Source of the DNA: Micromonospora parva
GTDB taxonomy: Bacteria > Actinomycetota > Actinomycetes > Mycobacteriales > Micromonosporaceae
Direction: 5' to 3'
Assembly: GCF_000718515.1 (NCBI RefSeq)
Contig: NZ_JNZS01000008.1
Coordinates: 1-64,000 of the forward strand
DNA: 64,000 bases
Shown here: positions 1-64,000 of the stretch, one piece after another
Numbering within the stretch: the stretch's first letter is position 1
Layout of the letters: each line of letters begins with the position of its first letter
Notes under the pieces: model-generated
What the model was told of the DNA's origin: nothing
What the model saw: only the letters and a program-made list of their open reading frames with translations
Databases searched by the model: none
Translations under genes and position numbers: made by a program

Positions 1-10
1 GGGCGGGGGG

Positions 11-1186
11 TTAGCGGGGGGTGCGGAGGGCGGCGGCTCGGCGGGCTCGGTCGACCGCCGCCGGGAGGGCCGCGATGAGGGCGTCGATGTCGGCCTGGGT
101 GCTCGTGTGGCCCAGCGTGAAGCGCAGCGAGGAGCGGGCGCGGTCGTCGTCGGCGCCCATCGCGAGCAGCACGTGCGAGGGCTGGGCCACCCCGGCGGAG
201 CAGGCCGAGCCCGTCGAGCAGGCGATGCCCTGCGCGTCGAGCAGCAGCAGCAGGGCGTCGCCCTCGCAGCCGGGGAAGGAGAAGTGCGCGTTGCCGGGCA
301 GCCGGTCGGCCGGATCGCCGTTGTAGATCACCTCGGGCACCGCCCGGCGGACCCGTTCGATCAGGTCGTCGCGGAGCGCGGCGACCCGGGCCGCGTACTC
401 CTGCTGGCCCTTCACCGCCGCCTCCACGGCGACGGCGAAGGCGACGATGCCGGCCGTGTCCAGCGTGCCGGAACGGATGTCGCGCTCCTGACCGCCGCCG
501 TGCAGCAGCGGCGTCGCCGGTACGTCCCGGGCGAGCAGGAGAGCACCCACGCCGGTCGGGCCGCCCAGCTTGTGGCCGGTGACGGTCAGCGCGGCGACCC
601 CGCTGGCGGCGAAGTCGACGGGCACCTGACCGACCGCCTGGATGGCGTCGGTGTGGAACGGCACACCGTACTCGGCGGCCACGGCGGCCAGCTCGGTCAC
701 CGGCTGGACCGTGCCCACCTCGTTGTTCGCCCACATGGCGGTGACCACGGCGACGCGGTCGGCGTACGCGGCCAGCTCGGCGCGCAGGGTCTCCGGGTGC
801 AGTCGCCCGGCGTCGTCCACCGGCAGCAGGCCGACCTCGGCGCCCTCGTGCTCGACCATCCAGTCGACCGCGTCCAGCACGGCGTGGTGCTCGACGGCGC
901 TGGAGACCACTCGGCGACGGTCCGGGGAGGCGTCCCGGCGGGCCCAGAAGATGCCCTTGACCGCCAGGTTGTCGCTCTCCGTCCCGCCACCCGTGAAGAT
1001 CACTTCGGACGGCCGGGCACCGAGAACGGCGGCGACCCGCTCGCGGGACTCCTCGACCCGGCGGCGGGCACGGCGACCCGCCGCGTGCAGGGAGGACGCG
1101 TTGCCGACCTCGCGGGCGGTGGCGACGTACGCCTCCAGTGCCTCGTCGAGCATCGGAGTCGTCGCCGCGTGATCCAGGTATGCCAT
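11..1186 (-). CDS. Cysteine desulfurase (IscS/NifS class)
   Basis: PLP enzyme that removes sulfur from L-cysteine, giving alanine and an enzyme-bound persulfide for Fe-S cluster or thio-tRNA synthesis in the cytoplasm. From ATG 1186 the product is 391 residues and opens with the family's usual [11 protein letters not shown]; a GTG lies one codon upstream. The PLP-lysine motif [12 protein letters not shown] (Lys near 206) and the SACSAG loop with the catalytic Cys (near 329) are intact, and the length is normal. The gene reads toward the left edge, where a partner such as a tRNA thiolase could lie but cannot be seen. A strong terminator separates it from the sortase operon upstream. IscS versus NifS naming cannot be settled from sequence alone. 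Confidence 0.93.
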
Positions 1187-1246
1187 CACCGTTCAGCCTA
1201 CGGCCGTGTGGTCGGGACGCGGAGGCCGGAGGGGCCTCCCGCGCAA

Positions 1247-1276
1247 CGGCCGGGGTGGGGATCCCCACCCCGGCCG
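1247..1276 (-). terminator. Perfect 30-bp palindrome, terminator of the sortase operon
   Basis: Arms starting CGGCCGGGGTGGGG meet at GATC with no mismatch. It lies 18 bp beyond the sortase stop. There is no T-run, as is common for actinomycete terminators. It could also act as a processing or stabilising hairpin. Confidence 0.7.
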
Positions 1277-1293
1277 GTCGCCTGCGTACCCGC

Positions 1294-1953
1294 TCAGGCG
1301 GGCACCGCGGTGACGACGATGTTGTCGCGGTACTTGCGGGCCTTGGCGTCGAACGGCCCACCGCAGGTGATCAGGGTCAGCCGCGGCTTGCCGTCCCGGG
1401 CGAAGTAGCGGTCCAACGGAATCTTGGTCTTGTCGTACTCCTCCCGGGCCACGACCCGGTACTCACGGGCCTTGCCGTCGCTGCCGGTCGCGGTCAGGGT
1501 GTCGCCCTGGTCGAGCTCCCGCAGCCGGAAGAACGCGCCCTTGCCCTGCTGGGCGCTGTCCACGTGACCGGCGATGACGATCGAGCCGGCGTCCGCCTCC
1601 AGGCCGGGGCCGTACCGGTACCAGCCGATCTCGTCGACGCTCGGCGGCACCTCGAACTCGTTGGTCCGCTTGTTGATGCCCACCGCGTTGATCGTGGCCT
1701 TGACGTCGATCGCCGGGATGGCCAGCCGGACCGGCTTGACGGTCTCCGCCCCGGCCGGCAGCTCCCCGGTGGTCACCGGGACCGAAGGGCCCTCGGTCCC
1801 GGCGGCCGACGGGGTGGCGGTGGCGAGCTGGGCCGCCTCGTCGGCGCCCACGTCCTCGGCCGGCTGGGAGCCGCACGCCACCAGGGTGGCGACGGTGAGC
1901 GCGGCAACGCCGGCGGCCAGGGCCGCCAGCGCGCCGCGGTTGCGCACCGTCAC
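1294..1953 (-). CDS. Class F-type sortase with lipoprotein-like signal
   Basis: Cell-surface transpeptidase of the sortase family. From GTG 1953 the protein has 219 residues. The N-terminus has a hydrophobic stretch ending in the lipobox-like LVAC (Cys near 27), then a low-complexity linker and the sortase beta-barrel from about residue 72. The catalytic triad is visible: His near 130 in IVIAGHVDS, Cys near 197 in TLITCGG and Arg near 209 in KYRDN. The start is chosen because GTG 1953 overlaps the stop of the upstream DUF4397 gene as GTGA, implying translational coupling. The natural inference is that it processes its neighbour, but no LPXTG-like motif is obvious there. Class assignment (F/E) is from overall resemblance. 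Confidence 0.88.
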   Translation of the reverse strand: MTVRNRGALAALAAGVAALTVATLVACGSQPAEDVGADEAAQLATATPSAAGTEGPSVPVTTGELPAGAETVKPVRLAIPAIDVKATINAVGINKRTNEFEVPPSVDEIGWYRYGPGLEADAGSIVIAGHVDSAQQGKGAFFRLRELDQGDTLTATGSDGKAREYRVVAREEYDKTKIPLDRYFARDGKPRLTLITCGGPFDAKARKYRDNIVVTAVPA

Positions 1954-2780
1954 TTGCGGCCGGTCCGCGCGGTGGCCATCCGCACCCCACCACCGAGCAG
2001 CAGGAGTACGCCGGCACCGGTCAGCGCGTACCACCAGGTGTTCACGCCGGTGCCGGCCTGGCCACCGTCACCGCTGGGCACGCCGCCCGGGGAGGAGTGC
2101 AGACCGGTGATGGTCTGCGCCACCACGTCGAGGGTCTTGCCCTCGGCGGAGCCGATCGCGTAGACGATCGTGGCGGTGCCCTCCTTGAGGTTGAGGTCGG
2201 CCGGGCCGATGGCCACGGTGTCGGTGCCGGCCAGCACCACGTCCGCCTTCACGTTGCCCGCGTCGACGTCGCCCTTGGCCTCGTTCGGGTTGGTGAGGTC
2301 CTCGAAGACCGGGGTGCCACCGGCGCGGACGTCGACCGCCGGGGCGGCGGCGGTGTGCCGGACGATCAGCCGGGCCTTGCCGGCGTCGACCTTCGAGACG
2401 TCGTTCACGAACGGGGTGATCTTCGGCTGGCCGGCGGCGTCGAGGTGCGCGGCGATGCTGATGTTCGCCCCGCCCGGCACCGCGGCGTTGTCGACCTTGA
2501 GGATCGCGCTGCCGATCGGCTCGCCCGGCTTGGTGAGCGCGATGTCGTAGTCGCCCTCCTCCAGGTTCAGCGGGCCGGCGACGTCGCCGGGCTTGAAGTT
2601 GTCGAGCGTCTTCTCGCCGTTGACGTAGACGTCGACGGGGGTGTCCGGGATGCCGTGCACGACGGAGACCTTCGACGTGGCGGCGTACGCGGGGGTGGCG
2701 GTGAACGCGCCGACGCCGGCGAAGGCCAGCGCGGCGACGGCGCCGCCCGCGGCGACCCGACGGAAGTACGAGAGCTGCAT
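1950..2780 (-). CDS. DUF4397 secreted surface protein with C-terminal membrane helix
   Basis: A 276-residue exported protein. A signal peptide covers residues 1-33 (charged start, hydrophobic core, cleavage near AYA-ATS). Residues about 36-230 form DUF4397-type beta domains (VSVVHGIPDTPVDVYVNG is typical). A Gly/Ser-rich stalk follows, then one membrane helix (TGAGVLLLLGGGVRM) and a short basic tail TARTGRK. This signal-stalk-helix-basic tail layout is that of a cell-wall sorting substrate, but the expected pentapeptide before the helix is absent or divergent (GGQAGTGVNTWW). AGGAGG lies before ATG 2780. It is the first gene of a two-gene operon with the sortase and is divergent from the sigma factor gene, with which it shares promoter-like sequence. 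DUF4397 function is unknown. Confidence 0.85.
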   Translation of the reverse strand: MQLSYFRRVAAGGAVAALAFAGVGAFTATPAYAATSKVSVVHGIPDTPVDVYVNGEKTLDNFKPGDVAGPLNLEEGDYDIALTKPGEPIGSAILKVDNAAVPGGANISIAAHLDAAGQPKITPFVNDVSKVDAGKARLIVRHTAAAPAVDVRAGGTPVFEDLTNPNEAKGDVDAGNVKADVVLAGTDTVAIGPADLNLKEGTATIVYAIGSAEGKTLDVVAQTITGLHSSPGGVPSGDGGQAGTGVNTWWYALTGAGVLLLLGGGVRMATARTGRK

Positions 2781-2833
2781 GTCTGCCTCCTGGTGATTAC
2801 TGCTGATTCGTCAGGCCTGGCTTGCAGAACGGG

Positions 2834-2861
2834 TTACGCCGGCTCCGCGACGGACGGATGC
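2834..2861 (-). promoter_or_regulatory. Putative ECF-type promoter for DUF4397-sortase operon
   Basis: On the minus strand GCATCCGT (2861-2854) is followed after 14 nt by GCGTAA (2839-2834). The same block with the same spacing occurs in the opposite direction ahead of the sigma gene. It loosely resembles the mycobacterial SigK promoter (CCATCC ... CCGAAT). The leader to ATG 2780 would be about 45-50 nt. Confidence 0.45.
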
Positions 2862-2895
2862 GCCCCGGACGAACTTTTCTTTTCCGGCGTCACCC

Positions 2896-2923
2896 GCATC
2901 CGTTTCCGGGTCGGGGGACGAAG
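2896..2923 (+). promoter_or_regulatory. Putative autoregulated ECF-type promoter for sigma/anti-sigma operon
   Basis: GCATCCGT (2896-2903), 14 nt, then ACGAAG (2918-2923). The minus-35-like octamer is identical to that of the divergent promoter. This suggests that one ECF sigma factor reads both directions. Confidence 0.45.
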
Positions 2924-3010
2924 AGCAGGTGAGATGACATCGACCGGGAAAGTGGGGCGGGGGCTGTGGCGGCTACAGTCGGGTATGCCCCATCGAAGGC
3001 GAGCCGCCTG

Positions 3011-3613
3011 ATGACGGCGCCACCCGAGAATCCAGACCCCCCGGTGGACGACACAGCCCTCCGGTTCCGTGCTGGCGACGAGGCGGCGCTGCGCGAGGCC
3101 TACGACCGTTATGGCCGTGCCGTGCTGCACCTGGCCACCACCATGCTGGCCAACCGCGCCGACGCCGAGGACGTGACCCAGGCGACTTTCGTCGCCGCCT
3201 GGCTGGGAAGGGACACCTTCGATCCCGCCAAGGGGTCGCTGATCGGCTGGCTGCTCGGCATCGGCCGGCGCAAGGTGATCGACCGGATGCGAGCCTCGGC
3301 CCGGGAGACGCGGGTCGTGGAGACGGTTCGGCAGCTGCCCGAGCCGGCGCAGGCCGGCCCGGACCCGGACCGGGTGGTGGACCGGCTGGTCATCGCCGAC
3401 GAGCTGGCCCAACTTCCGGACGACCAACGACGCATGCTGGAGTTGGCGTTCTACGACGACCTGACACACCAGCAGATAGCGGCGATGACAGGTGTGCCGT
3501 TGGGCACCGTGAAGAGTCACATCCGACGCGGTATGGCGAGCTTGAAACGCAGATGGGAGGTGGACGGTGCAGCACCTGGACCACGACCGGCTGGTCTTTC
3601 TGGCGCTCGGTGA
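3011..3613 (+). CDS. ECF RNA polymerase sigma factor, SigK-like
   Basis: Sigma-70 family ECF factor of 200 residues from ATG 3011 (an in-frame extension to 2966 is less likely). Region 2 is seen at about residues 25-95 (VLHLATTMLANRADAEDVTQ and the conserved IGWLLGIGRRKVIDRM). Region 4 is at about 130-185, with a clear helix-turn-helix (DLTHQQIAAMTGVPLGTVKS). Its last 46 bases overlap the anti-sigma gene in another frame, so the pair is translationally coupled. The C-terminal GAAPGPRPAGLSGAR tail lies in the overlap. The partner type (RskA-like) and gene order point to the SigK/SigL group. Likely target: the divergent surface-protein/sortase operon, by inference from the shared promoter motif. 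Confidence 0.9.
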   Translation: MTAPPENPDPPVDDTALRFRAGDEAALREAYDRYGRAVLHLATTMLANRADAEDVTQATFVAAWLGRDTFDPAKGSLIGWLLGIGRRKVIDRMRASARETRVVETVRQLPEPAQAGPDPDRVVDRLVIADELAQLPDDQRRMLELAFYDDLTHQQIAAMTGVPLGTVKSHIRRGMASLKRRWEVDGAAPGPRPAGLSGAR

Positions 3614-4364
3614 GAGCGAGGCGGACAACGGCGAGAGCACCCACCTCGGCAGCTGCGCGCACTGCCGGCGGGAGATGGAGACGCTTCAGCAGGTTGCCGG
3701 CCTCGGCGCGGAGACGCAGGGTCTCGGCGACCTGCCCGACCCACCGGAGCACATCTGGCAGGGCATCGTTGCGGAGGTCAGAGCGGCGGAGACACTGCCG
3801 TCGCTCACCGACTCCCGGCGCCAGCACGTGCTGCCCGAGCAGCCGAACGGCACGACGGCCGAGCCGAGCACCGCCACCGTCACCCGCCTGGCTCCGACCG
3901 ACCGGCCCCGCCGGGGCCGCGGCTGGTCCCGTTGGGCGTCGGTAGCGGTGACCGCTGTCGCCGCCGCGGCGGTGGGTGTGGTGGGCACGGCCTCCGTGCT
4001 GCGCCCGGACGACCCGGCTCCGACCCCGCCGCAGGCGGTGGTGGCGAGCGCGCCGCTGGCGGCGTACGGGGCGACGCCCCCGGCGGCCACTGGTGACGCG
4101 CGGGTTCTCCAGGACGGCCAACTACATCTGCATGTGGCGAATCTCCCGAGCGTCCCGGGGTACTACGAGGTTTGGCTCATCAATCCGACGACGATGGAGA
4201 TGTTCTCGGTCGGCACCCTGGGGGGCGGCTCGGATGCGTTGCTTCCCCTGCCGCCGAATGTCGACCTCAAGAGCTACTCGGTGGTCGACGTCTCCGCCGA
4301 GCAGTACGACAACAACACCCGCCACTCCGGCGACAGCCTGTTGAGGGGCACCCTGACGGGCTGA
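3567..4364 (+). CDS. RskA-family anti-sigma factor
   Basis: Single-pass membrane anti-sigma factor of 265 residues from GTG 3567. The N-terminal zinc-binding anti-sigma motif HxxxCxxC is intact (His26, Cys30, Cys33 in HLGSCAHC). A membrane helix covers about residues 122-144 (WASVAVTAVAAAAVGVVGTA). The extracytoplasmic part ends in the typical RskA domain (LQDGQLHLHVANLP, YYEVWLINP, GTLGGGS). In this family the N-terminal domain sequesters the partner sigma factor and regulated intramembrane proteolysis releases it. The 46-bp overlap with the sigma gene fits stoichiometric expression. Two strong hairpins follow. Confidence 0.92.
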   Translation: MQHLDHDRLVFLALGESEADNGESTHLGSCAHCRREMETLQQVAGLGAETQGLGDLPDPPEHIWQGIVAEVRAAETLPSLTDSRRQHVLPEQPNGTTAEPSTATVTRLAPTDRPRRGRGWSRWASVAVTAVAAAAVGVVGTASVLRPDDPAPTPPQAVVASAPLAAYGATPPAATGDARVLQDGQLHLHVANLPSVPGYYEVWLINPTTMEMFSVGTLGGGSDALLPLPPNVDLKSYSVVDVSAEQYDNNTRHSGDSLLRGTLTG

Positions 4365-4399
4365 TCGGTGGGCCGGCTCAGCTCCCCGGCCCGCCGATC
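4363..4399 (+). terminator. Hairpin terminator after anti-sigma gene
   Basis: GATCGGTGGGCCGG pairs with CCGGCCCGCCGATC (one G-U) around a 9-nt loop, beginning at the stop codon. Confidence 0.65.
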
Positions 4400-4413
4400 A
4401 GCTCCCCACACGG

Positions 4414-4445
4414 CAGTGGCCGCCCGTTCGCACGGGCGGCCACTG
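4414..4445. terminator. Perfect 14-bp stem terminator between convergent genes
   Basis: CAGTGGCCGCCCGT, loop TCGC, then the exact complement. It sits 15 bp from the etfA stop and probably terminates both directions. Confidence 0.8.
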
Positions 4446-4459
4446 CTGTTGTCGCTGAG

Positions 4460-5419
4460 TTACTTGCGCTTGCGGATCTCCTCCGCGGCCTGCGGGACGA
4501 TCTTGAACAGGTCGCCCACCACACCGAAGTCGGCCAGCTCGAAGATCGGTGCCTCGCCGTCCTTGTTGACAGCGACGATGGTCTTCGAGGTCTGCATGCC
4601 GGCCCGGTGCTGGATGGCGCCGGAGATGCCGAGGGCGATGTAGAGCTGCGGGGAGACCGTCTTGCCGGTCTGGCCCACCTGGAACTGGTGCGGGTAGAAG
4701 CCGGAGTCGACGGCCGCCCGGGACGCGCCGACCGCGCCACCGAGCAGGTCGGCAAGCTCCTCGACCAGCTTGAAGTTGTCGGCGTTGCCGACGCCCCGGC
4801 CGCCGGAGACGACCACGCCGGCCTCGGTCAGCTCGGGGCGGGAGCCCTTCTGCTCGGCGACCCGCTCGACGACGGTGGCCAGCTTGTCGGTGTCGGTGAC
4901 CGACACGCTGAGCTGCTCGATCGCCGGAGTGGCCGCCGCCGGGGCGGGGGTGACCGAGTTGGGCCGGACGGTGACCAGCGGCAGGCCCTTGGTGACCTTG
5001 GACTTGACGATGGTGGAGCCGGCGAAGGCGATCTGCGTCGCGGTGCCGTCGGCGTCCAGGCCGACCACGTCGGTCAGGATGCCGTTGTCGAGCTTGACGG
5101 CGAGCCGGGCGGCGATCTCCTTGCCCTCCTGGGCGGAGGCCAGCAGAACGGCGGCCGGTTGCACCCGCTTGACCAGCTCGGCCAGCACCGTCGCCTTGGG
5201 GGCCACCAGGTAGCCGTCGATCTCGTCACCCTCGGCGGCGTAGATCTTCTCCGCGCCGTACTCGCCCAGCTTGCCGCTCAGCGCCTCGGCGGCGCCGGCG
5301 CCGCCGAGCACCACGGCGCTCGGGGTGCCCAGCTCACGCGCGAGGGTGAGCATTTCCAGGGTGACCTTCTTGACGCCGAATTCCTTGGTGGCTTCGACGA
5401 CGACGAGAACCTCAGACAT
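4460..5419 (-). CDS. etfA: Electron transfer flavoprotein subunit alpha
   Basis: FAD-binding alpha subunit (319 residues, normal length) of the EtfAB heterodimer, which passes electrons from acyl-CoA and other dehydrogenases to the respiratory chain. The N-terminus [20 protein letters not shown] is typical. The C-terminal FAD domain has the signatures [37 protein letters not shown] and [19 protein letters not shown]. It lies 15 bp downstream of etfB in an evident two-gene operon. A G-rich ribosome-binding site (GAGGGGGG) precedes ATG 5419. The pair fits beta-oxidation together with an enoyl-CoA hydratase elsewhere in the window, although not in one operon. Confidence 0.95.
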
Positions 5420-5434
5420 GTCAGAACCCCCCTC

Positions 5435-6214
5435 TCACACGAACTTCTCGGTGGCGAGGAACTCGACCAGCTTGACGCCGCCCTCGCCCTCATCAGTGAT
5501 CTTCGCGCCGCCGGAGCGCGGGGGGCGCTTGCTGTGCTCGACGACGGCACTGGTGGCGCCGTCGAAGCCCACCTCGTCGGCGGCAACCCCGAGGTCGGCC
5601 AGCGAGAGCGTCTGCACCGGCTTCTTCTTGGCGGCCATGATGCCCTTGAAGGACGGGTAGCGCGGCTCGTTGATGGTGTCCCAGACGGAGACCACGGCCG
5701 GGGTGGAGGCGGTGACCACCTCGTAGCCCTCCTCGGTCTGCCGCTCGACGGTCAGCGTCGCGCCGTCGACGGTGAGCTTGCGGGCACCGGTGAGCGCCGC
5801 GACACCCAGCCGCTCGGCGATCATGTGCGGCATGACCTGGACCCGACCGTCGGTGGACTCGGCACCGCAGATGACCAGGTCGGCGCCGAGCTGACCGAGC
5901 GCGGCGGCGAGCACCTTCGAGGTGGCGACGGCGCACGAGCCGTGCAGGGCGTCGTCCAGCACGTGCACGGCCTTGTCCGGGCCCATGGAGAGCGCCTTGC
6001 GGATCGACTCGGTCGCCCGGTCCGGACCCATGGTCAGGATGGTGACCTCGCCGCCGTGCGCCTCCTTGATCTTCAGCGCCTCCTCGATGGCGTACTCGTC
6101 CATCTCGTTGATCACGTTGTTCGCCGAACCGCGGTCGACGGTGTTGTCGTCATTGCGCAGGTTGCGGTCCGCGCCCGAATCAGGCACCTGCTTGACGAGT
6201 ACGACGATGTTCAT
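5435..6214 (-). CDS. etfB: Electron transfer flavoprotein subunit beta
   Basis: AMP-binding beta subunit of the electron transfer flavoprotein, 259 residues. ATG 6214 is chosen because it gives the canonical MNIVVLVKQVPDSGADRNLR and follows an AGGAGGG site; the open frame extends about 40 codons further without family similarity. Recognisable are ALKIKEAHGGEVTILTMGP, the AMP-binding segment DLVICGAESTDG and the C-terminal recognition loop region around NEPRYPSFKGIMAAKKKPV. It is the first gene of the etfBA operon. The roughly 190 bp upstream should hold the promoter; no clear consensus is claimed. Confidence 0.95.
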   Translation of the reverse strand: MNIVVLVKQVPDSGADRNLRNDDNTVDRGSANNVINEMDEYAIEEALKIKEAHGGEVTILTMGPDRATESIRKALSMGPDKAVHVLDDALHGSCAVATSKVLAAALGQLGADLVICGAESTDGRVQVMPHMIAERLGVAALTGARKLTVDGATLTVERQTEEGYEVVTASTPAVVSVWDTINEPRYPSFKGIMAAKKKPVQTLSLADLGVAADEVGFDGATSAVVEHSKRPPRSGGAKITDEGEGGVKLVEFLATEKFV

Positions 6215-6401
6215 CGCGCTTCGACGACCCTCCTGTGTGGTGTTGCGATTCGCTCGCCCGGTCTGGGGCGCAGCGTCGCGCGTCGGTCGACGCCAGGTCA
6301 ACCGAGGGCGGCTGTGCAGTTGCCCACGGCGCAATGTTACCTGCCAGTAGGTTGTGCCCCCGCAGCACTCAGGGTGACACAGCTCACCGACCGGCCGGCG
6401 A

Positions 6402-6809
6402 TCAGGCTGGCTCGGCCAACGCGGCCCGGATCTGGTCGATGGCCGCCGCCTCGGTGGGCGCCACCCCGTCGTGCGCCCGGGCCACCCGATCCGCCGCGGC
6501 CAACACCAGCGCCCGGTACGCGTCCACGTCCTGCGGGGACTTGTCGCGCAGAATCCGCACCGCCCGCCCCAGCGCCGGCAGCACCACCGACTCGATCTCC
6601 AGCTGCGAGTCCCGGGGAAGTCGCGGCAACGGGCCGGTGGTCAGCGCCTCCTTGACAGTCCCACTGGCGTCGGCCAGCGCGCCGGACGCGGCGATGCTCT
6701 CCCGGATCACCCCCACGACACCGGGATCGGCGTTGGAGACCAGGAAGACGGCGCCGAAGGCACCGGTCTTGAGGGTCAGCCGCTCCTCGTCCGTCAACCG
6801 CTGCTCCAT
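6402..6809 (-). CDS. Conserved hypothetical protein downstream of GNAT gene
   Basis: A 135-residue, mostly helical, cytoplasmic protein from ATG 6809; it has no signal peptide or membrane segment. The start sits 2 nt after the stop of the acetyltransferase gene, so the two are almost certainly cotranscribed. The sequence (MEQRLTDEERLTLKTGAFGA ... LPALGRAVRILRDKSPQDVD) has no family I can name with confidence. Codon use is typical of the window, so it is a real gene rather than a shadow. A structural or adaptor role to the neighbouring GNAT enzyme is possible but unsupported. Confidence 0.75.
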   Translation of the reverse strand: MEQRLTDEERLTLKTGAFGAVFLVSNADPGVVGVIRESIAASGALADASGTVKEALTTGPLPRLPRDSQLEIESVVLPALGRAVRILRDKSPQDVDAYRALVLAAADRVARAHDGVAPTEAAAIDQIRAALAEPA

Positions 6810-6811
6810 GA

Positions 6812-7609
6812 TCACGGAGTGTAGACGTACGGGGTGGTGGTGGTGACCGGGACGAGGCCGAGCCGCTGGAGGATCGGCCGGCTGTCCTCGGAACAGTCGA
6901 CCTGCATGAGCGTCCGGCCCCGCTGCTCGGCGAGCCGCGCCCGGTAGTTGACCAGCGCCCGGTAGATGCCCTTGCGCCGCCACTGCGGCAGTGTCGAGCC
7001 ACCCCACAGCGTGGCGAAACCGGTGTTCGTCGGGAACCGCACCCAACCGGCGCTCACCACCGTCTCGTCCGCCTCGGCCACCACCACGGTGATCGAGTTC
7101 GGGTCGGCGTCGATCTCCTTGGCCAGCCCCCACACCAGGTGTGAGCGGTCCGCCTGCCAGACCTCCTCTTCCATGGCGGCGATCCGCTCCAGGTCCTCCC
7201 GGTCGGTCACCTCACGCAGGCGTACCCCCTCGGGAACGACAGGAAGCGCGGCGGCCAGCGGCGCGACCGGACCGACCACGACGGTCTCCCGGTCCTCCGG
7301 CACGAAGCCGGCGGCGCGCAGGCGGTCGGGCAGGTCCGCCGGTTCGTCGTGCTCGTTGAGTTTCCACTCGACCGACTGGCCGCGCTCACGGAACAGCCGC
7401 ACCTGCCGGGAGATCAGCTCGTCCAACGCGTCGCCGGTCAACCCGCCCAGGTCGCGGTAGGTGAGGAAGCCACCGGCGTCGAGCCCGATGATCCGGACCA
7501 ACGGCCCGTCCCGCTCCACCGTCACCCCGGCCGGAACCGGGTCGGGGATCTCCGGGCGGAGCTGGTTGTCGTAGGCGTCGCGCAGGGTCTGTACGTCGAG
7601 ATCAGTCAC
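6812..7609 (-). CDS. GNAT-family N-acetyltransferase
   Basis: A 265-residue protein whose C-terminal half (about 130-265) is a GNAT fold. The acetyl-CoA loop appears as LPQWRRKGIYRALVNYRARL (Q/RxxGxG/A-like), followed by a beta strand with LMQVDCSEDSRPILQRLG and the tyrosine-containing end TTTPYVYTP. The N-terminal half may be a degenerate second GNAT repeat. It starts with GTG 7609 and is divergent from the DUF202 pair, 42 bp away. The substrate cannot be predicted. It is followed 2 nt later by a small hypothetical gene in the same operon. Confidence 0.85.
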   Translation of the reverse strand: MTDLDVQTLRDAYDNQLRPEIPDPVPAGVTVERDGPLVRIIGLDAGGFLTYRDLGGLTGDALDELISRQVRLFRERGQSVEWKLNEHDEPADLPDRLRAAGFVPEDRETVVVGPVAPLAAALPVVPEGVRLREVTDREDLERIAAMEEEVWQADRSHLVWGLAKEIDADPNSITVVVAEADETVVSAGWVRFPTNTGFATLWGGSTLPQWRRKGIYRALVNYRARLAEQRGRTLMQVDCSEDSRPILQRLGLVPVTTTTPYVYTP

Positions 7610-7651
7610 CGACCCAGGCTAAGCCGGTTGGGAAGCGGATATTCTCCCACT

Positions 7652-8044
7652 GTGTGGGAGGTGATCAGGCGCTGGTTCGACCCGGCCGAGCTGGGCTCGG
7701 TCGGCGAGACGCCCGACTACCGCTTCTCACTGGCCAATGAACGGACGTTCCTCGCCTGGCTGCGCACCGGGTTGGCGCTGGTCGGTGGCGGGTTGGCCGC
7801 CGCCCAGTTCCTGCCCACCCTGCCGATGAGCCACCTGCGCGAGGTGATCGCGGTGGCGTTGCTGCTGCTCGGCGCGGCGGTCGCGATCCGCGCGGTGGAC
7901 CACTGGGCGCGTACCGAACGGGCCATCCGGCTCGGTGAGGAACTGCCCGCGTCCCGGTTCCCCGCCATCCTGGCCCTCGCCGTCGGCGGCGGCGCGTTAC
8001 TGCTGGTGGTCGCCGTCCTGATGCGGGCGGTCGGCGGTCGGTGA
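7652..8044 (+). CDS. YidH/DUF202 family membrane protein
   Basis: A 130-residue inner-membrane protein with three hydrophobic helices (near residues 28-48, 58-78 and 100-125). The DUF202 hallmark is clear: RFSLANERTFLAWLRTGLAL. The start is GTG 7652; the open frame continues upstream but without family similarity and into the divergent gene. It overlaps the next gene by 4 nt (GTGA). The function of this family is unknown. Confidence 0.85.
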   Translation: MWEVIRRWFDPAELGSVGETPDYRFSLANERTFLAWLRTGLALVGGGLAAAQFLPTLPMSHLREVIAVALLLLGAAVAIRAVDHWARTERAIRLGEELPASRFPAILALAVGGGALLLVVAVLMRAVGGR

Positions 8045-8346
8045 GCACCGGACGCGACCCGGGGCTGCAACCGGAGCGGACCCGGCTGGCCTGGCGGCGG
8101 ACCCTGCTCACTGTGACGGTGGTGACCGCGCTCGCCGTCCGGCTGGCGTCGACCGGCGACCCGACCGGCGCGGTGCTCGCTGGCGGGACCGTGCTGGTGT
8201 GGGGTGCTCTGCTGGTGCTCTGCTGGCGCCGCGGCACCGGCACCGGTCCGACCCGCACCGGCGGCCGGACACTTCCCCTGGTCACGGCGGGCACAGTGGT
8301 GCTCGCGTTACTGGGAGTGCTGCTGGTGCTGCGCGGACTGTGGTGA
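8041..8346 (+). CDS. DUF202 family membrane protein
   Basis: A 101-residue three-helix membrane protein paired with the preceding YidH-like gene through a GTGA overlap, a common arrangement for these two proteins. The DUF202 signature is LQPERTRLAWRRTLLT near the N-terminus. Helices lie near 27-42, 47-62 and 78-98. The coupling implies a two-subunit membrane complex (inference); no biochemical role is established. Confidence 0.85.
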   Translation: MSTGRDPGLQPERTRLAWRRTLLTVTVVTALAVRLASTGDPTGAVLAGGTVLVWGALLVLCWRRGTGTGPTRTGGRTLPLVTAGTVVLALLGVLLVLRGLW

Positions 8347-8373
8347 CGGGATCCGGTGAGCCATGATGGGTGC

Positions 8374-8790
8374 ATGGCCCGGCTTGGCGTACTTCTCTTC
8401 CTGGTGCAGATCGTCCTCGCGGTCTGCGCGCTGATCAGCTGTCTCTCCGCCGAGGAGAGCCAGATCCGGGCCCTGCCCCGGATCGCGTGGGTGCTGATCA
8501 TCTTGTTCTTCCCGCTGGTCGGCTCGATCGCCTGGTTCATCGCCGGCCGCACGCCCAGCCCCGGTGCCCGCGCGGGCTGGCCGGGCGGCACCGGCGGCGC
8601 CCAGCGGCAGCGCCCCCGGCCGGTGGCCCCCGACGACGACCCGGAGTTTCTGCGCTCCGTCGAGGAACGCGCCCAGCAGCAGGACCAGGAGCTCTTCCGC
8701 CGCTGGGAGGAAGACCTGCGGCGGCGCGAGGACGACCTGCGCCGCCGCGACGGTGAGCCGCCGCGTGAGGGTGACCGACCGGAGGTGTGA
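8374..8790 (+). CDS. PLDc_N-type membrane protein with charged coiled-coil tail
   Basis: A 138-residue protein from ATG 8374. Two N-terminal helices (LLFLVQIVLAVCALISCLS and AWVLIILFFPLVGSIAWFIAG) match the phospholipase D N-terminal domain seen in many small actinobacterial membrane proteins; no phospholipase catalytic HKD motif is present, so it is not an enzyme of that class. The tail from about residue 90 is strongly charged (EEDLRRREDDLRRR) and likely a coiled coil in the cytoplasm. A strong GC hairpin follows the stop. Function unknown. Confidence 0.82.
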   Translation: MARLGVLLFLVQIVLAVCALISCLSAEESQIRALPRIAWVLIILFFPLVGSIAWFIAGRTPSPGARAGWPGGTGGAQRQRPRPVAPDDDPEFLRSVEERAQQQDQELFRRWEEDLRRREDDLRRRDGEPPREGDRPEV

Positions 8791-8793
8791 ACG

Positions 8794-8831
8794 CCCGCCG
8801 CCGCCGGCGCGCGAGCGACGGCGGCGGCGGG
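8794..8831. terminator. Bidirectional terminator hairpin
   Basis: CCCGCCGCCGCCG pairs perfectly with CGGCGGCGGCGGG around a 12-nt loop, between two convergent genes. Confidence 0.75.
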
Positions 8832-8837
8832 TCCGAC

Positions 8838-10460
8838 TCAGGCCAGGTTCGACGACCGGGGGTACGCGTCGGTCGGGTCGGTGAGCACGTTCACCAGGTA
8901 CGGCACTCCGGAGTCGAACGCGCGCTGGAGCGCCGGGCCCAGGTCGGCCGCCTTGGCGACCGTCTCCCCCGCTCCGCCGAGCGCGCTGACCACCGTGTCG
9001 TAGCGCAGCTCCGGCTGGAGGTCGGCGGCCACGTCGTAGCCGTACATGGCCCGCATCGGGTGCTTCTCCAGCCCCCAGATGCCGTTGTTGCCGACGACGA
9101 TCACCACCGGCAGCTTCTGGCGGACCAACGACTCGACGTCCATCAGCGAGAAGCCGGCCGCGCCGTCGCCCATCAGCACGCAGATCTGCCGGTCCGGGTG
9201 ACTGACCCGGGCCCCCATCGCGTAACCCATGCCGGTGCCCAGGCAGCCGTACGGGCCCGGGTCCAGCCAGGTGCCGGGCTGGGCCGGCTCCAGGTACCGG
9301 CCCGCGTACGACACGAAGTCGCCGCCGTCGCCGATGGTGATCGCGTCCGGGGCCAGCACCCGACGCAGCTCGCCGTAGATCCGGGCGGGGCGGATCGGGT
9401 CGGTCTCGGCGGCCATCTCGGCGGCGTCGCGGGCCTTCGCCGCGTCCTCGGCGACGCGCAGGTCGGCGATCCAGTCGGTGTGGTCGGCCCGGTCGCCGCT
9501 GTGGTCGGCCAGCGCGGAGAGGATCAGGCGCAGGTCGCCGGCGGGGGCAACGGCCGGCTGCACGTGCGTCGCCCGCTGGCTGGGGGCGTCGACGATGTGC
9601 ACCACCTTGGCGTCACCGAAGTCACCGAAGCTGAGCCGGAAGTCCAGTGGAGTGCCCACCACCACGACCACGTCGGCGCCGGAGAGCGCGGCCCGGCGCG
9701 CCTTGGCGAAGGCGAGCGGGTGCTCGGGCGGCAGCGAACCGCGACCCATGCCGTTGGTGAACACCGGCACCTGCAACGCCTCGGCGGCCTCACGCAGGGC
9801 GGCGACGGCGTCCCCCGCGTACACGTCGGAGCCGGCGATGATGACCGGCCGCTGCGCCCCGGCGATGAGCAGCGCGGCGCGGCCGACCTCCTCCGGGTCC
9901 GGCGCGATCGGGTCGACGCCCGTCACGCTGGGCAGTTCGACGTCGGCGACCGAGAAGACCGTCTCCAGCGGAAAGTCGAGGAAGGCCGGGCCGCGGTGCG
10001 GGGTGAGCGCGGCGTGCAGCGCCGCGCCCACCGCGCGCGGGATGTCGTCGGTGCTGAACACCGTCTCGGCGTGCTTGGTGACCGGCGCGACCAGCGGCAG
10101 GTGGTCCATCTCCTGGAGGCTGCCGGAGCCCCAGCGGAACGCGGGTGCCCGGCCGCCGAGCACCAGCACCGGTGAGGCGTTGAAGAAGGCGCTGGTCATG
10201 CCGGAGATGCCGTTGGTGACACCGGGCCCGGCGGTGAGCACGGCGAGACCGGGGCGGCGCTGGAGCTTGGCCACCGCCTCGGCGGCGAAGACCGCTGACT
10301 GCTCGTGCCGGACGTCGTAGATCGGGAAGTCGGTCTTGTACGCGGCGTCGTAGAGCGGGAAGACGTGCCCACCGGACAGCGTGAACATCTCCCGTACGCC
10401 GTGCGCGCGTAGTGCCGCGAGCGCCAACTCGCCGCCGTGACCCTCGATCCGCTCCGTCAT
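8838..10460 (-). CDS. Thiamine-diphosphate enzyme, acetolactate synthase-like
   Basis: A 540-residue ThDP-dependent decarboxylase/carboligase. The PYR domain (1-170) contains the catalytic Glu in VRHEQSAVFAAEA. The central domain (about 190-330) carries VIIAGSDVYAGDA and VVVVGTPLDFRLSFG. The PP domain (about 350-540) has the ThDP/Mg motif MGDGAAGFSLMDVESLV ... VGNNGIWGLEKHP. It resembles acetolactate synthase large subunits, but no small subunit or ilvC is adjacent, so it is probably one of the stand-alone paralogues (oxalyl-CoA decarboxylase-like or benzoylformate decarboxylase-like). The substrate cannot be assigned. The next gene upstream, an enoyl-CoA hydratase on the same strand, is 82 bp away, so an independent promoter is possible. 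Confidence 0.9.
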   Translation of the reverse strand: MTERIEGHGGELALAALRAHGVREMFTLSGGHVFPLYDAAYKTDFPIYDVRHEQSAVFAAEAVAKLQRRPGLAVLTAGPGVTNGISGMTSAFFNASPVLVLGGRAPAFRWGSGSLQEMDHLPLVAPVTKHAETVFSTDDIPRAVGAALHAALTPHRGPAFLDFPLETVFSVADVELPSVTGVDPIAPDPEEVGRAALLIAGAQRPVIIAGSDVYAGDAVAALREAAEALQVPVFTNGMGRGSLPPEHPLAFAKARRAALSGADVVVVVGTPLDFRLSFGDFGDAKVVHIVDAPSQRATHVQPAVAPAGDLRLILSALADHSGDRADHTDWIADLRVAEDAAKARDAAEMAAETDPIRPARIYGELRRVLAPDAITIGDGGDFVSYAGRYLEPAQPGTWLDPGPYGCLGTGMGYAMGARVSHPDRQICVLMGDGAAGFSLMDVESLVRQKLPVVIVVGNNGIWGLEKHPMRAMYGYDVAADLQPELRYDTVVSALGGAGETVAKAADLGPALQRAFDSGVPYLVNVLTDPTDAYPRSSNLA

Positions 10461-10542
10461 TCGCCGCTCCCCTTCGTCCCTGGTGACCGAGGCCCCACGC
10501 TACTGGCCGGTAGGAGCAATGTGAACCGTTCTCGGCTAATCG

Positions 10543-11316
10543 TCAGCGGCCGGTGAAGTCCGGCTTGCGCTTCTCGACGAAGGCCGCCATGCCCTCCCGC
10601 CGGTCGTCGGTGGCGAACAGCGCCGCGAACAGCTGACTCTCCCAGGCCAGGCCCGAGTTCAGATCCATGTCCAGGCCGCCGTCGACAGCCAGCTTCGCGG
10701 CGCGCAGCGCCTGCACCGGCCCGGTCAGGTACGGGGTGATCAACGCGACGGCCGTGTCGTACACCTCGGCGGCCGGGACGACCCGGTCGGCCAGGCCGAT
10801 CCGCAGTGCCTCCTGCGCGTCCACCATCCGCCCCGACATGATCAGGTCCTTGGCGCGGGCCGGGCCGACCAGGCGGGCCAGCCGCTGGGTGCCGCCCGCC
10901 CCCGGGATGATGCCCAGCTTGATCTCCGGCTGGCCGAGCTTGGCGTCCTCGGCGACGACCCGCCAGTCACAGGCCAACGCCAGCTCACAACCGCCACCGA
11001 GGGCGTACCCGGTGATCGCGGCGACCACCGGCTTGGGGATCCGGGCGATCGCGCCGAGGGCGCTGGACAGGTTCGCGACCCGCTCGGCCATGTCCACGTA
11101 GGACATCTCGGCCATCTGCTTGATGTCCGCGCCGGCGGCGAAGACCTTCTCCCCGCCGTACACGATGACGGCGCGGACCTCGGGGTCGGCGGTGGCGGCC
11201 GTGGCGGCGGCGCGCAACTCCTCCTGCACCTGCGTGTTGAGCGCGTTCATCGGCGGCCGCTCCAGCCGGATCGTGCCGATGCCGTCAGTGGTCTCCAGCC
11301 GAACGAACTCGCCCAC
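10543..11316 (-). CDS. Enoyl-CoA hydratase/isomerase family protein
   Basis: Crotonase-fold enzyme of 257 residues, normal length, acting on CoA thioesters, most likely hydrating 2-enoyl-CoA in fatty-acid beta-oxidation. The oxyanion-hole loops are present: [15 protein letters not shown] and [13 protein letters not shown]. Both catalytic glutamates expected for a true hydratase are seen, one in [11 protein letters not shown] and one in [20 protein letters not shown]. The C-terminal [13 protein letters not shown] is standard. It reads in the same direction as the ThDP enzyme gene and would feed electrons through EtfAB via dehydrogenases coded elsewhere. Confidence 0.93.
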
Positions 11317-11414
11317 GCTGCCCTCACTTCCTCGTCGAAGTCGCGTGCCAACCTTACGACCCGGGTCGTTTGGGTAAGTAGTGTGGTGTCAGCCCCGTGG
11401 GCGGGAGTTCAACG

Positions 11415-11894
11415 ATGGTCACGTACTACGACGACAGATCGGTGCAGGTCACCTCCACCGGCGTCCGCGTCGACGGTCGCAGTTACGCGCTGGCCGACAT
11501 CACCATGATCTGGCATCGCCGTGGCACCCGTTCCTGGCGCGTGCTGGTGGGGCGGGGTGCCATCGGTGCCGCGCTCGCCGGCCCACTGGTCGCGGCGGTG
11601 CTCGGCATCGGCGTGGCCGTCTGGTTGCACCGCTCACCCACAGTGACGATCGCGATCGTCGGCGCATCGGTGCTGGTCGGGTTGGCGGTGGGGCCGGTCG
11701 CCGACTTCCTCTTCGAACACCTGGACCGCTCGTACGCCCGGGGCAGCCGGCAACTGGAGATCTGGGCCCGCTGGCGCGGTCAGCCGGTGCGGCTGCTGCG
11801 CACCGGTGACGCGCTGCGCTTCGGGCAGATCTACCGGGCGGTGCAGCGCGCGGTCGAGCACAGCCAACCGGCCCGCCCCGGCGTCCGCCGCTAG
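11415..11894 (+). CDS. DUF6232 family membrane protein (copy 1)
   Basis: A 159-residue membrane protein, beginning MVTYYDDRSVQVTSTGVRVD. An in-frame ATG 18 bp upstream exists, but ATG 11415 aligns with its paralogue and has a GGGAG site. Two hydrophobic helices lie near residues 46-70 and 75-98. The C-terminal signature ALRFGQIYRAVQRAVE is shared exactly with the second copy at 12207-12686. The N-terminal part resembles a small PH-like beta domain. Function unknown; the tandem pair is separated by an interspersed repeat element. Confidence 0.82.
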   Translation: MVTYYDDRSVQVTSTGVRVDGRSYALADITMIWHRRGTRSWRVLVGRGAIGAALAGPLVAAVLGIGVAVWLHRSPTVTIAIVGASVLVGLAVGPVADFLFEHLDRSYARGSRQLEIWARWRGQPVRLLRTGDALRFGQIYRAVQRAVEHSQPARPGVRR

Positions 11895-12015
11895 GCGCGC
11901 CTGATCGCCGAAGCCGCCTGATCAAGCACGGGCCTGCCTTCGACCGTCAGCGGGCGCGTGGTCGATCCATCCCCGACCCGGCGGGGTCAGCGCGGGAGAG
12001 GTGCCGCTGCGGGAG

Positions 12016-12123
12016 CCTTTGGAGTTGATGTCGCAAACGAATCAGGCGGGGGACGCCGCTTCGACCGGGGTTCTCGACCGGCGGGACACGGCCCTGATGT
12101 CGTAGGCGATTCAGCTCCAAAGG
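12016..12123 (+). repeat. Interspersed repeat element, copy 1 (108 bp)
   Basis: Two 31-bp arms face each other: 12016-12046 (starts CCTTTGGAG, ends CGAATCAGG) and 12093-12123 (starts CCTGATGTCG, ends CAGCTCCAAAGG). They enclose a 46-bp GC-rich middle. Each arm has a counterpart in an inverted copy at 33238-33493: 27 of 31 bases match for one arm and 26 of 29 for the other. No transposase or clear target duplication is visible. The surrounding gap 11895-12206 holds no gene; it is occupied mainly by this element and the upstream region of the second DUF6232 gene. Confidence 0.7.
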
Positions 12124-12206
12124 ACGACCGCACCACCCCGCGTTCCCGGCGCGCTCAGGATGGGACAGACGAGGCGAGGGTTGCCCGTCGGTGGTTAGGC
12201 TTAGTG

Positions 12207-12686
12207 ATGACCCTCTATTACCGGGACGACGCGGTGCAGGTGACCTCCGAGTCGATCCGGGCCGGCGGTCACGTGATCGCCCTGTCCGACGTGACGTTCG
12301 TCTGGCACGCCCGGGGGCAGAAAACCCTGGCCGTACGCGGCCGGGTGCTGGGTCGCGGTGTCCTGGTCCTGCTGCTCTCGCTGCCGCCGCTGGTCGCCGT
12401 GGTCTGCGTGCTGTCACTGGCCTGGTCGGCACAGGACCGGGGCAACTGGCAGCTCGCGCTGATCATCCTCGCCGCCTGCGCGGTGGGGGCGCTGGCGTTG
12501 CTGCCGTTCCTGGAGATCCCGTTGGGCTGGCTGGACCGCTCCTACGAGCGCGGCAGCCACGTGCACGAGCTGTGGGTGCAGCACCACGGCCGGGAGGACC
12601 TGCTGGTGCGCACCCCGGACGCGCTACGGTTCGGGCAGATCTACCGGGCCGTGCAGCGTGCCGTCGAACAGCAGGGCGACCACTGA
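12207..12686 (+). CDS. DUF6232 family membrane protein (copy 2)
   Basis: A 159-residue paralogue of the gene at 11415. It starts MTLYYRDDAVQVTSESIRAG and ends with LRFGQIYRAVQRAVEQQGDH. Two membrane helices are evident (VLVLLLSLPPLVAVVCVLSL and LALIILAACAVGALALLPFL). The open frame extends far upstream through the repeat element, but ATG 12207 is the only start matching the family. The C-terminal half is more conserved between the copies than the helices, suggesting that the cytoplasmic end carries the function. Function unknown. Confidence 0.82.
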   Translation: MTLYYRDDAVQVTSESIRAGGHVIALSDVTFVWHARGQKTLAVRGRVLGRGVLVLLLSLPPLVAVVCVLSLAWSAQDRGNWQLALIILAACAVGALALLPFLEIPLGWLDRSYERGSHVHELWVQHHGREDLLVRTPDALRFGQIYRAVQRAVEQQGDH

Positions 12687-12750
12687 CGACCACCCGCCGC
12701 CGACCAGGCTCGTCGGGCGGTTGTGGTGCGGCCGACGCACACTTGATCCC

Positions 12751-13479
12751 ATGGCGATTCCCCTCCCCACCCCGTCCGCCGTGGTCGGCCTGACCCGCTC
12801 CGCTCTCGACCAGGCACTCGGCTCGGCCGCCTCGTTCGCCGCCGTGCCCACCCGCGCGTTCGCGGTGCTGGACGGGGTGGAAGCTCTGCTGGCCCGGATC
12901 AACGGCGTGGTCGACCGCATCGAGACGACCCTGGACCGGACCGACCAGGTGCTCACCGACGCCGAGGCGGCGGTCCGTGAGGTGGCCGTCATCAGCGCCG
13001 CCGCGACCACCGCCATCGACACCGCCACCACCGTGGCCACCGCCGCCGCCGACGTGGTCGCCGACGCCGACCGGGTCTCCCGGACCGCCGCCACCGTGAT
13101 CGCCAAGGCAGACGGGGTGGCCGGCCGGGCCGCCGTCACCGTGGGCACCGCGGCGGAGGCCGCCGCCACGGCGGCCGAGCTGATGACGGCGTACGAGCCG
13201 GCGCTGCGCCGGGCCGCACCGATGACCGAGCGCTTCGTCGAGCAGCTCAGTCACGAGGAGATCACCGCGGCGATCCACCTGATCGACGAGCTGCCCAAGC
13301 TCAAGGAGCACCTGACGGCCGACATCCTGCCGATACTGGCCACCCTGGACCGGGTCGGGCCCGACCTGCACGACCTGCTCGACGTGACCCGCGACCTGAA
13401 GCTCGCCGTGGCCGGCATCCCCGGGCTGGGCATGCTGCGCCGACGCGGCGAGAAGCTTGCCGACGAGCCCGCCGGCTGA
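12751..13479 (+). CDS. Alanine-rich phasin-like helical protein
   Basis: A 242-residue soluble protein from ATG 12751, almost wholly alpha-helical and rich in Ala, Thr and Val. Its heptad-like repetition (VDRIETTLDRTDQVLTDAEA, then many A/T/V-rich turns) predicts a long coiled coil or apolipoprotein-like bundle. The last 70 residues are less repetitive (HLIDELPKLKEHLTADILPI ... LDVTRDLKLAVAGIPGLG). Such proteins in actinomycetes are often annotated as phasin-like or wrongly as RuBisCO-related; no enzyme motif is seen here. It is convergent with the rhodanese gene, 24 bp apart. A granule-, membrane- or cytoskeleton-associated role is inference only. Confidence 0.78.
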   Translation: MAIPLPTPSAVVGLTRSALDQALGSAASFAAVPTRAFAVLDGVEALLARINGVVDRIETTLDRTDQVLTDAEAAVREVAVISAAATTAIDTATTVATAAADVVADADRVSRTAATVIAKADGVAGRAAVTVGTAAEAAATAAELMTAYEPALRRAAPMTERFVEQLSHEEITAAIHLIDELPKLKEHLTADILPILATLDRVGPDLHDLLDVTRDLKLAVAGIPGLGMLRRRGEKLADEPAG

Positions 13480-13503
13480 GCCCTCGACCGCCCGCGCCGG
13501 GGG

Positions 13504-13962
13504 TCAGCAGTCGCAGGTGATCGTCGCGGTGGGGGCGGTCAGGTCGTCGACCGGGCGCCGGGTCAGCCCGGTCTCCGTCACCACCGGCAGCCCCTCCCGC
13601 ACCCAGTACTCGAACCCGCCGAGCATCTCCTTGACCGGGTAGCCGAGCACCGCGAACTCCAGCGCCGCCCGGGTCGCCCCGTTGCAGCCCGGACCCCAGC
13701 AGTAGGTGACCACCGCCGAGCCGGGCGGGATCAGCTCCGCCGCCCGGGCCGCGATCTCGGCGGTGGGCAGGTGCACCGCGCCCGGCAGGTGCCCCTGGGT
13801 CCAGGCGGCCGCGCCCCGGGAGTCGACCACCACCAGGGCAGGCGTACCCGCCGACAGGTCGGCGTGCACGTCGCTGACGTCGGTCTCGACGCTGAGTCGG
13901 GCGCGGAAGTGGGCGGCGGCGGTGGCCGGTTCGGCCGGCGCAACGGCGAAGGTGAAGGTCAT
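13504..13962 (-). CDS. Rhodanese-like sulfurtransferase
   Basis: A 152-residue single-domain rhodanese, probably transferring sulfane sulfur to a thiol acceptor in the cytoplasm. The fold signatures are VVDSRGAAAWTQGHLPGAVHLP (CH2A region) and the active-site loop TYCWGPGCNGATRAAL, which keeps the catalytic Cys but has an expanded, Cys-containing loop (CWGPGC). The unusual ITCDC end adds two more cysteines and might bind metal or shuttle sulfur. Divergent from the GlxA-type regulator 70 bp away, so that regulator may control it (inference). Confidence 0.9.
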   Translation of the reverse strand: MTFTFAVAPAEPATAAAHFRARLSVETDVSDVHADLSAGTPALVVVDSRGAAAWTQGHLPGAVHLPTAEIAARAAELIPPGSAVVTYCWGPGCNGATRAALEFAVLGYPVKEMLGGFEYWVREGLPVVTETGLTRRPVDDLTAPTATITCDC

Positions 13963-14032
13963 GCACCGATCCTCGCCAGTACGGGTGCCCGCGACGAGTG
14001 GCGCGGACGACGTCCTGCGCTAACATCCCGCC

Positions 14033-15061
14033 ATGCCGATCCCGGCCACCACCACCGGCTCCCGCCCACTGCCGACTCCCCGACGCCCGGCAGCCGCGCA
14101 CCGGGTCGCCGTGCTCGCGTACCCGGGGATGTCGGTGTTCGAGACCGGCATCGTCACCGAGGTGTTCGGGCTGGCCCGGCCCGAGTTCGACGTCGACTGG
14201 TACGACCTGGTGCTCTGCGCCGAGCAACCGGGACCGCTGCCGGTGGTCGGCGGCGCGAGCCTGCACACGCCGTACGGCCTGGCCGAGCTGGCGGCGGCCC
14301 GGACGGTGATCGTGCCCGGCGTGGCGGACGTGACCGCCGACCCCTCCCCCGAGCTGGTGACCGCGCTGCGTCAGGCCCACCGTCGTGGCGCCCGCATCAT
14401 GTCGATCTGCTCCGGCGCGTTCGCGCTGGCGGGTGCCGGGCTGCTGGACGGCCGGCGGGCCACCACCCACTGGCGGTACGCGGAGCTGCTGGCGCGGCGT
14501 TACCCACGGGTCGAGGTGGACCCGGACGTGCTCTACCTCGACGACGGCGACCTGCTCACCAGTGCCGGCAGCGCGGCCGGGCTGGACCTGTGCCTGCACG
14601 TGATCCGGGGCGACCACGGTGCGGCGATCGCCAATGCGGTCGCCCGACGGCTGGTCATCCCGCCGCACCGCGACGGTGGGCAGGCCCAGTTCGTCGAGGC
14701 TCCGGTGCCCACCGACCCGGACGACGACCGGATCGCCGGCAGCATCGACTGGGCGCTGGCCCACCTCGGCGAACCACTGACCGTGGCCCAGCTCGCCGCG
14801 CAAGCGCACATGTCGTCCCGCACCTACCTGCGGCACTTCGCCCGAGCCACCGGGACCAGCCCGATCCGCTGGCTGATCGACCAGCGGATCCGCGCCAGCC
14901 TGGCAATGCTGGAGGAGACGGACCTCGCTGTCGAGCAGGTCGCCTGGGCGGTCGGCTTCGACACCCCGGTCACCTACCGCCACCACTTCGGTCGGTCCAT
15001 GCTGACCTCACCGACGGCGTACCGTCGGGCCTTCCGCACCGGCGCTGGCCAGCGGGCCTGA
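14033..15061 (+). CDS. GlxA-family transcriptional regulator (DJ-1/PfpI + AraC HTH)
   Basis: A 342-residue regulator. The N-terminal DJ-1/PfpI-like domain (about 20-190) has the nucleophile-elbow segment SICSGAFALAGAGLLDGRRA, and TTHWRYAELL and LLTSAGSAAGLDLCLHVI follow as in the family. The C-terminal AraC/XylS domain (about 235-335) shows two HTH units: LTVAQLAAQAHMSSRTYLRH and the second around VEQVAWAVGFDTPVTYRHHF. The Cys in the DJ-1 elbow is retained, but in these regulators the domain senses rather than catalyses. A second, similar regulator begins at 63277. The divergently placed rhodanese is a plausible target. Confidence 0.92.
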   Translation: MPIPATTTGSRPLPTPRRPAAAHRVAVLAYPGMSVFETGIVTEVFGLARPEFDVDWYDLVLCAEQPGPLPVVGGASLHTPYGLAELAAARTVIVPGVADVTADPSPELVTALRQAHRRGARIMSICSGAFALAGAGLLDGRRATTHWRYAELLARRYPRVEVDPDVLYLDDGDLLTSAGSAAGLDLCLHVIRGDHGAAIANAVARRLVIPPHRDGGQAQFVEAPVPTDPDDDRIAGSIDWALAHLGEPLTVAQLAAQAHMSSRTYLRHFARATGTSPIRWLIDQRIRASLAMLEETDLAVEQVAWAVGFDTPVTYRHHFGRSMLTSPTAYRRAFRTGAGQRA

Positions 15062-15105
15062 CGCGCCGACGCGGTCAGGCCGAGGCGGCGGGGCGGGCGA
15101 CGCGG

Positions 15106-16002
15106 TCAGACCGACGCGTACAGCTCGTCGATCTCGGCACGTTGCGGTAGCGCCACCGACGCGCCGAGCTTGCGGACGCACGCGGCACCGGCCGCCGATG
15201 CCCAGCGCACCGCGTCGACCACGTCCCGCCCCTCGCCCCAGCCGACGGCCAGCGCGGCGGTGAACGCGTCACCGGCGGCGGTGGAGTCGACCACGTCCAC
15301 CGGTACCGCCGGTACGTGCACCTCGGTGCCGTCCCGGTCGACGTACCAGGCGCCCGCATCGCCGAGAGTGAGCACGGCCCGAGGGGCCAGGTCGAGCAGC
15401 GCCCCGGGCTCCTCCCGGCCACGACCGGCGAGCGCCTGCGCCTCGCCCTCGTTGACGACCAGCAGGTCCACCGCGGCGAGCAGCTCGGGCGGGAGGTCCC
15501 GTGCGGGTGCGGCGTTCAGGATGACAGTGGTGCCGGCGTCGCGGGCGGCCACCGCGGCGGCGGTCACGGTCTGCACCGGGATCTCCAGTTGGGCGACGAG
15601 GACGTCCGCCGCGCGCACCGTGGTCAGCTCCTCCTCGGTGAGACCGAGCAGGGCGTCGTTGGCGCCCGGGGTGACCACGATGGCGTTCTCCCCCTGGGCG
15701 TTGACCATCACCAGCGCCACTCCGGAGGCGCCGTAGACCACGCGCAGCTGACTGGTGTCCACGCCGGCCGCGGTGATGCGGGCCTTGAGGGTGACGCCGA
15801 AGGCGTCCGAGCCGATCGCGCCGAGGAAGGCACAGGAGGCGCCGGCCCGGACCGCGGCCACCGCCTGGTTGGCACCCTTGCCGCCGGGCACCATCACGAA
15901 GTCGGTGCCGAGCATGGTCTCGCCCGGTCGCGGCAGCGCGGGTGCCATCGCGACCAGGTCCATGTTGGCGCTGCCCACCACGGCGACCCGGGTCTGCGGC
16001 AC
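15106..16002 (-). CDS. rbsK: Ribokinase, PfkB family
   Basis: ATP-dependent ribokinase (298 residues), forming ribose 5-phosphate. Family signatures are complete: N-terminal VVGSANMDLVAMAPALPRPG, PfkB signature 1 GGKGANQAVAAVRAGA, and PfkB signature 2 DSTAAGDAFTAALAVG with the catalytic Asp and anion hole. No ribose transporter or LacI regulator is adjacent. It lies 23 bp downstream of an ABC ATPase gene and may be cotranscribed with it, but that ATPase is not of the RbsA (duplicated) type, so no functional link is claimed. Confidence 0.92.
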   Translation of the reverse strand: MPQTRVAVVGSANMDLVAMAPALPRPGETMLGTDFVMVPGGKGANQAVAAVRAGASCAFLGAIGSDAFGVTLKARITAAGVDTSQLRVVYGASGVALVMVNAQGENAIVVTPGANDALLGLTEEELTTVRAADVLVAQLEIPVQTVTAAAVAARDAGTTVILNAAPARDLPPELLAAVDLLVVNEGEAQALAGRGREEPGALLDLAPRAVLTLGDAGAWYVDRDGTEVHVPAVPVDVVDSTAAGDAFTAALAVGWGEGRDVVDAVRWASAAGAACVRKLGASVALPQRAEIDELYASV

Positions 16003-16025
16003 GATCGTCTCCGCCGGTCCGGCGC

Positions 16026-16880
16026 TCAGGCGGCGCGGGCCGTGAAGCGGTCGCCGGACCGCTCGACCACCAGCGGCAGCCCGAAGGTCTTGGACAGGTT
16101 GTCACCGGTCAGCGTGTCGGCGAGCAGGCCCTGGGCGACCACCCCACCCTCACGCAGCAGCAGCGCGTGGGTGAACCCGGGCGGGATCTCCTCGACATGG
16201 TGGGTGACCAGCACCATCGCCGGGGCGTCCGGGTCGTACGCCAGCTCGGCCAGCCGCGCGACCAGGTCTTCCCGACCGCCCAGGTCCAGCCCGGCGGCGG
16301 GCTCGTCGAGCAGCAGCAGCTCCGGGTCGGTCATCAGGGCCCGGGCGATCTGCACCCGCTTGCGCTCACCCTCGGAGAGGGTGCCGTAGCGGCGCTCGGC
16401 GAGGCCGCCGACGCCGAGTTGACTCAGCAGTGACCGCGCCCGCGCCTCGTCGCCGCGGTCGTAGTTCTCCCGCCAGCGGCCGACCACCGACCAGGCGGCG
16501 GTCACCACCACGTCGCTGACCCGCTCGTCGGCGGGCAGTCGCTCGGCGACCGCGGCGGTGGTGAGCCCGATCCGGGTACGCAGCTCGTTGACGTCGGTGC
16601 GGCCGATCCGCTCGCCGAGCACGTGCGCGACACCTGTGGTGGGGTGCAGCCGGCCGGCGGCGAGGTTGAGCAGTGTGGTCTTGCCCGCGCCGTTGGAGCC
16701 GAGCACCACCCACCGCTCGTCCAGTTCGACACGCCAGGTCAGGTCCTGCAGGAGGGCGGTGCCAGAGCGGCGTACGCCGACGCCGTCGAGGCTGACCACC
16801 AGATCCGGGTCCACGAGAGCGGCGGCAGGCGCGGCACCGGCAGCGCCGGGGATCAGGTCACCAGTCACCACACCATCCAA
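16026..16880 (-). CDS. Single-domain ABC ATPase
   Basis: A 284-residue ABC ATPase with one nucleotide-binding domain: Walker A LGSNGAGKTTLLNLAAG, Q-loop region LRTRIGLTTAAVAERLP, signature LSEGERKRVQIARAL, Walker B ELLLLDEPAAGLDLGG and the H-loop in MVLVTHHVEEIP. It resembles the YlmA/molybdate-type stand-alone ATPases common in actinomycetes. No permease is adjacent on this strand, so its partner is unknown or it acts without one. GTG codons at the fourth and fifth positions (16871 and 16868) are alternative starts. Ribokinase follows 23 bp downstream. Confidence 0.88.
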   Translation of the reverse strand: MDGVVTGDLIPGAAGAAPAAALVDPDLVVSLDGVGVRRSGTALLQDLTWRVELDERWVVLGSNGAGKTTLLNLAAGRLHPTTGVAHVLGERIGRTDVNELRTRIGLTTAAVAERLPADERVSDVVVTAAWSVVGRWRENYDRGDEARARSLLSQLGVGGLAERRYGTLSEGERKRVQIARALMTDPELLLLDEPAAGLDLGGREDLVARLAELAYDPDAPAMVLVTHHVEEIPPGFTHALLLREGGVVAQGLLADTLTGDNLSKTFGLPLVVERSGDRFTARAA

Positions 16881-16999
16881 CCACGCAGCGCCCAGGCGCC
16901 CCCCATGGGCGGCGCCTCGGCCATAGGGTGAGGCACCGTGTCGTTGATCACCAAGTCTGAAGGACGGCCCATGCCCCGTCGACGTACGGAGCCACGCGG

Positions 17000-17998
17000 A
17001 TGAGCGCGGTCATCGAGATCGAGGGTCTGCGCAAGACCTTCCACAGCCTGCGCAACGGCCGACGGGTGGCGGTGGACGGCTTCGACCTGCTGGTGGAGGC
17101 GGGCCAGGTGCACGGGTTCCTGGGCCCCAACGGCTCGGGCAAGACCACCACCCTGCGCGCCCTGCTCGGGCTGGTACGCGCCGACAGCGGGCGGATGACC
17201 GTGTTGGGTGAACCGTCGCCGGAGCTGCTGCCCCGGGTGGCGGGCCAGGTCGGGGCCATCGTGGAGAGCCCGCAGTTCTTCGGCAACTTCACCGGTCACC
17301 GCACCCTGCGGCTGTTGGCCCGGGCCGGCGGGGTGCCGGTCTCGCGGGTGGACCAGGTGCTGGATCTGGTGGGTCTGCACGACCGGGGCGATGATCGGGT
17401 GAAGAGCTACTCGCTGGGCATGAAGCAGCGCCTGGCGGTGGCGTCCGCGCTGTTGAAGGACCCGCGGTTGCTCATCCTGGACGAGCCGGCGAACGGGCTG
17501 GACCCGGCGGGCATCCGGGAGATGCGGGACCTGATGCGATCGCTGGCGGCCAACGGTGTGACGGTGCTGGTGTCCAGTCACATCCTGGGCGAGATCCAGC
17601 TGATCTGCGACCACGTCACGATCATTTCGCGGGGACGTCGGGTGGCGGCCGGCCGGGTGGACGAGGTGCTGGCGGGTCACGACCGGCATGAGTTCCTGGT
17701 GCGGGTGGCCGAGCCGGAGCGGGCCGTCGAGCTGCTGCACGCGGCCGGCCTGACGGCGGTCGTCGACGGCGAGGCGCTGGTGGTGAGCGGGGTGGGTGAC
17801 CCGACGGTGGTCAGTCGGGCGCTCGGCGAGCAGGGGCTGTGGGTGGGCGAGCTGACGCCGCTGCGGCCGGATCTGGAGAGCGTCTTCCTGGAGCTGACGG
17901 GCGCGTACGGGCCTTCGTCGGTGCCGCGGCAGGTCGACGACTCGTCGCCGCCGCGCGACGGCGCTGTTATCGATCTCGATCGGGGAGTGGACGCGTGA
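17000..17998 (+). CDS. ABC transporter ATP-binding protein (DrrA/BcrA-like)
   Basis: A 332-residue ATPase of an ABC-2-type exporter. Walker A GPNGSGKTTTLRALLGL, signature YSLGMKQRLAVASALL, Walker B RLLILDEPANGLDPAG and the H-loop in VLVSSHILGEIQ are intact. After the ATPase domain (about 1-235) comes the usual C-terminal accessory domain of drug-export ATPases (about 240-305) and an extra 25-residue tail rich in Ser, Asp and Arg. Its stop overlaps the permease start as GTGA, so the two products almost certainly form one transporter. The substrate is unknown. Confidence 0.92.
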   Translation: MSAVIEIEGLRKTFHSLRNGRRVAVDGFDLLVEAGQVHGFLGPNGSGKTTTLRALLGLVRADSGRMTVLGEPSPELLPRVAGQVGAIVESPQFFGNFTGHRTLRLLARAGGVPVSRVDQVLDLVGLHDRGDDRVKSYSLGMKQRLAVASALLKDPRLLILDEPANGLDPAGIREMRDLMRSLAANGVTVLVSSHILGEIQLICDHVTIISRGRRVAAGRVDEVLAGHDRHEFLVRVAEPERAVELLHAAGLTAVVDGEALVVSGVGDPTVVSRALGEQGLWVGELTPLRPDLESVFLELTGAYGPSSVPRQVDDSSPPRDGAVIDLDRGVDA

Positions 17999-19005
17999 AC
18001 CTGGTTCGTGCCGAGTTGGAGCGGCTGTCCGCGCGCCGCTTCGTGCAGCTCATGGTCGTCCTGTTGGTCTTCGCGTTCGCCGTCACGGCGGCGACCACGC
18101 TGGCTGGCTCGCACAAGCCGACCGCCAGTGAACTGAACTCGGCGCGGCAGCAGGCCGTCGACGCGCGTCGGAGCATGGAGACCACGCACCAGGAGTGCCT
18201 GGCCCGCCTGCAGGAAAGGTCGCCGACCGACACGAGCGAGTACTTCGCCGACTGCGCGGATCTCGATCCGGTCCGGCAGGAACGGCTGCCGATCGCCGCC
18301 GACTTCCTGCCGGGGGTGTTCAGCTTCGCCGAGCAGGCCGAGTCGCTGCTCTATTTCCTGATCGCGTTCCTGGTGCTGTTCGGCTTCCTGGTCGGCGCCT
18401 CCTACATCGGCGCGGATCTGAACTCGGGCGGCGTGGTGAATCTCCTGCTCTGGCGACCGCGCCGGTTGACGGTGCTCGCGGCCAAGTTGGGCACCCTGCT
18501 GGGTTCGGTGCTGGCCCTGTCCCTGTTGGCGTCGGTGGTCTACCTCGCCACCTTCTGGGTGATCGGGCAGAGCGCCGGGTTGCCGGGCCGGTTGGACGGT
18601 GACTTCTGGGGTTCGCTCGGCGCGGTGCACGGCCGGGGCATGGTGCTGGTGTTGCTGGCCTCCGCGCTCGGCTTCGCGATCGCCACGCTGGGTCGGCACA
18701 CGTCGGCGGCGCTGGGGGCGGTGGCGGCGTACGCGGTGGTGTGGGAGTTGGGCGGCCGTCTGGTGCTGCAGATCATCGACGCCCGACGGCCGGACCGACT
18801 GATGCTCTCCAGCTACATCGGGGCGTGGCTCAGCGGCGAGTCACGGTTCTTCGACCCGCAGCTCTGTGCCGCCACCGCGGGCACCGGCTACTGCTCGGGC
18901 CTCTACACCCTGACCTGGGGCCCGGCGCTGCTGGTGCTGGTCGCGTTGACCGGCGGGCTGACCGTGCTGGCGTTCGCCGTGTTCCGTCGCCGCGACCTGA
19001 TCTGA
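17995..19005 (+). CDS. ABC-2-type permease subunit
   Basis: A 336-residue membrane protein from GTG 17995, overlapping the ATPase stop by 4 nt. Six hydrophobic segments are visible: residues 15-38, 116-140 (YFLIAFLVLFGFLVGASYIG), 160-190, 218-232, 240-258 and a last one ending near FRRRDLI. A large extracellular loop (about 40-112) contains a Cys pair, and another Cys pair (LCAATAGTGYCSG) precedes the final helix. It is the membrane partner of the preceding ATPase in a two-gene exporter operon that ends at a strong hairpin. Confidence 0.88.
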   Translation: MNLVRAELERLSARRFVQLMVVLLVFAFAVTAATTLAGSHKPTASELNSARQQAVDARRSMETTHQECLARLQERSPTDTSEYFADCADLDPVRQERLPIAADFLPGVFSFAEQAESLLYFLIAFLVLFGFLVGASYIGADLNSGGVVNLLLWRPRRLTVLAAKLGTLLGSVLALSLLASVVYLATFWVIGQSAGLPGRLDGDFWGSLGAVHGRGMVLVLLASALGFAIATLGRHTSAALGAVAAYAVVWELGGRLVLQIIDARRPDRLMLSSYIGAWLSGESRFFDPQLCAATAGTGYCSGLYTLTWGPALLVLVALTGGLTVLAFAVFRRRDLI

Positions 19006-19012
19006 CGCCGCA

Positions 19013-19044
19013 CCGGGCCGCCCGTCCCGCAATGGGCGGCCCGG
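19013..19044 (+). terminator. Hairpin terminator after ABC exporter operon
   Basis: CCGGGCCGCCC and GGGCGGCCCGG form a perfect 11-bp stem around a 10-nt loop, 8 bp after the permease stop. Confidence 0.7.
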
Positions 19045-19131
19045 CGCACCGGGACAGCCCGGTACGCGGCAAGGGCTTGCGACTCACCGAGGCGCGGTGA
19101 AATATTCCTTCACATGACCGCCGCAGCGCGC

Positions 19132-20307
19132 TCAGCCGACGGTGGAGCCGAACACCTCGTCGCGCACCGCGTCCAGGGCGGTGCGCAGCGCGCCGTGCAG
19201 GATCGGCTCCTCGGTCAGCCCGGTCGGCACCACCCGCGGCTGGACCAGGGTGATCGCGGCGACCTCCTGCTGCACCCGGTCGGCGAGGGCCGCCCCACCG
19301 GCCTGGCCCACCTCGCCGGCGAGCACGACGAGCGGTGGGTCCAGCACCACGCAGGTGCTGGCCACGCCGAGCGCGAGCCGGCGGGCCAGTTCGTCGAGCA
19401 TCGGGCCGCCGTCGGCGCCGGCCGCGACGGCCGCGCGGACCGCCTCGGCGGCGTCGGCGTCCGGGTAGCCGTGCTCGGCGGCCACCGCGCGCACCGAGTC
19501 CGCGCCGACCAGCTGCTGGAAGGCCGGCTTGGCGCGCCGGGAGACATCGCGCGGGATGGGTGCGCCGGGCACCGGCAGGTAGCCGATCTCGCCGGCCGCA
19601 CCGCTGCTGCCGTGGTGCAACCGCCCGCCCAGCATGATCGCCAGGCCGACGCCGGCACCCACCCAGACCAGCACGAAGTCCGCCAGCCCCTGGGCGGCGC
19701 CGGACTGCGCCTCGGCCACCGCGGCCAGGTTGACGTCGTTCTCGAAGACCACCGGCGTGTGCAGGTCGTCCCGCAGCGCGGCGAGCAGGCCGCTGTGCCA
19801 ACGGGGCAGGTTGAAGGCGAAGGTGATGTCGCCGGTACCGGGGTCGACCAGGCCCGGCGTGCCGAGCACGATGCGTCGTACGCTGCTCAGCTGCGCCTGG
19901 GCGCTGCTCGCCGCCTGCACGACGGCGTTGTGCACCACGCCCACCGGGTCGTCGGTGTCCCGGGTCGACTGTTCCACCCGGCCGATGACGGCACCGGTGA
20001 TGTCGGCGCACGCGGCCACCACCCGGTCCGGCCCGACGTCCACGCCGACCACGTGCGCGCTGCCCGGGCGGACAGCGTAGAGCTGGGCGTTCGGCCCGCG
20101 CCCGCCGGCCTGCTCGCCGACCCGCGCCACGAGGCCGCGCTCCTCCAGCCGCTCGACCAGTTGCGAGGCGGTGACCTTCGACAGCCCGGTCAGCTCGCCG
20201 AGTCGGGCGCGGGTCAGCGGGCCGCGCTCAAGGAGCAGCTCCAGTGCGGCACGGTCGTTGAGCGCCCGCAACAGGCGGGGGGTGCCGGGCAGCCGGGTCG
20301 CACTCAT
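19132..20307 (-). CDS. ROK-family transcriptional repressor
   Basis: A 391-residue regulator from ATG 20307 (AGAGGA site upstream; the frame extends 41 codons further without homology). The N-terminal winged HTH is at about 10-75 (RARLGELTGLSKVTASQLVE). The ROK sugar-sensing domain follows (about 85-390), with VVGVDVGPDRVVAACADITG, FVLVWVGAGVGLAIMLGGRL and GAAGEIGYLPVPGAP. The gene is divergent from a NagZ-like beta-N-acetylhexosaminidase, and an AT-rich palindrome lies just before its start. This fits a repressor responding to an amino sugar released by that enzyme (inference). Confidence 0.92.
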   Translation of the reverse strand: MSATRLPGTPRLLRALNDRAALELLLERGPLTRARLGELTGLSKVTASQLVERLEERGLVARVGEQAGGRGPNAQLYAVRPGSAHVVGVDVGPDRVVAACADITGAVIGRVEQSTRDTDDPVGVVHNAVVQAASSAQAQLSSVRRIVLGTPGLVDPGTGDITFAFNLPRWHSGLLAALRDDLHTPVVFENDVNLAAVAEAQSGAAQGLADFVLVWVGAGVGLAIMLGGRLHHGSSGAAGEIGYLPVPGAPIPRDVSRRAKPAFQQLVGADSVRAVAAEHGYPDADAAEAVRAAVAAGADGGPMLDELARRLALGVASTCVVLDPPLVVLAGEVGQAGGAALADRVQQEVAAITLVQPRVVPTGLTEEPILHGALRTALDAVRDEVFGSTVG

Positions 20308-20323
20308 GACACGTCCTCTAGTT

Positions 20324-20340
20324 TTAGTAAACTTTGCTAA
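20324..20340. promoter_or_regulatory. Palindromic operator for ROK repressor
   Basis: TTAGTAAA-C-TTTGCTAA is a near-perfect inverted repeat (one mismatch) in an otherwise very GC-rich region, 16 bp upstream of the ROK start. It overlaps the likely minus-strand promoter. This is the size and AT-rich character of NagC/XylR-type operators. Confidence 0.65.
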
Positions 20341-20476
20341 CTGTAAACCAACCTGCGAACGGGTAGCCGTAGCGTAACGGCCACCCGGCGGTGGGACGCT
20401 CGGCCAAGTCGGCAGGGCCAGGACCACCACCGGTACGACGTTTCGTACCCGCGGGACACCGAAGGGGGAAGATCAC

Positions 20477-21931
20477 GTGGGGTTGGATCCAGGACTGCGC
20501 CGGCTGGCGCTGGGCACGCTCCTCGCCGCGTACCCGGGACCGGTCCCGCCGGACTGGGCGGTCGACCTGCTGGCCGACGGCCTGGCCGGGCACACCCTGT
20601 TCGGCACCAACGTGCACGACCCCGCCCAGGTGGCGGCGAGCACCGCCGCGCTGCGCGCCGGTCGGCCGGACGCGCTGATCGCCATCGACGAGGAAGGCGG
20701 CGACGTGACCCGGCTGGCGCACGCCACCGGCAGCCCGTACCCCGGCAACGCCGCCCTCGGTGCGATCGGCGACGTGGCACTCACCCGGCGGGTCTACCAG
20801 GCGATCGGCGCCGAACTGGCCGCGCTCGGCATCACCGTCAACCTCGCCCCCACAGTCGACGTCAACACCGCCGACGACAACCCGGTGATCGGCACCCGGT
20901 CCTTCGGCGCGGATCCGGTGCGGGTGGCCGCCCACTCGGCCGCCGCCGTGACCGGGTTGCAGGCCGCCGGCGTGGCCGCCTGCGCCAAACACTTCCCCGG
21001 GCACGGCGCCACCGTCAAGGACTCCCACCACGAGCTGCCCACCGTGGACGCGGCGCTGAGCCTGCTCCGCCAGCGGGACCTACCGCCGTTCGCGGCCGTC
21101 GTCGCCGCCGGCGCTCGCGCCGTGATGACCGCGCACATCCGGGTGCCGGCACTCACCGGCGCCGACCCGGCCACCTTCAGCCGCGCCGTCCTGGTCGACC
21201 TGCTGCGCACCGAGTACGGCTTCACCGGCACCGTCATCACCGACGCGCTGGAGATGAAGGGGGCCGCGGTGGCCGCCGGCGGCGTCGGGCCGGCCGCGGT
21301 CCGGGCCCTGAGCGCGGGCGCCGACCTGCTCTGCATCGGCGCGCGGGTCGACGCCGAGCTGGTCGAACGGGTGGCCGCCGAGATCGTCGACGCGCTCGCC
21401 GACGGCCGGCTCGCGATGGCCCGGGTCGAGGAGGCCGCCGGTCGCGCCGCCGATCTCGCCGCCTGGACCCGGGCCGCCAGCGGGTCGCCGGGCACCGAGG
21501 ACGCCGACCTGGGGTACGCGGCGGCGCGCCGGGCGATCCGGGTGGACGGCCTGCTCACCGGCCTGGACCAGGCACTGGTGGTGCAACTGCACACCGAGTC
21601 GACGATCGCCGAGGGCCGGGTGCCGTGGGGCCTCGGTCCGCACCTGGACGGGGTGCCGGAAATCCGGGTGATCGCCACCGAGACCGACCCGGCCACGCTG
21701 CGCGGGTTGGCCGGCGACCGTCCCATCGTGCTGGTCGGGCGACACCTGCACCGGCTGCCCGGCGGCCCGGAGCTGATCGCCGACCTGGCCGCGCAGCACC
21801 CGGTGACAGTGGTGGAGATGGGCTGGCCGGCGCAGTGGCGGCCAGCGGGCGTCCGCGCCTTCGTCACCACCTACGGAGCGAGCCACGCCAACGGTCGCGC
21901 TGCCGCCGAGGCGCTCGGCCTGGCCGGCTGA
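20477..21931 (+). CDS. Glycoside hydrolase family 3 beta-N-acetylhexosaminidase (NagZ-like)
   Basis: A 484-residue cytoplasmic GH3 enzyme (no signal peptide) from GTG 20477 with a GAAGGGGGA site. The NagZ-type signature with its Asp-His acid/base dyad is present: KHFPGHGATVKDSHHELP. The substrate-binding ALIAIDEEGGDVTRL and the nucleophile region GTVITDALEMKGAA are also clear. After the TIM barrel (to about 335), a C-terminal domain of about 150 residues resembles the GH3 C-domain seen in longer NagZ proteins. Likely role: removal of terminal GlcNAc from recycled cell-wall muropeptides or chitin fragments. Divergent from the ROK repressor, which probably controls it. Confidence 0.93.
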   Translation: MGLDPGLRRLALGTLLAAYPGPVPPDWAVDLLADGLAGHTLFGTNVHDPAQVAASTAALRAGRPDALIAIDEEGGDVTRLAHATGSPYPGNAALGAIGDVALTRRVYQAIGAELAALGITVNLAPTVDVNTADDNPVIGTRSFGADPVRVAAHSAAAVTGLQAAGVAACAKHFPGHGATVKDSHHELPTVDAALSLLRQRDLPPFAAVVAAGARAVMTAHIRVPALTGADPATFSRAVLVDLLRTEYGFTGTVITDALEMKGAAVAAGGVGPAAVRALSAGADLLCIGARVDAELVERVAAEIVDALADGRLAMARVEEAAGRAADLAAWTRAASGSPGTEDADLGYAAARRAIRVDGLLTGLDQALVVQLHTESTIAEGRVPWGLGPHLDGVPEIRVIATETDPATLRGLAGDRPIVLVGRHLHRLPGGPELIADLAAQHPVTVVEMGWPAQWRPAGVRAFVTTYGASHANGRAAAEALGLAG

Positions 21932-22154
21932 GCCATCCGTTCCCCGATCGGTGCTCGACCTCATTCGCACGCTCCGTCACTGACCCGCCGACCCGCTCGA
22001 TCGGGCGAAGAAGCAGGTCAAGTCCACTTCTCGACACTCCGAACCGACAGCTTCAACCTTGCCCCAAGCCTTCTCGATACGTAGCGTGATCGACACGTAG
22101 CGGCTCGCCCCCGGGCGGGGCCGTTACACCGGAACCGGGGCCTGGGGGGAGGTT

Positions 22155-22190
22155 GCGGACCGTGGATCCGGCCCGGGATCCACGGTCCGC
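22155..22190. terminator. Perfect 15-bp stem-loop
   Basis: GCGGACCGTGGATCC, loop GGCCCG, then the exact complement. It lies 220 bp after the nagZ-like stop and 130 bp after the GNAT stop, and it may terminate either transcript. Confidence 0.6.
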
Positions 22191-22225
22191 GCCCAATGCC
22201 GGCTCAGCCACGGACCCATCCGCGC

Positions 22226-22295
22226 CGATCTTGCAGTTTCGGTCGTCGAGATGCGGGCCAATGCCCGCTATGTCGCAACAGAAAACGCAAGATCG
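22226..22295. repeat. Long imperfect palindrome with CGATCTTGC ends
   Basis: The outer arms CGATCTTGC and GCAAGATCG match exactly. The inner arms GCGGGC/GCCCGC close a CAAT loop, and the sequence between is largely complementary with small bulges (GTTTC against GAAAAC). Palindromes with these ends look like dispersed intergenic repeats of this bacterial group, but no second copy exists in this window. Confidence 0.5.
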
Positions 22296-22322
22296 CGGGC
22301 CGCTTGGGCTGGGGGGCGCGGG

Positions 22323-22985
22323 TCAGCGCGGATAGACCCCGTACGCGCGCCAGCCCCGGTTTGGGAACCCGGCCGCTTCGGCGACCCGGGCCGAGGCGTG
22401 ATTGTCCCGCTCGTGCAGGTAGGTGGGCACCGCACCCTCGTCGAGCACCCGCCGTGCCGCCTGGGCCACCAGTCGACGGGCGAGGCCGCGCCCCTGGGCG
22501 GCCGGCACGGTGCCAACTGCCAACTCGTGCCCGTACGCGTCGTGTCGTTTGATCCCGGCACCGGCCAGGTAGGCGCCGTCCGGGGCACGGACCACGAGCA
22601 CCGGCCGATCGAAGAGCCGCAGCCAGGGCGGCAGCCCGGCAGCTGTCGGCTCGGTCCACTCCCCCACATCGGGCAGCGGCGCGGGGGCCACGCTCCACCG
22701 GAAGGGGCCGTCGTGTACGCAGAACTCGGGCCGGCCGACGGCCTCCGGCAGCGCGGCGAGCAGGCGGTTCGGCGTACGGCTGACCAGCGCGCGGATCGCC
22801 GCCACGCGGTCCGGCGCCACGGAGAGCACGGCGCTGCGCCCGGTGTCCACGGCGAGCGCGGGGCGCAGTCGGCCGTCCCAGGCCGGTTTGGCCCGTCGCT
22901 GCGAGGCGACCACGTGCAACCCCGGCCCGGCCGGCCATTGGCCGAGCCAGCTGGCCAGGTGCAGGTGAAGTCGCCGGTCGAGCAT
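22323..22985 (-). CDS. GNAT-family N-acetyltransferase
   Basis: A 220-residue protein from ATG 22985, preceded by a GGGGAGG site; a GTG-ATG region 18 bp upstream is less likely. The GNAT domain is C-terminal (about 100-220): the acetyl-CoA loop VGTVPAAQGRGLARRLVAQA matches Q/RxxGxG/A exactly, followed by VPTYLHERDNHASARVAEAA and GFPNRGWRAYGVYPR. The first 90 residues form a variable substrate-binding region. The substrate is unknown. It is divergent from a 64-residue hypothetical gene about 170 bp away. Confidence 0.87.
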   Translation of the reverse strand: MLDRRLHLHLASWLGQWPAGPGLHVVASQRRAKPAWDGRLRPALAVDTGRSAVLSVAPDRVAAIRALVSRTPNRLLAALPEAVGRPEFCVHDGPFRWSVAPAPLPDVGEWTEPTAAGLPPWLRLFDRPVLVVRAPDGAYLAGAGIKRHDAYGHELAVGTVPAAQGRGLARRLVAQAARRVLDEGAVPTYLHERDNHASARVAEAAGFPNRGWRAYGVYPR

Positions 22986-23156
22986 GCGCACCTCCCCGGT
23001 CACCCGACCCGTCGTGGATCACCGTACGCCCGGACGGCGGGGCCGGGCGCAGGATACGTCAGAGCCGAGTGGGCAAGGGGTACGGGAACCAGGAGCACAA
23101 ATCGACCGTCATATGTATTTCCATACCTGGACACCTTTCTTTGGGACGGTGAACGC

Positions 23157-23351
23157 ATGCCGATTCAGCCGAACGACCAGTACGAGCAGGACCCCGAGCG
23201 ACTCTGGCGGGCGGCGGAGGCCGTCGGCGGCAATCCGCCCCAGCCGCGCTACCGGAACCCCCGGACGATCGGCAGCGGTGACCTGTCGTGGGCCGGGCTG
23301 AACAAGCTGCCCGCCGGCAGCTCCAGTCGGCACCGCCTGAACACCCACTGA
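23157..23351 (+). CDS. Small hypothetical protein (64 aa)
   Basis: A short, hydrophilic, Pro/Arg-rich protein from ATG 23157 (MPIQPNDQYEQDPERLWRAA ... GLNKLPAGSSSRHRLNTH). It has no membrane segment or Cys. The third-base GC bias of the codons fits this frame better than the opposite strand, and the upstream 50 bp are relatively AT-rich (CATATGTATTTCC), as expected for a promoter. I do not recognise a family. It precedes the 172-residue gene by 135 bp and may share its transcript. Confidence 0.5.
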   Translation: MPIQPNDQYEQDPERLWRAAEAVGGNPPQPRYRNPRTIGSGDLSWAGLNKLPAGSSSRHRLNTH

Positions 23352-23486
23352 CGCCGGCCGTCACGGCGACCGCCGGGGAGTACGGGGGGCGACACACCGG
23401 AGGAGGTCCAGCGGCGGCTTTCGCACACCTGTCGGGTAATTTCTTGTGGTCCCTCATCCCGGCCTACGACAGGAGAAGCTCCGCGC

Positions 23487-24005
23487 ATGGGCAAGAAGAC
23501 GATCCACGTCTCCGACTTCACCGGCACGGTTCTGCAGCAGGACGACGAGGTGGTCCGCGTCGTCGTGCTGGAGCACCCGGACCTGGTCGCCGGGCCCGTG
23601 CAGTTGGACGCCACCCCGGGCGAGGTGGAGAACATCGACGACGCCGCGCTGGACGTGGCGGTGGTCGAGATCCACGACCGGCACGGTGGCGGCGAGCCTC
23701 GCCGGGTGGTGCTGACGGCCAGCGAGTTCGACGCGATGGCCACCGACGTGCCGATGGCGCAGTTGCTGAAGACGGCCGAGCGGGTCCGCCCTCCCAAGGC
23801 CCGCAAGAGCGCCGAGAAGATCGACTACGGCACGCTGGAGCACGCCGGAAAGCCGCACCGGGGTCGGGTCACCGAGGAGGAGGCGCGGCTGGTGCGCGAG
23901 CAGCTCGACGAGGTCAACAAGCGCCTCGCCGACGCGGGCGTACGCCAGATCGACCCGACCGATCCGGAGCACGCCCTGCGGTACGGCTTCCCCGACGTCT
24001 CCTGA
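23487..24005 (+). CDS. Conserved hypothetical protein (172 aa), Lsr2-like style
   Basis: A soluble protein from ATG 23487 with an AGGAGAAG site. The N-terminus (MGKKTIHVSDFTGTVLQQDD) is beta-rich and is followed by a helical, basic middle (KTAERVRPPKARKSAEKIDY). The end (KPHRGRVTEEEARLVREQLD ... VRQIDPTDPEHALRYGF) has a helical hairpin and the conserved-looking DPTDPEHALRYGF tail. The layout recalls small nucleoid-associated proteins with an N-terminal oligomerisation domain, but I cannot assign it to Lsr2. Function unknown. A hairpin terminator follows the stop. Confidence 0.78.
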   Translation: MGKKTIHVSDFTGTVLQQDDEVVRVVVLEHPDLVAGPVQLDATPGEVENIDDAALDVAVVEIHDRHGGGEPRRVVLTASEFDAMATDVPMAQLLKTAERVRPPKARKSAEKIDYGTLEHAGKPHRGRVTEEEARLVREQLDEVNKRLADAGVRQIDPTDPEHALRYGFPDVS

Positions 24006-24014
24006 CCGACCCGC

Positions 24015-24041
24015 GTCAGCGGGCCTTCCCGGCCCGCTGAC
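24015..24041. terminator. Bidirectional hairpin terminator
   Basis: GTCAGCGGGCC and GGCCCGCTGAC form a perfect 11-bp stem around TTCCC, between two convergent genes 52 bp apart. Confidence 0.75.
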
Positions 24042-24057
24042 CGATGGCGGCGTCGGG

Positions 24058-24825
24058 CTATCGGGCGTCGTCACCTGGTTCGGCGTCGTTGACCGCCCTG
24101 GTGGCGTTGACCGCCGCGGCGAGGGCGGCGACCAGGTCGGTCTCGACCGCTGCCTTCTCCAGGCCGAGGTCGGTGAGCACACCAGCGCCGTCCTCCTGTT
24201 CGAGCAGGGCGAGCAGGAGGTGCTCGGTGCCGATGTAGTTGTGCCCGAGACGCAGCGCCTCCCGGAAGGTCAGCTCCAACGCCTTCTTGCCGCGTGCGTC
24301 GTACGGGATGAGGTCCGGGACCTGCTCGGACCGCGGCGGGAGGACGGCTGCGACCGCCTCGCGCACCGCCTCGGGAGTGACCCCGCGACCGGCCATCACC
24401 CTGGCGGCCAGCGCGTCCGGCTCGGCGAGCAGGCCCAGCACCAGGTGCTCGGGGCCGATCTCGACGTTGCCGCTGGCGCGGGCCTCCTCCTGGGAGGCCA
24501 TCACGACGTTGCGGGCGCGCGGGGTGAACCGGCCGAAGCCGGCGTTGGGGTCGAGCGCGGCCGCGTCGGTCGCCTTCGGCACGAAGCGCTTCTGGGCGGC
24601 CTGCTTGGTGACCCCCATGCTGCGGCCGATGTCGGTCCAGGAGGCGCCCGAGCGCCGGGCCTGGTCGACGAAGTGCCCGATCAGATGGTCGGCGACCTCA
24701 CCGAGGTGGTCGGCGACGAGCACCGCGTCGGTGAGCTGGTCGAGCGCGTCGGTGTGCAGCTTCTTGATCGACTGAATGAGGTCGTCGAGCTTCAGCGCGT
24801 TACTCATCTCGCTGGGTTCCGTCAT
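24058..24825 (-). CDS. Clp N-terminal domain protein with HTH-like N-terminus
   Basis: A 255-residue protein that carries the ClpA/ClpC N-terminal repeat domain without any AAA+ ATPase module. The two repeats are FTPRARNVVMASQEEARASG ... GPEHLVLGLLAEPDALAARV (about 90-140) and FREALRLGHNYIGTEHLLLA (about 185-230). Residues about 35-75 contain a sequence resembling a helix-turn-helix (GASWTDIGRSMGVTKQAAQK). Such stand-alone Clp_N proteins could be substrate adaptors or modulators of the ClpCP protease. The gene seems to be transcribed leaderless from a strong promoter with two identical operators, hinting at autoregulation through the HTH-like region (inference). Confidence 0.88.
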   Translation of the reverse strand: MTEPSEMSNALKLDDLIQSIKKLHTDALDQLTDAVLVADHLGEVADHLIGHFVDQARRSGASWTDIGRSMGVTKQAAQKRFVPKATDAAALDPNAGFGRFTPRARNVVMASQEEARASGNVEIGPEHLVLGLLAEPDALAARVMAGRGVTPEAVREAVAAVLPPRSEQVPDLIPYDARGKKALELTFREALRLGHNYIGTEHLLLALLEQEDGAGVLTDLGLEKAAVETDLVAALAAAVNATRAVNDAEPGDDAR

Positions 24826-24827
24826 GC

Positions 24828-24872
24828 GTCAACTATAGGTTGACGACCCCCCTTCGTCAACGCTGGGTTGAC
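24828..24872 (-). promoter_or_regulatory. Leaderless promoter with two GTCAAC-N5-GTTGAC operators
   Basis: On the minus strand TTGACG (24860-24855), a 17-nt spacer and TATAGT (24837-24832) form a near-consensus promoter; the -10 box ends 6 nt before the ATG, so the mRNA should be leaderless. Two identical inverted repeats GTCAAC-N5-GTTGAC sit at 24828-24844 (over the -10) and 24856-24872 (over the -35), with centres 28 bp apart. A bound dimer at either would block polymerase. Confidence 0.72.
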
Positions 24873-24886
24873 GTTTCCGTCTCCGA

Positions 24887-25906
24887 TCACGCACCCGTCC
24901 GGGCGTACTCCGGTAGGCGTCGGGCGACGGACGCCGGGGACGGCATGGCGGCGATCTCCTCGGCGACCGCGCGGGCCGCGTCGCGCTGCCCGACGGTGCC
25001 GTGCCGGGGCAGCAGCCGGTGGACCTGCTCGGCGACCGCAGCAGCGTCCACCTCCCCGGGGAGGAGCCGAAGACCCAGCCCGGCGGCGGCGAGCACCTCC
25101 GCGTTGGCGAACTGGTCCGCGCCCTGCGGCAACAACAACTGGGGTACGCCCGCCGCGAGCGCGCCGAGGGTGGTGCCACTGCCCCCGTGATGCACCACCA
25201 CGTCGACCAGCGGCAGCAGCTCCGCCTGCGACACCCACCGGTGGACGCTGACCTGGTCGGGAATCTCGCCCAGCTGTTCCACCGGCACCCGGCCGGCCGC
25301 GACCACCACCTGCGCGTCCAGCGCCGCCAGACCGGCGATGGCGGTGCGCAGCAGCTCCGGCGTGCCGAACGCGGTACCGAGGGTCAGATAGATCAACGGG
25401 CGGGGGGTCCGACGGCTCACCCGCTCGGGCAGCGGAGCCGGCGTCGAGAAGGCGACCGGTCGCAGCTCGATCCGGCGTTCGGTGGCGAGGAAGTCCCTGT
25501 CCTGCAGCGACGGCGGCCAGATGTCCAGGTGCGGTCGACCGACGACCTCGACGTTCCTGGTGGGCAGCTCCAGACCGATGCCCTCGGGAAACATCCGGCC
25601 GAACCCGTGCCACAGACCCGGGATGCCAGCCCGGTGGGCCGCCACCGCCGCTCCCGGCAACCCCCACTCGTGCACCACCAGGTCCGGCCGCAGGCGCGCC
25701 AACTCCGGTGCGAGGTCCTCGGCGTACACCTCGTAGAAGGCGTCGCCGGGGCGGAACGGCCGCAGGCCGTGCGCGGCCAGTGGCGCGTGCACCTCCGTAC
25801 CGGCGGCGAAGTGGACCTCGTGCCCGGCGTCCCGGGCGGCGATCGCCAGCGGGATCAACGGATACGTGTGACCGACTGACGCAAGACTGGCGAACAGCAC
25901 GCGCAT
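24887..25906 (-). CDS. MGT-type glycosyltransferase (GT1 family)
   Basis: A 339-residue GT-B glycosyltransferase from ATG 25906 (MRVLFASLASVGHTYPLIPL is the classic start; 8 extra upstream codons are rejected). The C-terminal nucleotide-sugar signature is present: VHHGGSGTTLGALAAGVPQL and PQGADQFANAEVLAAAGLGL, preceded by PLIYLTLGTAFG. This is the macrolide/aglycone glycosyltransferase (EryCIII/OleD-like) group, transferring a sugar from a nucleotide donor to a small acceptor. No biosynthetic cluster surrounds it, so it may be a housekeeping or resistance glycosyltransferase; donor and acceptor are unknown. It is divergent from the DUF72 gene. Confidence 0.88.
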   Translation of the reverse strand: MRVLFASLASVGHTYPLIPLAIAARDAGHEVHFAAGTEVHAPLAAHGLRPFRPGDAFYEVYAEDLAPELARLRPDLVVHEWGLPGAAVAAHRAGIPGLWHGFGRMFPEGIGLELPTRNVEVVGRPHLDIWPPSLQDRDFLATERRIELRPVAFSTPAPLPERVSRRTPRPLIYLTLGTAFGTPELLRTAIAGLAALDAQVVVAAGRVPVEQLGEIPDQVSVHRWVSQAELLPLVDVVVHHGGSGTTLGALAAGVPQLLLPQGADQFANAEVLAAAGLGLRLLPGEVDAAAVAEQVHRLLPRHGTVGQRDAARAVAEEIAAMPSPASVARRLPEYARTGA

Positions 25907-26000
25907 GGCGTCGGACCCTACCCGCCACACCGGGGCCCCGTCGCCGGCCCATATACCGTGGGCTCCGGTCGAACGCGGTCACCGGCGGGAAGGGCGGGTC

Positions 26001-26840
26001 ATGCGTCTGCACGTGGGGTGCGCGATGTGGAGTCACCGGTCGTGGCCGGGCCACCGGCTGCCGCCCACGGAGCGCCTGCGGCACTACGCCAGCTGGTGCG
26101 ACGCGGTGGAGGGCAACACCACGTTCTACGCGACCCCGACCCGGGACACCGTCGCCTCGTGGGCCGCCCAGACGAGCTCCTGCTTCCGCTTCGTCCTGAA
26201 GCTCCCCAAGGTCATCACACACGAACGGCGGCTCACCGACGTCGGCGAACCGCTGCGCGCCTTCCTGGACGCGATCGAACCGCTCGGCCCGCGCGCCCAC
26301 GCCCTCTGGATCCAGCTACCCGGCTCGTTCGCGCCCGGCGACGTCCCGACCCTGGGCCGTTTCCTGCAGCAGCTTCCGCAGTCCCACCGGTACGCGGTGG
26401 AGGTCCGCCATCCCGCGTTCTTCACCGACGCCCACCCGGCCCGACTGCTCGGGGCGACCCTCGCCGCCGCCAACGCCGAATGGATCCCCTTCGACACCAC
26501 CGCCTTCTTCGCCAGCCCACCAACCAGCGACGCGGAACGGGACGCCTGGACCAAGAAACCGCGCGTGCCGCTGCGATCGCTCGCGCTCACCGACCGGCCG
26601 ATCGTGCGCTACCTCGGTCGCGACGACCCGACGCGCACCGTCGAGGGATGGCAGCGCTGGATCGACGTGACAGTCACCTGGCTGCACGAGGGGCGCTCCC
26701 CGACGGTGTTCATCCACACCCCGGACAACTCCGACGCACCGGCGCTCGCCCGCCGGTTCCACGACGAGGTACGGGCGCGCGTACCGGGACTCGCCGCGTT
26801 GCCCGAGCCGATCCCGGTCGAGCCGCTGACCCTGTTCTGA
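26001..26840 (+). CDS. DUF72 family protein (YecE-like)
   Basis: A 279-residue TIM-barrel-like protein of the DUF72/YecE family. Signatures: N-terminal LHVGCAMWSHRSWPG, then VEGNTTFYATPTRDTVASWA, FRFVLKLPKVITHERRL and YAVEVRHPAFFTD. ATG 26001 was chosen because GTG/ATG codons upstream lack family similarity and an AAGGGCGGG site precedes it. The biochemical function of DUF72 is not established. The gene ends 10 bp from the convergent GH15 gene. Confidence 0.88.
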   Translation: MRLHVGCAMWSHRSWPGHRLPPTERLRHYASWCDAVEGNTTFYATPTRDTVASWAAQTSSCFRFVLKLPKVITHERRLTDVGEPLRAFLDAIEPLGPRAHALWIQLPGSFAPGDVPTLGRFLQQLPQSHRYAVEVRHPAFFTDAHPARLLGATLAAANAEWIPFDTTAFFASPPTSDAERDAWTKKPRVPLRSLALTDRPIVRYLGRDDPTRTVEGWQRWIDVTVTWLHEGRSPTVFIHTPDNSDAPALARRFHDEVRARVPGLAALPEPIPVEPLTLF

Positions 26841-26850
26841 CCGGGACCGC

Positions 26851-28683
26851 TCAGCCCTGCTGGTCGAGCAGTTCGTCGAGGTGGGTCGCCGTGCTGATCA
26901 GCGACAGATGGCTGAACGCCTGCGGGAAGTTGCCGATCTGCTCGCCGGTCGGCGCGATCTCCTCGGAGTAGAGGCCCAGCGGGTTGCTGTAGGTGAGCAT
27001 CTTCTCGAACGTCAACCGGGCGTCGTCGACTCGGCCGGCCAGCGCGAGCGCCTGCACGTACCAGAAGGTGCACATGTTGAACGTGCCCTCGGTGCCGGCG
27101 AGACCGTCCGGCGACGCGCTCGGGTCGTAGCGGTAGACCAGGCTGTCGGAGACCAGGCCGGTGTCCATGGCGCGCAGCGTCGACTCCCACATCGGATCGG
27201 TGGGCGAGATGAAGTTCAGCCCCGGCATCGCCAGCAACGAGGCGTCCAGGATGTCCGAACCGTAGTGCTGCACGAACGCGCGTCGCCCACTGTGGAAACC
27301 ACGGGTCATGACCTGCTCGTAGATGGCGTCACGCTCGGCGGACCAGCGGGCGATGTCGCCGGGGCGGCCCCGGCGTCGCGCGATGCGGATGGCCCGGTCC
27401 AGCGCGACCCAGGACAACACCCGGCCGTACGTGAAGTCCTGCCGACCGGACCGGGTCTCCCAGATGCCGTCCTCGGGTTGGTTCCAGTGCTCACAGAGCC
27501 AGTCCATCAACCCGGCCGTCTTGCGCCACCCGTCGTACGGCGCGATCAGGCCGTTGCGGTCGGCCAGCTCCAACGAGACGAGCGCCTCGCCGTAGATGTC
27601 GAGTTGGAGTTGGTCCGCCGCGCCGTTGCCGATCCGCACCGGCGCCGAGCCGCGGTATCCCTCCAGGTGGCCCAGCACCTCCTCGGGGAGGTCCGGTGAG
27701 CCGTCGATGCGGTACATGATCTGCAGGGGCATGGCGCCGTCGCGTGCCTCACGGATGCGCGCATTGAGCCAGAGCAGATACTTCTGGGCCTCGTCGGTGA
27801 AGCCCAGGCGCAGCAACGCGTGCACGGAGAAGGACGCGTCCCGGATCCAGGTGTAGCGGTAGTCCCAGTTCCGCTGCCCGCCGATCTGCTCGGGAAGCCC
27901 CGCGGTGGGCGCGGCGACCAGAGCACCGGTCGGCGCGTACGTCATCAGCTTGAGGGTCATCGCCGACCGCTCGACCACCTCCCGCCAGCGGCCCTTGTAG
28001 CGGGAACCGCCCACCCACCGTCGCCAGTGGTCACGGGTCTCGGCGAGCAGGTCGCACGCCTGCTCGGTGCTGAGTGCGCGGGGCGCGCGCGGGGCACCGA
28101 CCGTCTCCAGGGCAACCCCGCCGATGTCGCCCGCGTGCAGCGTGAACCGCGCGGACACGCCGTCGGCGTCGCGGTGGAAGTCCCCCACGTGGAACGCCCG
28201 CTCCACGTCCTTGAACGCGGCGAGGGTGAAGGTCAGCGTCGGGCTCCGGAAGAGGTCACCCTCGGGGTGCACCTCCAGCTCGAACGGGTCGCGCCCGTAG
28301 TTGAACCGTGGGCGGCACTGGACGCGGAACCGCATGGTCCCCCGCACCATCCGGACCAGCCGGATCAACCGGTGCTCATCGGTGGCCTGCGCTCCCGTCA
28401 CGGGCATGAAGTCCAGCAGCTCACCGACACCGTCGGCGGTGTGGAAGCGGGTGATCAGGATTGGCGTGCCGGGCAGGTAGAGCTGTTTGCTCGTGTAGTC
28501 GACACCGTCGGGCGAGAGCTGGAAGTGGCCTCCGTTGCGGCGGTCCAGCAGCGCGCCGAAGACGCTCGGCGAGTCGAAGCGGGGCGCGCAGAACCAGTCG
28601 ACAGTGCCGTCCGTGCTGATCAGTGCGGCGGTCTGCAGATCACCGATCAGACCGTGGTTCTCGACTGCCGGGTAGCTCTCCAC
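26851..28683 (-). CDS. Glycoside hydrolase family 15 (glucoamylase/trehalase-like)
   Basis: A 610-residue cytoplasmic enzyme of the GH15 group. The N-terminal beta-sandwich begins VESYPAVENHGLIGDLQTAA. The (alpha/alpha)6 barrel carries QRNWDYRYTWIRDASFSVHA (first catalytic region) and ends with GLAGTEGTFNMCTFWYVQAL, the usual C-terminal Glu-containing block. GTG 28683 gives the family-standard start and has GGGGGA upstream; ATG 28710 is an in-frame alternative. Actinomycete members include trehalases and glucan 1,4-alpha-glucosidases, and sequence alone does not decide between them. It is divergent from the glyoxalase-type gene. Confidence 0.9.
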   Translation of the reverse strand: MESYPAVENHGLIGDLQTAALISTDGTVDWFCAPRFDSPSVFGALLDRRNGGHFQLSPDGVDYTSKQLYLPGTPILITRFHTADGVGELLDFMPVTGAQATDEHRLIRLVRMVRGTMRFRVQCRPRFNYGRDPFELEVHPEGDLFRSPTLTFTLAAFKDVERAFHVGDFHRDADGVSARFTLHAGDIGGVALETVGAPRAPRALSTEQACDLLAETRDHWRRWVGGSRYKGRWREVVERSAMTLKLMTYAPTGALVAAPTAGLPEQIGGQRNWDYRYTWIRDASFSVHALLRLGFTDEAQKYLLWLNARIREARDGAMPLQIMYRIDGSPDLPEEVLGHLEGYRGSAPVRIGNGAADQLQLDIYGEALVSLELADRNGLIAPYDGWRKTAGLMDWLCEHWNQPEDGIWETRSGRQDFTYGRVLSWVALDRAIRIARRRGRPGDIARWSAERDAIYEQVMTRGFHSGRRAFVQHYGSDILDASLLAMPGLNFISPTDPMWESTLRAMDTGLVSDSLVYRYDPSASPDGLAGTEGTFNMCTFWYVQALALAGRVDDARLTFEKMLTYSNPLGLYSEEIAPTGEQIGNFPQAFSHLSLISTATHLDELLDQQG

Positions 28684-28834
28684 GCTGTCCCCCGCCGCTC
28701 GTACGGGCAATGGCGGGGACTACCCGTGAGCTGACGAAAGATGCCGCCCGTCGGTGTCGGTTCCGGCCCGGGAGGACGCGTACCGTCGACATCACCCCGT
28801 CCCGGCACCACCGCCATCGACGAGAGGACAACCC

Positions 28835-29260
28835 ATGAGCCTGCGCGGATTTGCCACACTCAACATCTGGGCGGACGACGTGGCAGCGGCCACACGGTGG
28901 TACGCGGATCTCCTCGGCGTCGAGGCGTACTTCATGCGCCCGGGCCCCGACGGACGCCCGGCCTACACCGAGTTCCGCATCGGGGACTACCAGGCCGAGC
29001 TGGGCATCATCGACCGCAGGTTCGGGCCGGCCGGCGCGGCGAGCGGGCCCGGCGGCGTGGTGATGCACTGGCACGTCGACGACCTCGATGCGACCGTCGA
29101 GCGGCTGTTGGCGATGGGCGCCACCGAGTACCAACCGATCACCGCGCACGGGGACGGCGGGTTCATCACCGCGGCGGTGGTCGACCCGTTCGGCAACGTG
29201 CTGGGTGTCATGCAGAACCCGCACTACCTCGACGTCCTCGCCGCATTGAAGACGAAATGA
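28835..29260 (+). CDS. VOC-family (glyoxalase/bleomycin-resistance fold) protein
   Basis: A 141-residue two-module beta-alpha-beta-beta-beta protein from ATG 28835 with a GAGAGG site. The first module is FATLNIWADDVAAATRWYAD ... GDYQAELGIID; the second is VVMHWHVDDLDATVERLLAM ... AAVVDPFGNVLGVMQNPHY. The DPFGN block is the common VOC end. The metal-ligand pattern is incomplete by eye, so it may bind a ligand (resistance protein) rather than catalyse. It is convergent with the DUF6582 gene, which begins 4 bp after its stop. Confidence 0.87.
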   Translation: MSLRGFATLNIWADDVAAATRWYADLLGVEAYFMRPGPDGRPAYTEFRIGDYQAELGIIDRRFGPAGAASGPGGVVMHWHVDDLDATVERLLAMGATEYQPITAHGDGGFITAAVVDPFGNVLGVMQNPHYLDVLAALKTK

Positions 29261-29264
29261 CCGG

Positions 29265-29561
29265 TTAGTGGGCGGGATTCGGGGTGTGCGGTAGTTTGCC
29301 CAGCTGACGCCAGTTCGTCTCGGCGACCTCGACGCCGTAGTGCTTGGCCGCGGCGAGGATGTTCTGAAAGGCCAGGTCGCGGTCGGCGTCGGTGACGCCC
29401 TGCACCTGGTCGAACCGGGCGATGGCGTTGCGGACGTGACCCGCGTCGGTCATCGGCTCCTTGCGTTTCCCGGGGAACGCGAAGACGCTCTCCGGCAGCT
29501 CGCGCTTGTCCTTGTCCGACAGGGTGCCGTGCTTCTCGTGGGGCTTCCAGGTTGATGTCAT
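29265..29561 (-). CDS. DUF6582 family small protein
   Basis: A 98-residue hydrophilic protein. MTSTWKPHEKHGTLSDKDKR, ESVFAFPGKRKEPMTDAGHV and NAIARFDQVQGVTDADRDLA are typical of this short family, found beside stress genes and in phage-like contexts. The rich Lys/His content and short helices suggest a small nucleic-acid- or protein-binding protein, but no function is known. It ends 4 bp from the convergent VOC gene. Confidence 0.8.
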   Translation of the reverse strand: MTSTWKPHEKHGTLSDKDKRELPESVFAFPGKRKEPMTDAGHVRNAIARFDQVQGVTDADRDLAFQNILAAAKHYGVEVAETNWRQLGKLPHTPNPAH

Positions 29562-29714
29562 CGCCCAGCATTACCCGCACGCGGCCCGGTAGCACCTCCG
29601 GAGCCGGCATTATCCGGACGATCGCCACCGACAAGATCCATACCATGCCGGCACCACCGGGTGGAGCCGAAGCCCTTCGCTGGCTGTCCTTTGTGGAGTG
29701 CGAGCATTGCCGGC

Positions 29715-30017
29715 ATGGATATTTACGAGGATTCCCGTATGGCGTCCCGCTCCGACCTGGCCGCCTGGCTGCGCCAGCTGGCGAACCAGCTGGAGTCTGA
29801 CGGGCGGCTCTTCTACGGCGCGGCCGGCGCGGTGACCGTCGCGGACACGGTGCGCTGCGAGCTGGAGATCGAACGGGAGAGCGAGACGGAGGTGTCCGTC
29901 GAGATCGAGTTCTCCTGGACCGAGCCGGCGCGCGTCACGGTGGCCGACGAGCAGGAGCCCGCCAAGGACGCCGAGGCCGCCGAGCCGGCCGAGACCACGC
30001 CGGAGCCCGCGAGCTAG
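29715..30017 (+). CDS. Amphi-Trp domain protein
   Basis: A 100-residue protein from ATG 29715. The N-terminal MDIYEDSRMASRSDLAAWLR followed by QLANQLESDGRLFY matches the short amphi-Trp domain (amphipathic beta hairpin and helix with a conserved Trp). The C-terminal third is acidic and Ala/Glu/Pro-rich (EPAKDAEAAEPAETTPEPAS), probably disordered. An upstream in-frame ATG at 29661 would add 18 residues without similarity. Function unknown. A strong bidirectional terminator follows. Confidence 0.78.
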   Translation: MDIYEDSRMASRSDLAAWLRQLANQLESDGRLFYGAAGAVTVADTVRCELEIERESETEVSVEIEFSWTEPARVTVADEQEPAKDAEAAEPAETTPEPAS

Positions 30018-30077
30018 CGACGTCGGCGGCGCCGAGCCGGGCGCCGGACCTGTGACAACTCGGGCTGTCACGAGCAG

Positions 30078-30111
30078 CCGGGGGCCAGGCCCGTGTCGGC
30101 CTGGCCCCCGG
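30078..30111. terminator. Perfect 14-bp stem bidirectional terminator
   Basis: CCGGGGGCCAGGCC, loop CGTGTC, then the exact complement. It lies between convergent genes, 11 bp from the beta-helix gene stop. Confidence 0.85.
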
Positions 30112-30122
30112 GGTCTGGTCGG

Positions 30123-32819
30123 TCAGCTACGCAGCGTCCACTGCTGGTTCGTGCCGCCGTTGCAGGACCAGAGGATGATCTTGGTGCCGTTGGCGGTGGC
30201 AGCGCCATTGGCGTCGAGGCAGAGCCCGGACTGGGCGTTCGTGATGGTGCCGTTGGCGTTGACGTTCCACTGCTGGTTCGCGCCACCGTGGCAGTCCCAG
30301 ATGATGACCGCGGTGCCGTTGGCCGTGCCGGCCCCGGAGGCGTCCAGGCACTTGTTGCCGTACACGGTCAACTGCTTGCTGGCGGTCTGGGTCCACCGCT
30401 GGTTGCTGGCGGTGGAGCAGTCCCAGAGTTGGGTCTGGGTGCCGTTGGTGGTCGAGGAGTTGGGCACCTCGACACAGCGGCCGGACTGGCCACCCACGAG
30501 CTGCCCGTTGCCCGTACCGCTGCCACCGCCCTGCTGCTGCCGGACGATCGACGTCGACTCGGCCGACCGGTTGCCCTGGGCGTCGACGACGTAGAGCCGG
30601 TACTCGCCCTGGGTGCTCGGCACGGCGATGGACGTCGCGGTGCCGGACGCCCTGGTCATCGTCGCGCCGGCGGTGAAGGTGGTGGTGCCGTACGGAGCCA
30701 GCCAGACCGACCTGGTGGCGTCGCCGGTGCTGCGAATCGGGATCGACGCGGTGGCACTGGTGACGAAGGTGCTGGCCGGCAGCACGTAGTTCGGCGCGGA
30801 GAAATTGCTCGCCGGAATGATGTCCCGGTACGCGTCCTCCAGACCGGAATTCGCGGCGATTCCGTACGCCGTGGCCGGCCAGACATAATCCGAGGAGACG
30901 ATGATGTCGCCGATCGTGCTGTTCGGCAGGTTCTTGTTCGAGACCTTGTTGATCGGCCCGTAGATCTGCGTGATGCTCAGGTCGTGCTTCCGCCCGAAGT
31001 CGTCTGAGTTGATCATCCAGGTGACGTTCTTGTCGATGCTCAGGACATTGTCCCGGAAGGTGATGAACGCCGATCCCTCATCCGGGTGCAGGCCGTACTT
31101 GTGGCCGGACGGAACACCCTGGAGGTAGTTGTTGGTGATGGTCGTCCCGGGTTGACTACCGAGCGTGTAAATGGGCGCTGTGTCGCTGAGTCGCTGCACC
31201 GTGTCGATGATGTGGTTGTAGCTGATGGTGTTGTTGCGCGCCGTCGTGGTCGGTCGGTTCGGCACGATCGAGCCCGACGATCCGTCGAAGTTCCACCAGC
31301 CCCAGCCGAGCGTGATGCCGGACCACGGGGCTTTCTCGATCCGGTTGCGCTGGATGGTGAGGGTGTCGGCGAAGTACGCCGAGATCGGGCTGTGCCCGTT
31401 GAACAGCACCGCGCTGTCGTACAGGTAGTTGTTCTTGATGTCGATGTTCTTCGGCAGCCCCTCGACCGACGCGGAGTACTTCTCCCGGTTGGTCGACGTG
31501 CCGTCTCCGATGTAGACGTGCTGGGGATGGCCGACATTGATGGCCGACCCGGCGATGTCGTTGGTGGCGTTCCCGATCAACTGGGTGCCCTGCACGTCGT
31601 TGACCATGCTGATCCCGTCGGCGCCGGTGTGCTCGATCCGGTTGCGTTGCAGCAGGAGGCCGTCGGCGTTCTGGATCTGGACGATGGCGGGGGTGACATC
31701 CACGTTGCGGTAGTAGTAGACGTGGAAGTTGCCCTTCGCGTACACCTGCGCTCCGAGGTTGCCCTGCTGCGCCTGCTTGAAGGACGATGCGGCGACGTTG
31801 AACAGATTCCAGTCCGAGTGCCGCACCGTCAGCCCGGAGAACGTGATGTTGCGGGCATGGCTGGTCGTCGAGGTGCCGGCGACCCGGAGCACCGTGGTGA
31901 CGTTGTTCGGCGCGTAGACCGTCGCTGTCGACATGTTCTCGGCGCTGGTCTTGTAGTAGTAGACCGTCTTGGCGCCCTTGTCGAAGTAGAACTCGCCGGG
32001 CGCGTCCAGGAACTCGTACGCGTTCATGAGCTTGTGGGTGCCGCCGACCTGGGCGTTGCCGTTGAACGCGCCCTGGGCGATGGCCGCACCTGGTTGCTGG
32101 AAGAGGGCGACCCGGTTCGCGCCGTCGGTGGTCACCTGCCGGACGCCGACGATGGCCGTGGTCCAGGTCGTGCCCGTCTCGATCTCGATGTCGTCCTGGT
32201 TGCGCGCGATGGCGGGGAAGTCGTTCTGGTTGTACCTGGCGCCGTCGCACTGCGACCCCGACTCCCAGGCCCACGCGGCCTGGCCGGCCGTGATGTTGTA
32301 CGTCCCGAAGCACCCGCCCGAGCTGACCGTCTTGGTCGCCATGACCGCGCGCTTGTCGTTGACGTAGAGCGCCCGCAGCTTGTTGGCGCGGTCGAGGGGG
32401 GCCTTCCAGATGTTGCCGCTGTGCTGGGTCCACCCGGTCACCTGGACGCCACCGTCAAGGATCGGCTTCTCGTTGGAGTAGGCCCCGTAGCTGACCCGGA
32501 ATCCGTTGGTGCCGGAGTCGCTCGCCCCGAATTCGATCGTGCTGCTCACCGGATAGGTGCCGCCACGGAGATAGACGTTGATGTCGCCGGTCATGTTCGC
32601 GCTTATCGGGCGGACGACGTCCCGGGCCCGTTGAATCGTCTTGAACGGGGACTGCAACGTGCCTGGGTTGGCGTCGTTGCCGTCCGGGGCCACATAGTAG
32701 GTCGCCTGGACTGCGGCCGAGGCCGGCAGTTGGTGTGCCAGCACGGCCGGCAGCGTGGCGGCGACAAGCGCCGCCACCGCCAACAATGACGTTCGCGCGG
32801 TGGATATGGCTGACTTCAC
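30123..32819 (-). CDS. Secreted right-handed beta-helix protein with ricin-type lectin (CBM13) domain
   Basis: An exported 898-residue protein from GTG 32819. The signal peptide (KSAISTARTSLLAVAALVAA, cleavage near ASA) leads into TYYVAPDGNDANPGTLQSPF, the typical opening of parallel beta-helix polysaccharide lyases/hydrolases (about 38-700). Residues about 700-765 form a small beta domain. Residues 770-898 are a beta-trefoil lectin with three QxW repeats (NQRWTQ, NQQWNV, NQQWTL) and CLDA motifs. It probably binds and cleaves or remodels an external polysaccharide such as a pectic or plant-derived glycan; catalytic residues cannot be read with confidence. It is transcribed away from the repeat-bearing gap, and a strong hairpin ends it. 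Confidence 0.9.
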   Translation of the reverse strand: MKSAISTARTSLLAVAALVAATLPAVLAHQLPASAAVQATYYVAPDGNDANPGTLQSPFKTIQRARDVVRPISANMTGDINVYLRGGTYPVSSTIEFGASDSGTNGFRVSYGAYSNEKPILDGGVQVTGWTQHSGNIWKAPLDRANKLRALYVNDKRAVMATKTVSSGGCFGTYNITAGQAAWAWESGSQCDGARYNQNDFPAIARNQDDIEIETGTTWTTAIVGVRQVTTDGANRVALFQQPGAAIAQGAFNGNAQVGGTHKLMNAYEFLDAPGEFYFDKGAKTVYYYKTSAENMSTATVYAPNNVTTVLRVAGTSTTSHARNITFSGLTVRHSDWNLFNVAASSFKQAQQGNLGAQVYAKGNFHVYYYRNVDVTPAIVQIQNADGLLLQRNRIEHTGADGISMVNDVQGTQLIGNATNDIAGSAINVGHPQHVYIGDGTSTNREKYSASVEGLPKNIDIKNNYLYDSAVLFNGHSPISAYFADTLTIQRNRIEKAPWSGITLGWGWWNFDGSSGSIVPNRPTTTARNNTISYNHIIDTVQRLSDTAPIYTLGSQPGTTITNNYLQGVPSGHKYGLHPDEGSAFITFRDNVLSIDKNVTWMINSDDFGRKHDLSITQIYGPINKVSNKNLPNSTIGDIIVSSDYVWPATAYGIAANSGLEDAYRDIIPASNFSAPNYVLPASTFVTSATASIPIRSTGDATRSVWLAPYGTTTFTAGATMTRASGTATSIAVPSTQGEYRLYVVDAQGNRSAESTSIVRQQQGGGSGTGNGQLVGGQSGRCVEVPNSSTTNGTQTQLWDCSTASNQRWTQTASKQLTVYGNKCLDASGAGTANGTAVIIWDCHGGANQQWNVNANGTITNAQSGLCLDANGAATANGTKIILWSCNGGTNQQWTLRS

Positions 32820-33237
32820 GTCTGTTCCTCTCACTGGTCGTCGACGTGTGGGTGCCCAATGTGGGTATCGAGCGACGAGTACGGAACAGGGACGCCACCA
32901 AGGCCGGCGGGGACTTTCGTCGCCCCGACCGCACTCTTTGTTAACCGCCCCGAAATTCTTAGTGGGAGCGTAGGTCACACGTCTGACCAATGCAACCGTC
33001 AATTGGGGGGCGTCTATGCCTAAATGCGCCCGGACCGGGCAGATCGGCCAGGGCGCTCGGGCACCCCCGGGTGCGTCGTCCGACGAATCAGCGCCGACGA
33101 GCTGCCCCTCGCCGAATGTCGGTGCCACCAACTACGCCGACTCGGGACGCGGCCGCACGCGCGCGGCCCGCTGACCGGCCACGACCGTTCAGGGTGGTCC
33201 AGGCCCGCCGGCCAGGTGGCGCAGGTGGCACGACGCG
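32820..33237. other. Upstream region of beta-helix gene, no gene seen
   Basis: This first part of a 1.2 kb gene-free stretch (32820-34031) has no frame with coherent codon bias. It includes an AT-richer patch (TTAACCGCCCCGAAATTC, near 32940) that may hold the minus-strand promoter of the beta-helix gene. Confidence 0.5.
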
Positions 33238-33493
33238 CCTTCGGAGCTGAATCGTTTACGACATCACCGCCGCGCGATCACCCACGACGCCGCCTCCGCA
33301 CGATCACCCACGACGCCGCCTCCGCACGATCACCCACGACAGCTCGACGGGTAGCCTCGCCGTCTGGGCCGAGGACTGCCTCCGCGCGGTCCCCCACGAC
33401 ACCGCCTCCGCACGGTCCCCTCGCGCGGTTTGGTCGCGACACCACCGCCACGGGTTCCCTCACCTGATTCGTGTGCGGCATCAGCTCCATAGG
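33238..33493 (-). repeat. Interspersed repeat element, copy 2 (256 bp), with internal tandem repeats
   Basis: Left arm 33238-33266 (CCTTCGGAGCTGAATCG...) and right arm 33463-33493 (CCTGATTCGTGTGCGG...) correspond to the two arms of the element at 12016-12123 in the reverse orientation. The 196-bp interior is unrelated to that of copy 1. It contains a tandem array with a 26-bp period beginning GATCACCCACGACGCC at 33276, 33302 and (partial) 33328, and a diverged unit at 33388. No coding sequence is seen in it. Confidence 0.7.
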
Positions 33494-33765
33494 CACTGCG
33501 GTACCGCACCCCGCCCACACCGGCGGCCACGGAAGAGAGCCAACGGCCGCCGGCTGGGCCGGGCCGGGCGACGATCAGCCCACTCCCCGGCCCGATCAAT
33601 CGAGGCGGCCAAGTCAACCGGCCCGCTCCGACCCGCCGCCGGTTCCATTCATGCCCGTTGCACCGAGCCGGGTCGCCGGCACGGCTGCCGACAGCGCCAG
33701 GTTCGGCACAGGCGACCCGGTGAGGCAATTGCCGCCCACGGGTCCACCCACGATCCCGAAAAACT

Positions 33766-33778
33766 CCGAAAGTTTCGG
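33766..33778. promoter_or_regulatory. LacI-type palindrome CCGAAAGTTTCGG
   Basis: A perfect 13-bp palindrome. A partial second copy (CCGAAAGTTTACCGAAA) lies at 33921-33937, just after the promoter of the CotH operon. The form is like actinomycete LacI-family operators for carbohydrate genes. No LacI gene is present in the window. Confidence 0.45.
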
Positions 33779-33878
33779 CGACCCCGGAACCCGAGACGGT
33801 GCCCCCACTCTGCCCACGTCAGCCGCACTGCACCCTAGCCAGGCGACCCAGCGCCCCGGTGGCCACACGAACCACGCA

Positions 33879-33907
33879 TTGACTTACATGGATGTTCTGC
33901 TTACAGT
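33879..33907 (+). promoter_or_regulatory. Promoter of DUF4956-VTC-CotH operon
   Basis: TTGACT (33879-33884), 17-nt spacer, TACAGT (33902-33907). Transcription would start near 33914, leaving a leader of about 118 nt before ATG 34032. The leader contains repeated TACCGAAA motifs. Confidence 0.65.
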
Positions 33908-34031
33908 CACCAACGAAATACCGAAAGTTTACCGAAAAGTAACCCGGAGGTCCGGCCGCCTTCCGCAGGTCGCCACGCAGCAATGGCGGACGCCGGTCCG
34001 TTCCTGCGGCAGATCAGGAGGAACCCCAGCG

Positions 34032-34634
34032 ATGTCGCAGCTCGTCCTGTTCGCGATCGACATCTGCGCGGTGGCGCTGCTCGTCTTCGGGCTCTACTTC
34101 CCGCGGCACCGTCGGCGCGACCTGGTCGTCGCCTACCTGGGCGTCAACGTCGGCGTCCTCGCGGTGGCGAGCGCACTGAGCGCCAGCGACGTCGGTGCCG
34201 GGCTCGGGCTGGGGCTGGCGCTGTTCGGGGTGCTCTCCATCATTCGACTTCGTTCGACGGAACTCGACCAGCACGAGGTCGCGTACTACTTCTCCGCTCT
34301 CGCACTGGGCATTCTCGGCGCGCTCAGCACCACCTCGGTCTGGCTCAGCGGAGGTCTGATGGCCCTCATCGTCGCGGTCATGTTCGTCGGGGACCACCGG
34401 CGGCTGCTCCGGCACTACCGGCACCAGATCATGGTGCTCGACTCCGCCGTCACCGATCACGTCGCTCTCGTCGCCCAGCTGGAGCAGCTGCTCAATGCCC
34501 GGGTGCACAATGCCATCGTCCAGCGACTCGACCTGGTCAACGAGACCACAGTGGTGGACGTCCGATACTCGGTCGCCCGGCGCAGCCCGGCGGCCGGCAC
34601 CAGCAAGCGGGTACGGGTCGGAGCGCTCCAATGA
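34032..34634 (+). CDS. DUF4956 membrane protein
   Basis: A 200-residue membrane protein from ATG 34032, with CAGGAGGAA upstream. Five hydrophobic helices fill residues 3-120 (LVLFAIDICAVALLVFGLYF, LVVAYLGVNVGVLAVASALS, GLGLGLALFGVLSIIRLRST, AYYFSALALGILGALSTTSV, GGLMALIVAVMFVGD). A cytoplasmic domain with a betaalphabeta look (VTDHVALVAQLEQLLNARVH ... VNETTVVDVRYSV) follows. It overlaps the VTC-domain gene by ATGA. DUF4956, VTC and CotH genes are a recurring trio in actinobacteria, so the membrane protein probably partners the polymerase domain, perhaps as a channel or anchor (inference). Confidence 0.87.
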   Translation: MSQLVLFAIDICAVALLVFGLYFPRHRRRDLVVAYLGVNVGVLAVASALSASDVGAGLGLGLALFGVLSIIRLRSTELDQHEVAYYFSALALGILGALSTTSVWLSGGLMALIVAVMFVGDHRRLLRHYRHQIMVLDSAVTDHVALVAQLEQLLNARVHNAIVQRLDLVNETTVVDVRYSVARRSPAAGTSKRVRVGALQ

Positions 34635-35452
34635 CCACACCACCGCTGGCGAGGTTGGCGCCGGTCACACTCGCCGAGGTGATCGACCGAGCGGCGCTGC
34701 AGTGCAGGGTGGACCGCAAGTACGTGATCACCGTGGACGAGCTGCCGCACCTGCTGGACCACCTCACCCCGTACGCCCGGGTGTTGGACATCGAGGGTGA
34801 GCGCACCTTCCGCTACGAGTCGGTGTACTTCGACACTCCCTGTCTGGCCAGCTACCACTGCGCCGCGTACCGACGGCGCAGGCGCTTCAAGGTACGGACC
34901 CGGACCTACCTCGACTCGGCTCAGTGCTGGCTGGAGGTGAAGATCAGCGGAGCGCGCGGACGGGTCACCAAGCACCGACTGCCGTATCGCGCCGAGGACC
35001 GCAGCACCGTCCGGTCCGGTCGCGGGTTCGTGAACGACGTCCTCGATCAGGAGGCGATCCTGACCGACCTCGCGGCCCGTCTCTTCGATCCGGTGCTGGT
35101 CACCACCTACCGTCGCGCCACCCTGCTGCTGCCGGCCACCGCGAGCCGGGTCACCATCGACACCGGGCTCACCTGGCAGGACGGTGACCGCGCGCTCCGG
35201 CTGCCCGGCATCGCTGTGGTCGAGACCAAGACCAGCTCGGCCCCGTCGCTTGCCGACCGGGCGCTGTGGCAGCGCGGGACCAGACCGGTCCGGATCTCGA
35301 AGTACGCCACCGGTCTCGCGGCCCTCCGCCTGGACCTCCCAGACGTGCCGTGGCGACGGACGCTACGCCGCCACTTCCGCACCGTCCCGTCCTCGGCGCT
35401 GCCCGAGTTGACCGTTCCCCACCGATCAGAACAGGAGGCATCGTGCGCATGA
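34631..35452 (+). CDS. VTC-domain polyphosphate polymerase-like protein
   Basis: A 273-residue protein with a complete VTC domain, the fold that in yeast Vtc4 makes inorganic polyphosphate from ATP inside a basic tunnel. The tunnel-lining basic motifs are all visible: VDRKYVITVDEL, FRYESVYFDTP, YRRRRRFKVRTRTY, WLEVKISGARGRVTKHRLPY and the C-terminal VRISKYATGL. A metal-binding Glu is expected in VVETKTSS. It lies between, and overlaps by 4 nt at each end (ATGA), the DUF4956 and CotH genes, so all three should be made together. Whether the bacterial enzyme makes polyphosphate or another phosphorylated polymer is unknown. Confidence 0.9.
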   Translation: MTTPPLARLAPVTLAEVIDRAALQCRVDRKYVITVDELPHLLDHLTPYARVLDIEGERTFRYESVYFDTPCLASYHCAAYRRRRRFKVRTRTYLDSAQCWLEVKISGARGRVTKHRLPYRAEDRSTVRSGRGFVNDVLDQEAILTDLAARLFDPVLVTTYRRATLLLPATASRVTIDTGLTWQDGDRALRLPGIAVVETKTSSAPSLADRALWQRGTRPVRISKYATGLAALRLDLPDVPWRRTLRRHFRTVPSSALPELTVPHRSEQEASCA

Positions 35453-37545
35453 CCACCCGCAACACCGGTCTTCCAGTGGCGGCCTTTCGGGCCGCCGGGA
35501 TCGCCGCCGCCACCGTGTTCGTCGCAGGCCTCCTCGTGGTGTCGTCGCCACAGGCCGGCGCCGAATCCGTCCCCGCCGCCCAGCCCGTCTCCGAGCTCCT
35601 CGCCGGCGCCCAGACCGCCGATGCGGCGGCGGCAGACGACCTGACCGGCGACATCACCTTCTCCGTGCCCAGCGGCACCTTCCAGGGGGAGGTGGCGGTG
35701 ACGCTGGGCAGCACGATCAGCGGTGCCCAGATCCGCTACACCACCAACGGTCAGCCACCCACCGCCCAGTCGGCGCTCTATTCGGGCTCGGCGCTGCGCT
35801 TCACCCGCACCACCCAACTGCGGGCACAGGCGTTCGTCGGCCAGGCGCCAACGGGTGCGCCCGGCACCGCCATGTACGCCGCGCAGAACGTCACCACCGC
35901 CCACGACCTGCCGGTGGTCCTTATCGACTCGTACGGTGCGGGCCGGCCGGACCGTGAGTACTTCGACTCCACCACCATGATCTTCGAACCGACGGGCGGC
36001 GGCACCACGTCGCTGGCTGCCGCCCCGACGCTCAGCACCAGAGCTGGCTTCCGACTGCGCGGCAACTCGTCGGCGACGTTCGAGAAGACGCCGTTCCGCG
36101 TCGAGTTCTGGGACAACGAGGACGACGACGCCGACCACCCGGTGCTGGGCATGCCCGCCGACTCCGACTGGGTGTTGCGCGGCCCGTTCCCCGACAAGGC
36201 GTTGATCCGCGAGGCGCTCGTCTACGACCTCGGACGCGAGATGGGGTTGCCGGCGCCGCGCTACAGGTTCGTCGAGTTCTATCTCAACACCGACGCCGGC
36301 CCGGTGGGTGCCAGCGACTACCTGGGCGTCTACATGTTCATGGAGACGATCAAGAACTCCAAGGACCGGCTCGACCTCAAGCAGTTGGACTCCGACGACA
36401 TCACCCTGCCGAAGATCCAGGGCGGGTACATCTGGAAGTTCGAGTGGATGGCCGCCGAAGAGCCGACGTTGCCGTGCACCGGGCCGGCCGCCACCTGCTG
36501 GAACTACCTCGAGGTGGCCGACCCGTCGCCGCTGCAACCGCAGCAACGGGACTGGCTGCGCGGTCACATCCAGGAGTTCCACGACGTGCTGCACTCGTCG
36601 AACTTCGCCGACCCGACCACCGGTTACCGGAAGTACATCGACGTCGACTCGTTCATCGACCTCATGATCGTCAACGAGTTGAGCCGGGAGATGGACGCGT
36701 ACGTCCGCAGCTCGCACTTCTACAAGGACCGGGACAGCAAGATCTTCGCCGGGCCGCTGTCGCTGTGGGACTTCGACCTCAGCTTCGGCGTCGGCGGCTT
36801 CTTCGCCAACGACCAGGTGTCGGGCTGGCAGCACCAGCAGACCCGGCAGCCGTCGGCCAACGACTGGTTCGCCCAGTTGCTACGCGACCCCGCGTTCGTC
36901 AACCAGGCCCGATCGCGTTGGCAGACGCTGCGACAGGGCTTGCTCTCCGACGCCGCGCTCCAGACCCGGATAGACGCTCTCGCGGCCCCGCTGACCAACG
37001 CGGCCCAGCGCAACTTCCAACGCTGGCCCAACCTGACGTCACCGACGGTCAGCTTCTTCCGCACACCGACCTCGCCCACCTGGCAGGGGCAGGTCCAGGT
37101 CATGCGGGACTGGATGCTGCGACGGGCCGCCTGGCTCGATTCCACCGCCGGCTGGGGTGGGTCGGTCCCCACGCCGCCACCCACCACTCCGCCGCCGACC
37201 ACGCCACCGACCACCACGCCACCACCCACCACCCCACCGCCGGCGGCTGGCTGCACCGCTGCGTACGCGGTGACCAGCCAGTGGACCGGCGGCTTCCAGG
37301 GCGAGGTACGGGTCACCGCAGGCGCCTCGGCGATCAGCAACTGGACCGTGACGTGGACCTTCGCCAGCGGTCAGAGCATCACCCAGGCCTGGAACGCGAC
37401 AGTCACGAGCCAGGGCTCCGCGGTCACCGCCCGCAACGTCGCCTACAACGGCGCCCTCGGCGCTGGCGCGAGCACCACCTTCGGGTTCCTCGGATCGTCC
37501 ACCGGCACACCCGGCACACCGACGCTGACCTGCACGGCGAGCTGA
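35449..37545 (+). CDS. Secreted CotH-kinase-like protein with CBM2
   Basis: An exported 698-residue protein from ATG 35449 (overlapping the VTC stop; GTG 35443 after AGGAGG is an alternative). Order: signal peptide (1-35), a chitobiase/Ig-like domain (about 65-130, QIRYTTNGQPPTAQSALYSG), the CotH domain (about 195-450, FRLRGNSSATFEKTPFRVEF, SDWVLRGPFPDKALIREALV, MIVNELSREMDAY and the metal-binding SLWDFDLSFGVGG), a Pro/Thr linker (about 574-598) and a family 2 carbohydrate-binding module (600-698). CotH is an atypical protein kinase fold that phosphorylates spore-coat proteins in Bacillus. Here it would act outside the cell on a cell-wall or cellulose-like target. Confidence 0.9.
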   Translation: MTTRNTGLPVAAFRAAGIAAATVFVAGLLVVSSPQAGAESVPAAQPVSELLAGAQTADAAAADDLTGDITFSVPSGTFQGEVAVTLGSTISGAQIRYTTNGQPPTAQSALYSGSALRFTRTTQLRAQAFVGQAPTGAPGTAMYAAQNVTTAHDLPVVLIDSYGAGRPDREYFDSTTMIFEPTGGGTTSLAAAPTLSTRAGFRLRGNSSATFEKTPFRVEFWDNEDDDADHPVLGMPADSDWVLRGPFPDKALIREALVYDLGREMGLPAPRYRFVEFYLNTDAGPVGASDYLGVYMFMETIKNSKDRLDLKQLDSDDITLPKIQGGYIWKFEWMAAEEPTLPCTGPAATCWNYLEVADPSPLQPQQRDWLRGHIQEFHDVLHSSNFADPTTGYRKYIDVDSFIDLMIVNELSREMDAYVRSSHFYKDRDSKIFAGPLSLWDFDLSFGVGGFFANDQVSGWQHQQTRQPSANDWFAQLLRDPAFVNQARSRWQTLRQGLLSDAALQTRIDALAAPLTNAAQRNFQRWPNLTSPTVSFFRTPTSPTWQGQVQVMRDWMLRRAAWLDSTAGWGGSVPTPPPTTPPPTTPPTTTPPPTTPPPAAGCTAAYAVTSQWTGGFQGEVRVTAGASAISNWTVTWTFASGQSITQAWNATVTSQGSAVTARNVAYNGALGAGASTTFGFLGSSTGTPGTPTLTCTAS

Positions 37546-37556
37546 CCGACCACCCG

Positions 37557-37591
37557 TTCGGGGCCGGGCCGACGATCGACCCGGCCCCGAA
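37557..37591. terminator. Bidirectional hairpin terminator
   Basis: TTCGGGGCCGGG pairs with CCCGGCCCCGAA (12 bp) between the CotH gene and the convergent GH3 gene. Confidence 0.75.
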
Positions 37592-37597
37592 AGCCGG

Positions 37598-40582
37598 TCA
37601 GCTGATGGAGAAGTCCGCCAGCCGCAGCGGGGAGTCGAACACCAGGTACACGTCGCGGGTGCCGACGGCACGGGCCAACTCGGTGCTGGTGCTGACGTAC
37701 CGGTAGTCGTCGCCGGTGCTGGGCACGGTGGCCGTGCCGAGTAGCCGGCCGGTGGGCGACCCCAACCGGATCTGGATGGTGCCGGCACCCGCACCGGCCT
37801 TGGCGACCTTCGCGCTGAAGGTCTGCGCGCCGGCCCGTAACGCGGAACCGTCGAAGGAGATCCACTGACCGGCCCCGGTGGCACCGACCGCCGTACCGCT
37901 GGGTTTCGTCTCGTCGACCAGCCGGACCCCCGCGTACCGGTCGAAGTTCTCCGCCCTGGTGGGCCGGGACAGGTCCCGCGCCGGAATGGTCTCACCGCGG
38001 ACCCGGACCGCGGCGCGGGCCCGGATGTCCTCGGCGGACGCTCCGACCATCAGGTCGTGCACTGACGACTCGACCACCCACCGGCTGCGGGTGACGTCCC
38101 AGTGCGCCAGGTCCGTGGCGGGCAGGCGCAGGGTCACCGTACGGGTCTGCCCGGGCGCGAGCCTCACCTGCTCGAACGCCTTGAGCTGACGGATCGGGGT
38201 GATGTCCCGCGAGGTGCGCTGGTGGGTGTAGAGCTGAACCACCTCGGTCCCGGCCCGGCTGCCGACGTTCGTCACGTCGACGCTGGCCGTGATGGTCCCG
38301 TCGGCAGCCACCGACTGGGCGCCGGCACGTAGCTGGCCGTACCGGAACCTGGTGTACGACAGCCCGTGGCCGAACGGGTAGAGCGGCTTCGCGGTGCTGT
38401 ACAGATAGGTCTGCCGGGACGAGATGATGTCGTACTCCAGCAGGTCCGGCGGCAGTTGCGAGTCCGAGCGGTACCAGGTCTGGGTGAGCCGGCCGGACGG
38501 GTTGCGGTCACCGAACAGGACGTCGGCGACGGCGTGACCGGTCTCCGCGCCCGCGTGGGTGGTCCAGACGATGGCCGGTACGTGCTCCTGCTCCCACCGG
38601 ATGGTGACCGGGTAGCTGGTCTGGAGCACCAGCACGGTCCGCGGGTTGGCCCTGACCACGGCCTTGACCAGCGCCTCCTGGCCGGCGCTCAACGCCGTGG
38701 AGGTCCGGTCGTGCGCCTCCCGCCCGTTGATGAACGGGTTGCTGCCGACCACCAGCACAGCGGTGTCGGCCGCCTTGGCCGCCGCCACCGCCCGGTGGAT
38801 CCCACTGCTGATCAGCTCGCGACTGAAGTGGGTGGCGGCGGCAGGGGTCGATGCGCCGAGCTTGAGGGCGCCGTCGTCGCCGATCGTCACGTACGTGTCG
38901 GCGCCGAACCAGCTCTCCTTGGTCTCGTAGCCGACGTAGCGCAGCACCACCGTTCCGTCTGGCTGCGGCTCCAGCTTGAACTGCTGCTGGACGTACCAAC
39001 CGTTCGGCTGCTCGTCGCGGGTGACGAACGGCCCCCAGTTGTAACCGAGGTAGCGGCCGTTGGCGGCGTTGCGCAGCGTCACCACGTCCTGCCCCCAGTC
39101 GACCACGTCGAACTGGGCGACGAGCGCCGGGGTCGCGCCGGTCCCGAGAACCGGGTTGGCGTCGGTGGTGCCGGTGGCCGAGACGTACTTGCCGGTCCGC
39201 ACATCCTTCAGGGCGATCCGGTCCGCGCCGTCGAGCCCGCTCACACTGGCCGAGCCGCCCAACCGTTCGCGGATGCCGTCCAGCGCCGTCACCTGGTACG
39301 GCAGGTCGCCGCCGTACCAGTCGGAGTAGAGGGTGTCGCCCAGCGGGCCGAGCACCGCCACCTTGCGGGTCCGGGCCGGGTCCAGCGGTAGTGCCTGCCG
39401 CTCGTTCTTCAGCAGCACCATCGCCTCGCCGGCGGCCTGCCGGGCCAGTCGCTGGTGGTGGGGGCTGTTGATGACATCCGCTGTGATGCCGCCGTACCGG
39501 CCGCCGCCCGGGTCGAACTCACCCAGTCGGAACCGGATGGTCAGGATGTCCCGGATCCGGGCGTCGATGTCCGCCTCGGTGAGCAGGCCGGCGGCGAGGG
39601 CCTGCTTGATCGCGGTGACTGTCGGCTGGGCGTTGGTGTCGTCGGTGATGAAGCTGCTGAGCCCGGCCTTGATGATCGCCGCGTTCGCCTCGGCCTGGGT
39701 GCTGTAGTACTTCTGCGAGTTCACCAGGTTGTTCGGCGCCCAGGCGTCCGTGACGTTCATCAGGGTCTGGTCGGTCCAGCCGCGGACCACGGTGTCCAGG
39801 TCCGGATCGACTGTCGCGGGACGTCCGTTGACCAGGTTGTAGGCGGCCATCATCCCGGTCGCCGCGTCGGCGGCGATGGCTGGTTTGAAGGCGGCGCGGT
39901 CGTACTCGTTGAGCACCCGAGGTGGCACGTTCGAGGAGGTCACGTCCCGCCGGACCTCGTTGTTGTAGGCCAGGTAGTGCTTGAGGGTCGGTGCGCTCTT
40001 CAGGTGGTTCGGGTCACCGCCGGTCATTCCCACGCCGTACGCGGTGGAGATCGCGCCGGTGAGCAGCGGGTCCTCGGAGTAGCCCTCCTCGTTGCGACCC
40101 CAGCGGGGGTCGCGCAGCAGGTTGACCACCGGCGCCCAGAGGTTGAGCCCCCAGACCCGGGGGTTCTGCGCGTGGTAACCGCGCGCCTCGTCGCCGACGG
40201 CCGACCCGACCTGCCGGATCAGGTCGGTGTTCCAGGTGCTCGCCATGCCCACCGGTTGGGGGAAGGCGGTGCCGCGAGCCTTGACCACCGCGCCGCCGTT
40301 GTCGATGTCGGTGGACCAGGCCACCCCGTGCAGCGCCTCGGTGCCGGTCTTGAACAGGCCGATGCCCAGCCGGGGAACGGCCGGCTGGTACTGGTGCAAC
40401 CAGGAGATCTTCTCGTCCTGGGTGAGACGGCCGAGCAGGTCGTCGACCCGGGCGCTCACGGGCAGATCGGGATCTCGGAACGGGTAGGTGGGCTCGGCGA
40501 GCGCGGTGCCGGGAACGGCCGGTAGGGCTAGCAGGGCAAGCGCGAGCGCGGTGATTCCGCGCCGAAGGCGCCAGTTCCGCAT
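37598..40582 (-). CDS. Secreted multidomain GH3 glycosidase (xylosidase/glucosidase type)
   Basis: An exported 994-residue enzyme. Signal peptide about 1-29 (cleavage near ALA-EP). The GH3 TIM barrel (about 35-330) includes LKHYLAYNNEVRRD and the nucleophile Asp near 277 in NVTDAWAP. The second GH3 domain is interrupted by a roughly 140-residue inserted beta-trefoil/fascin-like module (about 450-590, KYVSATGTTD, RYLGYNWGP), then resumes (LVVGSNPFINGREAHDRTST). A fibronectin-like domain (DVTNVGSRAGTEVVQLYTHQ) and a C-terminal CBM6-like module (about 870-994) follow. Substrate is probably a plant beta-xylan or beta-glucan (inference). A perfect LacI-type palindrome lies about 95 bp upstream. 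Confidence 0.92.
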   Translation of the reverse strand: MRNWRLRRGITALALALLALPAVPGTALAEPTYPFRDPDLPVSARVDDLLGRLTQDEKISWLHQYQPAVPRLGIGLFKTGTEALHGVAWSTDIDNGGAVVKARGTAFPQPVGMASTWNTDLIRQVGSAVGDEARGYHAQNPRVWGLNLWAPVVNLLRDPRWGRNEEGYSEDPLLTGAISTAYGVGMTGGDPNHLKSAPTLKHYLAYNNEVRRDVTSSNVPPRVLNEYDRAAFKPAIAADAATGMMAAYNLVNGRPATVDPDLDTVVRGWTDQTLMNVTDAWAPNNLVNSQKYYSTQAEANAAIIKAGLSSFITDDTNAQPTVTAIKQALAAGLLTEADIDARIRDILTIRFRLGEFDPGGGRYGGITADVINSPHHQRLARQAAGEAMVLLKNERQALPLDPARTRKVAVLGPLGDTLYSDWYGGDLPYQVTALDGIRERLGGSASVSGLDGADRIALKDVRTGKYVSATGTTDANPVLGTGATPALVAQFDVVDWGQDVVTLRNAANGRYLGYNWGPFVTRDEQPNGWYVQQQFKLEPQPDGTVVLRYVGYETKESWFGADTYVTIGDDGALKLGASTPAAATHFSRELISSGIHRAVAAAKAADTAVLVVGSNPFINGREAHDRTSTALSAGQEALVKAVVRANPRTVLVLQTSYPVTIRWEQEHVPAIVWTTHAGAETGHAVADVLFGDRNPSGRLTQTWYRSDSQLPPDLLEYDIISSRQTYLYSTAKPLYPFGHGLSYTRFRYGQLRAGAQSVAADGTITASVDVTNVGSRAGTEVVQLYTHQRTSRDITPIRQLKAFEQVRLAPGQTRTVTLRLPATDLAHWDVTRSRWVVESSVHDLMVGASAEDIRARAAVRVRGETIPARDLSRPTRAENFDRYAGVRLVDETKPSGTAVGATGAGQWISFDGSALRAGAQTFSAKVAKAGAGAGTIQIRLGSPTGRLLGTATVPSTGDDYRYVSTSTELARAVGTRDVYLVFDSPLRLADFSIS

Positions 40583-40990
40583 GCGGTTCTCCTCATGTCG
40601 TACGACAGACGCCCATGCGGGCGCCGAGGCCGTGTGACCAGGCTCGACACCCGGCTGACGGGCCTGAACGACGAATCGTCGAAGCGCTTCGACGACCCGG
40701 CCGCGTCACGACGGCCATGATTGTGGTGATCCGCGCAACTATAGATGTGCGCCTATCAATGGGCAACCGTTGCCCGGCACCGCAACCTCGTCGAGGTCGT
40801 CCCCAAGATCGGGTGACGATGCCATAGCGGCACAGGCGGACGGACCCACCCCTAGGAGCATCGATGAATCATGCTTCACCCCAATGGGTACGAAGCTTGC
40901 GGGTGAAACAGCCAGCGGCAGTGAGGCGGGCGTTCGCCACCTGGGCGATCCGGCACGCTGGGATGTGACGGCTGCCGGACGGTCCTGCGA
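40583..40990. other. Regulatory gap upstream of GH3 gene, no gene seen
   Basis: 408 bp between the GH3 start and the SDR stop. No coding frame is convincing. It holds the LacI-type palindrome at 40676-40695 and AT-richer sequence (CAACTATAGATGTGCGC, near 40735) that could contain promoter elements. Confidence 0.55.
40676..40695. promoter_or_regulatory. Perfect 20-bp LacI-type operator upstream of GH3 gene
   Basis: TCGTCGAAGCGCTTCGACGA is an exact palindrome with the AAGCGCTT centre typical of LacI/GalR operators. It lies 94 bp upstream of the GH3 start codon. The matching repressor is not in this window. Confidence 0.72.
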
Positions 40991-41929
40991 TCAGCTCGCT
41001 GGCCGCAGCGACTCGAACCGTACGCCGGTGGCCTGTTCGGACAGTTCCCACAGTCGGCGGCCGTGCTCCGGGTCGGTCACCGTGGCGGAGAGTTTCCCGG
41101 GTGCGGGGTGGCCGCGCAGCTCGGCGGGCCCGCCGGGTGCGACGAGCTGTCCCGGCTGCGCGGCGGGGTCGGTGGCGGCGAACAGCTGCGGCCAGACGCC
41201 ACTGTCGACCGGCTGGGCGAGGAGCGGGTTGCCGATCCGGCCCAGCAGCAGCCGCCAGATCGGGGTGCTGCCGCTGCTCTGCAGGTTCGTCGCGGTGTAG
41301 CCGGGGTGGGCGAGGAAGCTGCGCAGTGGGCTGGCCGCGGCGCTGAGCCGCCGGTGCAGTTGGTAGCCGAAGATGGCGTTGGCCAGCTTGGACGTGTTGT
41401 AGAAGCCCATCGGGGAGTAGCCCCGCTCGCCGGTCGGGTCGGCGAACCGCACCTTCGCCTGCCGATGGTTGACCGAGGTGACGGTGACCACCCGCGGGTC
41501 CCGACCGGCCAGCAGGAGGTCGAGCAGCAGACCGGTGAGGGCGAAGTGCCCGAGGTGGTTGGTGGCGAACTGCATTTCATGCCCCTGCGGGCTGAGAGTG
41601 CGCGGCAGTGCCATCACCCCGGCGTTGTTGATCAGCACGTCCACTCGGCGATGGTCGGCGTGCATCCCGTCGGCGAACATCCGCACCGAGTCGAGGTCGG
41701 CGAGGTCGATCCGCCGGACTTCCAGGTCGACGCCGGGCTGGGCCGCGGCGATGTCGGCCGCCACCTGGTGACCCTTCGCCTGGTTGCGGACGGCCATGAC
41801 GACGGCTGCGCCACGGCTGGCGAGCGCCCGGGTGGTGGCCAGGCCGAGGCCCGCCGTGGCACCGGTGACGACGAAGATGCGACCGCTCAGGTCGGGGATC
41901 TGTTCGGTGGACCAGCCATTGACAGTCAT
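40991..41929 (-). CDS. Short-chain dehydrogenase/reductase
   Basis: NAD(P)-dependent oxidoreductase of 312 residues from ATG 41929. The Rossmann motif TGATAGLGLATTRALA, the NNAGVMALP block and the catalytic YNTSK (Tyr and Lys) are intact. The long C-terminal extension and the sequence resemble the retinol-dehydrogenase/WW-oxidoreductase-like SDRs common in actinomycetes. The gene is divergent from a TetR regulator 95 bp away, with an operator palindrome overlapping its promoter, so it is very likely the regulator's target. The substrate is unknown. Confidence 0.92.
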   Translation of the reverse strand: MTVNGWSTEQIPDLSGRIFVVTGATAGLGLATTRALASRGAAVVMAVRNQAKGHQVAADIAAAQPGVDLEVRRIDLADLDSVRMFADGMHADHRRVDVLINNAGVMALPRTLSPQGHEMQFATNHLGHFALTGLLLDLLLAGRDPRVVTVTSVNHRQAKVRFADPTGERGYSPMGFYNTSKLANAIFGYQLHRRLSAAASPLRSFLAHPGYTATNLQSSGSTPIWRLLLGRIGNPLLAQPVDSGVWPQLFAATDPAAQPGQLVAPGGPAELRGHPAPGKLSATVTDPEHGRRLWELSEQATGVRFESLRPAS

Positions 41930-41936
41930 GCGACCC

Positions 41937-41965
41937 ACTGTGCAACTGGTGACACCGAGTGTCAA
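41937..41965 (-). promoter_or_regulatory. SDR promoter with overlapping TetR-type operator
   Basis: Minus-strand TTGACA (41965-41960), 17-nt spacer, CACAGT (41942-41937), then 7 nt to the ATG, implying a leaderless mRNA. The perfect palindrome TGACAC-CGA-GTGTCA (41950-41964) covers the -35 box. Confidence 0.65.
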
Positions 41966-42024
41966 GGAATACGTCTGGTGTCAACGTTGGCAGGAGGTAG
42001 CACCTTATGGCGTAGCATCGGCGA

Positions 42025-42660
42025 ATGAGATCCCGCGCGGACAGCAGCCTGGCCGAACGCAAACGCCAGCTCGTTGCCGACGAACTGCGCGACGCCGCCC
42101 TGATGCTGCTCGCCACCAAGGGCTTCGACGTGGTGACCGTCGACGACATCGTGGCGGCGGCCGGCATGTCGAGGCGTACCTTCTTCCGCTACTTCGCGTC
42201 CAAGGAGGACGTTGTCGTCCGGTTCCTGGCCGACATGAGCGTGGACGTCATCACCGAACTCGCCGCCCGACCACCCGCCGAACCACCGTCGGTCGCGCTG
42301 CGCCACGCCCTCTGGGTGCCGCTGGCCGCGTGCAACGACCACCCGGAACACTCCGAGCGGGCCCGCGTCGTCGTCCGTCTCATCCTGGACACCCCGGCCC
42401 TGCACGCCCGCTGGCTGGAGAGCCAGATCCAGTGGCGCGCCGAGCTGGCCACCGAACTGGCCAGTCGCTGCGGCCTCGACCCGCACACCGACCCCTACCC
42501 ACGGATGGCGGCCGGGATGGCCCTGCTGGCCCTCGACACGGTGCTCCAGCAGTGGCAGCCGGGAGACGACGAGCAGCGCCTGACCGAGCTGACCGATCGG
42601 GCGTTCGCCGTGGTGGCTCCGGCCCTCGACGCGCCGACCACGTCACCCGACGCCGGCTGA
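42025..42660 (+). CDS. TetR-family transcriptional regulator
   Basis: A 211-residue repressor. The N-terminal HTH is at about 20-65: LRDAALMLLATKGFDVVTVD then IVAAAGMSRRTFFRYFASKE, a textbook TetR signature. The C-terminal ligand domain (about 75-200) resembles the MftR-like C-domain group (ERARVVVRLILDTPALHARW). It probably represses the divergent SDR gene through the TGACAC-CGA-GTGTCA palindrome. The inducer is unknown. Confidence 0.92.
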   Translation: MRSRADSSLAERKRQLVADELRDAALMLLATKGFDVVTVDDIVAAAGMSRRTFFRYFASKEDVVVRFLADMSVDVITELAARPPAEPPSVALRHALWVPLAACNDHPEHSERARVVVRLILDTPALHARWLESQIQWRAELATELASRCGLDPHTDPYPRMAAGMALLALDTVLQQWQPGDDEQRLTELTDRAFAVVAPALDAPTTSPDAG

Positions 42661-42725
42661 GCGGCGCCCCCGAGCGAATCAGCGCGGTTTCAGCACCCTT
42701 TCAGGCCGCTCAATACGTTCGCGGC

Positions 42726-45700
42726 ATGACACCCAAACGTTGCCCGCGCGCAAGGCGCGGGACCGCCGTGCTGGCGATGATCGCGGTCACCGCGGCGAGC
42801 GCGCTCTTCGGCGAACCCGCGTCGGCCGATCCCGTCCCCGTCCCCGTCCCGCAGACCGCCCTCACCGATCGGGCCTTCGGCCAGGTCGCCGAGACCCACC
42901 TCCAGGGTGCCGATCGGATCACGGCGGCAGTGCTGTCGGCCGAATTCGTCCAGTGGCACCGGCTGCACCCGACCGCCACCGCCGAACAGGCACAGACCCA
43001 GCTCACCACCCGCAGGCAGCTGCTCGACGACTCGCTGACCGCGTTCGACCTGCTCCTGCCCGAGCAGGACCTGCTGCTCAAGTCCGTCGACATCCTGCTC
43101 GGTGCGCCCGGCGGCGACACCCGGACCTCACCGGAGATCACCGGCCTGATCGGGGCCGTCATCGGGAAGACGGTCGAGGCGTGGGACACCCGTGAGGAAC
43201 TCGCATCCGGCGCGCTGCGGACCGCCCAGTGGCTGCGCGGCCGTGACGACGCTCTCGCCACGGTCTGGTCCGCGATCCGGCAGGCGGCGGCAGCCAGCGC
43301 ACCTGTCGCCACCGCCTGGAACGCCGTCCTGGGCGAACCGTTCGGGGTCGACATCACCAGCGGTTACCAGGAACTCAGCCAGGACCCCGGGCTGTCCCAC
43401 GTGGACCTCGCCGCGATCCTGGCGTTGCAGGGCGACTCGGGGGCGTTCGTCGCGGCGGCCAAGCAGCAGTTGGCCGCCCTGCATGCGCAGCTGCTCGGCC
43501 TCAGCCTGGAGATCCGTCTCGAAATCGGCGAGAACAACCAGAAGTGTCCGCCCGAAGGGCCGCCCAGCGCCGCGTGCACCGCGGCGGCGAAGAAGGCCGC
43601 CGAGGACCGGGACAAGGACCGGCAGCAGACGATCTCCGACATCAAGGCCGGGGTGGGCATGGTCTCCACCCTCATCGGGTTCGCCGACCCCGACGCCGGC
43701 AAGAAGTCCAAGGTGATCGGCGAGGCGGTGCTCACCACGATCAGCGCGATCTCCAAGTACGCGGCGGCGATCACCGGCCGCGGCCTGGCGGGATCGATCT
43801 TCAGCACCGCGACGCTGGCGATGACCGGCAACATCTTCGGTGCGGTGATGTCGGTCGTCGGGCTCTTCGGCAGCAGCGCCCCGTCGCTTGACGCGCAGAT
43901 CCTCGCCCAGGTCAAAGCGTTGCGCGACGAGGTGCGGGCCCTCGGCGACGAGATGCGGGCCAGCTTCGCGCGGGTCGAGGCCCAGATCAACACGGTGTAC
44001 GCGAACATGATGGCCCAGTTCGACAAGCTGAACGCGGCGATCGCCGGCAACACCGCGCAGATCACCCTCGTCCAGCAGCAGGTCGCCCAGCTCGGCCTGC
44101 GCCTGGAGGACATCGCCGCCACCGTCCTGGCCGCGATCGGCGACGCCACCCTGCACGACGCCCGCGCCGACATCAACAAGTACCTCGGCTACCGGGAGAA
44201 CTTCGGCCAACCCATCCCGACGTACAACGAGTTCGTCGGCCCGGAGAACGAATTCCACCTGACCGCGACGCAGCTGACCAGCGGCGCCGCCTTCGTGGTG
44301 CCCGCCACCGACGCCGACAACCCGGCGATCGACCCGACCACCGTGCTGAACAGCTTCGGCGAGGCCCGGTCGATCAACTACCTGGCCCGGGTCGCCAGCG
44401 GGCGGGACCCGTCGATGGTCGAACCGTCCACACCGGTCGGCAACCCGACCGTGTGGAACCTCGGCGCGCAGGCGTACGCCATGTTGATGCTGCAGAACCC
44501 GACGTACGCCGCCCAGGTCAGCACCGGACGCGCGGCGCAGATCGAGGCGGAGGGCACCCGCATCGCCGACCTCGCGGCCAGCTTCGGTCGGCCGGCCAAC
44601 GGCAACGCCAACAGCCTGATCACCGGGTTGGTCGACGAGTACGTCGGCGCCACCAACGAGCTGTCGACAGCGCTCGCCGCTCTCCGGACCAACGAGGTCC
44701 AGGCCCGCTACGAGCCGGACGCCAACGGCGTACAGGTGAGGACCCTCAAGAACTACGACCTGTTCTGGGACACCGACAAGCCGCTCGCCCCTGCCCCGGC
44801 CAAGGCCGACGAGGCGACGGTGCCCTCGTGTGGCGGCAGCAGGCAGATCGACCGACCCGGTAACGTCCGCTACGACCTGATGTCGAACGTGGTGCGGGCA
44901 CTCCAGTACGCGTACACGCCACGCCTCGACGAGCCGCCGGCCGGGGTGCGGGAGTTGCCCGAGGTCGGCCACTGCTACACGCCGAGCTGGGTCTACACGC
45001 GGACGACGGGCTACGGCACCGGAGTGATCCGCCACTACGGCAAGCTGCGGTTGCAGATCCACAGCCGGTTCCGACTGAACTCCAACGCGGCCTGGCAGAA
45101 CTCCCGGACCGCCGACTACACCTGGCCGGACGAGCAGGTCTACCAGGTCGACTGCGAGCTGTTCAACTGCGACAGCGAGACCACGCCCGACCAGGCCCTG
45201 ACCCAGAAGTGGCCAACCGGCCGGTACGCCTTCGCGAGCGCCGCGACGGCCACCACCAACACGGCGCTGGACACCACGCTGACACCGACCCTGCGCGGTT
45301 TCCTCCAGGCCCGGCAGAAGCTGATGTACGACCGGGTCCGGGACCAGAGCACGCAGGTCAGCGGGTCGATCCCCACCGCCCTGAAAAAGGTGAACACCGC
45401 CGCGCGGCTGCTGCAGGCGTACACCAGGTTGGGTCTGCCCAACGCCCTCGACTCCGACGACGTGTTATCGGCGAACCTGTTCGGGCAGTACCAGCTTCCG
45501 GTGAACATGCCGACGGACGCCAAGATCGGCAATGCCTATGCCAGGGCGAGCGGGAACTACACCCTCTGCGGGCCCACGCCGTGCCCGCTCGACCTCAGCC
45601 GTCCGCTGCGCGACCAGGTCAGCCTCAAGGTGCCCTGCGAGCCCGCTGTCGACTCGTCCAACCTGCCCGGTGACCCCCTCGGCGACTGTCTGATCACCAG

Positions 45701-45848
45701 CGCGCGGTCCCGCGCCAACGCGCTGATGCAGCGGTACGAGGTCTGGGCGGACCAGATGACCGCCGGGCTGCACCACGAGCGGGTGCCGTGGCTGAACGAC
45801 ACCCTCGTGGGCCTGCGCATCACCACGCGGCTGTCCCACGCCAGCTGA
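42726..45848 (+). CDS. Large secreted coiled-coil protein of unknown function (1040 aa)
   Basis: Starts at ATG 42726; a signal peptide (basic MTPKRCPRARRG, hydrophobic core, cleavage near ASA-DP) exports it. Residues about 40-350 are helical. A hydrophobic stretch at about 352-385 (GLAGSIFSTATLAMTGNIFG, AVMSVVGLFGSS) could span a membrane as a helical hairpin and leads directly into a coiled coil (about 387-475, VKALRDEVRALGDEMRASFA). The C-terminal 550 residues are mixed, with paired cysteines (CELFNC, CGPTPCP). Helical bundle, hydrophobic hairpin and coiled coil recall alpha-pore-forming toxins, but no sequence family is recognised, so this is a hypothesis. It is monocistronic with a strong terminator. 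Confidence 0.85.
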   Translation: MTPKRCPRARRGTAVLAMIAVTAASALFGEPASADPVPVPVPQTALTDRAFGQVAETHLQGADRITAAVLSAEFVQWHRLHPTATAEQAQTQLTTRRQLLDDSLTAFDLLLPEQDLLLKSVDILLGAPGGDTRTSPEITGLIGAVIGKTVEAWDTREELASGALRTAQWLRGRDDALATVWSAIRQAAAASAPVATAWNAVLGEPFGVDITSGYQELSQDPGLSHVDLAAILALQGDSGAFVAAAKQQLAALHAQLLGLSLEIRLEIGENNQKCPPEGPPSAACTAAAKKAAEDRDKDRQQTISDIKAGVGMVSTLIGFADPDAGKKSKVIGEAVLTTISAISKYAAAITGRGLAGSIFSTATLAMTGNIFGAVMSVVGLFGSSAPSLDAQILAQVKALRDEVRALGDEMRASFARVEAQINTVYANMMAQFDKLNAAIAGNTAQITLVQQQVAQLGLRLEDIAATVLAAIGDATLHDARADINKYLGYRENFGQPIPTYNEFVGPENEFHLTATQLTSGAAFVVPATDADNPAIDPTTVLNSFGEARSINYLARVASGRDPSMVEPSTPVGNPTVWNLGAQAYAMLMLQNPTYAAQVSTGRAAQIEAEGTRIADLAASFGRPANGNANSLITGLVDEYVGATNELSTALAALRTNEVQARYEPDANGVQVRTLKNYDLFWDTDKPLAPAPAKADEATVPSCGGSRQIDRPGNVRYDLMSNVVRALQYAYTPRLDEPPAGVRELPEVGHCYTPSWVYTRTTGYGTGVIRHYGKLRLQIHSRFRLNSNAAWQNSRTADYTWPDEQVYQVDCELFNCDSETTPDQALTQKWPTGRYAFASAATATTNTALDTTLTPTLRGFLQARQKLMYDRVRDQSTQVSGSIPTALKKVNTAARLLQAYTRLGLPNALDSDDVLSANLFGQYQLPVNMPTDAKIGNAYARASGNYTLCGPTPCPLDLSRPLRDQVSLKVPCEPAVDSSNLPGDPLGDCLITSARSRANALMQRYEVWADQMTAGLHHERVPWLNDTLVGLRITTRLSHAS

Positions 45849-45853
45849 CCCAC

Positions 45854-45883
45854 CGTTGCCGGCGCCTCCGGGCGCCGGCAACG
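45854..45883 (+). terminator. Perfect 13-bp stem terminator
   Basis: CGTTGCCGGCGCC, loop TCCG, exact complement, 6 bp after the stop of the 1040-residue secreted protein gene. Confidence 0.8.
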
Positions 45884-45976
45884 TGTCACACCACCCAAGG
45901 CGTGAACCCAGCGCCCAACCGTCTGAGCGCCCTCGAACCGGCGGCGATCGACGAAACAAGGCCTACCGTCGTTGAC

Positions 45977-46309
45977 ATGACCACTGATCCCCAGACGTGG
46001 GTGCCCGAGTCGTGCACCTTGCCGAGCGCCCAACAGCCACTGCGGCTGGCCGAATTCGACGACCTGTTCGCCACCGCTCTGCTCCAGCAGGAACGGCTGT
46101 CCCCCACCGCACTGCGGTGGCGTCTCGACCCGGCCGCCGAGGCGACCACCCGGGACCTGACCGCCCGGGAAAGCTCCTGCTGCTCGTTCTTCTCGTTCAC
46201 CATCGCCGCCGACGCCGGCGCGCTACGCCTCGACGTGCAGGTGCCGGCCGCGCACGTCGACGTCCTCGACGCGCTCGCGCTGCGCGCCGCCGCCCGGATG
46301 ACGGCGTGA
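45977..46309 (+). CDS. Small conserved protein with SCCSFFSF motif
   Basis: A 110-residue cytoplasmic protein from ATG 45977. The core is EATTRDLTARESSCCSFFSF followed by a beta strand pair (FTIAADAGALRLDVQVPAAH) and a short helix (VDVLDALALRAAARMTA). Proteins of this style in actinobacteria are often found next to MerR-type or metal-stress regulators, and the vicinal Cys pair suggests metal or thiol chemistry; no such regulator is adjacent here. I cannot name a family. The next gene, YnfA-like, lies 145 bp downstream. Confidence 0.75.
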   Translation: MTTDPQTWVPESCTLPSAQQPLRLAEFDDLFATALLQQERLSPTALRWRLDPAAEATTRDLTARESSCCSFFSFTIAADAGALRLDVQVPAAHVDVLDALALRAAARMTA

Positions 46310-46454
46310 GCGCATCGCCCAGCAGCCAGGTCGCCACCGCAGCCGAGGAGCACCTTGGCCGATCCGCCGCGGGCGGCTCGGCGGGAGCGACTGCCGACGC
46401 CCGACCAGCCCACCGGCATGATCGTGGACCGCGCCACCTCGGTACGGTCCACCG

Positions 46455-46799
46455 ATGACCGTCGTCCGCTCGATCCTGCTGTTCACCGTCGCCGCCCTGT
46501 TCGAGATCGGCGGGGCGTGGCTGATCTGGCAGGGCTGGCGCGAACACCGCGGCCTGTGGTGGATCGCCGCCGGGGTCATCGCCCTCGGCGCGTACGGATT
46601 CGTCGCCACCTTCCAACCCGACCCCAACTTCGGGCGCATCCTCGCCGCCTACGGCGGCGTGTTCGTCGCCGGATCCCTCGCCTGGGGCGTCATCGTCGAC
46701 AGGTTCCGGCCCGACCGGTGGGACGTCATCGGCGCAGGCATCTGCCTCGTCGGCGTCGCCTTGATCATGTACGCGCCGCGTTCGGCAGGCGGCTCCTGA
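46455..46799 (+). CDS. YnfA/UPF0060 family small membrane protein
   Basis: A 114-residue four-helix inner-membrane protein: [60 protein letters not shown] and [19 protein letters not shown]. The [15 protein letters not shown] and [20 protein letters not shown] blocks identify UPF0060. The fold is like small multidrug-resistance transporters, but the transported substrate is not established. Length is normal. Confidence 0.92.
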
Positions 46800-46927
46800 T
46801 CGCCCAAAGGCGGGCTGATCGAGCGCAAGTTCACAGTCATGGAGAGCCGGCTCGTGCGTGCGCGGTAGAACGAGACCGCTGTCTTGCTGTGCGATCGACT
46901 CGGCACAAGCCTGCGCGACCGCGCCGC

Positions 46928-47068
46928 TCAGGCTGGGGATACTCCGGTCAGACAGGTAGCGGTAGATGCAGCCGAGGTTGCAGATGCGGTCGGCTGCACG
47001 ACCAGGGTGTGGAAGCTGCCGACGATCGCCGGATGGCCGATGAAGTTGATGAGGGCAATGCCGTTCAC
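46928..47068 (-). CDS. Possible small peptide gene (46 aa), Ser/Thr/Cys-rich end
   Basis: GTG 47068 overlaps the stop of the preceding gene as GTGA, and the peptide would be VNGIALINFIGHPAIVGSFH followed by TLVVQP and a tail of Ala, Ser and Thr with one Cys (TASATSAASTATCLTGVSPA). The first 26 codons have the high third-base GC of real genes here (24 of 26); the last 20 do not (about half). It may be a genuine short peptide with an unusual tail, a decayed remnant of a longer gene, or chance. A leader/core layout like a ribosomal peptide precursor is possible, but no modification enzyme is adjacent. Confidence 0.35.
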   Translation of the reverse strand: MNGIALINFIGHPAIVGSFHTLVVQPTASATSAASTATCLTGVSPA

Positions 47069-47412
47069 GAGGAGGCCTCTTCGATGCTGACGGCCGTGGT
47101 GGTGTTGACGCGGTAGGCGTGGGTGCGGCGAGCGGGCCAGCCGAGGAACCGGTCGAAGATGTCGGCGGCGCTTCCCGTGACGCTCGGGCTGAGCCGGTGC
47201 AGGTCGTCGATCGCGTCGTGCAGGCAGCCGGCCAGGTAGAGGAACAGATTCATCGGCTCTTCCCGGTACTCCGCGAGGAGCGCGAGCTTCGCCGCACCGC
47301 AGGGCCACGGCTGCCCGCACCGGCGGCACAGCCACAGCGGGCGCATCGGCAGATGTTCCACCTCGGCTGGCGCGAGCCGGTTCGCCGCGAGACGGCGCTG
47401 CTGCCCGGTCAT
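47065..47412 (-). CDS. Small CxxC-containing hypothetical protein (115 aa)
   Basis: ATG 47412 overlaps the stop of the upstream 54-residue gene as ATGA. The protein has a likely zinc-ribbon half-site, LWLCRRCGQPWPCG (three Cys), then a helical region (AAKLALLAEYREEPMNLFLY, AGCLHDAIDDLHRL). The end includes FDRFLGWPARRTH. Small proteins of this style occur next to XRE/TPR regulators in actinomycetes; no function is known. It forms the middle of a minus-strand overlapping operon (54 aa, 115 aa, possibly 46 aa) facing the XRE gene. Confidence 0.7.
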   Translation of the reverse strand: MTGQQRRLAANRLAPAEVEHLPMRPLWLCRRCGQPWPCGAAKLALLAEYREEPMNLFLYLAGCLHDAIDDLHRLSPSVTGSAADIFDRFLGWPARRTHAYRVNTTTAVSIEEASS

Positions 47413-47573
47413 CGGCGACCGCCCTCGCGGGCCTGCTGCTCGAACAACCGACGCCACACGAAGGTGAGCAGCGGCGGATCAGCGGGCCACCCCCGCCCCT
47501 GTGAGGACGTCCACCTGGGCTCGGTGCGTCGGGACTGACCGGCCATCGCGTTGCGCGAGACGTACACCGTCAT
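47409..47573 (-). CDS. Small basic hypothetical protein (54 aa)
   Basis: MTVYVSRNAMAGQSRRTEPR, a Trp/Arg-rich middle and LLTFVWRRLFEQQAREGGRR at the end. It is translated from ATG 47573 with a GGGGGTGG site and overlaps the next gene by ATGA, which strongly supports it as real despite its size. The first gene of the small operon; a GC hairpin lies 28 nt upstream of the start. No recognised family. Confidence 0.6.
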   Translation of the reverse strand: MTVYVSRNAMAGQSRRTEPRWTSSQGRGWPADPPLLTFVWRRLFEQQAREGGRR

Positions 47574-47600
47574 GCCGCCACCCCCGCCAGGAACGATGAG

Positions 47601-47634
47601 CGGCGGGCTCGCCGGGGGAATGGCGAGCCCGCCG
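47601..47634 (-). promoter_or_regulatory. GC hairpin in leader of small-gene operon
   Basis: GGCGGGCTCGCC and GGCGAGCCCGCC form a perfect 12-bp stem (13 with the flanking pair) around an 8-nt loop, 28 nt before ATG 47573. No T-run follows. It may be an attenuator or a terminator of upstream transcription. Confidence 0.5.
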
Positions 47635-47666
47635 CCGCATCACGGCGGCTGGGAGCAGGCCGCCGA

Positions 47667-47813
47667 TCACCCACCCACGCAGCCCTCATGGCGGTACGCA
47701 GGCGGGGAGAACACCGAGACAGTTTCGCTCCCGGACGGACCGAGCCAGCGGCCCAAGCCGTGGTGTGCTGCGCCGCCCATCGATCCCTCCATCTGCAGCT
47801 CCCTGTCAGCCAT
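47667..47813 (-). CDS. Doubtful small ORF (48 aa) ending CVGG
   Basis: MADRELQMEGSMGGAAHHGL then RWLGPSGSETVSVFSPPAY and RHEGCVGG. It is in line with the downstream small genes and has fair but not convincing codon bias. Its ribosome-binding site is weak. It is listed because tiny genes are typical of this locus; it could equally be leader DNA. Confidence 0.22.
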   Translation of the reverse strand: MADRELQMEGSMGGAAHHGLGRWLGPSGSETVSVFSPPAYRHEGCVGG

Positions 47814-47943
47814 CCCGACACCGGCATCGACACACGCCGGTGATCCGAGGTGAACTGAACGTAGGGGCGGCCCGTGTGGAGGACCGGGAAAATCCGTACC
47901 GGGTCCGGCGGCCTTCAGCGGGCAGGGTGATGGTGTGCGAGGG

Positions 47944-49170
47944 ATGACGGAAGACATGACCATCGGCCAGCGCGTCGCCTTCTACCGGCGTCGACGAGGG
48001 CTCTCCCAGGAGGTGCTGGCCGGTCTGGTCGGCAAGACCCAGGAATGGTTACGCAAGGTCGAGACGAACCGGGCAGACCTCGACCGGCTATCGGTCATAC
48101 GCGCGATCGCCAAAGCCCTCGACGTGTCCCTCGGCGACCTGATCGGCGCACCGAGCCTGTTCGAGTGGTCGGACGACTCAGGACGCGAGACCATCCCGGC
48201 CTTGCGGGCCGCGCTCCACGACTATCGGCACCTCGCGCCGACGCTGGCCAGCACGGGGGACGTCGAAGCTCCCGCACTGCGCGAGATCGAGGACGACGTC
48301 GCCGAGATCTGGACCGCCTACCAGCACTCCCGGTACGGCACCCTCGCCCGCCGGCTGCCCTACCTCATCCACGACTGCCTCACCGCCACCGAGGTGTACG
48401 ACGGAGACAACGGCCAGCGAGCGCACGCGATGACCGCCTACGCCCACCAGCTCGCCGCGTTGTTCCTCACCAAGCTCGGCGAAGGTGACCTCGCGTGGAC
48501 CGCAGCCAGCCGAGGGCTGGCCGCCGCCAACGCCAGCCACGACCACGTCGTCATCGGCTCACTCAGCCGCTCTGCTGCGCACTCCCTGGCCTCCATCGGT
48601 GAATACGCCCAAGCCCGCCGCCTCGCCGCCACCGCAGCGCAGTTTCTGGAACCACGGCTCGCCAAGGCGACTCCGCAGTTGTTGTCGGTCTACGGCAGCC
48701 TGCATCTCGTCTGCGCGCTGGCCGCCGCTCGAGACGACGACCGAGCATCCGCCGACACCCACATCGCCGAGGCCGATGCCGCCGCACAGCGGCTCGGTGC
48801 CGATGGCAACCACGTGTGGACCGCGTTCGGGCCGACCAACGTGACGATCCACAAGACGACCGTGGCCATGGAACTCGGCGACGTGCAGCGCGCCATCGCC
48901 ATCGGCGCCCCACTCGACACCAGCACCGTGCCCGTCGAGCGACAGGTTCGCCACGCCATCGAAACCGCCCGAGCCTTTGCCCGATGGAACCGCATCGACG
49001 ACGCGCTCGCCGCGCTCCTGAACGCAGAGGTCATCGGTGCTGACCAGGTGCGCTACCACCAGCTCTCCCGCGACCTCGTCCGGGACATCCTCACCCGCCC
49101 TCGGCCGCCCCGACTGGCCGTCGAACTCAGCGACCGGATGGGCGTCCGGTCAGGAGAGCCGCGCTGGTAG
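47944..49170 (+). CDS. XRE-family regulator with TPR-like C-terminus
   Basis: A 408-residue protein from ATG 47944 (ATG 47956 is an alternative). The N-terminal HTH (about 8-65) is typical Cro/C1: QRVAFYRRRRGLSQEVLAGL then VGKTQEWLRKVETNRADLDR and LSVIRAIAKALDVSLGDLIG. The remaining 330 residues are helical and resemble TPR repeats (LGEGDLAWTAASRGLAAANA, GEYAQARRLAATAAQFLEPR). This is the common actinomycete XRE/TPR regulator that may sense a peptide or partner protein. It faces an operon of tiny genes on one side and a YdcF-like gene on the other, a block with slightly lower GC than its surroundings. Confidence 0.9.
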   Translation: MTEDMTIGQRVAFYRRRRGLSQEVLAGLVGKTQEWLRKVETNRADLDRLSVIRAIAKALDVSLGDLIGAPSLFEWSDDSGRETIPALRAALHDYRHLAPTLASTGDVEAPALREIEDDVAEIWTAYQHSRYGTLARRLPYLIHDCLTATEVYDGDNGQRAHAMTAYAHQLAALFLTKLGEGDLAWTAASRGLAAANASHDHVVIGSLSRSAAHSLASIGEYAQARRLAATAAQFLEPRLAKATPQLLSVYGSLHLVCALAAARDDDRASADTHIAEADAAAQRLGADGNHVWTAFGPTNVTIHKTTVAMELGDVQRAIAIGAPLDTSTVPVERQVRHAIETARAFARWNRIDDALAALLNAEVIGADQVRYHQLSRDLVRDILTRPRPPRLAVELSDRMGVRSGEPRW

Positions 49171-49176
49171 CTGGGC

Positions 49177-49851
49177 TCATATCAGCCGGCTCGTGTAGCC
49201 GGCCGCCACCAGGCGTTCGAACGCCGTCCGCACCTCGTCCGGCATCTCCTGCGGGATCGCGAACCCGCGCTCGGCGTACACCTCGATCCGCTGCGTGTCG
49301 CCCACCAGCATGTCCACCACGCGCCGCGGGTCACCGATGCTGATTACATAGTCGTCCAGTTCGAGCGGGTTCGACGCGCACACCACATCAACCTCCGGCC
49401 ACATCAACCTGCAGGTGGCGTAGGCCCGACGCTGCTGGTAGGGCCGCGACATGATCAGCACCGACCTCACCGGGATCCGGTGTTCGGTCAGGATCTGACG
49501 CGAGTACTCCAGGTTCTGGGCGGTGTTCGTCGCACGCGGCTCCACGAGAATCGCTTCCACGGGAACGCCCCGCTCGACGGCGTACTCGCGGTAGTGCACC
49601 GCCTCACCGCTCGGGAACCGCTCGACGGTCGTCGGAGCGTTCGCGCCGGTGAACACGATCCTGGGGAACAGCCCCTCGTGAAACAAGCGCGTCGCGATGA
49701 CGGCCACACCGAGGTCATGACTGCCCAACCCGATTCCCACGTCGCACGGGCGCAACTCGTGGCGCATGTCGTGGTAGCTCCACAGCGTCTCCACGTCTGC
49801 CCGGATCGTGTCAGGGATCGCCCTGGCACGTGCCGCTGCGTGCTGGTTCAT
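49177..49851 (-). CDS. YdcF/DUF218-family protein
   Basis: A 224-residue cytoplasmic protein (no membrane segment, unlike SanA/ElyC). The DUF218 core is visible: GIGLGSHDLGVAVIATRLFH, GLFPRIVFTGANAP, GVPVEAILVEPRATNTAQNL and SVLIMSRPYQQRRAYATCRL. YdcF of E. coli binds S-adenosylmethionine; the enzymatic activity is unknown. It is convergent with the XRE gene (6 bp between stops). The XRE-YdcF pairing recurs in actinomycete genomes, so a functional link is plausible. Confidence 0.88.
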   Translation of the reverse strand: MNQHAAARARAIPDTIRADVETLWSYHDMRHELRPCDVGIGLGSHDLGVAVIATRLFHEGLFPRIVFTGANAPTTVERFPSGEAVHYREYAVERGVPVEAILVEPRATNTAQNLEYSRQILTEHRIPVRSVLIMSRPYQQRRAYATCRLMWPEVDVVCASNPLELDDYVISIGDPRRVVDMLVGDTQRIEVYAERGFAIPQEMPDEVRTAFERLVAAGYTSRLI

Positions 49852-49961
49852 CAGTACCTACCATTCCCTCGTGTCGCCAGCGTAGGGGCAGCGGGGTAGC
49901 ACGACCCCGCCGACTCCGGCACCAGGCCGCTGAACTCGTTCGGCCAGTGGCGAAACAACAA

Positions 49962-49984
49962 CTGTCGCCGGGTCCTGGCGACAG
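49962..49984 (-). terminator. Hairpin after DUF4132 gene
   Basis: CTGTCGCC and GGCGACAG form an 8-bp stem around a 7-nt loop, 22 bp beyond the DUF4132 stop. Confidence 0.5.
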
Positions 49985-50006
49985 CACGGCCGCTCCCGTT
50001 GGTGCC

Positions 50007-52661
50007 TCAGAGTTGGTGCAGGATCACCGGGTCCTTGATCTTTTTGTCGGCCGCCAACAGCAACGCCTTGCTGATGATCTCGCCGAGCCGGCTGTCGCCC
50101 TCGAAGGGCAGGAACATCTCCGGCTCCTTCGCCTTCGCCGAGGCAGGAACGATGCACAGGTACCTGTCGTCCGGGGCGATCAGGATGTTGCCCGAGCCGC
50201 AGTGGATGCGGTATGTGTGCAGGTCACCGCGCACTTCGAGGAACCGGTCGGTGACCGTGCACCGGTCGGCGATCGCCAGCCGGGGAATCAGCTCGGCCAG
50301 CACCTCCCGGCGGGTCTGGGCGGTCGGGGTGAGGTCGCCGAAGCTGCTCTGCGACCAGTAGTCGCGGTACCGGCCCTGGGGGCCACCGTCGTACCAGTTC
50401 GGGTCGTTGCCCACGCCGGCCGCGGCCACGAACAGGTCGACGTCGCGCATCACCTCGCTCAGCACGACCGCCGGAACCTCCTCCAGCGGCACCGGCGTGC
50501 GTTCACCCCGGGCGAACCACAGCTGGTCGGTTCCCATCGTGTCGAACACCGCGTCGTCGGCACGATCCTCGATGCCCGCGATGTTCAGCTGGGCCCGCAG
50601 ACCCCAGTCGGGTAGGGCCAACCAGGGCAGGTCGTAGCTGGCACCGTCGTTGCGGTGCTGGACGTACGACCAGCCGCGCCGGGACAGCAGCGCGTTGAGA
50701 CGGTGCTGGCGCACGATGTGCGCGGCGAACCGGTTGGAGTACGTGCCGGTGGCGCGCTCCGCGTCGGTGAGCAGGTACTGCTCACGGTGCGCCTGCTTGA
50801 ACGGCTGGGTGATCGTGTGCCGGCCCAGGAAGTCCCGCCAAGCCTGGACCGCGGCGGGGTCGTCGACCGGGTGCCACAGCCGTACCGTGGCGTCGCTGGC
50901 GGGCTCGACAACCCTGTCGTCCACGCTCCGCAGGGCGTCGCCGCCCCAGCAGCAGGCCACGCCGTCGACGGTCCAGATGAGACGCCGGGCCAGGGTCCGG
51001 GCCAGTGGGTGGTCCAGGAAACGCTCCCGCCACTGCTCGACGGTCCACGCCCGGTCCCGCCGCAGCAGCCCCTCCAGGCGGTCGCGGGTGGCGATCAGCG
51101 TCGCCGCGACGTCCGTGACGGTCGCCTTCAGCTCCTTCAGCTCGTCGCCGTGCTCCTTACGCACCTGCACGGGTGGGGCCTTGACCACCTTGCCGTCCGC
51201 GTTGCGCCACACCAGGACGGCGTCGATGCCGCGCACCTCCAGCTCGTACGAGCAGTCACCCAGTTTGTCCGCGAGGGGAAGGCCGAAGCCGGGCAGGCCC
51301 ATCTCCTCGACGTCCTCGCGGCTGACGCCGAGCGCCTCTGCGTGCTGGGTCAGCCCCTTCTCCACGATGCGCAGGGTGCTCTTGTAGGTCAGCCGCGACG
51401 CGAGCCGGGCCAGTTGCGCGAGGGCGGCGGGATGATCGGAGTCGATGAGCGCCGCGACCGCGACGTTCGCCAGTTTCGGGCTGGCCGGGCCGTGGCCCGG
51501 AATCTTGCGGGCTGCTCGTTCCGCGATCTGGCCGAGGCTGCGCAGGGTCTCCTCCGACGACGGCAGCATCGTCCGCAGCCAGACCAGGCCCCACAGCAGC
51601 CCGACGTTGTAGCGGTCGATCATCCGGGGCGGGACGTCCGCGAGGTGGCCGGGACAACACTTGGTCATGCGCAGCGGCAAGGTACGCGCCTGCCCCACGA
51701 GCGGGAGCCAATCGTCGAGCCGGGCGGTGAACTCGTCGCCGCCCACCGCGTCGAGCAGCGACCGAGCCTGCTTGCGCCAGCCCGCCGACGGCTTCGCCTT
51801 GTCCGCCTCGACCGAACAGTGGGCCAGCAGCGCCTGCCACGCGGCCCGGCGGTCCTCCGGCATCGCCTCGACGTCCGCGATCGCGCGGTCGGCCCACTGT
51901 TCGCCGACATTGGGGATCGGCCACACCCGGTCAGCCTCGTCGCTCATGTCGCGCAGCGAACGCTCGACCCGGGTCCGGCGCCAGGTCGCCAGGGCCGCCG
52001 GGTTCACCCGCCCGGCCGACGCCTCCGCCTGGATGGACTCCCAGGTGAACCGCTTGAGCTGCGTGCTCCAGTAACCGAAGCCCAACCATGCCTGACCGCC
52101 CAGCCGGTCGAGCCAGACGGCGCCGTCGAGCCCGCCGCCGGAGCGCACGGCACTGATCAGCGTGCCCCGCCCGTCGCTGTCCTCCCCCGGTACGGTCAAG
52201 GCGTCGAACACCGTCTGCCGGACCGGCGCCGGTTGCGCGGCCAGCAGTTGCGCCGCCCGGGCCCACACCTCGCGACGGGCGCGGTCCCACGGGGTCTCGG
52301 TCTGGTACGCCAACATCGGCAGGGTTTCGACCACTGTCATCGCCGCGGCGCGACGGCGATCATGGTCCGCGTCGTGGCCGCCCAGGTCCGCCACCGCGGC
52401 GGCAAGCAGTTCACCCTGCCGGATGGCCTCCGGCAGCAGCTCGACCTGCGGCGCAGCGAGCTGGTAGGGCCCGTGCGGATCGGTGAGCGCGGCGAGCAGC
52501 GCGGGCAGCGTGCCGGCCGACACCCAGCCGAGCACCGTGGTCATCCGGCTGACGAAATCCCGCCGTCCATGCTCGTTGAGGGTGTTGTCGCTCCGCTCAC
52601 ACCATCCCCTGACGGTGTCGACCACGTCACGCAGTGCCAACTCCGCGTCGCGCGTGTCCAT
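50007..52661 (-). CDS. DUF4132 protein with DUF7737-type C-terminus
   Basis: An 884-residue cytoplasmic protein. The N-terminal 450 residues are helical, HEAT-like (PKLANVAVAALIDSDHPAAL). The DUF4132 core follows (about 520-760: WTVEQWRERFLDHPLARTLA, RRLIWTVDGVACCWGGD, ITQPFKQAHREQYLLT). The end (about 780-884) has RFLEVRGDLHTYRIHCGSGN and DDRYLCIVPA, the small domain that often ends these proteins. Relatives such as E. coli YehI occur near MoxR-ATPase/VWA gene sets predicted to act in biological conflict; none of those partners is present here. Its ATG overlaps the stop of a small ubiquitin-like gene (TGATG), so the two are coupled. Confidence 0.88.
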   Translation of the reverse strand: MDTRDAELALRDVVDTVRGWCERSDNTLNEHGRRDFVSRMTTVLGWVSAGTLPALLAALTDPHGPYQLAAPQVELLPEAIRQGELLAAAVADLGGHDADHDRRRAAAMTVVETLPMLAYQTETPWDRARREVWARAAQLLAAQPAPVRQTVFDALTVPGEDSDGRGTLISAVRSGGGLDGAVWLDRLGGQAWLGFGYWSTQLKRFTWESIQAEASAGRVNPAALATWRRTRVERSLRDMSDEADRVWPIPNVGEQWADRAIADVEAMPEDRRAAWQALLAHCSVEADKAKPSAGWRKQARSLLDAVGGDEFTARLDDWLPLVGQARTLPLRMTKCCPGHLADVPPRMIDRYNVGLLWGLVWLRTMLPSSEETLRSLGQIAERAARKIPGHGPASPKLANVAVAALIDSDHPAALAQLARLASRLTYKSTLRIVEKGLTQHAEALGVSREDVEEMGLPGFGLPLADKLGDCSYELEVRGIDAVLVWRNADGKVVKAPPVQVRKEHGDELKELKATVTDVAATLIATRDRLEGLLRRDRAWTVEQWRERFLDHPLARTLARRLIWTVDGVACCWGGDALRSVDDRVVEPASDATVRLWHPVDDPAAVQAWRDFLGRHTITQPFKQAHREQYLLTDAERATGTYSNRFAAHIVRQHRLNALLSRRGWSYVQHRNDGASYDLPWLALPDWGLRAQLNIAGIEDRADDAVFDTMGTDQLWFARGERTPVPLEEVPAVVLSEVMRDVDLFVAAAGVGNDPNWYDGGPQGRYRDYWSQSSFGDLTPTAQTRREVLAELIPRLAIADRCTVTDRFLEVRGDLHTYRIHCGSGNILIAPDDRYLCIVPASAKAKEPEMFLPFEGDSRLGEIISKALLLAADKKIKDPVILHQL

Positions 52662-52969
52662 CAGCCACCCACCAGCGGGACGAGCTTGAGGAAGGTGATC
52701 CGCGACCCCGCGTGCAGGCGGACCTTCTCGTCCAGGGCTGTCACCTGCCGGTCGTCGACAAGCACGACGAACCCGTTGCGACGGAACGCGTCGAGTGCCA
52801 CCTGCGTCCGCGCCTCCGCGTCGACGTCAGCACCGGACTCGGCGATCTCCAGGAATGTCCGCCGCCGGATCAACTCGTCGAGGCGTAGCGACTCCTCGAA
52901 GACCTCCACGCTCCACTCGGGTCCGCTCAGGGCTCCGGTCACTTCATCGGCGATCGTGATCATCGGCAT
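52661..52969 (-). CDS. Ubiquitin-like (beta-grasp) small protein ending in GG
   Basis: A 102-residue protein from ATG 52969 (ATG 52963, GTG 52996 and ATG 53026 are alternatives). Predicted strands and helix (MPMITIADEV, EWSVEVFEESLRLDELIRRR, NGFVVLVDDRQVTALDEKVR, AGSRITFLKLVPLVGG) follow a ubiquitin/ThiS/MoaD pattern. The C-terminal PLVGG resembles the PPVAGG end by which MoaD and ThiS are activated. The length is 10-20 residues above a usual MoaD, with an insertion before the last strands. It shares one base of its stop (TGATG) with the DUF4132 start. No E1-, JAB- or moa-type gene is adjacent. The fold is inferred by eye. Confidence 0.7.
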   Translation of the reverse strand: MPMITIADEVTGALSGPEWSVEVFEESLRLDELIRRRTFLEIAESGADVDAEARTQVALDAFRRNGFVVLVDDRQVTALDEKVRLHAGSRITFLKLVPLVGG

Positions 52970-53176
52970 GGCGGAGAAGGTAACGCAGCCGTCCGACACG
53001 GCGTCCGGCGAAGGTGGGTGGGGCAACGCGGCGCAGCGCCGCGCGGGAGGGACCCCGCCCGGTCGACCAGGAAGTTCGGCTGATCAAGCGGGTAGGCTCG
53101 TCACCGCTGCGTGCTGCGCTGACCGCCCGGCACCCCGAACAATCTCGCTCGCGCCGCTCCAGGGGGACGTCACCAC

Positions 53177-54856
53177 GTGAGCACCCACTCGATGTTGCTG
53201 TTCGTGCTCGCCGCCGTCGCGGTGATCGTCGCCGTGCGGTGGGTGGCGGCCCGCACCGGACTGCCGGCGGCGGCGCTGCTGCCGCTCATCGGCATCGCGT
53301 ACGCGTTGCTCCCGGGCCCCAACGTCGGGCTGGATCCTGACCTCGTGCTCATGGTCGTGCTGCCGCCGCTGCTCTACAGCGCCGCACTGGACTCCTCGCT
53401 GCTGGACATCCGCCGCAACCTGCGCATCGTGGTCAGCCTGTCCGTGCTGCTGGTGCTTCTCACCGGCGTTCTCGTCGGCATCGGTTTCCATCTGTTCGTC
53501 GCCGGCGCGACACTTGCCGCCGGAATCGCGGTCGGCGCCGCCGTCGCGCCACCCGACCCGGTGGCCGCGCTCGCGGTGGGCCGCCGGGTCAACCTGCCAC
53601 CGAAGATGGTCACGATCATCCAGGGTGAGGGGCTCCTGAACGACGCCACCGCCCTGACGATGCTCAGCGTCGCGGTGGCCGCCGCGGTGGGCGGCGAATT
53701 CTCGTTCCCGGCCGCCGTCGGCCAGTTCGTGCTGGCGGCGGTCGGCGGGGTGGCGGTGGGGGCGGCCATCGCCTGGCTGGTACGTCTGGCCCGACCGCTC
53801 ACCACCGATCCGTTGCTGTCGAACGCCATCTCGCTCGCGACACCGTTCGTGGCCTACCTGGTGGGTGAGGAGCTGCGCGTCTCCGGCGTGCTCGCCGTGG
53901 TGATCGCCGGGCTGATCGTCGGCCACCAGACGCCCCAGCTCGGCTCCGGCGCCGCCCGGTTGCAGACGAGCGCCGTGTGGCGGCTTGTCGACTTCCTCCT
54001 TGAGGGCTTCGTCTTCCTGCTGATCGGCCAGCAGCTCCCCGAGGTCGTCAAGGGCCTGCGCCAGTACGAGACGTCCACCATCGTCATCGCCGTCGCGGTG
54101 TCGGTCGGCGTGGTGCTGCTGCTGCGCCCCGCCTGGCTGGTGCTGACCCAGTCCCTCCCCCGGTCGCTGCACAGTCGGTTGGGCGGCGTATCCGAGCAGG
54201 ACGACCCGGACGAGCCCGGTAGTGCCCGGCAGGTCGCCCGCGCCGACCGCAACGCCGAACGGTTGTCCCTGCGCGAGGTGACGGCGCTGAGCTGGTCGGG
54301 CACCCGTGGGGTGATCAGCCTGGCCGCGATCTTCACCCTGCCGTTGACCACCAACAGCGGGGCGCCTTTTCCCGACCGGGACCTGCTCCTGTTCTGCACC
54401 TTCGTGGTCGTCCTCGTGACGCTCGTCGGGCAGGGCCTGACGTTCGCGCCGCTCGTGCGGAGGCTCGGCCTGCGCGCCAACGAGACCGACCAGGCCCGGG
54501 TACGCAACGAGGCCCGCTCGGCGGCGGTCGAGGCCGCCCTGGCCCGCCTGGACGAGGTCGCCGCCGCCGATCCGGACAGCGCGATGGCCGTCAACACCAC
54601 CCGTACCCAGTTGCTGGCCCGACTGGCGCGCTACCGCGGGCGACTCGACCTGCTCGAACAGAGCGGGTCGTCGGAGCTACCGACCTCACCGCAGTACGAG
54701 ACGGCGCTCCAGGTCCGCCGGACGGCCATCGACGCCCAGCGGGAGGAACTCGTGCGCTGGCGCGACAGCGGTCGGCTGCCCGACGAGGAACTGCGCGTCC
54801 TGGAACGGGAACTCGATCACGAGGAGTTGCTGCTGCCCAGGCGGACGTCCAGCTGA
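53177..54856 (+). CDS. CPA1-family Na+/H+ antiporter
   Basis: A 559-residue membrane antiporter from GTG 53177 with about 12 hydrophobic helices over residues 5-440. The transport motifs are AVAPPDPVAALAVGRRV and the ion-binding GEGLLNDATALTMLSVAVAA (Asn-Asp pair), then TRGVISLAAIFTLPLTTN. The cytoplasmic tail (about 440-559) is charged and partly coiled coil (RNEARSAAVEAALARLDEVA). It exchanges Na+ or K+ for H+ in pH and salt homeostasis. The gene is divergent from the ubiquitin-like/DUF4132 pair and convergent with the FUSC gene, with which no functional link is evident. Confidence 0.93.
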   Translation: MSTHSMLLFVLAAVAVIVAVRWVAARTGLPAAALLPLIGIAYALLPGPNVGLDPDLVLMVVLPPLLYSAALDSSLLDIRRNLRIVVSLSVLLVLLTGVLVGIGFHLFVAGATLAAGIAVGAAVAPPDPVAALAVGRRVNLPPKMVTIIQGEGLLNDATALTMLSVAVAAAVGGEFSFPAAVGQFVLAAVGGVAVGAAIAWLVRLARPLTTDPLLSNAISLATPFVAYLVGEELRVSGVLAVVIAGLIVGHQTPQLGSGAARLQTSAVWRLVDFLLEGFVFLLIGQQLPEVVKGLRQYETSTIVIAVAVSVGVVLLLRPAWLVLTQSLPRSLHSRLGGVSEQDDPDEPGSARQVARADRNAERLSLREVTALSWSGTRGVISLAAIFTLPLTTNSGAPFPDRDLLLFCTFVVVLVTLVGQGLTFAPLVRRLGLRANETDQARVRNEARSAAVEAALARLDEVAAADPDSAMAVNTTRTQLLARLARYRGRLDLLEQSGSSELPTSPQYETALQVRRTAIDAQREELVRWRDSGRLPDEELRVLERELDHEELLLPRRTSS

Positions 54857-54872
54857 CCGGCCGACAGTGCGA

Positions 54873-56087
54873 TCAGTCGTGCTGGCCCCGGCCTATCGCC
54901 TGCCGCACCAGTGCCGCGCCCTTCTCCGGGTCCAGGCCGCTGGCGATGAGCAGGTCATGGGCGATGGTCCGGAACTCGCCCACGGCGATCATCCCGGAGT
55001 AGCCCAGACGGTGACGGTGCAGGCGGGTGGGGTCGCGGGCGGACAGGCCCTGTGCCCGTCCGATTAGTTCGACAGCCTCCAGGATCCGCTCGCGCGGCTC
55101 CCGTGGCTCCTCCCGCGCGACGATCGCCGCGCGCAGGTCCAGCGCGCTGTCGGCCAGCAGGTCGATGGCGGCCGAGAGCTCCTCCGGCAGCGGCTCGTGG
55201 TCCTTGAGTGCCGTCGTGAGCTGCCTCGCCAGAGATCGGCAACTGTGCACGCTGCGTTCCAGATGTCGGATCGCCTCCGCGTGGAGGGCGAACGAGTCGC
55301 GTTCATGCCAGCGCAGCGGCGCGAGTCGCACCACCTCCCCGGCGGCCTGCAGCCCGTCCCGTAACGCGATGATCTGCGGGCCGATGTTCCGCAGCTCGCG
55401 CAGGGCCTGCTCCGCCTGCCCGAGATCCCGCAGGCGCAGCGCCGCCGCCACATGGTGCATGGCGACCACCGCGGGGCCGACCACGGGCTCGGCCAGTCGG
55501 TGCAGTGTCCGCCGCGGATGGATGGGCACCAGCAGCAGACTGACCGCCAACCCGATCAGCCCTCCGACCGTGGCGTCCACGAACCGGGGGATGGACAGGT
55601 CACGGACCGGTGGTTCGAGGGTGGCGATGAGCACCGCCGTACCGCCGGCCTGGGTGAGCAGCGACCCGCCACCCTTGAGCAGGATGGCCACGATGATCGC
55701 CAGCAGGACGACCCCACCGGTCTGCCACGGGCCGATGCCGAACAGCGGCATGAGCGTGTCACCCACGGCGAGCCCGAGCACCACCCCGACCAGCAACTCG
55801 ATGGTGCGCCGCAGGCGGGAGCCCATCGCGGCGGCCGCGATGCCGACCGCAGTGGTGGGCGCGAAGACCGGGGACGGATTGCCGAGGAACTGGTACACGA
55901 CGAACCAGGCGAGCCCCGCCGCGATGGCGGCCTGCACGGCGAGCAGACCGTAGAGCCGGAACCGCCAGGAACGTACGCGCCACGCCTCCCGCGCCCGCTC
56001 CCGCAGGCTGCCGAACATCCGGTCGACGCGAGAACGCCCGTGTGGTGCCGAATCCAGGTCGGCGGCCGAATCCTCGCTCGCGGGCAT
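54873..56087 (-). CDS. FUSC-family membrane protein
   Basis: A 404-residue protein of the FUSC/aromatic-acid-exporter group. Six helices are seen at residues about 40-180 (FRLYGLLAVQAAIAAGLAWF, PTTAVGIAAAAMGSRLRRTI, GVVLGLAVGDTLMPLFGIGP, GVVLLAIIVAILLKGGGSLL, RFVDATVGGLIGLAVSLLLV). They are followed by a helical cytoplasmic domain to the end (about 190-404). It is about half the size of full FUSC exporters, as usual for actinomycete members. The substrate is unknown. It follows M14 peptidase upstream on the same strand, but the 124-bp gap contains a terminator. Confidence 0.87.
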   Translation of the reverse strand: MPASEDSAADLDSAPHGRSRVDRMFGSLRERAREAWRVRSWRFRLYGLLAVQAAIAAGLAWFVVYQFLGNPSPVFAPTTAVGIAAAAMGSRLRRTIELLVGVVLGLAVGDTLMPLFGIGPWQTGGVVLLAIIVAILLKGGGSLLTQAGGTAVLIATLEPPVRDLSIPRFVDATVGGLIGLAVSLLLVPIHPRRTLHRLAEPVVGPAVVAMHHVAAALRLRDLGQAEQALRELRNIGPQIIALRDGLQAAGEVVRLAPLRWHERDSFALHAEAIRHLERSVHSCRSLARQLTTALKDHEPLPEELSAAIDLLADSALDLRAAIVAREEPREPRERILEAVELIGRAQGLSARDPTRLHRHRLGYSGMIAVGEFRTIAHDLLIASGLDPEKGAALVRQAIGRGQHD

Positions 56088-56157
56088 GCGCGCCGCTTAC
56101 CCACCAAATGAGGACCTATCCGCGCTGCCGACGCCCGCGCGGGCCCTGTTGACCGTT

Positions 56158-56192
56158 GCCCCGCCGGTGCGGGTGACACCGACCGGCGGGGC
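56158..56192 (-). terminator. Hairpin terminator of M14 carboxypeptidase gene
   Basis: GCCCCGCCGGT and ACCGGCGGGGC form an 11-bp stem around a 13-nt loop, 20 bp after the stop. Confidence 0.65.
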
Positions 56193-56211
56193 TTCGATCA
56201 CGGTACGCGGA

Positions 56212-58692
56212 CTACCTCTTGGCGATCTTGATCGTCGCCGTCCGGTAGTTGTTGCGCCTGTCGTTCTTCGTCGGGTCGTAGTTCTTCTCGATGTTGCCGG
56301 CGCTGTCCACCGAGAACCAGCGGAACGTCGTCGTCTCGGTCACGTGGAACACCTGCCCCGGCTCCCGGAACTCGGTGGCCGCGTAGCGCGGCGACTGGAG
56401 CGTGGGCCGGCTGCCGTCGGTCGTGTAGTAGATGGTGGCCGGCTCGCTCGTCTCGAAGCGTACGTCCACCGGCCCGCGGTAGGTCCCTGCGCCGGGAACG
56501 AGCTGCGATGTCGGGTTCTTCCTGTCCCGTCCCCAGTCCGCCGCCACCCGGAACATCTCCATGATCCCGTTGGCGTACTCCATCGTCTCGGCGTGGCCGC
56601 TGACCAGCTCGGGGTTGCCCGCCCACTCCGGCTGGAACGAACCGCCCTGCCAGTCGCCGGTGGCCGGGTTGTAGACGGAGCCGCCGACCTCCCAGCCGAA
56701 GGCGTAGATCCCGTAGGTGTAGTACAGGTCCTCGCGCACGTTGCCCGCGGAGGAGTAGAGGACGTCGGACGAGCCGCCGACGTTCTCCGGCGTGACGACC
56801 GTCTCCCGGTGCGCCTTGACCTGCGACAGGATCCGGGAGGCCGACTGCCAGTAGAACGCCTCGTCGCCCAGCGGCGGGCGCGGCGTGGTGATCCGCCCGT
56901 CCGCGATGTACGCACCGGGCTGCCAGAACAGCTGCCCGCCGTTGGAGTGCACGGACATCATGAACTTGATGTTCGAGTACTTCTCGACCAGCCAGATGAT
57001 GTTCTTCGACTCCGGCTCGGACAGCTCCTCCGGCCCCTGGTAGGTGCCGCTGACGCAGTTGGTCGACCCTCCCGCGTAGCCGTCGTGGCCCGACCCGACC
57101 CGGTAGTTCCGGTTCAGGTCGACGCCCCAGGAGTTCCGCTGCCCCGGGTCGGCGGTCGCGTTCGGGCAGTGGTTCGTCATGTTCTTCCGCTGGGAGGCGA
57201 AGTTGTAGAAGCTGTAGTTCGCCCCGTCGGGGTTGTTGGAGAGGATGAAGAAGACGTCGGTGTTCTCGACGATCTTCTTCGTCTCCCGGTCGGACCGGTA
57301 GTTGTGCACCAGGCGCTCGGCCGACTCCAGGCTGGTCGTCGCCGGCACCCACTCGCGGGCGTGGTCCTGCGCCTGGATGAGAACGCCGGGCTTGCTGCCG
57401 TCACGGTGCTTGCCGATCCGCAGGACGGGGATGGTGACCGGGCCCCGCGGCACCTCACCGTCCGGTGCGCCGACGCGCTTCTGGTCGAGGAAGTCGGTCA
57501 ACGCGACCGGGCCGGCCGTCGCCGCGACGATGCCGGTGCCCGCGTTGGTGCGGTACGGGTGCGCCCGGTCGATGAGGCCCTGGGACCGGGTCATCAGCGC
57601 GTCCGCGACCTGGGTGGCCGTACTCGCCGGAGCGCCGGAGGCGTCGGTGCCGAGCAGGACGCGGACCGCCTTGCCCGCGACCTCCACGGTGAGCGGGAGG
57701 TCCGCCCCCGGCCGGTCCACGAACTCGACAGTGACGTCGTTGCCACCCTCGTGGCCCCACGCCGCCGAGCTGACCACGACTGCCGACTGACCCGTACCGC
57801 CGATCGTGGCCTGCGCCTTGCGCTGGTAGCCGTTGGTCTGGTTCGGGAGGTAGACGATTTCGGCGATGTCCGGGTACTGGCGGGCGATCTCCTTCGCGCG
57901 GCTGTAGAGCTGCTGCGGGTGCCGGTAGCCGTCCACGAAGTCGGACTTGTAGGACGGGTTCGCCGTCAGCGGCGGCGGAGCGTCCTCAAGCCAGTCGGAG
58001 ACCGTGCCGGTGGCGACGCCGCCGGTTGAGCTCGTGACCCGGATCTGGTTCGGGCGCGCGTCGAGCTTGAACAGGTTGCGGTGGAACATGTACTGCCCCG
58101 AGTCGACGAAGCGGCTCATCGTCCGGGCGAAGCCGAACGGCGTGGCCCTGCCCGAGTCGTTCTCGAGCTGCATCTCGACGACCGGTTCGGCCTGCTGCCC
58201 CTCCGTGGTGCGCGCCTCGACGTAGAGGAAGCCCTGGCCCTTGGTGGTGAACCAGTCGGCACGGGCGATCCGTACCGTCGCCTCGTGGCTGGCCGGTTGC
58301 GCCACCCGCGCGGCAGCGCCCGCGATGCCGCCATCGGCCTCGTCACTCCAGCCGAACCCGACGCCATCGCGGAGGACCTCGACGCCCATCGCCGTCAGTT
58401 CGATGATCTGCTCGGCGGTGACCACCGCCTCGCCCTCGATGCCGGTCGGCACGCGCCGGAGGCCGTGTTCGAGGTCGAAGCCGGCAGCGACGACCTTGTC
58501 CAGCATGTCGGCGCCGGCCAGCTTGACGTGTACGCGGCGTACCTGGTCCACGGTCTCAAGCTGGGATGGCGCGGAGCCGGCCGTGGCGGTCGGACCCGCG
58601 GGATCCGCACCCGCTGGCCCGGTCGACACGAGGACGCCCGCCATCAGGGCGGGCAGCACCACAAACGCGATGCGCCGTTGTCTGCGTCGCAT
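56212..58692 (-). CDS. Secreted M14-family zinc carboxypeptidase
   Basis: An exported 826-residue metallopeptidase from ATG 58692 with GGAGGGG upstream. Signal peptide about 1-29 (cleavage near AGA-DP). A propeptide-like N-terminal region precedes the M14 domain. Zinc ligands are His and Glu in IQAQDHAREWVPATTSLESA and His in MMSVHSNGGQLFWQPGAY; the catalytic Glu is in AFGWEVGGSVYNP. The last 110 residues are a chitobiase-like/Ig domain (RFETSEPATIYYTTDGSRPT). It trims C-terminal residues from peptides or cell-wall peptides outside the cell. No protease inhibitor or partner gene is adjacent. Confidence 0.92.
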   Translation of the reverse strand: MRRRQRRIAFVVLPALMAGVLVSTGPAGADPAGPTATAGSAPSQLETVDQVRRVHVKLAGADMLDKVVAAGFDLEHGLRRVPTGIEGEAVVTAEQIIELTAMGVEVLRDGVGFGWSDEADGGIAGAAARVAQPASHEATVRIARADWFTTKGQGFLYVEARTTEGQQAEPVVEMQLENDSGRATPFGFARTMSRFVDSGQYMFHRNLFKLDARPNQIRVTSSTGGVATGTVSDWLEDAPPPLTANPSYKSDFVDGYRHPQQLYSRAKEIARQYPDIAEIVYLPNQTNGYQRKAQATIGGTGQSAVVVSSAAWGHEGGNDVTVEFVDRPGADLPLTVEVAGKAVRVLLGTDASGAPASTATQVADALMTRSQGLIDRAHPYRTNAGTGIVAATAGPVALTDFLDQKRVGAPDGEVPRGPVTIPVLRIGKHRDGSKPGVLIQAQDHAREWVPATTSLESAERLVHNYRSDRETKKIVENTDVFFILSNNPDGANYSFYNFASQRKNMTNHCPNATADPGQRNSWGVDLNRNYRVGSGHDGYAGGSTNCVSGTYQGPEELSEPESKNIIWLVEKYSNIKFMMSVHSNGGQLFWQPGAYIADGRITTPRPPLGDEAFYWQSASRILSQVKAHRETVVTPENVGGSSDVLYSSAGNVREDLYYTYGIYAFGWEVGGSVYNPATGDWQGGSFQPEWAGNPELVSGHAETMEYANGIMEMFRVAADWGRDRKNPTSQLVPGAGTYRGPVDVRFETSEPATIYYTTDGSRPTLQSPRYAATEFREPGQVFHVTETTTFRWFSVDSAGNIEKNYDPTKNDRRNNYRTATIKIAKR

Positions 58693-58965
58693 TATCCCCT
58701 CCTTCGTGTTCACACTGATCCACATAGGACGGACGGATGACGCTCGCGCATCCTGGGTCTGAGCACGGGTGATGGTTGGCGTGGCGAGAAGGTCCGGGGC
58801 CCTGCGCGAGTCCGGTGAGCGTATGCGGATCTTCATCGGCATCGGCCGGGATCAACGTAATTTGAGCATTACTTGAGGCATCGCGGGTGCCTGCGGTCGC
58901 CCGCCTTCGCCCAGCCCCGGCGACCACCCGTGGTTGATCCGCCGCCGGCCGGGTAGCTGAACACC

Positions 58966-59436
58966 ATGCGACTACCGACCCTCGTCAAGACCGCGGCGGC
59001 GGTCACCGTCACGGCCGCCGCCGGGACAGCGGTGAACGACACCTCCAACGGCTGGTACCGGCGGCTGCGCAAGCCGAGCTGGCAGCCACCGCCGGTGGCG
59101 TTCCCGTTGGCGTGGACGCCGCTGTACGCGTTGATCGCGGTGGCCGGCGCCCGCGTACTGGACCGCACCGACGGTGCCGATCGCGCCGCCTTCACCCGCG
59201 CCTACGCGCTCAACCTGGCTCTCAACTTCGGCTGGAGCGCGTTGTTCTTCAAGGCCCGCAGGCCCACCGTCGCGCTGGCCGAGATCGCCGCCCTCAACGC
59301 CTCGAACTTCGCGCTCGTCCGCCGCGCCTCCCGCGTCGACCCGGTCGCGGGTGCCGCGCTGGCCCCGTACGCCGCGTGGACGCTCTTCGCCACCGCGCTC
59401 AACGGCGCCATCGTCCGCCTCAACAGCACCAGGTGA
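58966..59436 (+). CDS. TspO/MBR family membrane protein
   Basis: A 156-residue five-helix protein. The TspO hallmark GWYRRLRKPSWQPPPVAFPL followed by WTPLYALIAVAGARV, then LNLALNFGWSALFFKARRPT and APYAAWTLFATALNGAIVRL, is complete. Bacterial TspO binds tetrapyrroles and takes part in stress signalling or their degradation. It is divergent from the M14 gene; no tetrapyrrole gene is adjacent. It is followed 76 bp downstream by the sigma/CAP fusion gene, which may be in the same transcript. Confidence 0.92.
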   Translation: MRLPTLVKTAAAVTVTAAAGTAVNDTSNGWYRRLRKPSWQPPPVAFPLAWTPLYALIAVAGARVLDRTDGADRAAFTRAYALNLALNFGWSALFFKARRPTVALAEIAALNASNFALVRRASRVDPVAGAALAPYAAWTLFATALNGAIVRLNSTR

Positions 59437-59512
59437 CAGCTCAGTTTGTGTGACCTGAGCGGGCCGCAACCCATCTCCACGGTGTACGACGATGTCCCGT
59501 GAAGGCGAGGTT

Positions 59513-61054
59513 GTGAGCGTGACCTATCACGCGTACCCGAACAGAACCGACCTGTCGGCGGTGGTGGACGCGGCCCGCCGCGGTGACCACGCCGCGACTG
59601 ACGAGTTGGTCTCGCACTACCTGCCACTGGTGTACAACATCGTGGGACGGGCACTGAATCGATCCGCGGACGTCGACGACGTCGTGCAGAACACGATGTT
59701 GAGCGTCGTACGAGGGCTGGCGGGCGTACGCGATCCGCGGCTCTTCCGGTCCTGGCTGGTCGCCGTCACCATGAACGAGGTCCGCGCCTACCGGCAGCAC
59801 CGGCACACCACACCGACGCCGCCGGAGGACATCGACAACATGGTCGCCCCGGGTTCGGACTTCGAGGATCTGACCCTGACCCAGCTGCGCCTGTCCGATC
59901 AGCGCCGGGAGGTCGTCCTGGCCACGCGCTGGCTGGACGACGACCACCGCCACCTGCTCTCCCTGTGGTGGCTGGTCGAGGCCGGTCACCTGTCCCGCGC
60001 CGACCTGGTCGACGCGCTGCAGATCGACCCGCACCACGTGACCGTCCGCGTGGCCCGGATGAAGGCGCAGTTGGACACCGCTCGGCTGGTGGTGCGGGCC
60101 CTCATCGCCCGGCCCGGCTGCGCCGGCCTCCTCGACACGGCCGCCGACTGGGACGGTCAACCGGCGCCGGTGTGGCGCAAGCGGCTCGCACGCCACATCC
60201 GCGACTGCACGTACTGCCCGAACACCACCTCGGACCTGGTTCCCGCCGAGCGGCTGCTCGCCGGCCTCGCGCTCACGCCGGTCCCGGCCCGCCTCGCGTC
60301 GGACGTCTCCCACCAGGTCCAGCTCGTCGCCTCCTCGCAGGGCGCCACATCGGCAGGCGCGTACGCGAAGGCCGGGATGGTGCCCAAGGCCCGCCTCACG
60401 GCACTGTCGCTCCCCAAGACCCTGGTCGGCGCCGTCGCGGCCGTCGCCCTGGTAGCAGGGGGCGGGCTCGTCCTCACCACCTACGCCGACGGGCCGACGA
60501 AACAGCCGGCGAGCGCCGCAGCCGCCGAGCCCTCGGCGCAGGTCACCGACGCCGCCCCCGAGCCGAGCGAACCTGCTGTCGAGTCGCCCTCCCCCACAGC
60601 GCCCGTACCCTCCCCGAGCGCCGCACGCCCGAGCCCCACCCCCAGCAGATCGGCGACGCCGACGCGTACCTCGTCACCGACGCCGAGCAGGCCGGCCAGG
60701 AAGTCGACCGCCGCCCTGCCGGCCGGTGTGTCCGCCGCCGAACAACGCCTCCTGGTGCTGCTCAACGAGCGACGCCGCGCGCTCGGGCTGCCCGAGGTCA
60801 AGATGCGCACCAACGAGCAGGACGCCGCGGAGACCTGCGTGAAGCAGAACCTGGACGCGGGCACCTTCACGCACTGCGGGCACGAGGTCCTGTTCGCGTC
60901 GTCGGGCAACTCCTCGCCCGAGCAGATGATCGAGGCCTGGTTCAACAGTCCCGGCCACAAGACGGCACTGACCTACGCCAGCTCCCGCTTCGCCGGCCCC
61001 GCCATCGTCTCCAACGGCACCCGCCAGATCGCCGCCATCAACATCGACTACTGA
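59513..61054 (+). CDS. Sigma-70-like factor fused to zinc anti-sigma motif, membrane helix and CAP domain
   Basis: One 513-residue polypeptide (GTG 59513, after AAGGCGAGG; ATG 59492 is an alternative) with five parts. Sigma region 2: about 15-100 (LPLVYNIVGRALNRSADVDD, LFRSWLVAVTMNEVRAYRQH). Region 4-like: about 145-200 (DLVDALQIDPHHVTVRVARM). Zinc anti-sigma motif HxxxCxxC near 227 (RHIRDCTYCPNTT). Membrane helix: about 300-325 (TLVGAVAAVALVAGGGLVLT). A Ser/Thr/Pro-rich stalk follows. The extracellular CAP/SCP domain is at about 405-513 (LLVLLNERRRALGLPEVKMR, HCGHEVLF, EAWFNSPGHKTALTYA). No separate anti-sigma gene is adjacent. It may be a self-inhibited, membrane-tethered sigma factor released by proteolysis (inference). 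Confidence 0.88.
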   Translation: MSVTYHAYPNRTDLSAVVDAARRGDHAATDELVSHYLPLVYNIVGRALNRSADVDDVVQNTMLSVVRGLAGVRDPRLFRSWLVAVTMNEVRAYRQHRHTTPTPPEDIDNMVAPGSDFEDLTLTQLRLSDQRREVVLATRWLDDDHRHLLSLWWLVEAGHLSRADLVDALQIDPHHVTVRVARMKAQLDTARLVVRALIARPGCAGLLDTAADWDGQPAPVWRKRLARHIRDCTYCPNTTSDLVPAERLLAGLALTPVPARLASDVSHQVQLVASSQGATSAGAYAKAGMVPKARLTALSLPKTLVGAVAAVALVAGGGLVLTTYADGPTKQPASAAAAEPSAQVTDAAPEPSEPAVESPSPTAPVPSPSAARPSPTPSRSATPTRTSSPTPSRPARKSTAALPAGVSAAEQRLLVLLNERRRALGLPEVKMRTNEQDAAETCVKQNLDAGTFTHCGHEVLFASSGNSSPEQMIEAWFNSPGHKTALTYASSRFAGPAIVSNGTRQIAAINIDY

Positions 61055-61060
61055 GGCTCT

Positions 61061-61090
61061 CCGGCCCGGCGACGGTCGTCGCCGGGCCGG
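61061..61090. terminator. Bidirectional hairpin terminator
   Basis: CCGGCCCGGCGACG is followed by its exact complement around a 2-nt centre (at least 13 usable pairs), 6 bp from both convergent stops. Confidence 0.8.
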
Positions 61091-61095
61091 CCCGC

Positions 61096-61653
61096 CTACG
61101 CCCCACCCCCGACAGGTGGCATCGGCCGCACTGACGCCTCGGCGGCCAGCCGCGCCGCCAACCGTTCATCGAGGTACGCGGCCACCCGCGCATCCTCGGC
61201 CGGGGCCAGCGTCGTCCGGCACAGGTACCGCGGCTGCTGGTCCGCGCAGTCCAGGCGGTACGCCTCCCGCATCCGAACGGCGTGCCTGATCGCCGTCCAC
61301 GGCAACCGCAACGCCGCATGAGCGGTGTGCCACTCGATGGCCTCCGCGGTGAACACGTACCGCACCGGCGCGCTCAACTCGGCGTGACGTCGCAGGTACG
61401 CCGAGCCGTTGATCAGCCCCGCGATGCACCAGACCGCCCCGAACGGGACGCCGAACAGCCCCGCCAGGAGCCACCCGCCGTCGGCCGTGAACGTACCGAG
61501 GCTCGTGATCGACAACAGCAGACCCGAGATGACGAACAACCAGCTCATCCGCCGCAGATCCCGTCGCAGCAACCGCGTGAACCGGACGTCGGGAGTGACG
61601 AGCAGGTCGAACCCGCCCCGGAATCCTCCCTCGTTGAGCCTCACGTCGCTCAC
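61096..61653 (-). CDS. YcxB-like membrane protein
   Basis: A 185-residue protein with two membrane helices (residues 37-55 SWLFVISGLLLSITSLGTF, and 60-82 WLLAGLFGVPFGAVWCIAGL). The C-terminal domain (about 97-165) is like the YcxB C-domain: RYVFTAEAIEWHTAHAALRL, PWTAIRHAVRMREAY. The first 30 residues are cytoplasmic (MSDVRLNEGGFRGGFDLLVT, then VRFTRLLRRDLRR). Function unknown. It is convergent with the sigma/CAP gene and divergent from the transglutaminase-like gene. Confidence 0.82.
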   Translation of the reverse strand: MSDVRLNEGGFRGGFDLLVTPDVRFTRLLRRDLRRMSWLFVISGLLLSITSLGTFTADGGWLLAGLFGVPFGAVWCIAGLINGSAYLRRHAELSAPVRYVFTAEAIEWHTAHAALRLPWTAIRHAVRMREAYRLDCADQQPRYLCRTTLAPAEDARVAAYLDERLAARLAAEASVRPMPPVGGGA

Positions 61654-61844
61654 GCGTACCCCTCACCGTCGTCGATGCCAGCCGCGAAGAACCTAGACCC
61701 TGCCGGCGCGTTGCCGCAGCTGTGGCCGGGAATGAGGGTGACAGGCCGAGCATGGCCGCGGTGAGATGGGACCGTTACCGTACGCGACGGGTCATGGCGC
61801 GATGGAGCAGCCTCGATCCGACAAGCGGCGGGGAAAGGACAGCT

Positions 61845-62429
61845 GTGCAACTGGTCGCGGGCGAACCGATGGAGTACCTGGGCGGTGACACGGTCGTCGA
61901 GGTGGACCACCCGGCAGTGCGAGCGTTAGCTGGCGAACTCCGCGCGGCGCACCCGGACGACGTCGACTTCACGCGGGCCGCCTTCGAATGGGTTCGTGAC
62001 CGGATCCGGCACTCGGTGGACGCCCAGGATCCGCGGATCACCGTCACCGCCGGCGAGGTTCTCAGCGCCGGCGTGGGCCTCTGCTATGCCAAGTCGCACC
62101 TGCTGGTGGCCGTGGCCCGGGCCGCCGGCGTTCCGGCCGGGTTGTGCTACCAACAGCTGACCGACGGGGGAAAGCCCTTCCTGCACGGCCTCGTTGCCGT
62201 ATACCTTGCGGGCGGCTGGCATCGCCAGGACCCGCGCGGCAACCGCACCGGCATCGACGCCCAGTTCCGGCTCGGGCGTGAGCAACTGGCCTACCCGATC
62301 ACCGACGGATCGACTGGCCTCGGTCTTCCTGAAGTGCACGTGCGCCCCTCGCCCAATGTGATCGCAGCCCTGCGCGGTGCTCGAGACGCTCTTGAACTGT
62401 GCCGCGCCGGGTTGCCCGCTACGCCCTGA
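61845..62429 (+). CDS. Transglutaminase-like cysteine protease/peptidase domain protein
   Basis: A 194-residue cytoplasmic protein. GTG 61845 follows an AAAGGA site and gives the family-like start; in-frame ATGs at 61794 and upstream are weaker. The catalytic triad of transglutaminase-like proteases is visible: Cys near 80 in AGVGLCYAKSHLLVAVARA, His near 114 in PFLHGLVAVYL and Asp near 129 in GWHRQDPRGN. Such proteins hydrolyse or transamidate peptides, but the target here is unknown. No partner is adjacent. Confidence 0.87.
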   Translation: MQLVAGEPMEYLGGDTVVEVDHPAVRALAGELRAAHPDDVDFTRAAFEWVRDRIRHSVDAQDPRITVTAGEVLSAGVGLCYAKSHLLVAVARAAGVPAGLCYQQLTDGGKPFLHGLVAVYLAGGWHRQDPRGNRTGIDAQFRLGREQLAYPITDGSTGLGLPEVHVRPSPNVIAALRGARDALELCRAGLPATP

Positions 62430-62486
62430 GCTGGGACAGCGGATGCCGGGCACCCGCCGAGCCGCCATCCGCCGCGGCCGTACACG

Positions 62487-62528
62487 AAAAAGGCCCCGGC
62501 CCGGTGTGAACCACCAGGTCGGGGCCTT
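62487..62528 (-). terminator. Rho-independent terminator of tRNA-Lys
   Basis: On the minus strand AAGGCCCCG ... CGGGGCCTT is followed by T residues (CCTTTTTC), a classical stem with U-run, just 3' of the tRNA. Confidence 0.85.
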
Positions 62529-62534
62529 GATCGT

Positions 62535-62610
62535 TGGTGCGCCGCCAGGGACTCGAACCCCGAACCCGCGGATTAAGAGTCCGCTGCTCTGCCAGTTGAG
62601 CTAGCGGCGC
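62535..62610 (-). tRNA. tRNA-Lys (anticodon CTT)
   Basis: 76 nt including an encoded CCA. The acceptor arm GCGCCGC pairs with GCGGCGC; the D-arm TAGCTCAACTGGCAGAGCA, anticodon loop ACTCTTAATC and T-arm GGGTTCGAGTCCC are all canonical. A rho-independent terminator lies directly downstream. No other tRNA is adjacent. Confidence 0.97.
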
Positions 62611-62825
62611 TCGATCGGCAACGGGACGAGACGCTAGCACGCCAGGGTGCCGCTGGGAAAACAGGGACACCCGCCTCAGTGTCCGCGCGGGCTACCCGGT
62701 CAGGACCGCCGGGATCAGTGGCGAGAATCCGGCGGACCATGGCATTTTCGCCTCTCGTCGCCGACTGCGAGCTTTCCTAGGCTCCCTCTCGACACTCCTC
62801 AACTGGAACGGAAACGGGGCGGACC

Positions 62826-63260
62826 GTGCTGCGCTACGTCATGCCCGTGGTGATCGGGCTGGTCTACGTCGGGCTCAACTCCCTCGTCCCGGAGCCGCAC
62901 CGGCGACGCCTGAACGCGCTCGTCGTCACCGGCGCCGGGGCCGCCTACATCAGCGGTGGCGGGTTCGGGCTGTGGGAGTTGCTCTTCTGCGCGCTGCTGC
63001 TGGTGGTGGGCTACGCCGGGCTCACCTCGTACACCTTCATCGGCGTCGGGTGGCTCCTGCACACGGTCTGGGACGTGCTGCACCACCGGCGCGGCACCCC
63101 GATCATCCCGTCACTGCATGACTCGTCCTTGGGCTGCGCGCTCTGCGATCCGGTCATCGCGCTCTGGTGCTTCGCCGGTGGCCTGTCGGTGAGAGACCTG
63201 TACGGCCGGGTCGCGCGGCGGGCGACCGATGCGCGGCCGTCGGTGACCGCACGGTCCTGA
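62826..63260 (+). CDS. DUF6010 family membrane protein
   Basis: A 144-residue membrane protein from GTG 62826 with four helices: MPVVIGLVYVGLNSLVP, LNALVVTGAGAAYISGGGFG, LLFCALLLVVGYAGLTSYT and VIALWCFAGGLSVRDLY. The block GVGWLLHTVWDVLHHRRGTP with SLGCALCDPVIALW is characteristic of the family. Conserved His/Asp/Cys residues near the membrane suggest metal or thiol chemistry, but no function is known. It is 16 bp upstream of the GlxA-type gene on the same strand and probably cotranscribed with it. Confidence 0.85.
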   Translation: MLRYVMPVVIGLVYVGLNSLVPEPHRRRLNALVVTGAGAAYISGGGFGLWELLFCALLLVVGYAGLTSYTFIGVGWLLHTVWDVLHHRRGTPIIPSLHDSSLGCALCDPVIALWCFAGGLSVRDLYGRVARRATDARPSVTARS

Positions 63261-63276
63261 CTGGTTGAATTCCGCC

Positions 63277-64000
63277 ATGCACACAGTGGCCGTGCTCGCC
63301 CTCGACAGTGTCGTCCCGTTCGATCTGGCCACCCCGATGGAGGTCTTCCAGCGCACCCGCCTGCCGGACGGCCGCGCCGGCTACCGCGTTCTCGTCTGCG
63401 CCGCCACACCGACGGTCACCGCTGGGGCGTTCAGCATGGCGGTGCCGTGGGGCCTGGACGTGCTCGTCGACGCCGACACAGTCGTCGTGCCGGGCGTCTC
63501 CGACCCCGCCGCCGCGACGCCCGCAACGGTCCTCGACTCGCTGCGCGCCGCCGCCGCGAACGGTGCCCGGATCGCCTCGATCTGCGGTGGCGCGTTCACC
63601 CTCGCCGCCACCGGCCTGCTCGACGGGCAGCGCGCGACCACGCACTGGCTCGCCACCGACCGGCTCGCCGCCGAACATCCGCGGATCCAGGTCGACCCCA
63701 ACGTGCTCTACGTGGACAACGGCCAGTTCCTGACCTCCGCGGGCGCCGCCGCCGGGCTCGACCTGTGCCTGCACCTGGTCCGCCGCGACCACGGCGCCGC
63801 TGTCGCGGCCGCCACGGCGAGGTTGTCCGTCATGCCGCTGGAACGCGCGGGCGGGCAGGCGCAGTTCATCACGTACGAACCGCCCGCCGCCGACGGGGCG
63901 ACCCTGGAGCCGCTGCTGACCTGGATGCGCGACAACGCCCGGCGCGAGCTGACCCTCGCCGACATCGCCCGCCACGCCGGCTTGAGCACCCGGACGCTGA
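63277..64000 (+). CDS. GlxA-family regulator, cut by window end
   Basis: The first 241 residues of a DJ-1/PfpI + AraC-type regulator; the frame runs off the right edge. The N-terminal domain shows MHTVAVLALDSVVPFDLATP, the elbow SICGGAFTLAATGLLDGQRA, TTHWLATDRLAAEHPRIQVD and AGAAAGLDLCLHLVRRDHGA. The first AraC helix-turn-helix begins at ELTLADIARHAGLSTRTL. It is clearly paralogous to the regulator at 14033-15061, differing mainly in the N-terminal sensor surface. It lies 16 bp after the DUF6010 gene. Confidence 0.9.
   Translation, partial: MHTVAVLALDSVVPFDLATPMEVFQRTRLPDGRAGYRVLVCAATPTVTAGAFSMAVPWGLDVLVDADTVVVPGVSDPAAATPATVLDSLRAAAANGARIASICGGAFTLAATGLLDGQRATTHWLATDRLAAEHPRIQVDPNVLYVDNGQFLTSAGAAAGLDLCLHLVRRDHGAAVAAATARLSVMPLERAGGQAQFITYEPPAADGATLEPLLTWMRDNARRELTLADIARHAGLSTRTL

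What the first reader, a model, noticed from the sequence alone, without database searches (positions are those of the whole stretch)
59513..61054. Sigma factor, anti-sigma zinc motif, membrane helix and extracellular CAP domain in one protein
Seen: sigma region 2 and region 4-like sequence, HxxxCxxC, one hydrophobic helix, a Ser/Thr/Pro stalk and a CAP/SCP domain in order along one frame with uniform codon bias. Known: sigma and RsiW/RskA-type anti-sigma proteins are normally separate, with the zinc motif on the anti-sigma. Inference: a self-inhibited, membrane-tethered transcription factor with an outside sensor, needing proteolysis to free the sigma part. CAP domains could sense lipids, wall fragments or peptides.
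Basis: partly seen in the sequence, partly recalled or inferred. Interest (0 to 1): 0.78.

Follow-up and report, generated by a model that had tools for sequence, protein, structure and literature searches.

The report
One-piece sigma factor with outside sensor
A soil actinobacterium carries a gene switch, its likely built-in brake, a membrane anchor and an outside CAP domain in one protein, one of a family of similar one-piece switches with different outside parts.

Summary
The ORF at 59513-61054 is a 513-residue ECF sigma factor followed in frame by a zinc anti-sigma-like domain, one membrane helix, a Ser/Thr/Pro stalk and a CAP domain. It is one conserved gene, not a frameshift.

The idea is not new: actinobacterial ECF52/53 sigma factors with fused zinc domain, membrane helix and outer domain are in print. 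What this work adds: (1) the same sigma-zinc module carries six Pfam-named outer-domain types (CAP, glycosyl-hydrolase core, AbfB, beta-helix, Lcl_C, ricin-type lectin) and unnamed ones, up to seven copies per genome. (2) 86 of 132 family genes have an ECF-type promoter (GTDAYC-16/17-RTCYCC) just upstream, against about 0.002 expected per gene. (3) For the Micromonospora CAP type the exact promoter lies before the gene in 12 of 12 genomes, with two other exact sites in all, which suggests autoregulation. (4) The zinc site is a complete CHCC set; the CAP pocket residues are kept.

Best reading: a membrane-tethered, self-inhibited sigma factor freed by signal-dependent proteolysis. Inhibition, release, ligand and output genes are inferred, not shown. 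ECF53 membership could not be tested.

The parts
59445..59455 (+). -35 element TTTGTGTGACC
   Evidence: TTTGTGTGACC in 12 of 12 upstream regions except the first base or two outside it; once per genome in 4 of 4 genomes searched
59473..59478 (+). -10-like element ATCTCC, 17 nt after GTGACC
59502..59510 (+). ribosome-binding-site-like AAGGCGAGG
   Evidence: identical in 12 of 12
59513..61054 (+). gene for the 513-residue sigma/anti-sigma/TM/CAP protein, start GTG
59552..59809 (+). sigma region 2 (residues 14-99)
   Evidence: Pfam, model and fold match
59891..60106 (+). divergent sigma region 4 (residues 127-198)
   Evidence: TIGR02937 span, model helices; no Pfam region-4 hit
60119..60217 (+). 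CHCC zinc site, residues 203-235, anti-sigma-like
   Evidence: C203, H228, C232, C235 in 108 of 108
60245..60337 (+). two helices after the zinc site (residues 245-275), candidate anti-sigma helix 4
   Evidence: model; role inferred from PMC7406223 passages
60422..60478 (+). membrane helix, residues 304-322
   Evidence: hydropathy
60488..60724 (+). Ser/Thr/Pro-rich stalk, residues 326-404
   Evidence: sequence; low pLDDT; dN/dS 0.45-0.86
60725..61051 (+). CAP domain, residues 405-513

Best explanation
A one-piece ECF sigma factor with its anti-sigma factor. The sigma part (region 2, divergent region 4) is held inactive at the inner face of the membrane by the fused CHCC zinc domain and the helices after it. 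The CAP domain, held outside on a Ser/Thr/Pro stalk, is the exchangeable sensor. A signal outside triggers cleavage near the membrane, then of the membrane helix by a site-2 protease, and probably trimming of the zinc domain, which frees the sigma factor. It then reads TGTGACC-N17-RTCTCC, first of all before its own gene, so that activation amplifies itself. Shown by comparison: architecture, conservation, zinc ligands, CAP pocket, the conserved upstream element. Inferred: self-inhibition, proteolysis, ligand binding, and that this sigma factor reads this promoter.
For: Sigma70_r2 and CAP together in 43 of 43 members scanned; HxxxCxxC in 121 of 121 sequences, two of which are the window protein. 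Outer domains vary on one sigma-zinc module, as expected of sensors. ECF-type promoter before 86 of 132 family genes against 5 background hits in 718,446 nt, and 12 of 12 for the Micromonospora CAP type. dN/dS in five comparisons: sigma2 0-0.30, sigma4 0-0.29, zinc domain 0.18-0.33, CAP 0.18-0.39. M50 protease genes are in the genome, as in all 14 control genomes. For the ECF52 protein SCO4117, expression of SCO4117 was activated in a strain with a truncated gene lacking zinc finger, TM and outer module, and a protease model is proposed (PMC5826349, passages); the fused IutY needs proteolysis (PMC8999054 section).
Against: No direct evidence of inhibition, cleavage, promoter binding or ligand. 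The test of the known anti-sigma contacts (helix 1-sigma4, helix 4-sigma2) by sequence coupling was not significant (Fisher p 0.23-0.50, unstable in 10 subsamples). The model has pTM 0.38, so domain packing cannot be read. Pfam sees neither region 4 nor zf-HC2 in this protein. The promoter pattern was not found before 12 of 12 AbfB-type, 8 of 9 beta-helix-type, 8 of 55 glycosyl-hydrolase-type and 10 of 27 Streptomyces-type CAP genes. Short relatives without outer domain exist: 115 new hits of 135-430 aa, 32 of them labelled partial, some on long contigs.
Confidence: 0.66

Rival explanations
1. Conformational rather than proteolytic switch: the protein stays whole; ligand binding or wall tension on the CAP domain loosens the zinc domain, and the tethered sigma factor works from the membrane.
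For: I recognised no protease site in the sequence (no tool for it was run); TM and stalk are loosely constrained, dN/dS 0.45-0.92. Conformational change is named as an alternative for ECF52 (PMC5826349 passage).
Against: The only fused case worked out by experiment according to the review, IutY, needs proteolysis (PMC8999054 section). A tethered sigma factor would have to reach polymerase and promoter at the membrane.
Confidence: 0.15
2. The zinc domain is the sensor (redox or zinc) and the CAP domain only an anchor or wall module.
For: The four ligands are invariant in 108 sequences; cytoplasmic zinc anti-sigmas often sense redox (PMC7406223 passage).
Against: About 48% of membrane-bound class I anti-sigmas carry the motif, and a structural role is proposed (PMC7406223 passage). 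CAP is about as constrained as the zinc domain, and outer domains differ while the motif stays.
Confidence: 0.1
3. Degenerate sigma factor: region 4 no longer binds DNA and the protein is a wall-bound CAP protein with a leftover sigma-like part.
For: No Pfam region-4 hit for this protein.
Against: Region 4 has dN/dS 0-0.29 and invariant positions; TIGR02937 spans it; ECF-type promoter upstream.
Confidence: 0.05

Closest known systems
ECF52 sigma factors, SCO4117 of Streptomyces coelicolor (PMC5826349, abstract and passages read)
   Same: ECF sigma, zinc finger, TM, proline-rich stretch and outer carbohydrate-binding domain in one protein; Actinobacteria; own expression activated by the truncated sigma form.
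   Different: Outer domain is a carbohydrate-binding module, here CAP. Of five sigma-zinc-NPCBM proteins found in Streptomyces genomes, three score 13-16 bits with this family's sigma-zinc profile and two were not reported at E<=1.
ECF53 and ECF48 groups with fused anti-sigma (PMC8999054 section read; PMC10766802 passages read)
   Same: Fused zinc domain and one or two TM helices; some ECF52/53 proteins are said to carry glycosyl-hydrolase catalytic or carbohydrate-binding domains, as the paralogue in this genome does.
   Different: CAP is not mentioned in the passages seen. Defining papers and reference sequence are not held, so membership is untested; ECF53 is my guess for this family.
IutY (ECF243), fused sigma/anti-sigma of Pseudomonas putida (PMC8999054 section read)
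   Same: C-terminal fused membrane-bound anti-sigma; activation by regulated proteolysis.
   Different: Iron-starvation cell-surface signalling; its sequence was not compared here.
SigI/RsgI of Clostridium thermocellum (PMC12203970, PMC6056542: abstract starts in search listing; PMC10766802 passages)
   Same: Several paralogous sigma systems that sense different substrates outside; RseP cuts in the membrane helix.
   Different: Sigma and anti-sigma are separate proteins; no sequence comparison made here.
CAP proteins GAPR-1 (1smb), Pry1 (5jys), Bacillus SCP protein (4ifa)
   Different: As far as the entries listed show, not joined to a sigma factor.

Membership tests
ECF (group 4) sigma factor | region 2 | tested here: met
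ECF (group 4) sigma factor | region 4 with HTH | tested here: inconclusive
   TIGR02937 spans it over its cut-off; helices modelled; no Pfam region-4 match.
ECF (group 4) sigma factor | ECF-type promoter before its own gene (common, not universal) | tested here: met
   12 of 12 orthologues; 86 of 132 family genes. Binding not tested.
Class I zinc anti-sigma domain | Hx3Cx2C motif with an upstream H or C ligand | tested here: met
   C203, H228, C232, C235 in 108 of 108. That RsiW has the CHCC form is recalled.
Class I zinc anti-sigma domain | match to a curated anti-sigma or zf-HC2 profile | tested here: inconclusive
   NF052375 21.4 bits, E 2e-4, under its cut-off 100; zf-HC2 in 1 of 43 members, weak.
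Class I zinc anti-sigma domain | helix 1 binds sigma4, helix 4 binds sigma2 | tested here: inconclusive
   Coupling analysis not significant; model packing not readable.
ECF52 | outer carbohydrate-binding domain | tested here: not met
   Outer domain is CAP.
ECF52 | sequence group of SCO4117 | tested here: inconclusive
   Sigma-zinc-NPCBM proteins of Streptomyces score 16 bits at best with this family's profile and sit on a branch of 6.9 changes per column; SCO4117 itself was not at hand.
ECF53 | sequence group of WP_030276194.1 | not testable with these tools
   Reference sequence and defining papers not held.
CAP superfamily | CAP fold | tested here: met
CAP superfamily | pocket residues His, Glu, Glu, His | tested here: met
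   H454 49/52, E458 52/52, E470 52/52, H482 52/52 among sequences with the short CAP form. Which residues form the tetrad is recalled from GAPR-1, and the match of E458 is by eye.
Sigma systems activated by regulated intramembrane proteolysis | stepwise cleavage of the tethered protein | not testable with these tools
   M50 genes are present, but also in 14 of 14 control genomes.

The most novel reading that the evidence does not exclude
In the CAP branch of Micromonospora and one genome of a second genus the sigma factor has one main target: its own gene. The protein would be regulator and product at once: a signal on the CAP domain frees sigma, sigma makes more of the same CAP protein, and the surface fills with CAP domains: a closed, self-amplifying display switch rather than a classical regulon controller. 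For: the exact site is at the own gene in 12 of 12 genomes, with 2 exact sites elsewhere. Against: with one mismatch allowed there are 125 sites in the 12 genomes against 42 for the reversed control, so degenerate targets may hide there.
Probability: 0.12. Interest if true: 0.75.

Novelty: new variant of a known kind. Interest (0 to 1): 0.5.

Why it matters
It points to a series of one-piece outside-to-gene switches in which the same kind of sigma and brake is joined to different outer domains, several per genome, with a promoter that can be read off the DNA. That makes an open question directly testable: how a sigma factor with its own anti-sigma attached is switched on, and what each outer domain senses. 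The promoter gives a ready reporter, and exchange of outer domains a way to build sensors in actinobacteria.

Tried and rejected
Frameshift or assembly artefact: rejected. Orthologues in single-contig genomes (G415, G499, G413, G453) keep one frame, and sigma, zinc and CAP parts are each under purifying selection.

Coevolution evidence for the sigma/anti-sigma contacts: a first listing looked suggestive (N42-P244, V85-V243, V135-A211) but counts and subsamples did not bear it out; not used.

The VIA-align list covers mainly residues 12-103 and 403-513; no solved zinc anti-sigma fold was listed for the zinc part, which shows nothing.

Regulon search: of 13 sites checked with a simple open-frame rule (12 with one mismatch or in other genomes' exact set), one lay within 200 nt before a frame: a one-mismatch site before a lipoyl-synthase-like frame in G415. 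Not used as evidence.

ECF53 membership: not testable. Literature: 'cap domain' with sigma factor, ECF and anti-sigma gave 0 papers. Searches with 'cysteine-rich secretory protein' and with 'SCP domain' / 'CAP superfamily' showed 0 occurrences of these terms in the 12 papers listed each (of 479 and 249 that held three of the terms). One search, with the bare word 'cap', listed 15 of 36 papers and was not read further. TGTTATC with sigma factor, Streptomyces and promoter gave 0 papers. The library holds open-licence papers only.

Sampling limits: the 132 proteins are not a random sample: the best-scoring loci of each search plus most other rows of the genus and class searches; four genus rows (in G501, G469, G417, G481) were not fetched, and of the family search only the 30 best rows had loci. 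Identical modules were counted once. L148, split over two frames, was left out of the outer-domain and promoter counts. In one search the zinc and TM columns are wrong through a column slip of mine; one search gives the right zinc count (29 of 30). In the tree the NPCBM rows sit on a very long branch and the bootstrap had not settled.

Full report
What is there. The frame 59513-61054 encodes 513 residues. GTG 59513 is the likely start: GTGAAGGCGAGGTT before it is identical in 12 of 12 upstream regions compared, one of which has ATG at this codon; the upstream ATG 59492 is kept in 5 of 12. In order: sigma region 2 (Pfam 44.7 bits, cut-off 24); a divergent region 4 (inside the TIGR02937 match, 63.7 bits, cut-off 42.9; no Pfam region-4 match); a zinc site C203-x24-H228-x3-C232-x2-C235 (each 108 of 108); one hydrophobic helix at 304-322; a Ser/Thr/Pro stalk; a CAP domain (24.5 bits, cut-off 21.1; one orthologue, L075, scores 17.3, under the cut-off). 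GC3 is 0.86-0.95 in all six parts measured.

It is one gene. 3786 proteins reach E<=1e-3 among 7995 scored candidates; 120 are listed, and the rest were not seen. HxxxCxxC is in 121 of 121 sequences, two being the window protein. All 43 members of alignment A1 match both Sigma70_r2 and CAP at E<=0.1. Against five orthologues dN/dS is 0-0.30 for sigma region 2, 0-0.29 for linker and region 4, 0.18-0.33 for the zinc domain, 0.18-0.39 for CAP, and 0.45-0.92 for membrane part and stalk. A query of residues 1-247, which by the tool's length rule admits only proteins of about 136-432 residues, gave 120 hits, with a gap from 1.9e-22 to 5.4e-6 where generic sigma factors begin. Of the 115 new ones before that gap 96 have HxxxCxxC and 32 are labelled partial; some unlabelled ones lie on long contigs, so short forms without an outer domain do exist. 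A free-standing sigma factor close to this one, with a separate anti-sigma, was not seen, but neighbours of the short forms were not examined.

Spread. With residues 1-272 at E<=1e-25, matches were found in 10 of 396 genomes of the phylum, 35 of 394 of the class, 157 of 250 of the family and 57 of 121 of the genus, the own genome included each time. The genus is Micromonospora by the names of the nearest proteins. Only 8 of the 121 genus genomes hold a copy with 81% identity or more. The own genome has one further close member, at C4:347486-348586, with a glycosyl-hydrolase core outside (PF11790, E 8.2e-44).

Outer domains are exchangeable. Among 132 classified proteins (131 loci and the window) the outer part falls, by BLAST clustering with Pfam run on representatives, into glycosyl-hydrolase core 55, CAP 39, AbfB 12, beta-helix 9, a group without Pfam match in the four scanned 8, two singletons, and 7 cut or broken. 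Five copy-rich genomes gave 32 matches and 30 loci, 29 with the zinc motif, and further outer types: Lcl_C, ricin-type lectin, a DUF4185-like domain just under its cut-off (38.5, cut-off 39.5), and some without a Pfam name. Two of these genomes hold seven copies each. On a tree of the sigma-zinc module (128 rows) the outer-domain label needs 10 changes, where 6 is the least possible and shuffles average 63.0: outer domains are exchanged, but rarely. Whether the Micromonospora and Streptomyces-type CAP branches had one origin is open (CAP is one side of a branch in 32% of 200 bootstrap trees).

A family promoter. Upstream of the 12 Micromonospora-type CAP genes the DNA diverges except around TTTGTGTGACC, 17 nt, RTCTCC, and the stretch down to the start. 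The general form GTDAYC, 16 or 17 nt, RTCYCC lies in the 250 nt before (or first 30 nt of) 86 of 132 family genes: glycosyl-hydrolase 47 of 55, Micromonospora-type CAP 12 of 12, Streptomyces-type CAP 17 of 27, unnamed group 6 of 8, beta-helix 1 of 9, AbfB 0 of 12, singletons 0 of 2, cut or broken 3 of 7. Background in the same loci is 5 hits in 718,446 nt, 0.002 per 280 nt. I drew the pattern from these same genes, and related genes are not independent, so the count is descriptive; the excess is nonetheless large. The -35 words are GTTATC 43, GTAATC 30, GTGACC 12, GTAACC 1. In the own genome GTGTGACC-N16-18-RTCTCC occurs once, here, and TGTAATC-N16-GTCTCC once exactly, before the paralogue, with four one-mismatch sites and none for the reversed control. 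In the 12 genomes the exact CAP-type site is at the own gene in 12, with 2 exact sites elsewhere; with one mismatch allowed there are 125 sites against 42 for the reversed control, so weaker targets may exist. The 11-base -35 occurs once in each of the 4 genomes searched, at this gene. My inference: the CAP type is autoregulated, its strict regulon is very narrow, and the two paralogues of this genome are insulated by different -35 words.

How it likely works. By what is known of class I anti-sigma domains (PMC7406223, passages) and of the fused IutY and SCO4117 (PMC8999054 section; PMC5826349 passages), the zinc domain should hold sigma silent at the membrane until an outer signal triggers proteolysis. 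M50 protease genes exist in this genome, as in all 14 control genomes. None of these steps is shown here for this protein.

Known or new. The kind is known: ECF48, ECF52 and ECF53 are described as sigma factors fused to zinc anti-sigma and membrane parts, some ECF52/53 with glycosyl-hydrolase or carbohydrate-binding domains (PMC8999054 section; PMC10766802 passages). Of five sigma-zinc-NPCBM proteins of Streptomyces, the SCO4117 plan, three score 13-16 bits with this family's profile and two were not reported at E<=1, so this is probably not ECF52; ECF53 is my guess but could not be tested. No paper in the library joined 'CAP domain' with ECF, sigma factor and anti-sigma. The CAP variant, the range of outer domains and the family promoter are what I would call new here, with the caution that the defining papers (Huang 2015, Pinto 2019, Casas-Pastor 2021, known to me by recall and citation only) could not be read.

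Noticed in passing
window 58966-59436 (+): TspO/MBR gene (139.2 bits) ends 8 nt before the -35 element; among 12 orthologous loci compared by tblastn it was found next to the sigma gene in L021 and L072 only, but most of these loci hold only about 1.5 kb upstream.
   Followed up: partly
window 56212-58842 (-): M14 zinc carboxypeptidase with a C-terminal chitobiase-like domain, divergent from the TspO gene.
   Followed up: no
window 61096-61653 (-): 185-aa frame without Pfam match, convergent with the sigma gene.
   Followed up: no
L015, L019, L020, L113, L133, L136, L137, L139: Outer-domain cluster of the same sigma family with no Pfam outer-domain match in the four scanned (L015, L019, L113, L133); possibly an undescribed sensor domain.
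   Followed up: partly
L037:1489-3255 (+) and L129:480-2240 (+): Two further outer domains without Pfam match; L037 looks lysozyme- or transglycosylase-like by eye only.
   Followed up: no
L148 (G701 contig 77): A family member lies in two overlapping frames; left as it is.
   Followed up: no
L194 position 1547: TGTGACC-N17-GTGTCC 76 nt before a frame that looks like lipoyl synthase by eye, in G415; similar one-mismatch sites in G456, G413, G453 and G1048: a possible second target.
   Followed up: partly
P0146 and P0006 (Micromonospora sp. NPDC005298): A 241-aa hypothetical protein 87% identical to 57% of the sigma module, on a contig of the same length as that of a full-length member; perhaps a partial duplicate.
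   Followed up: no
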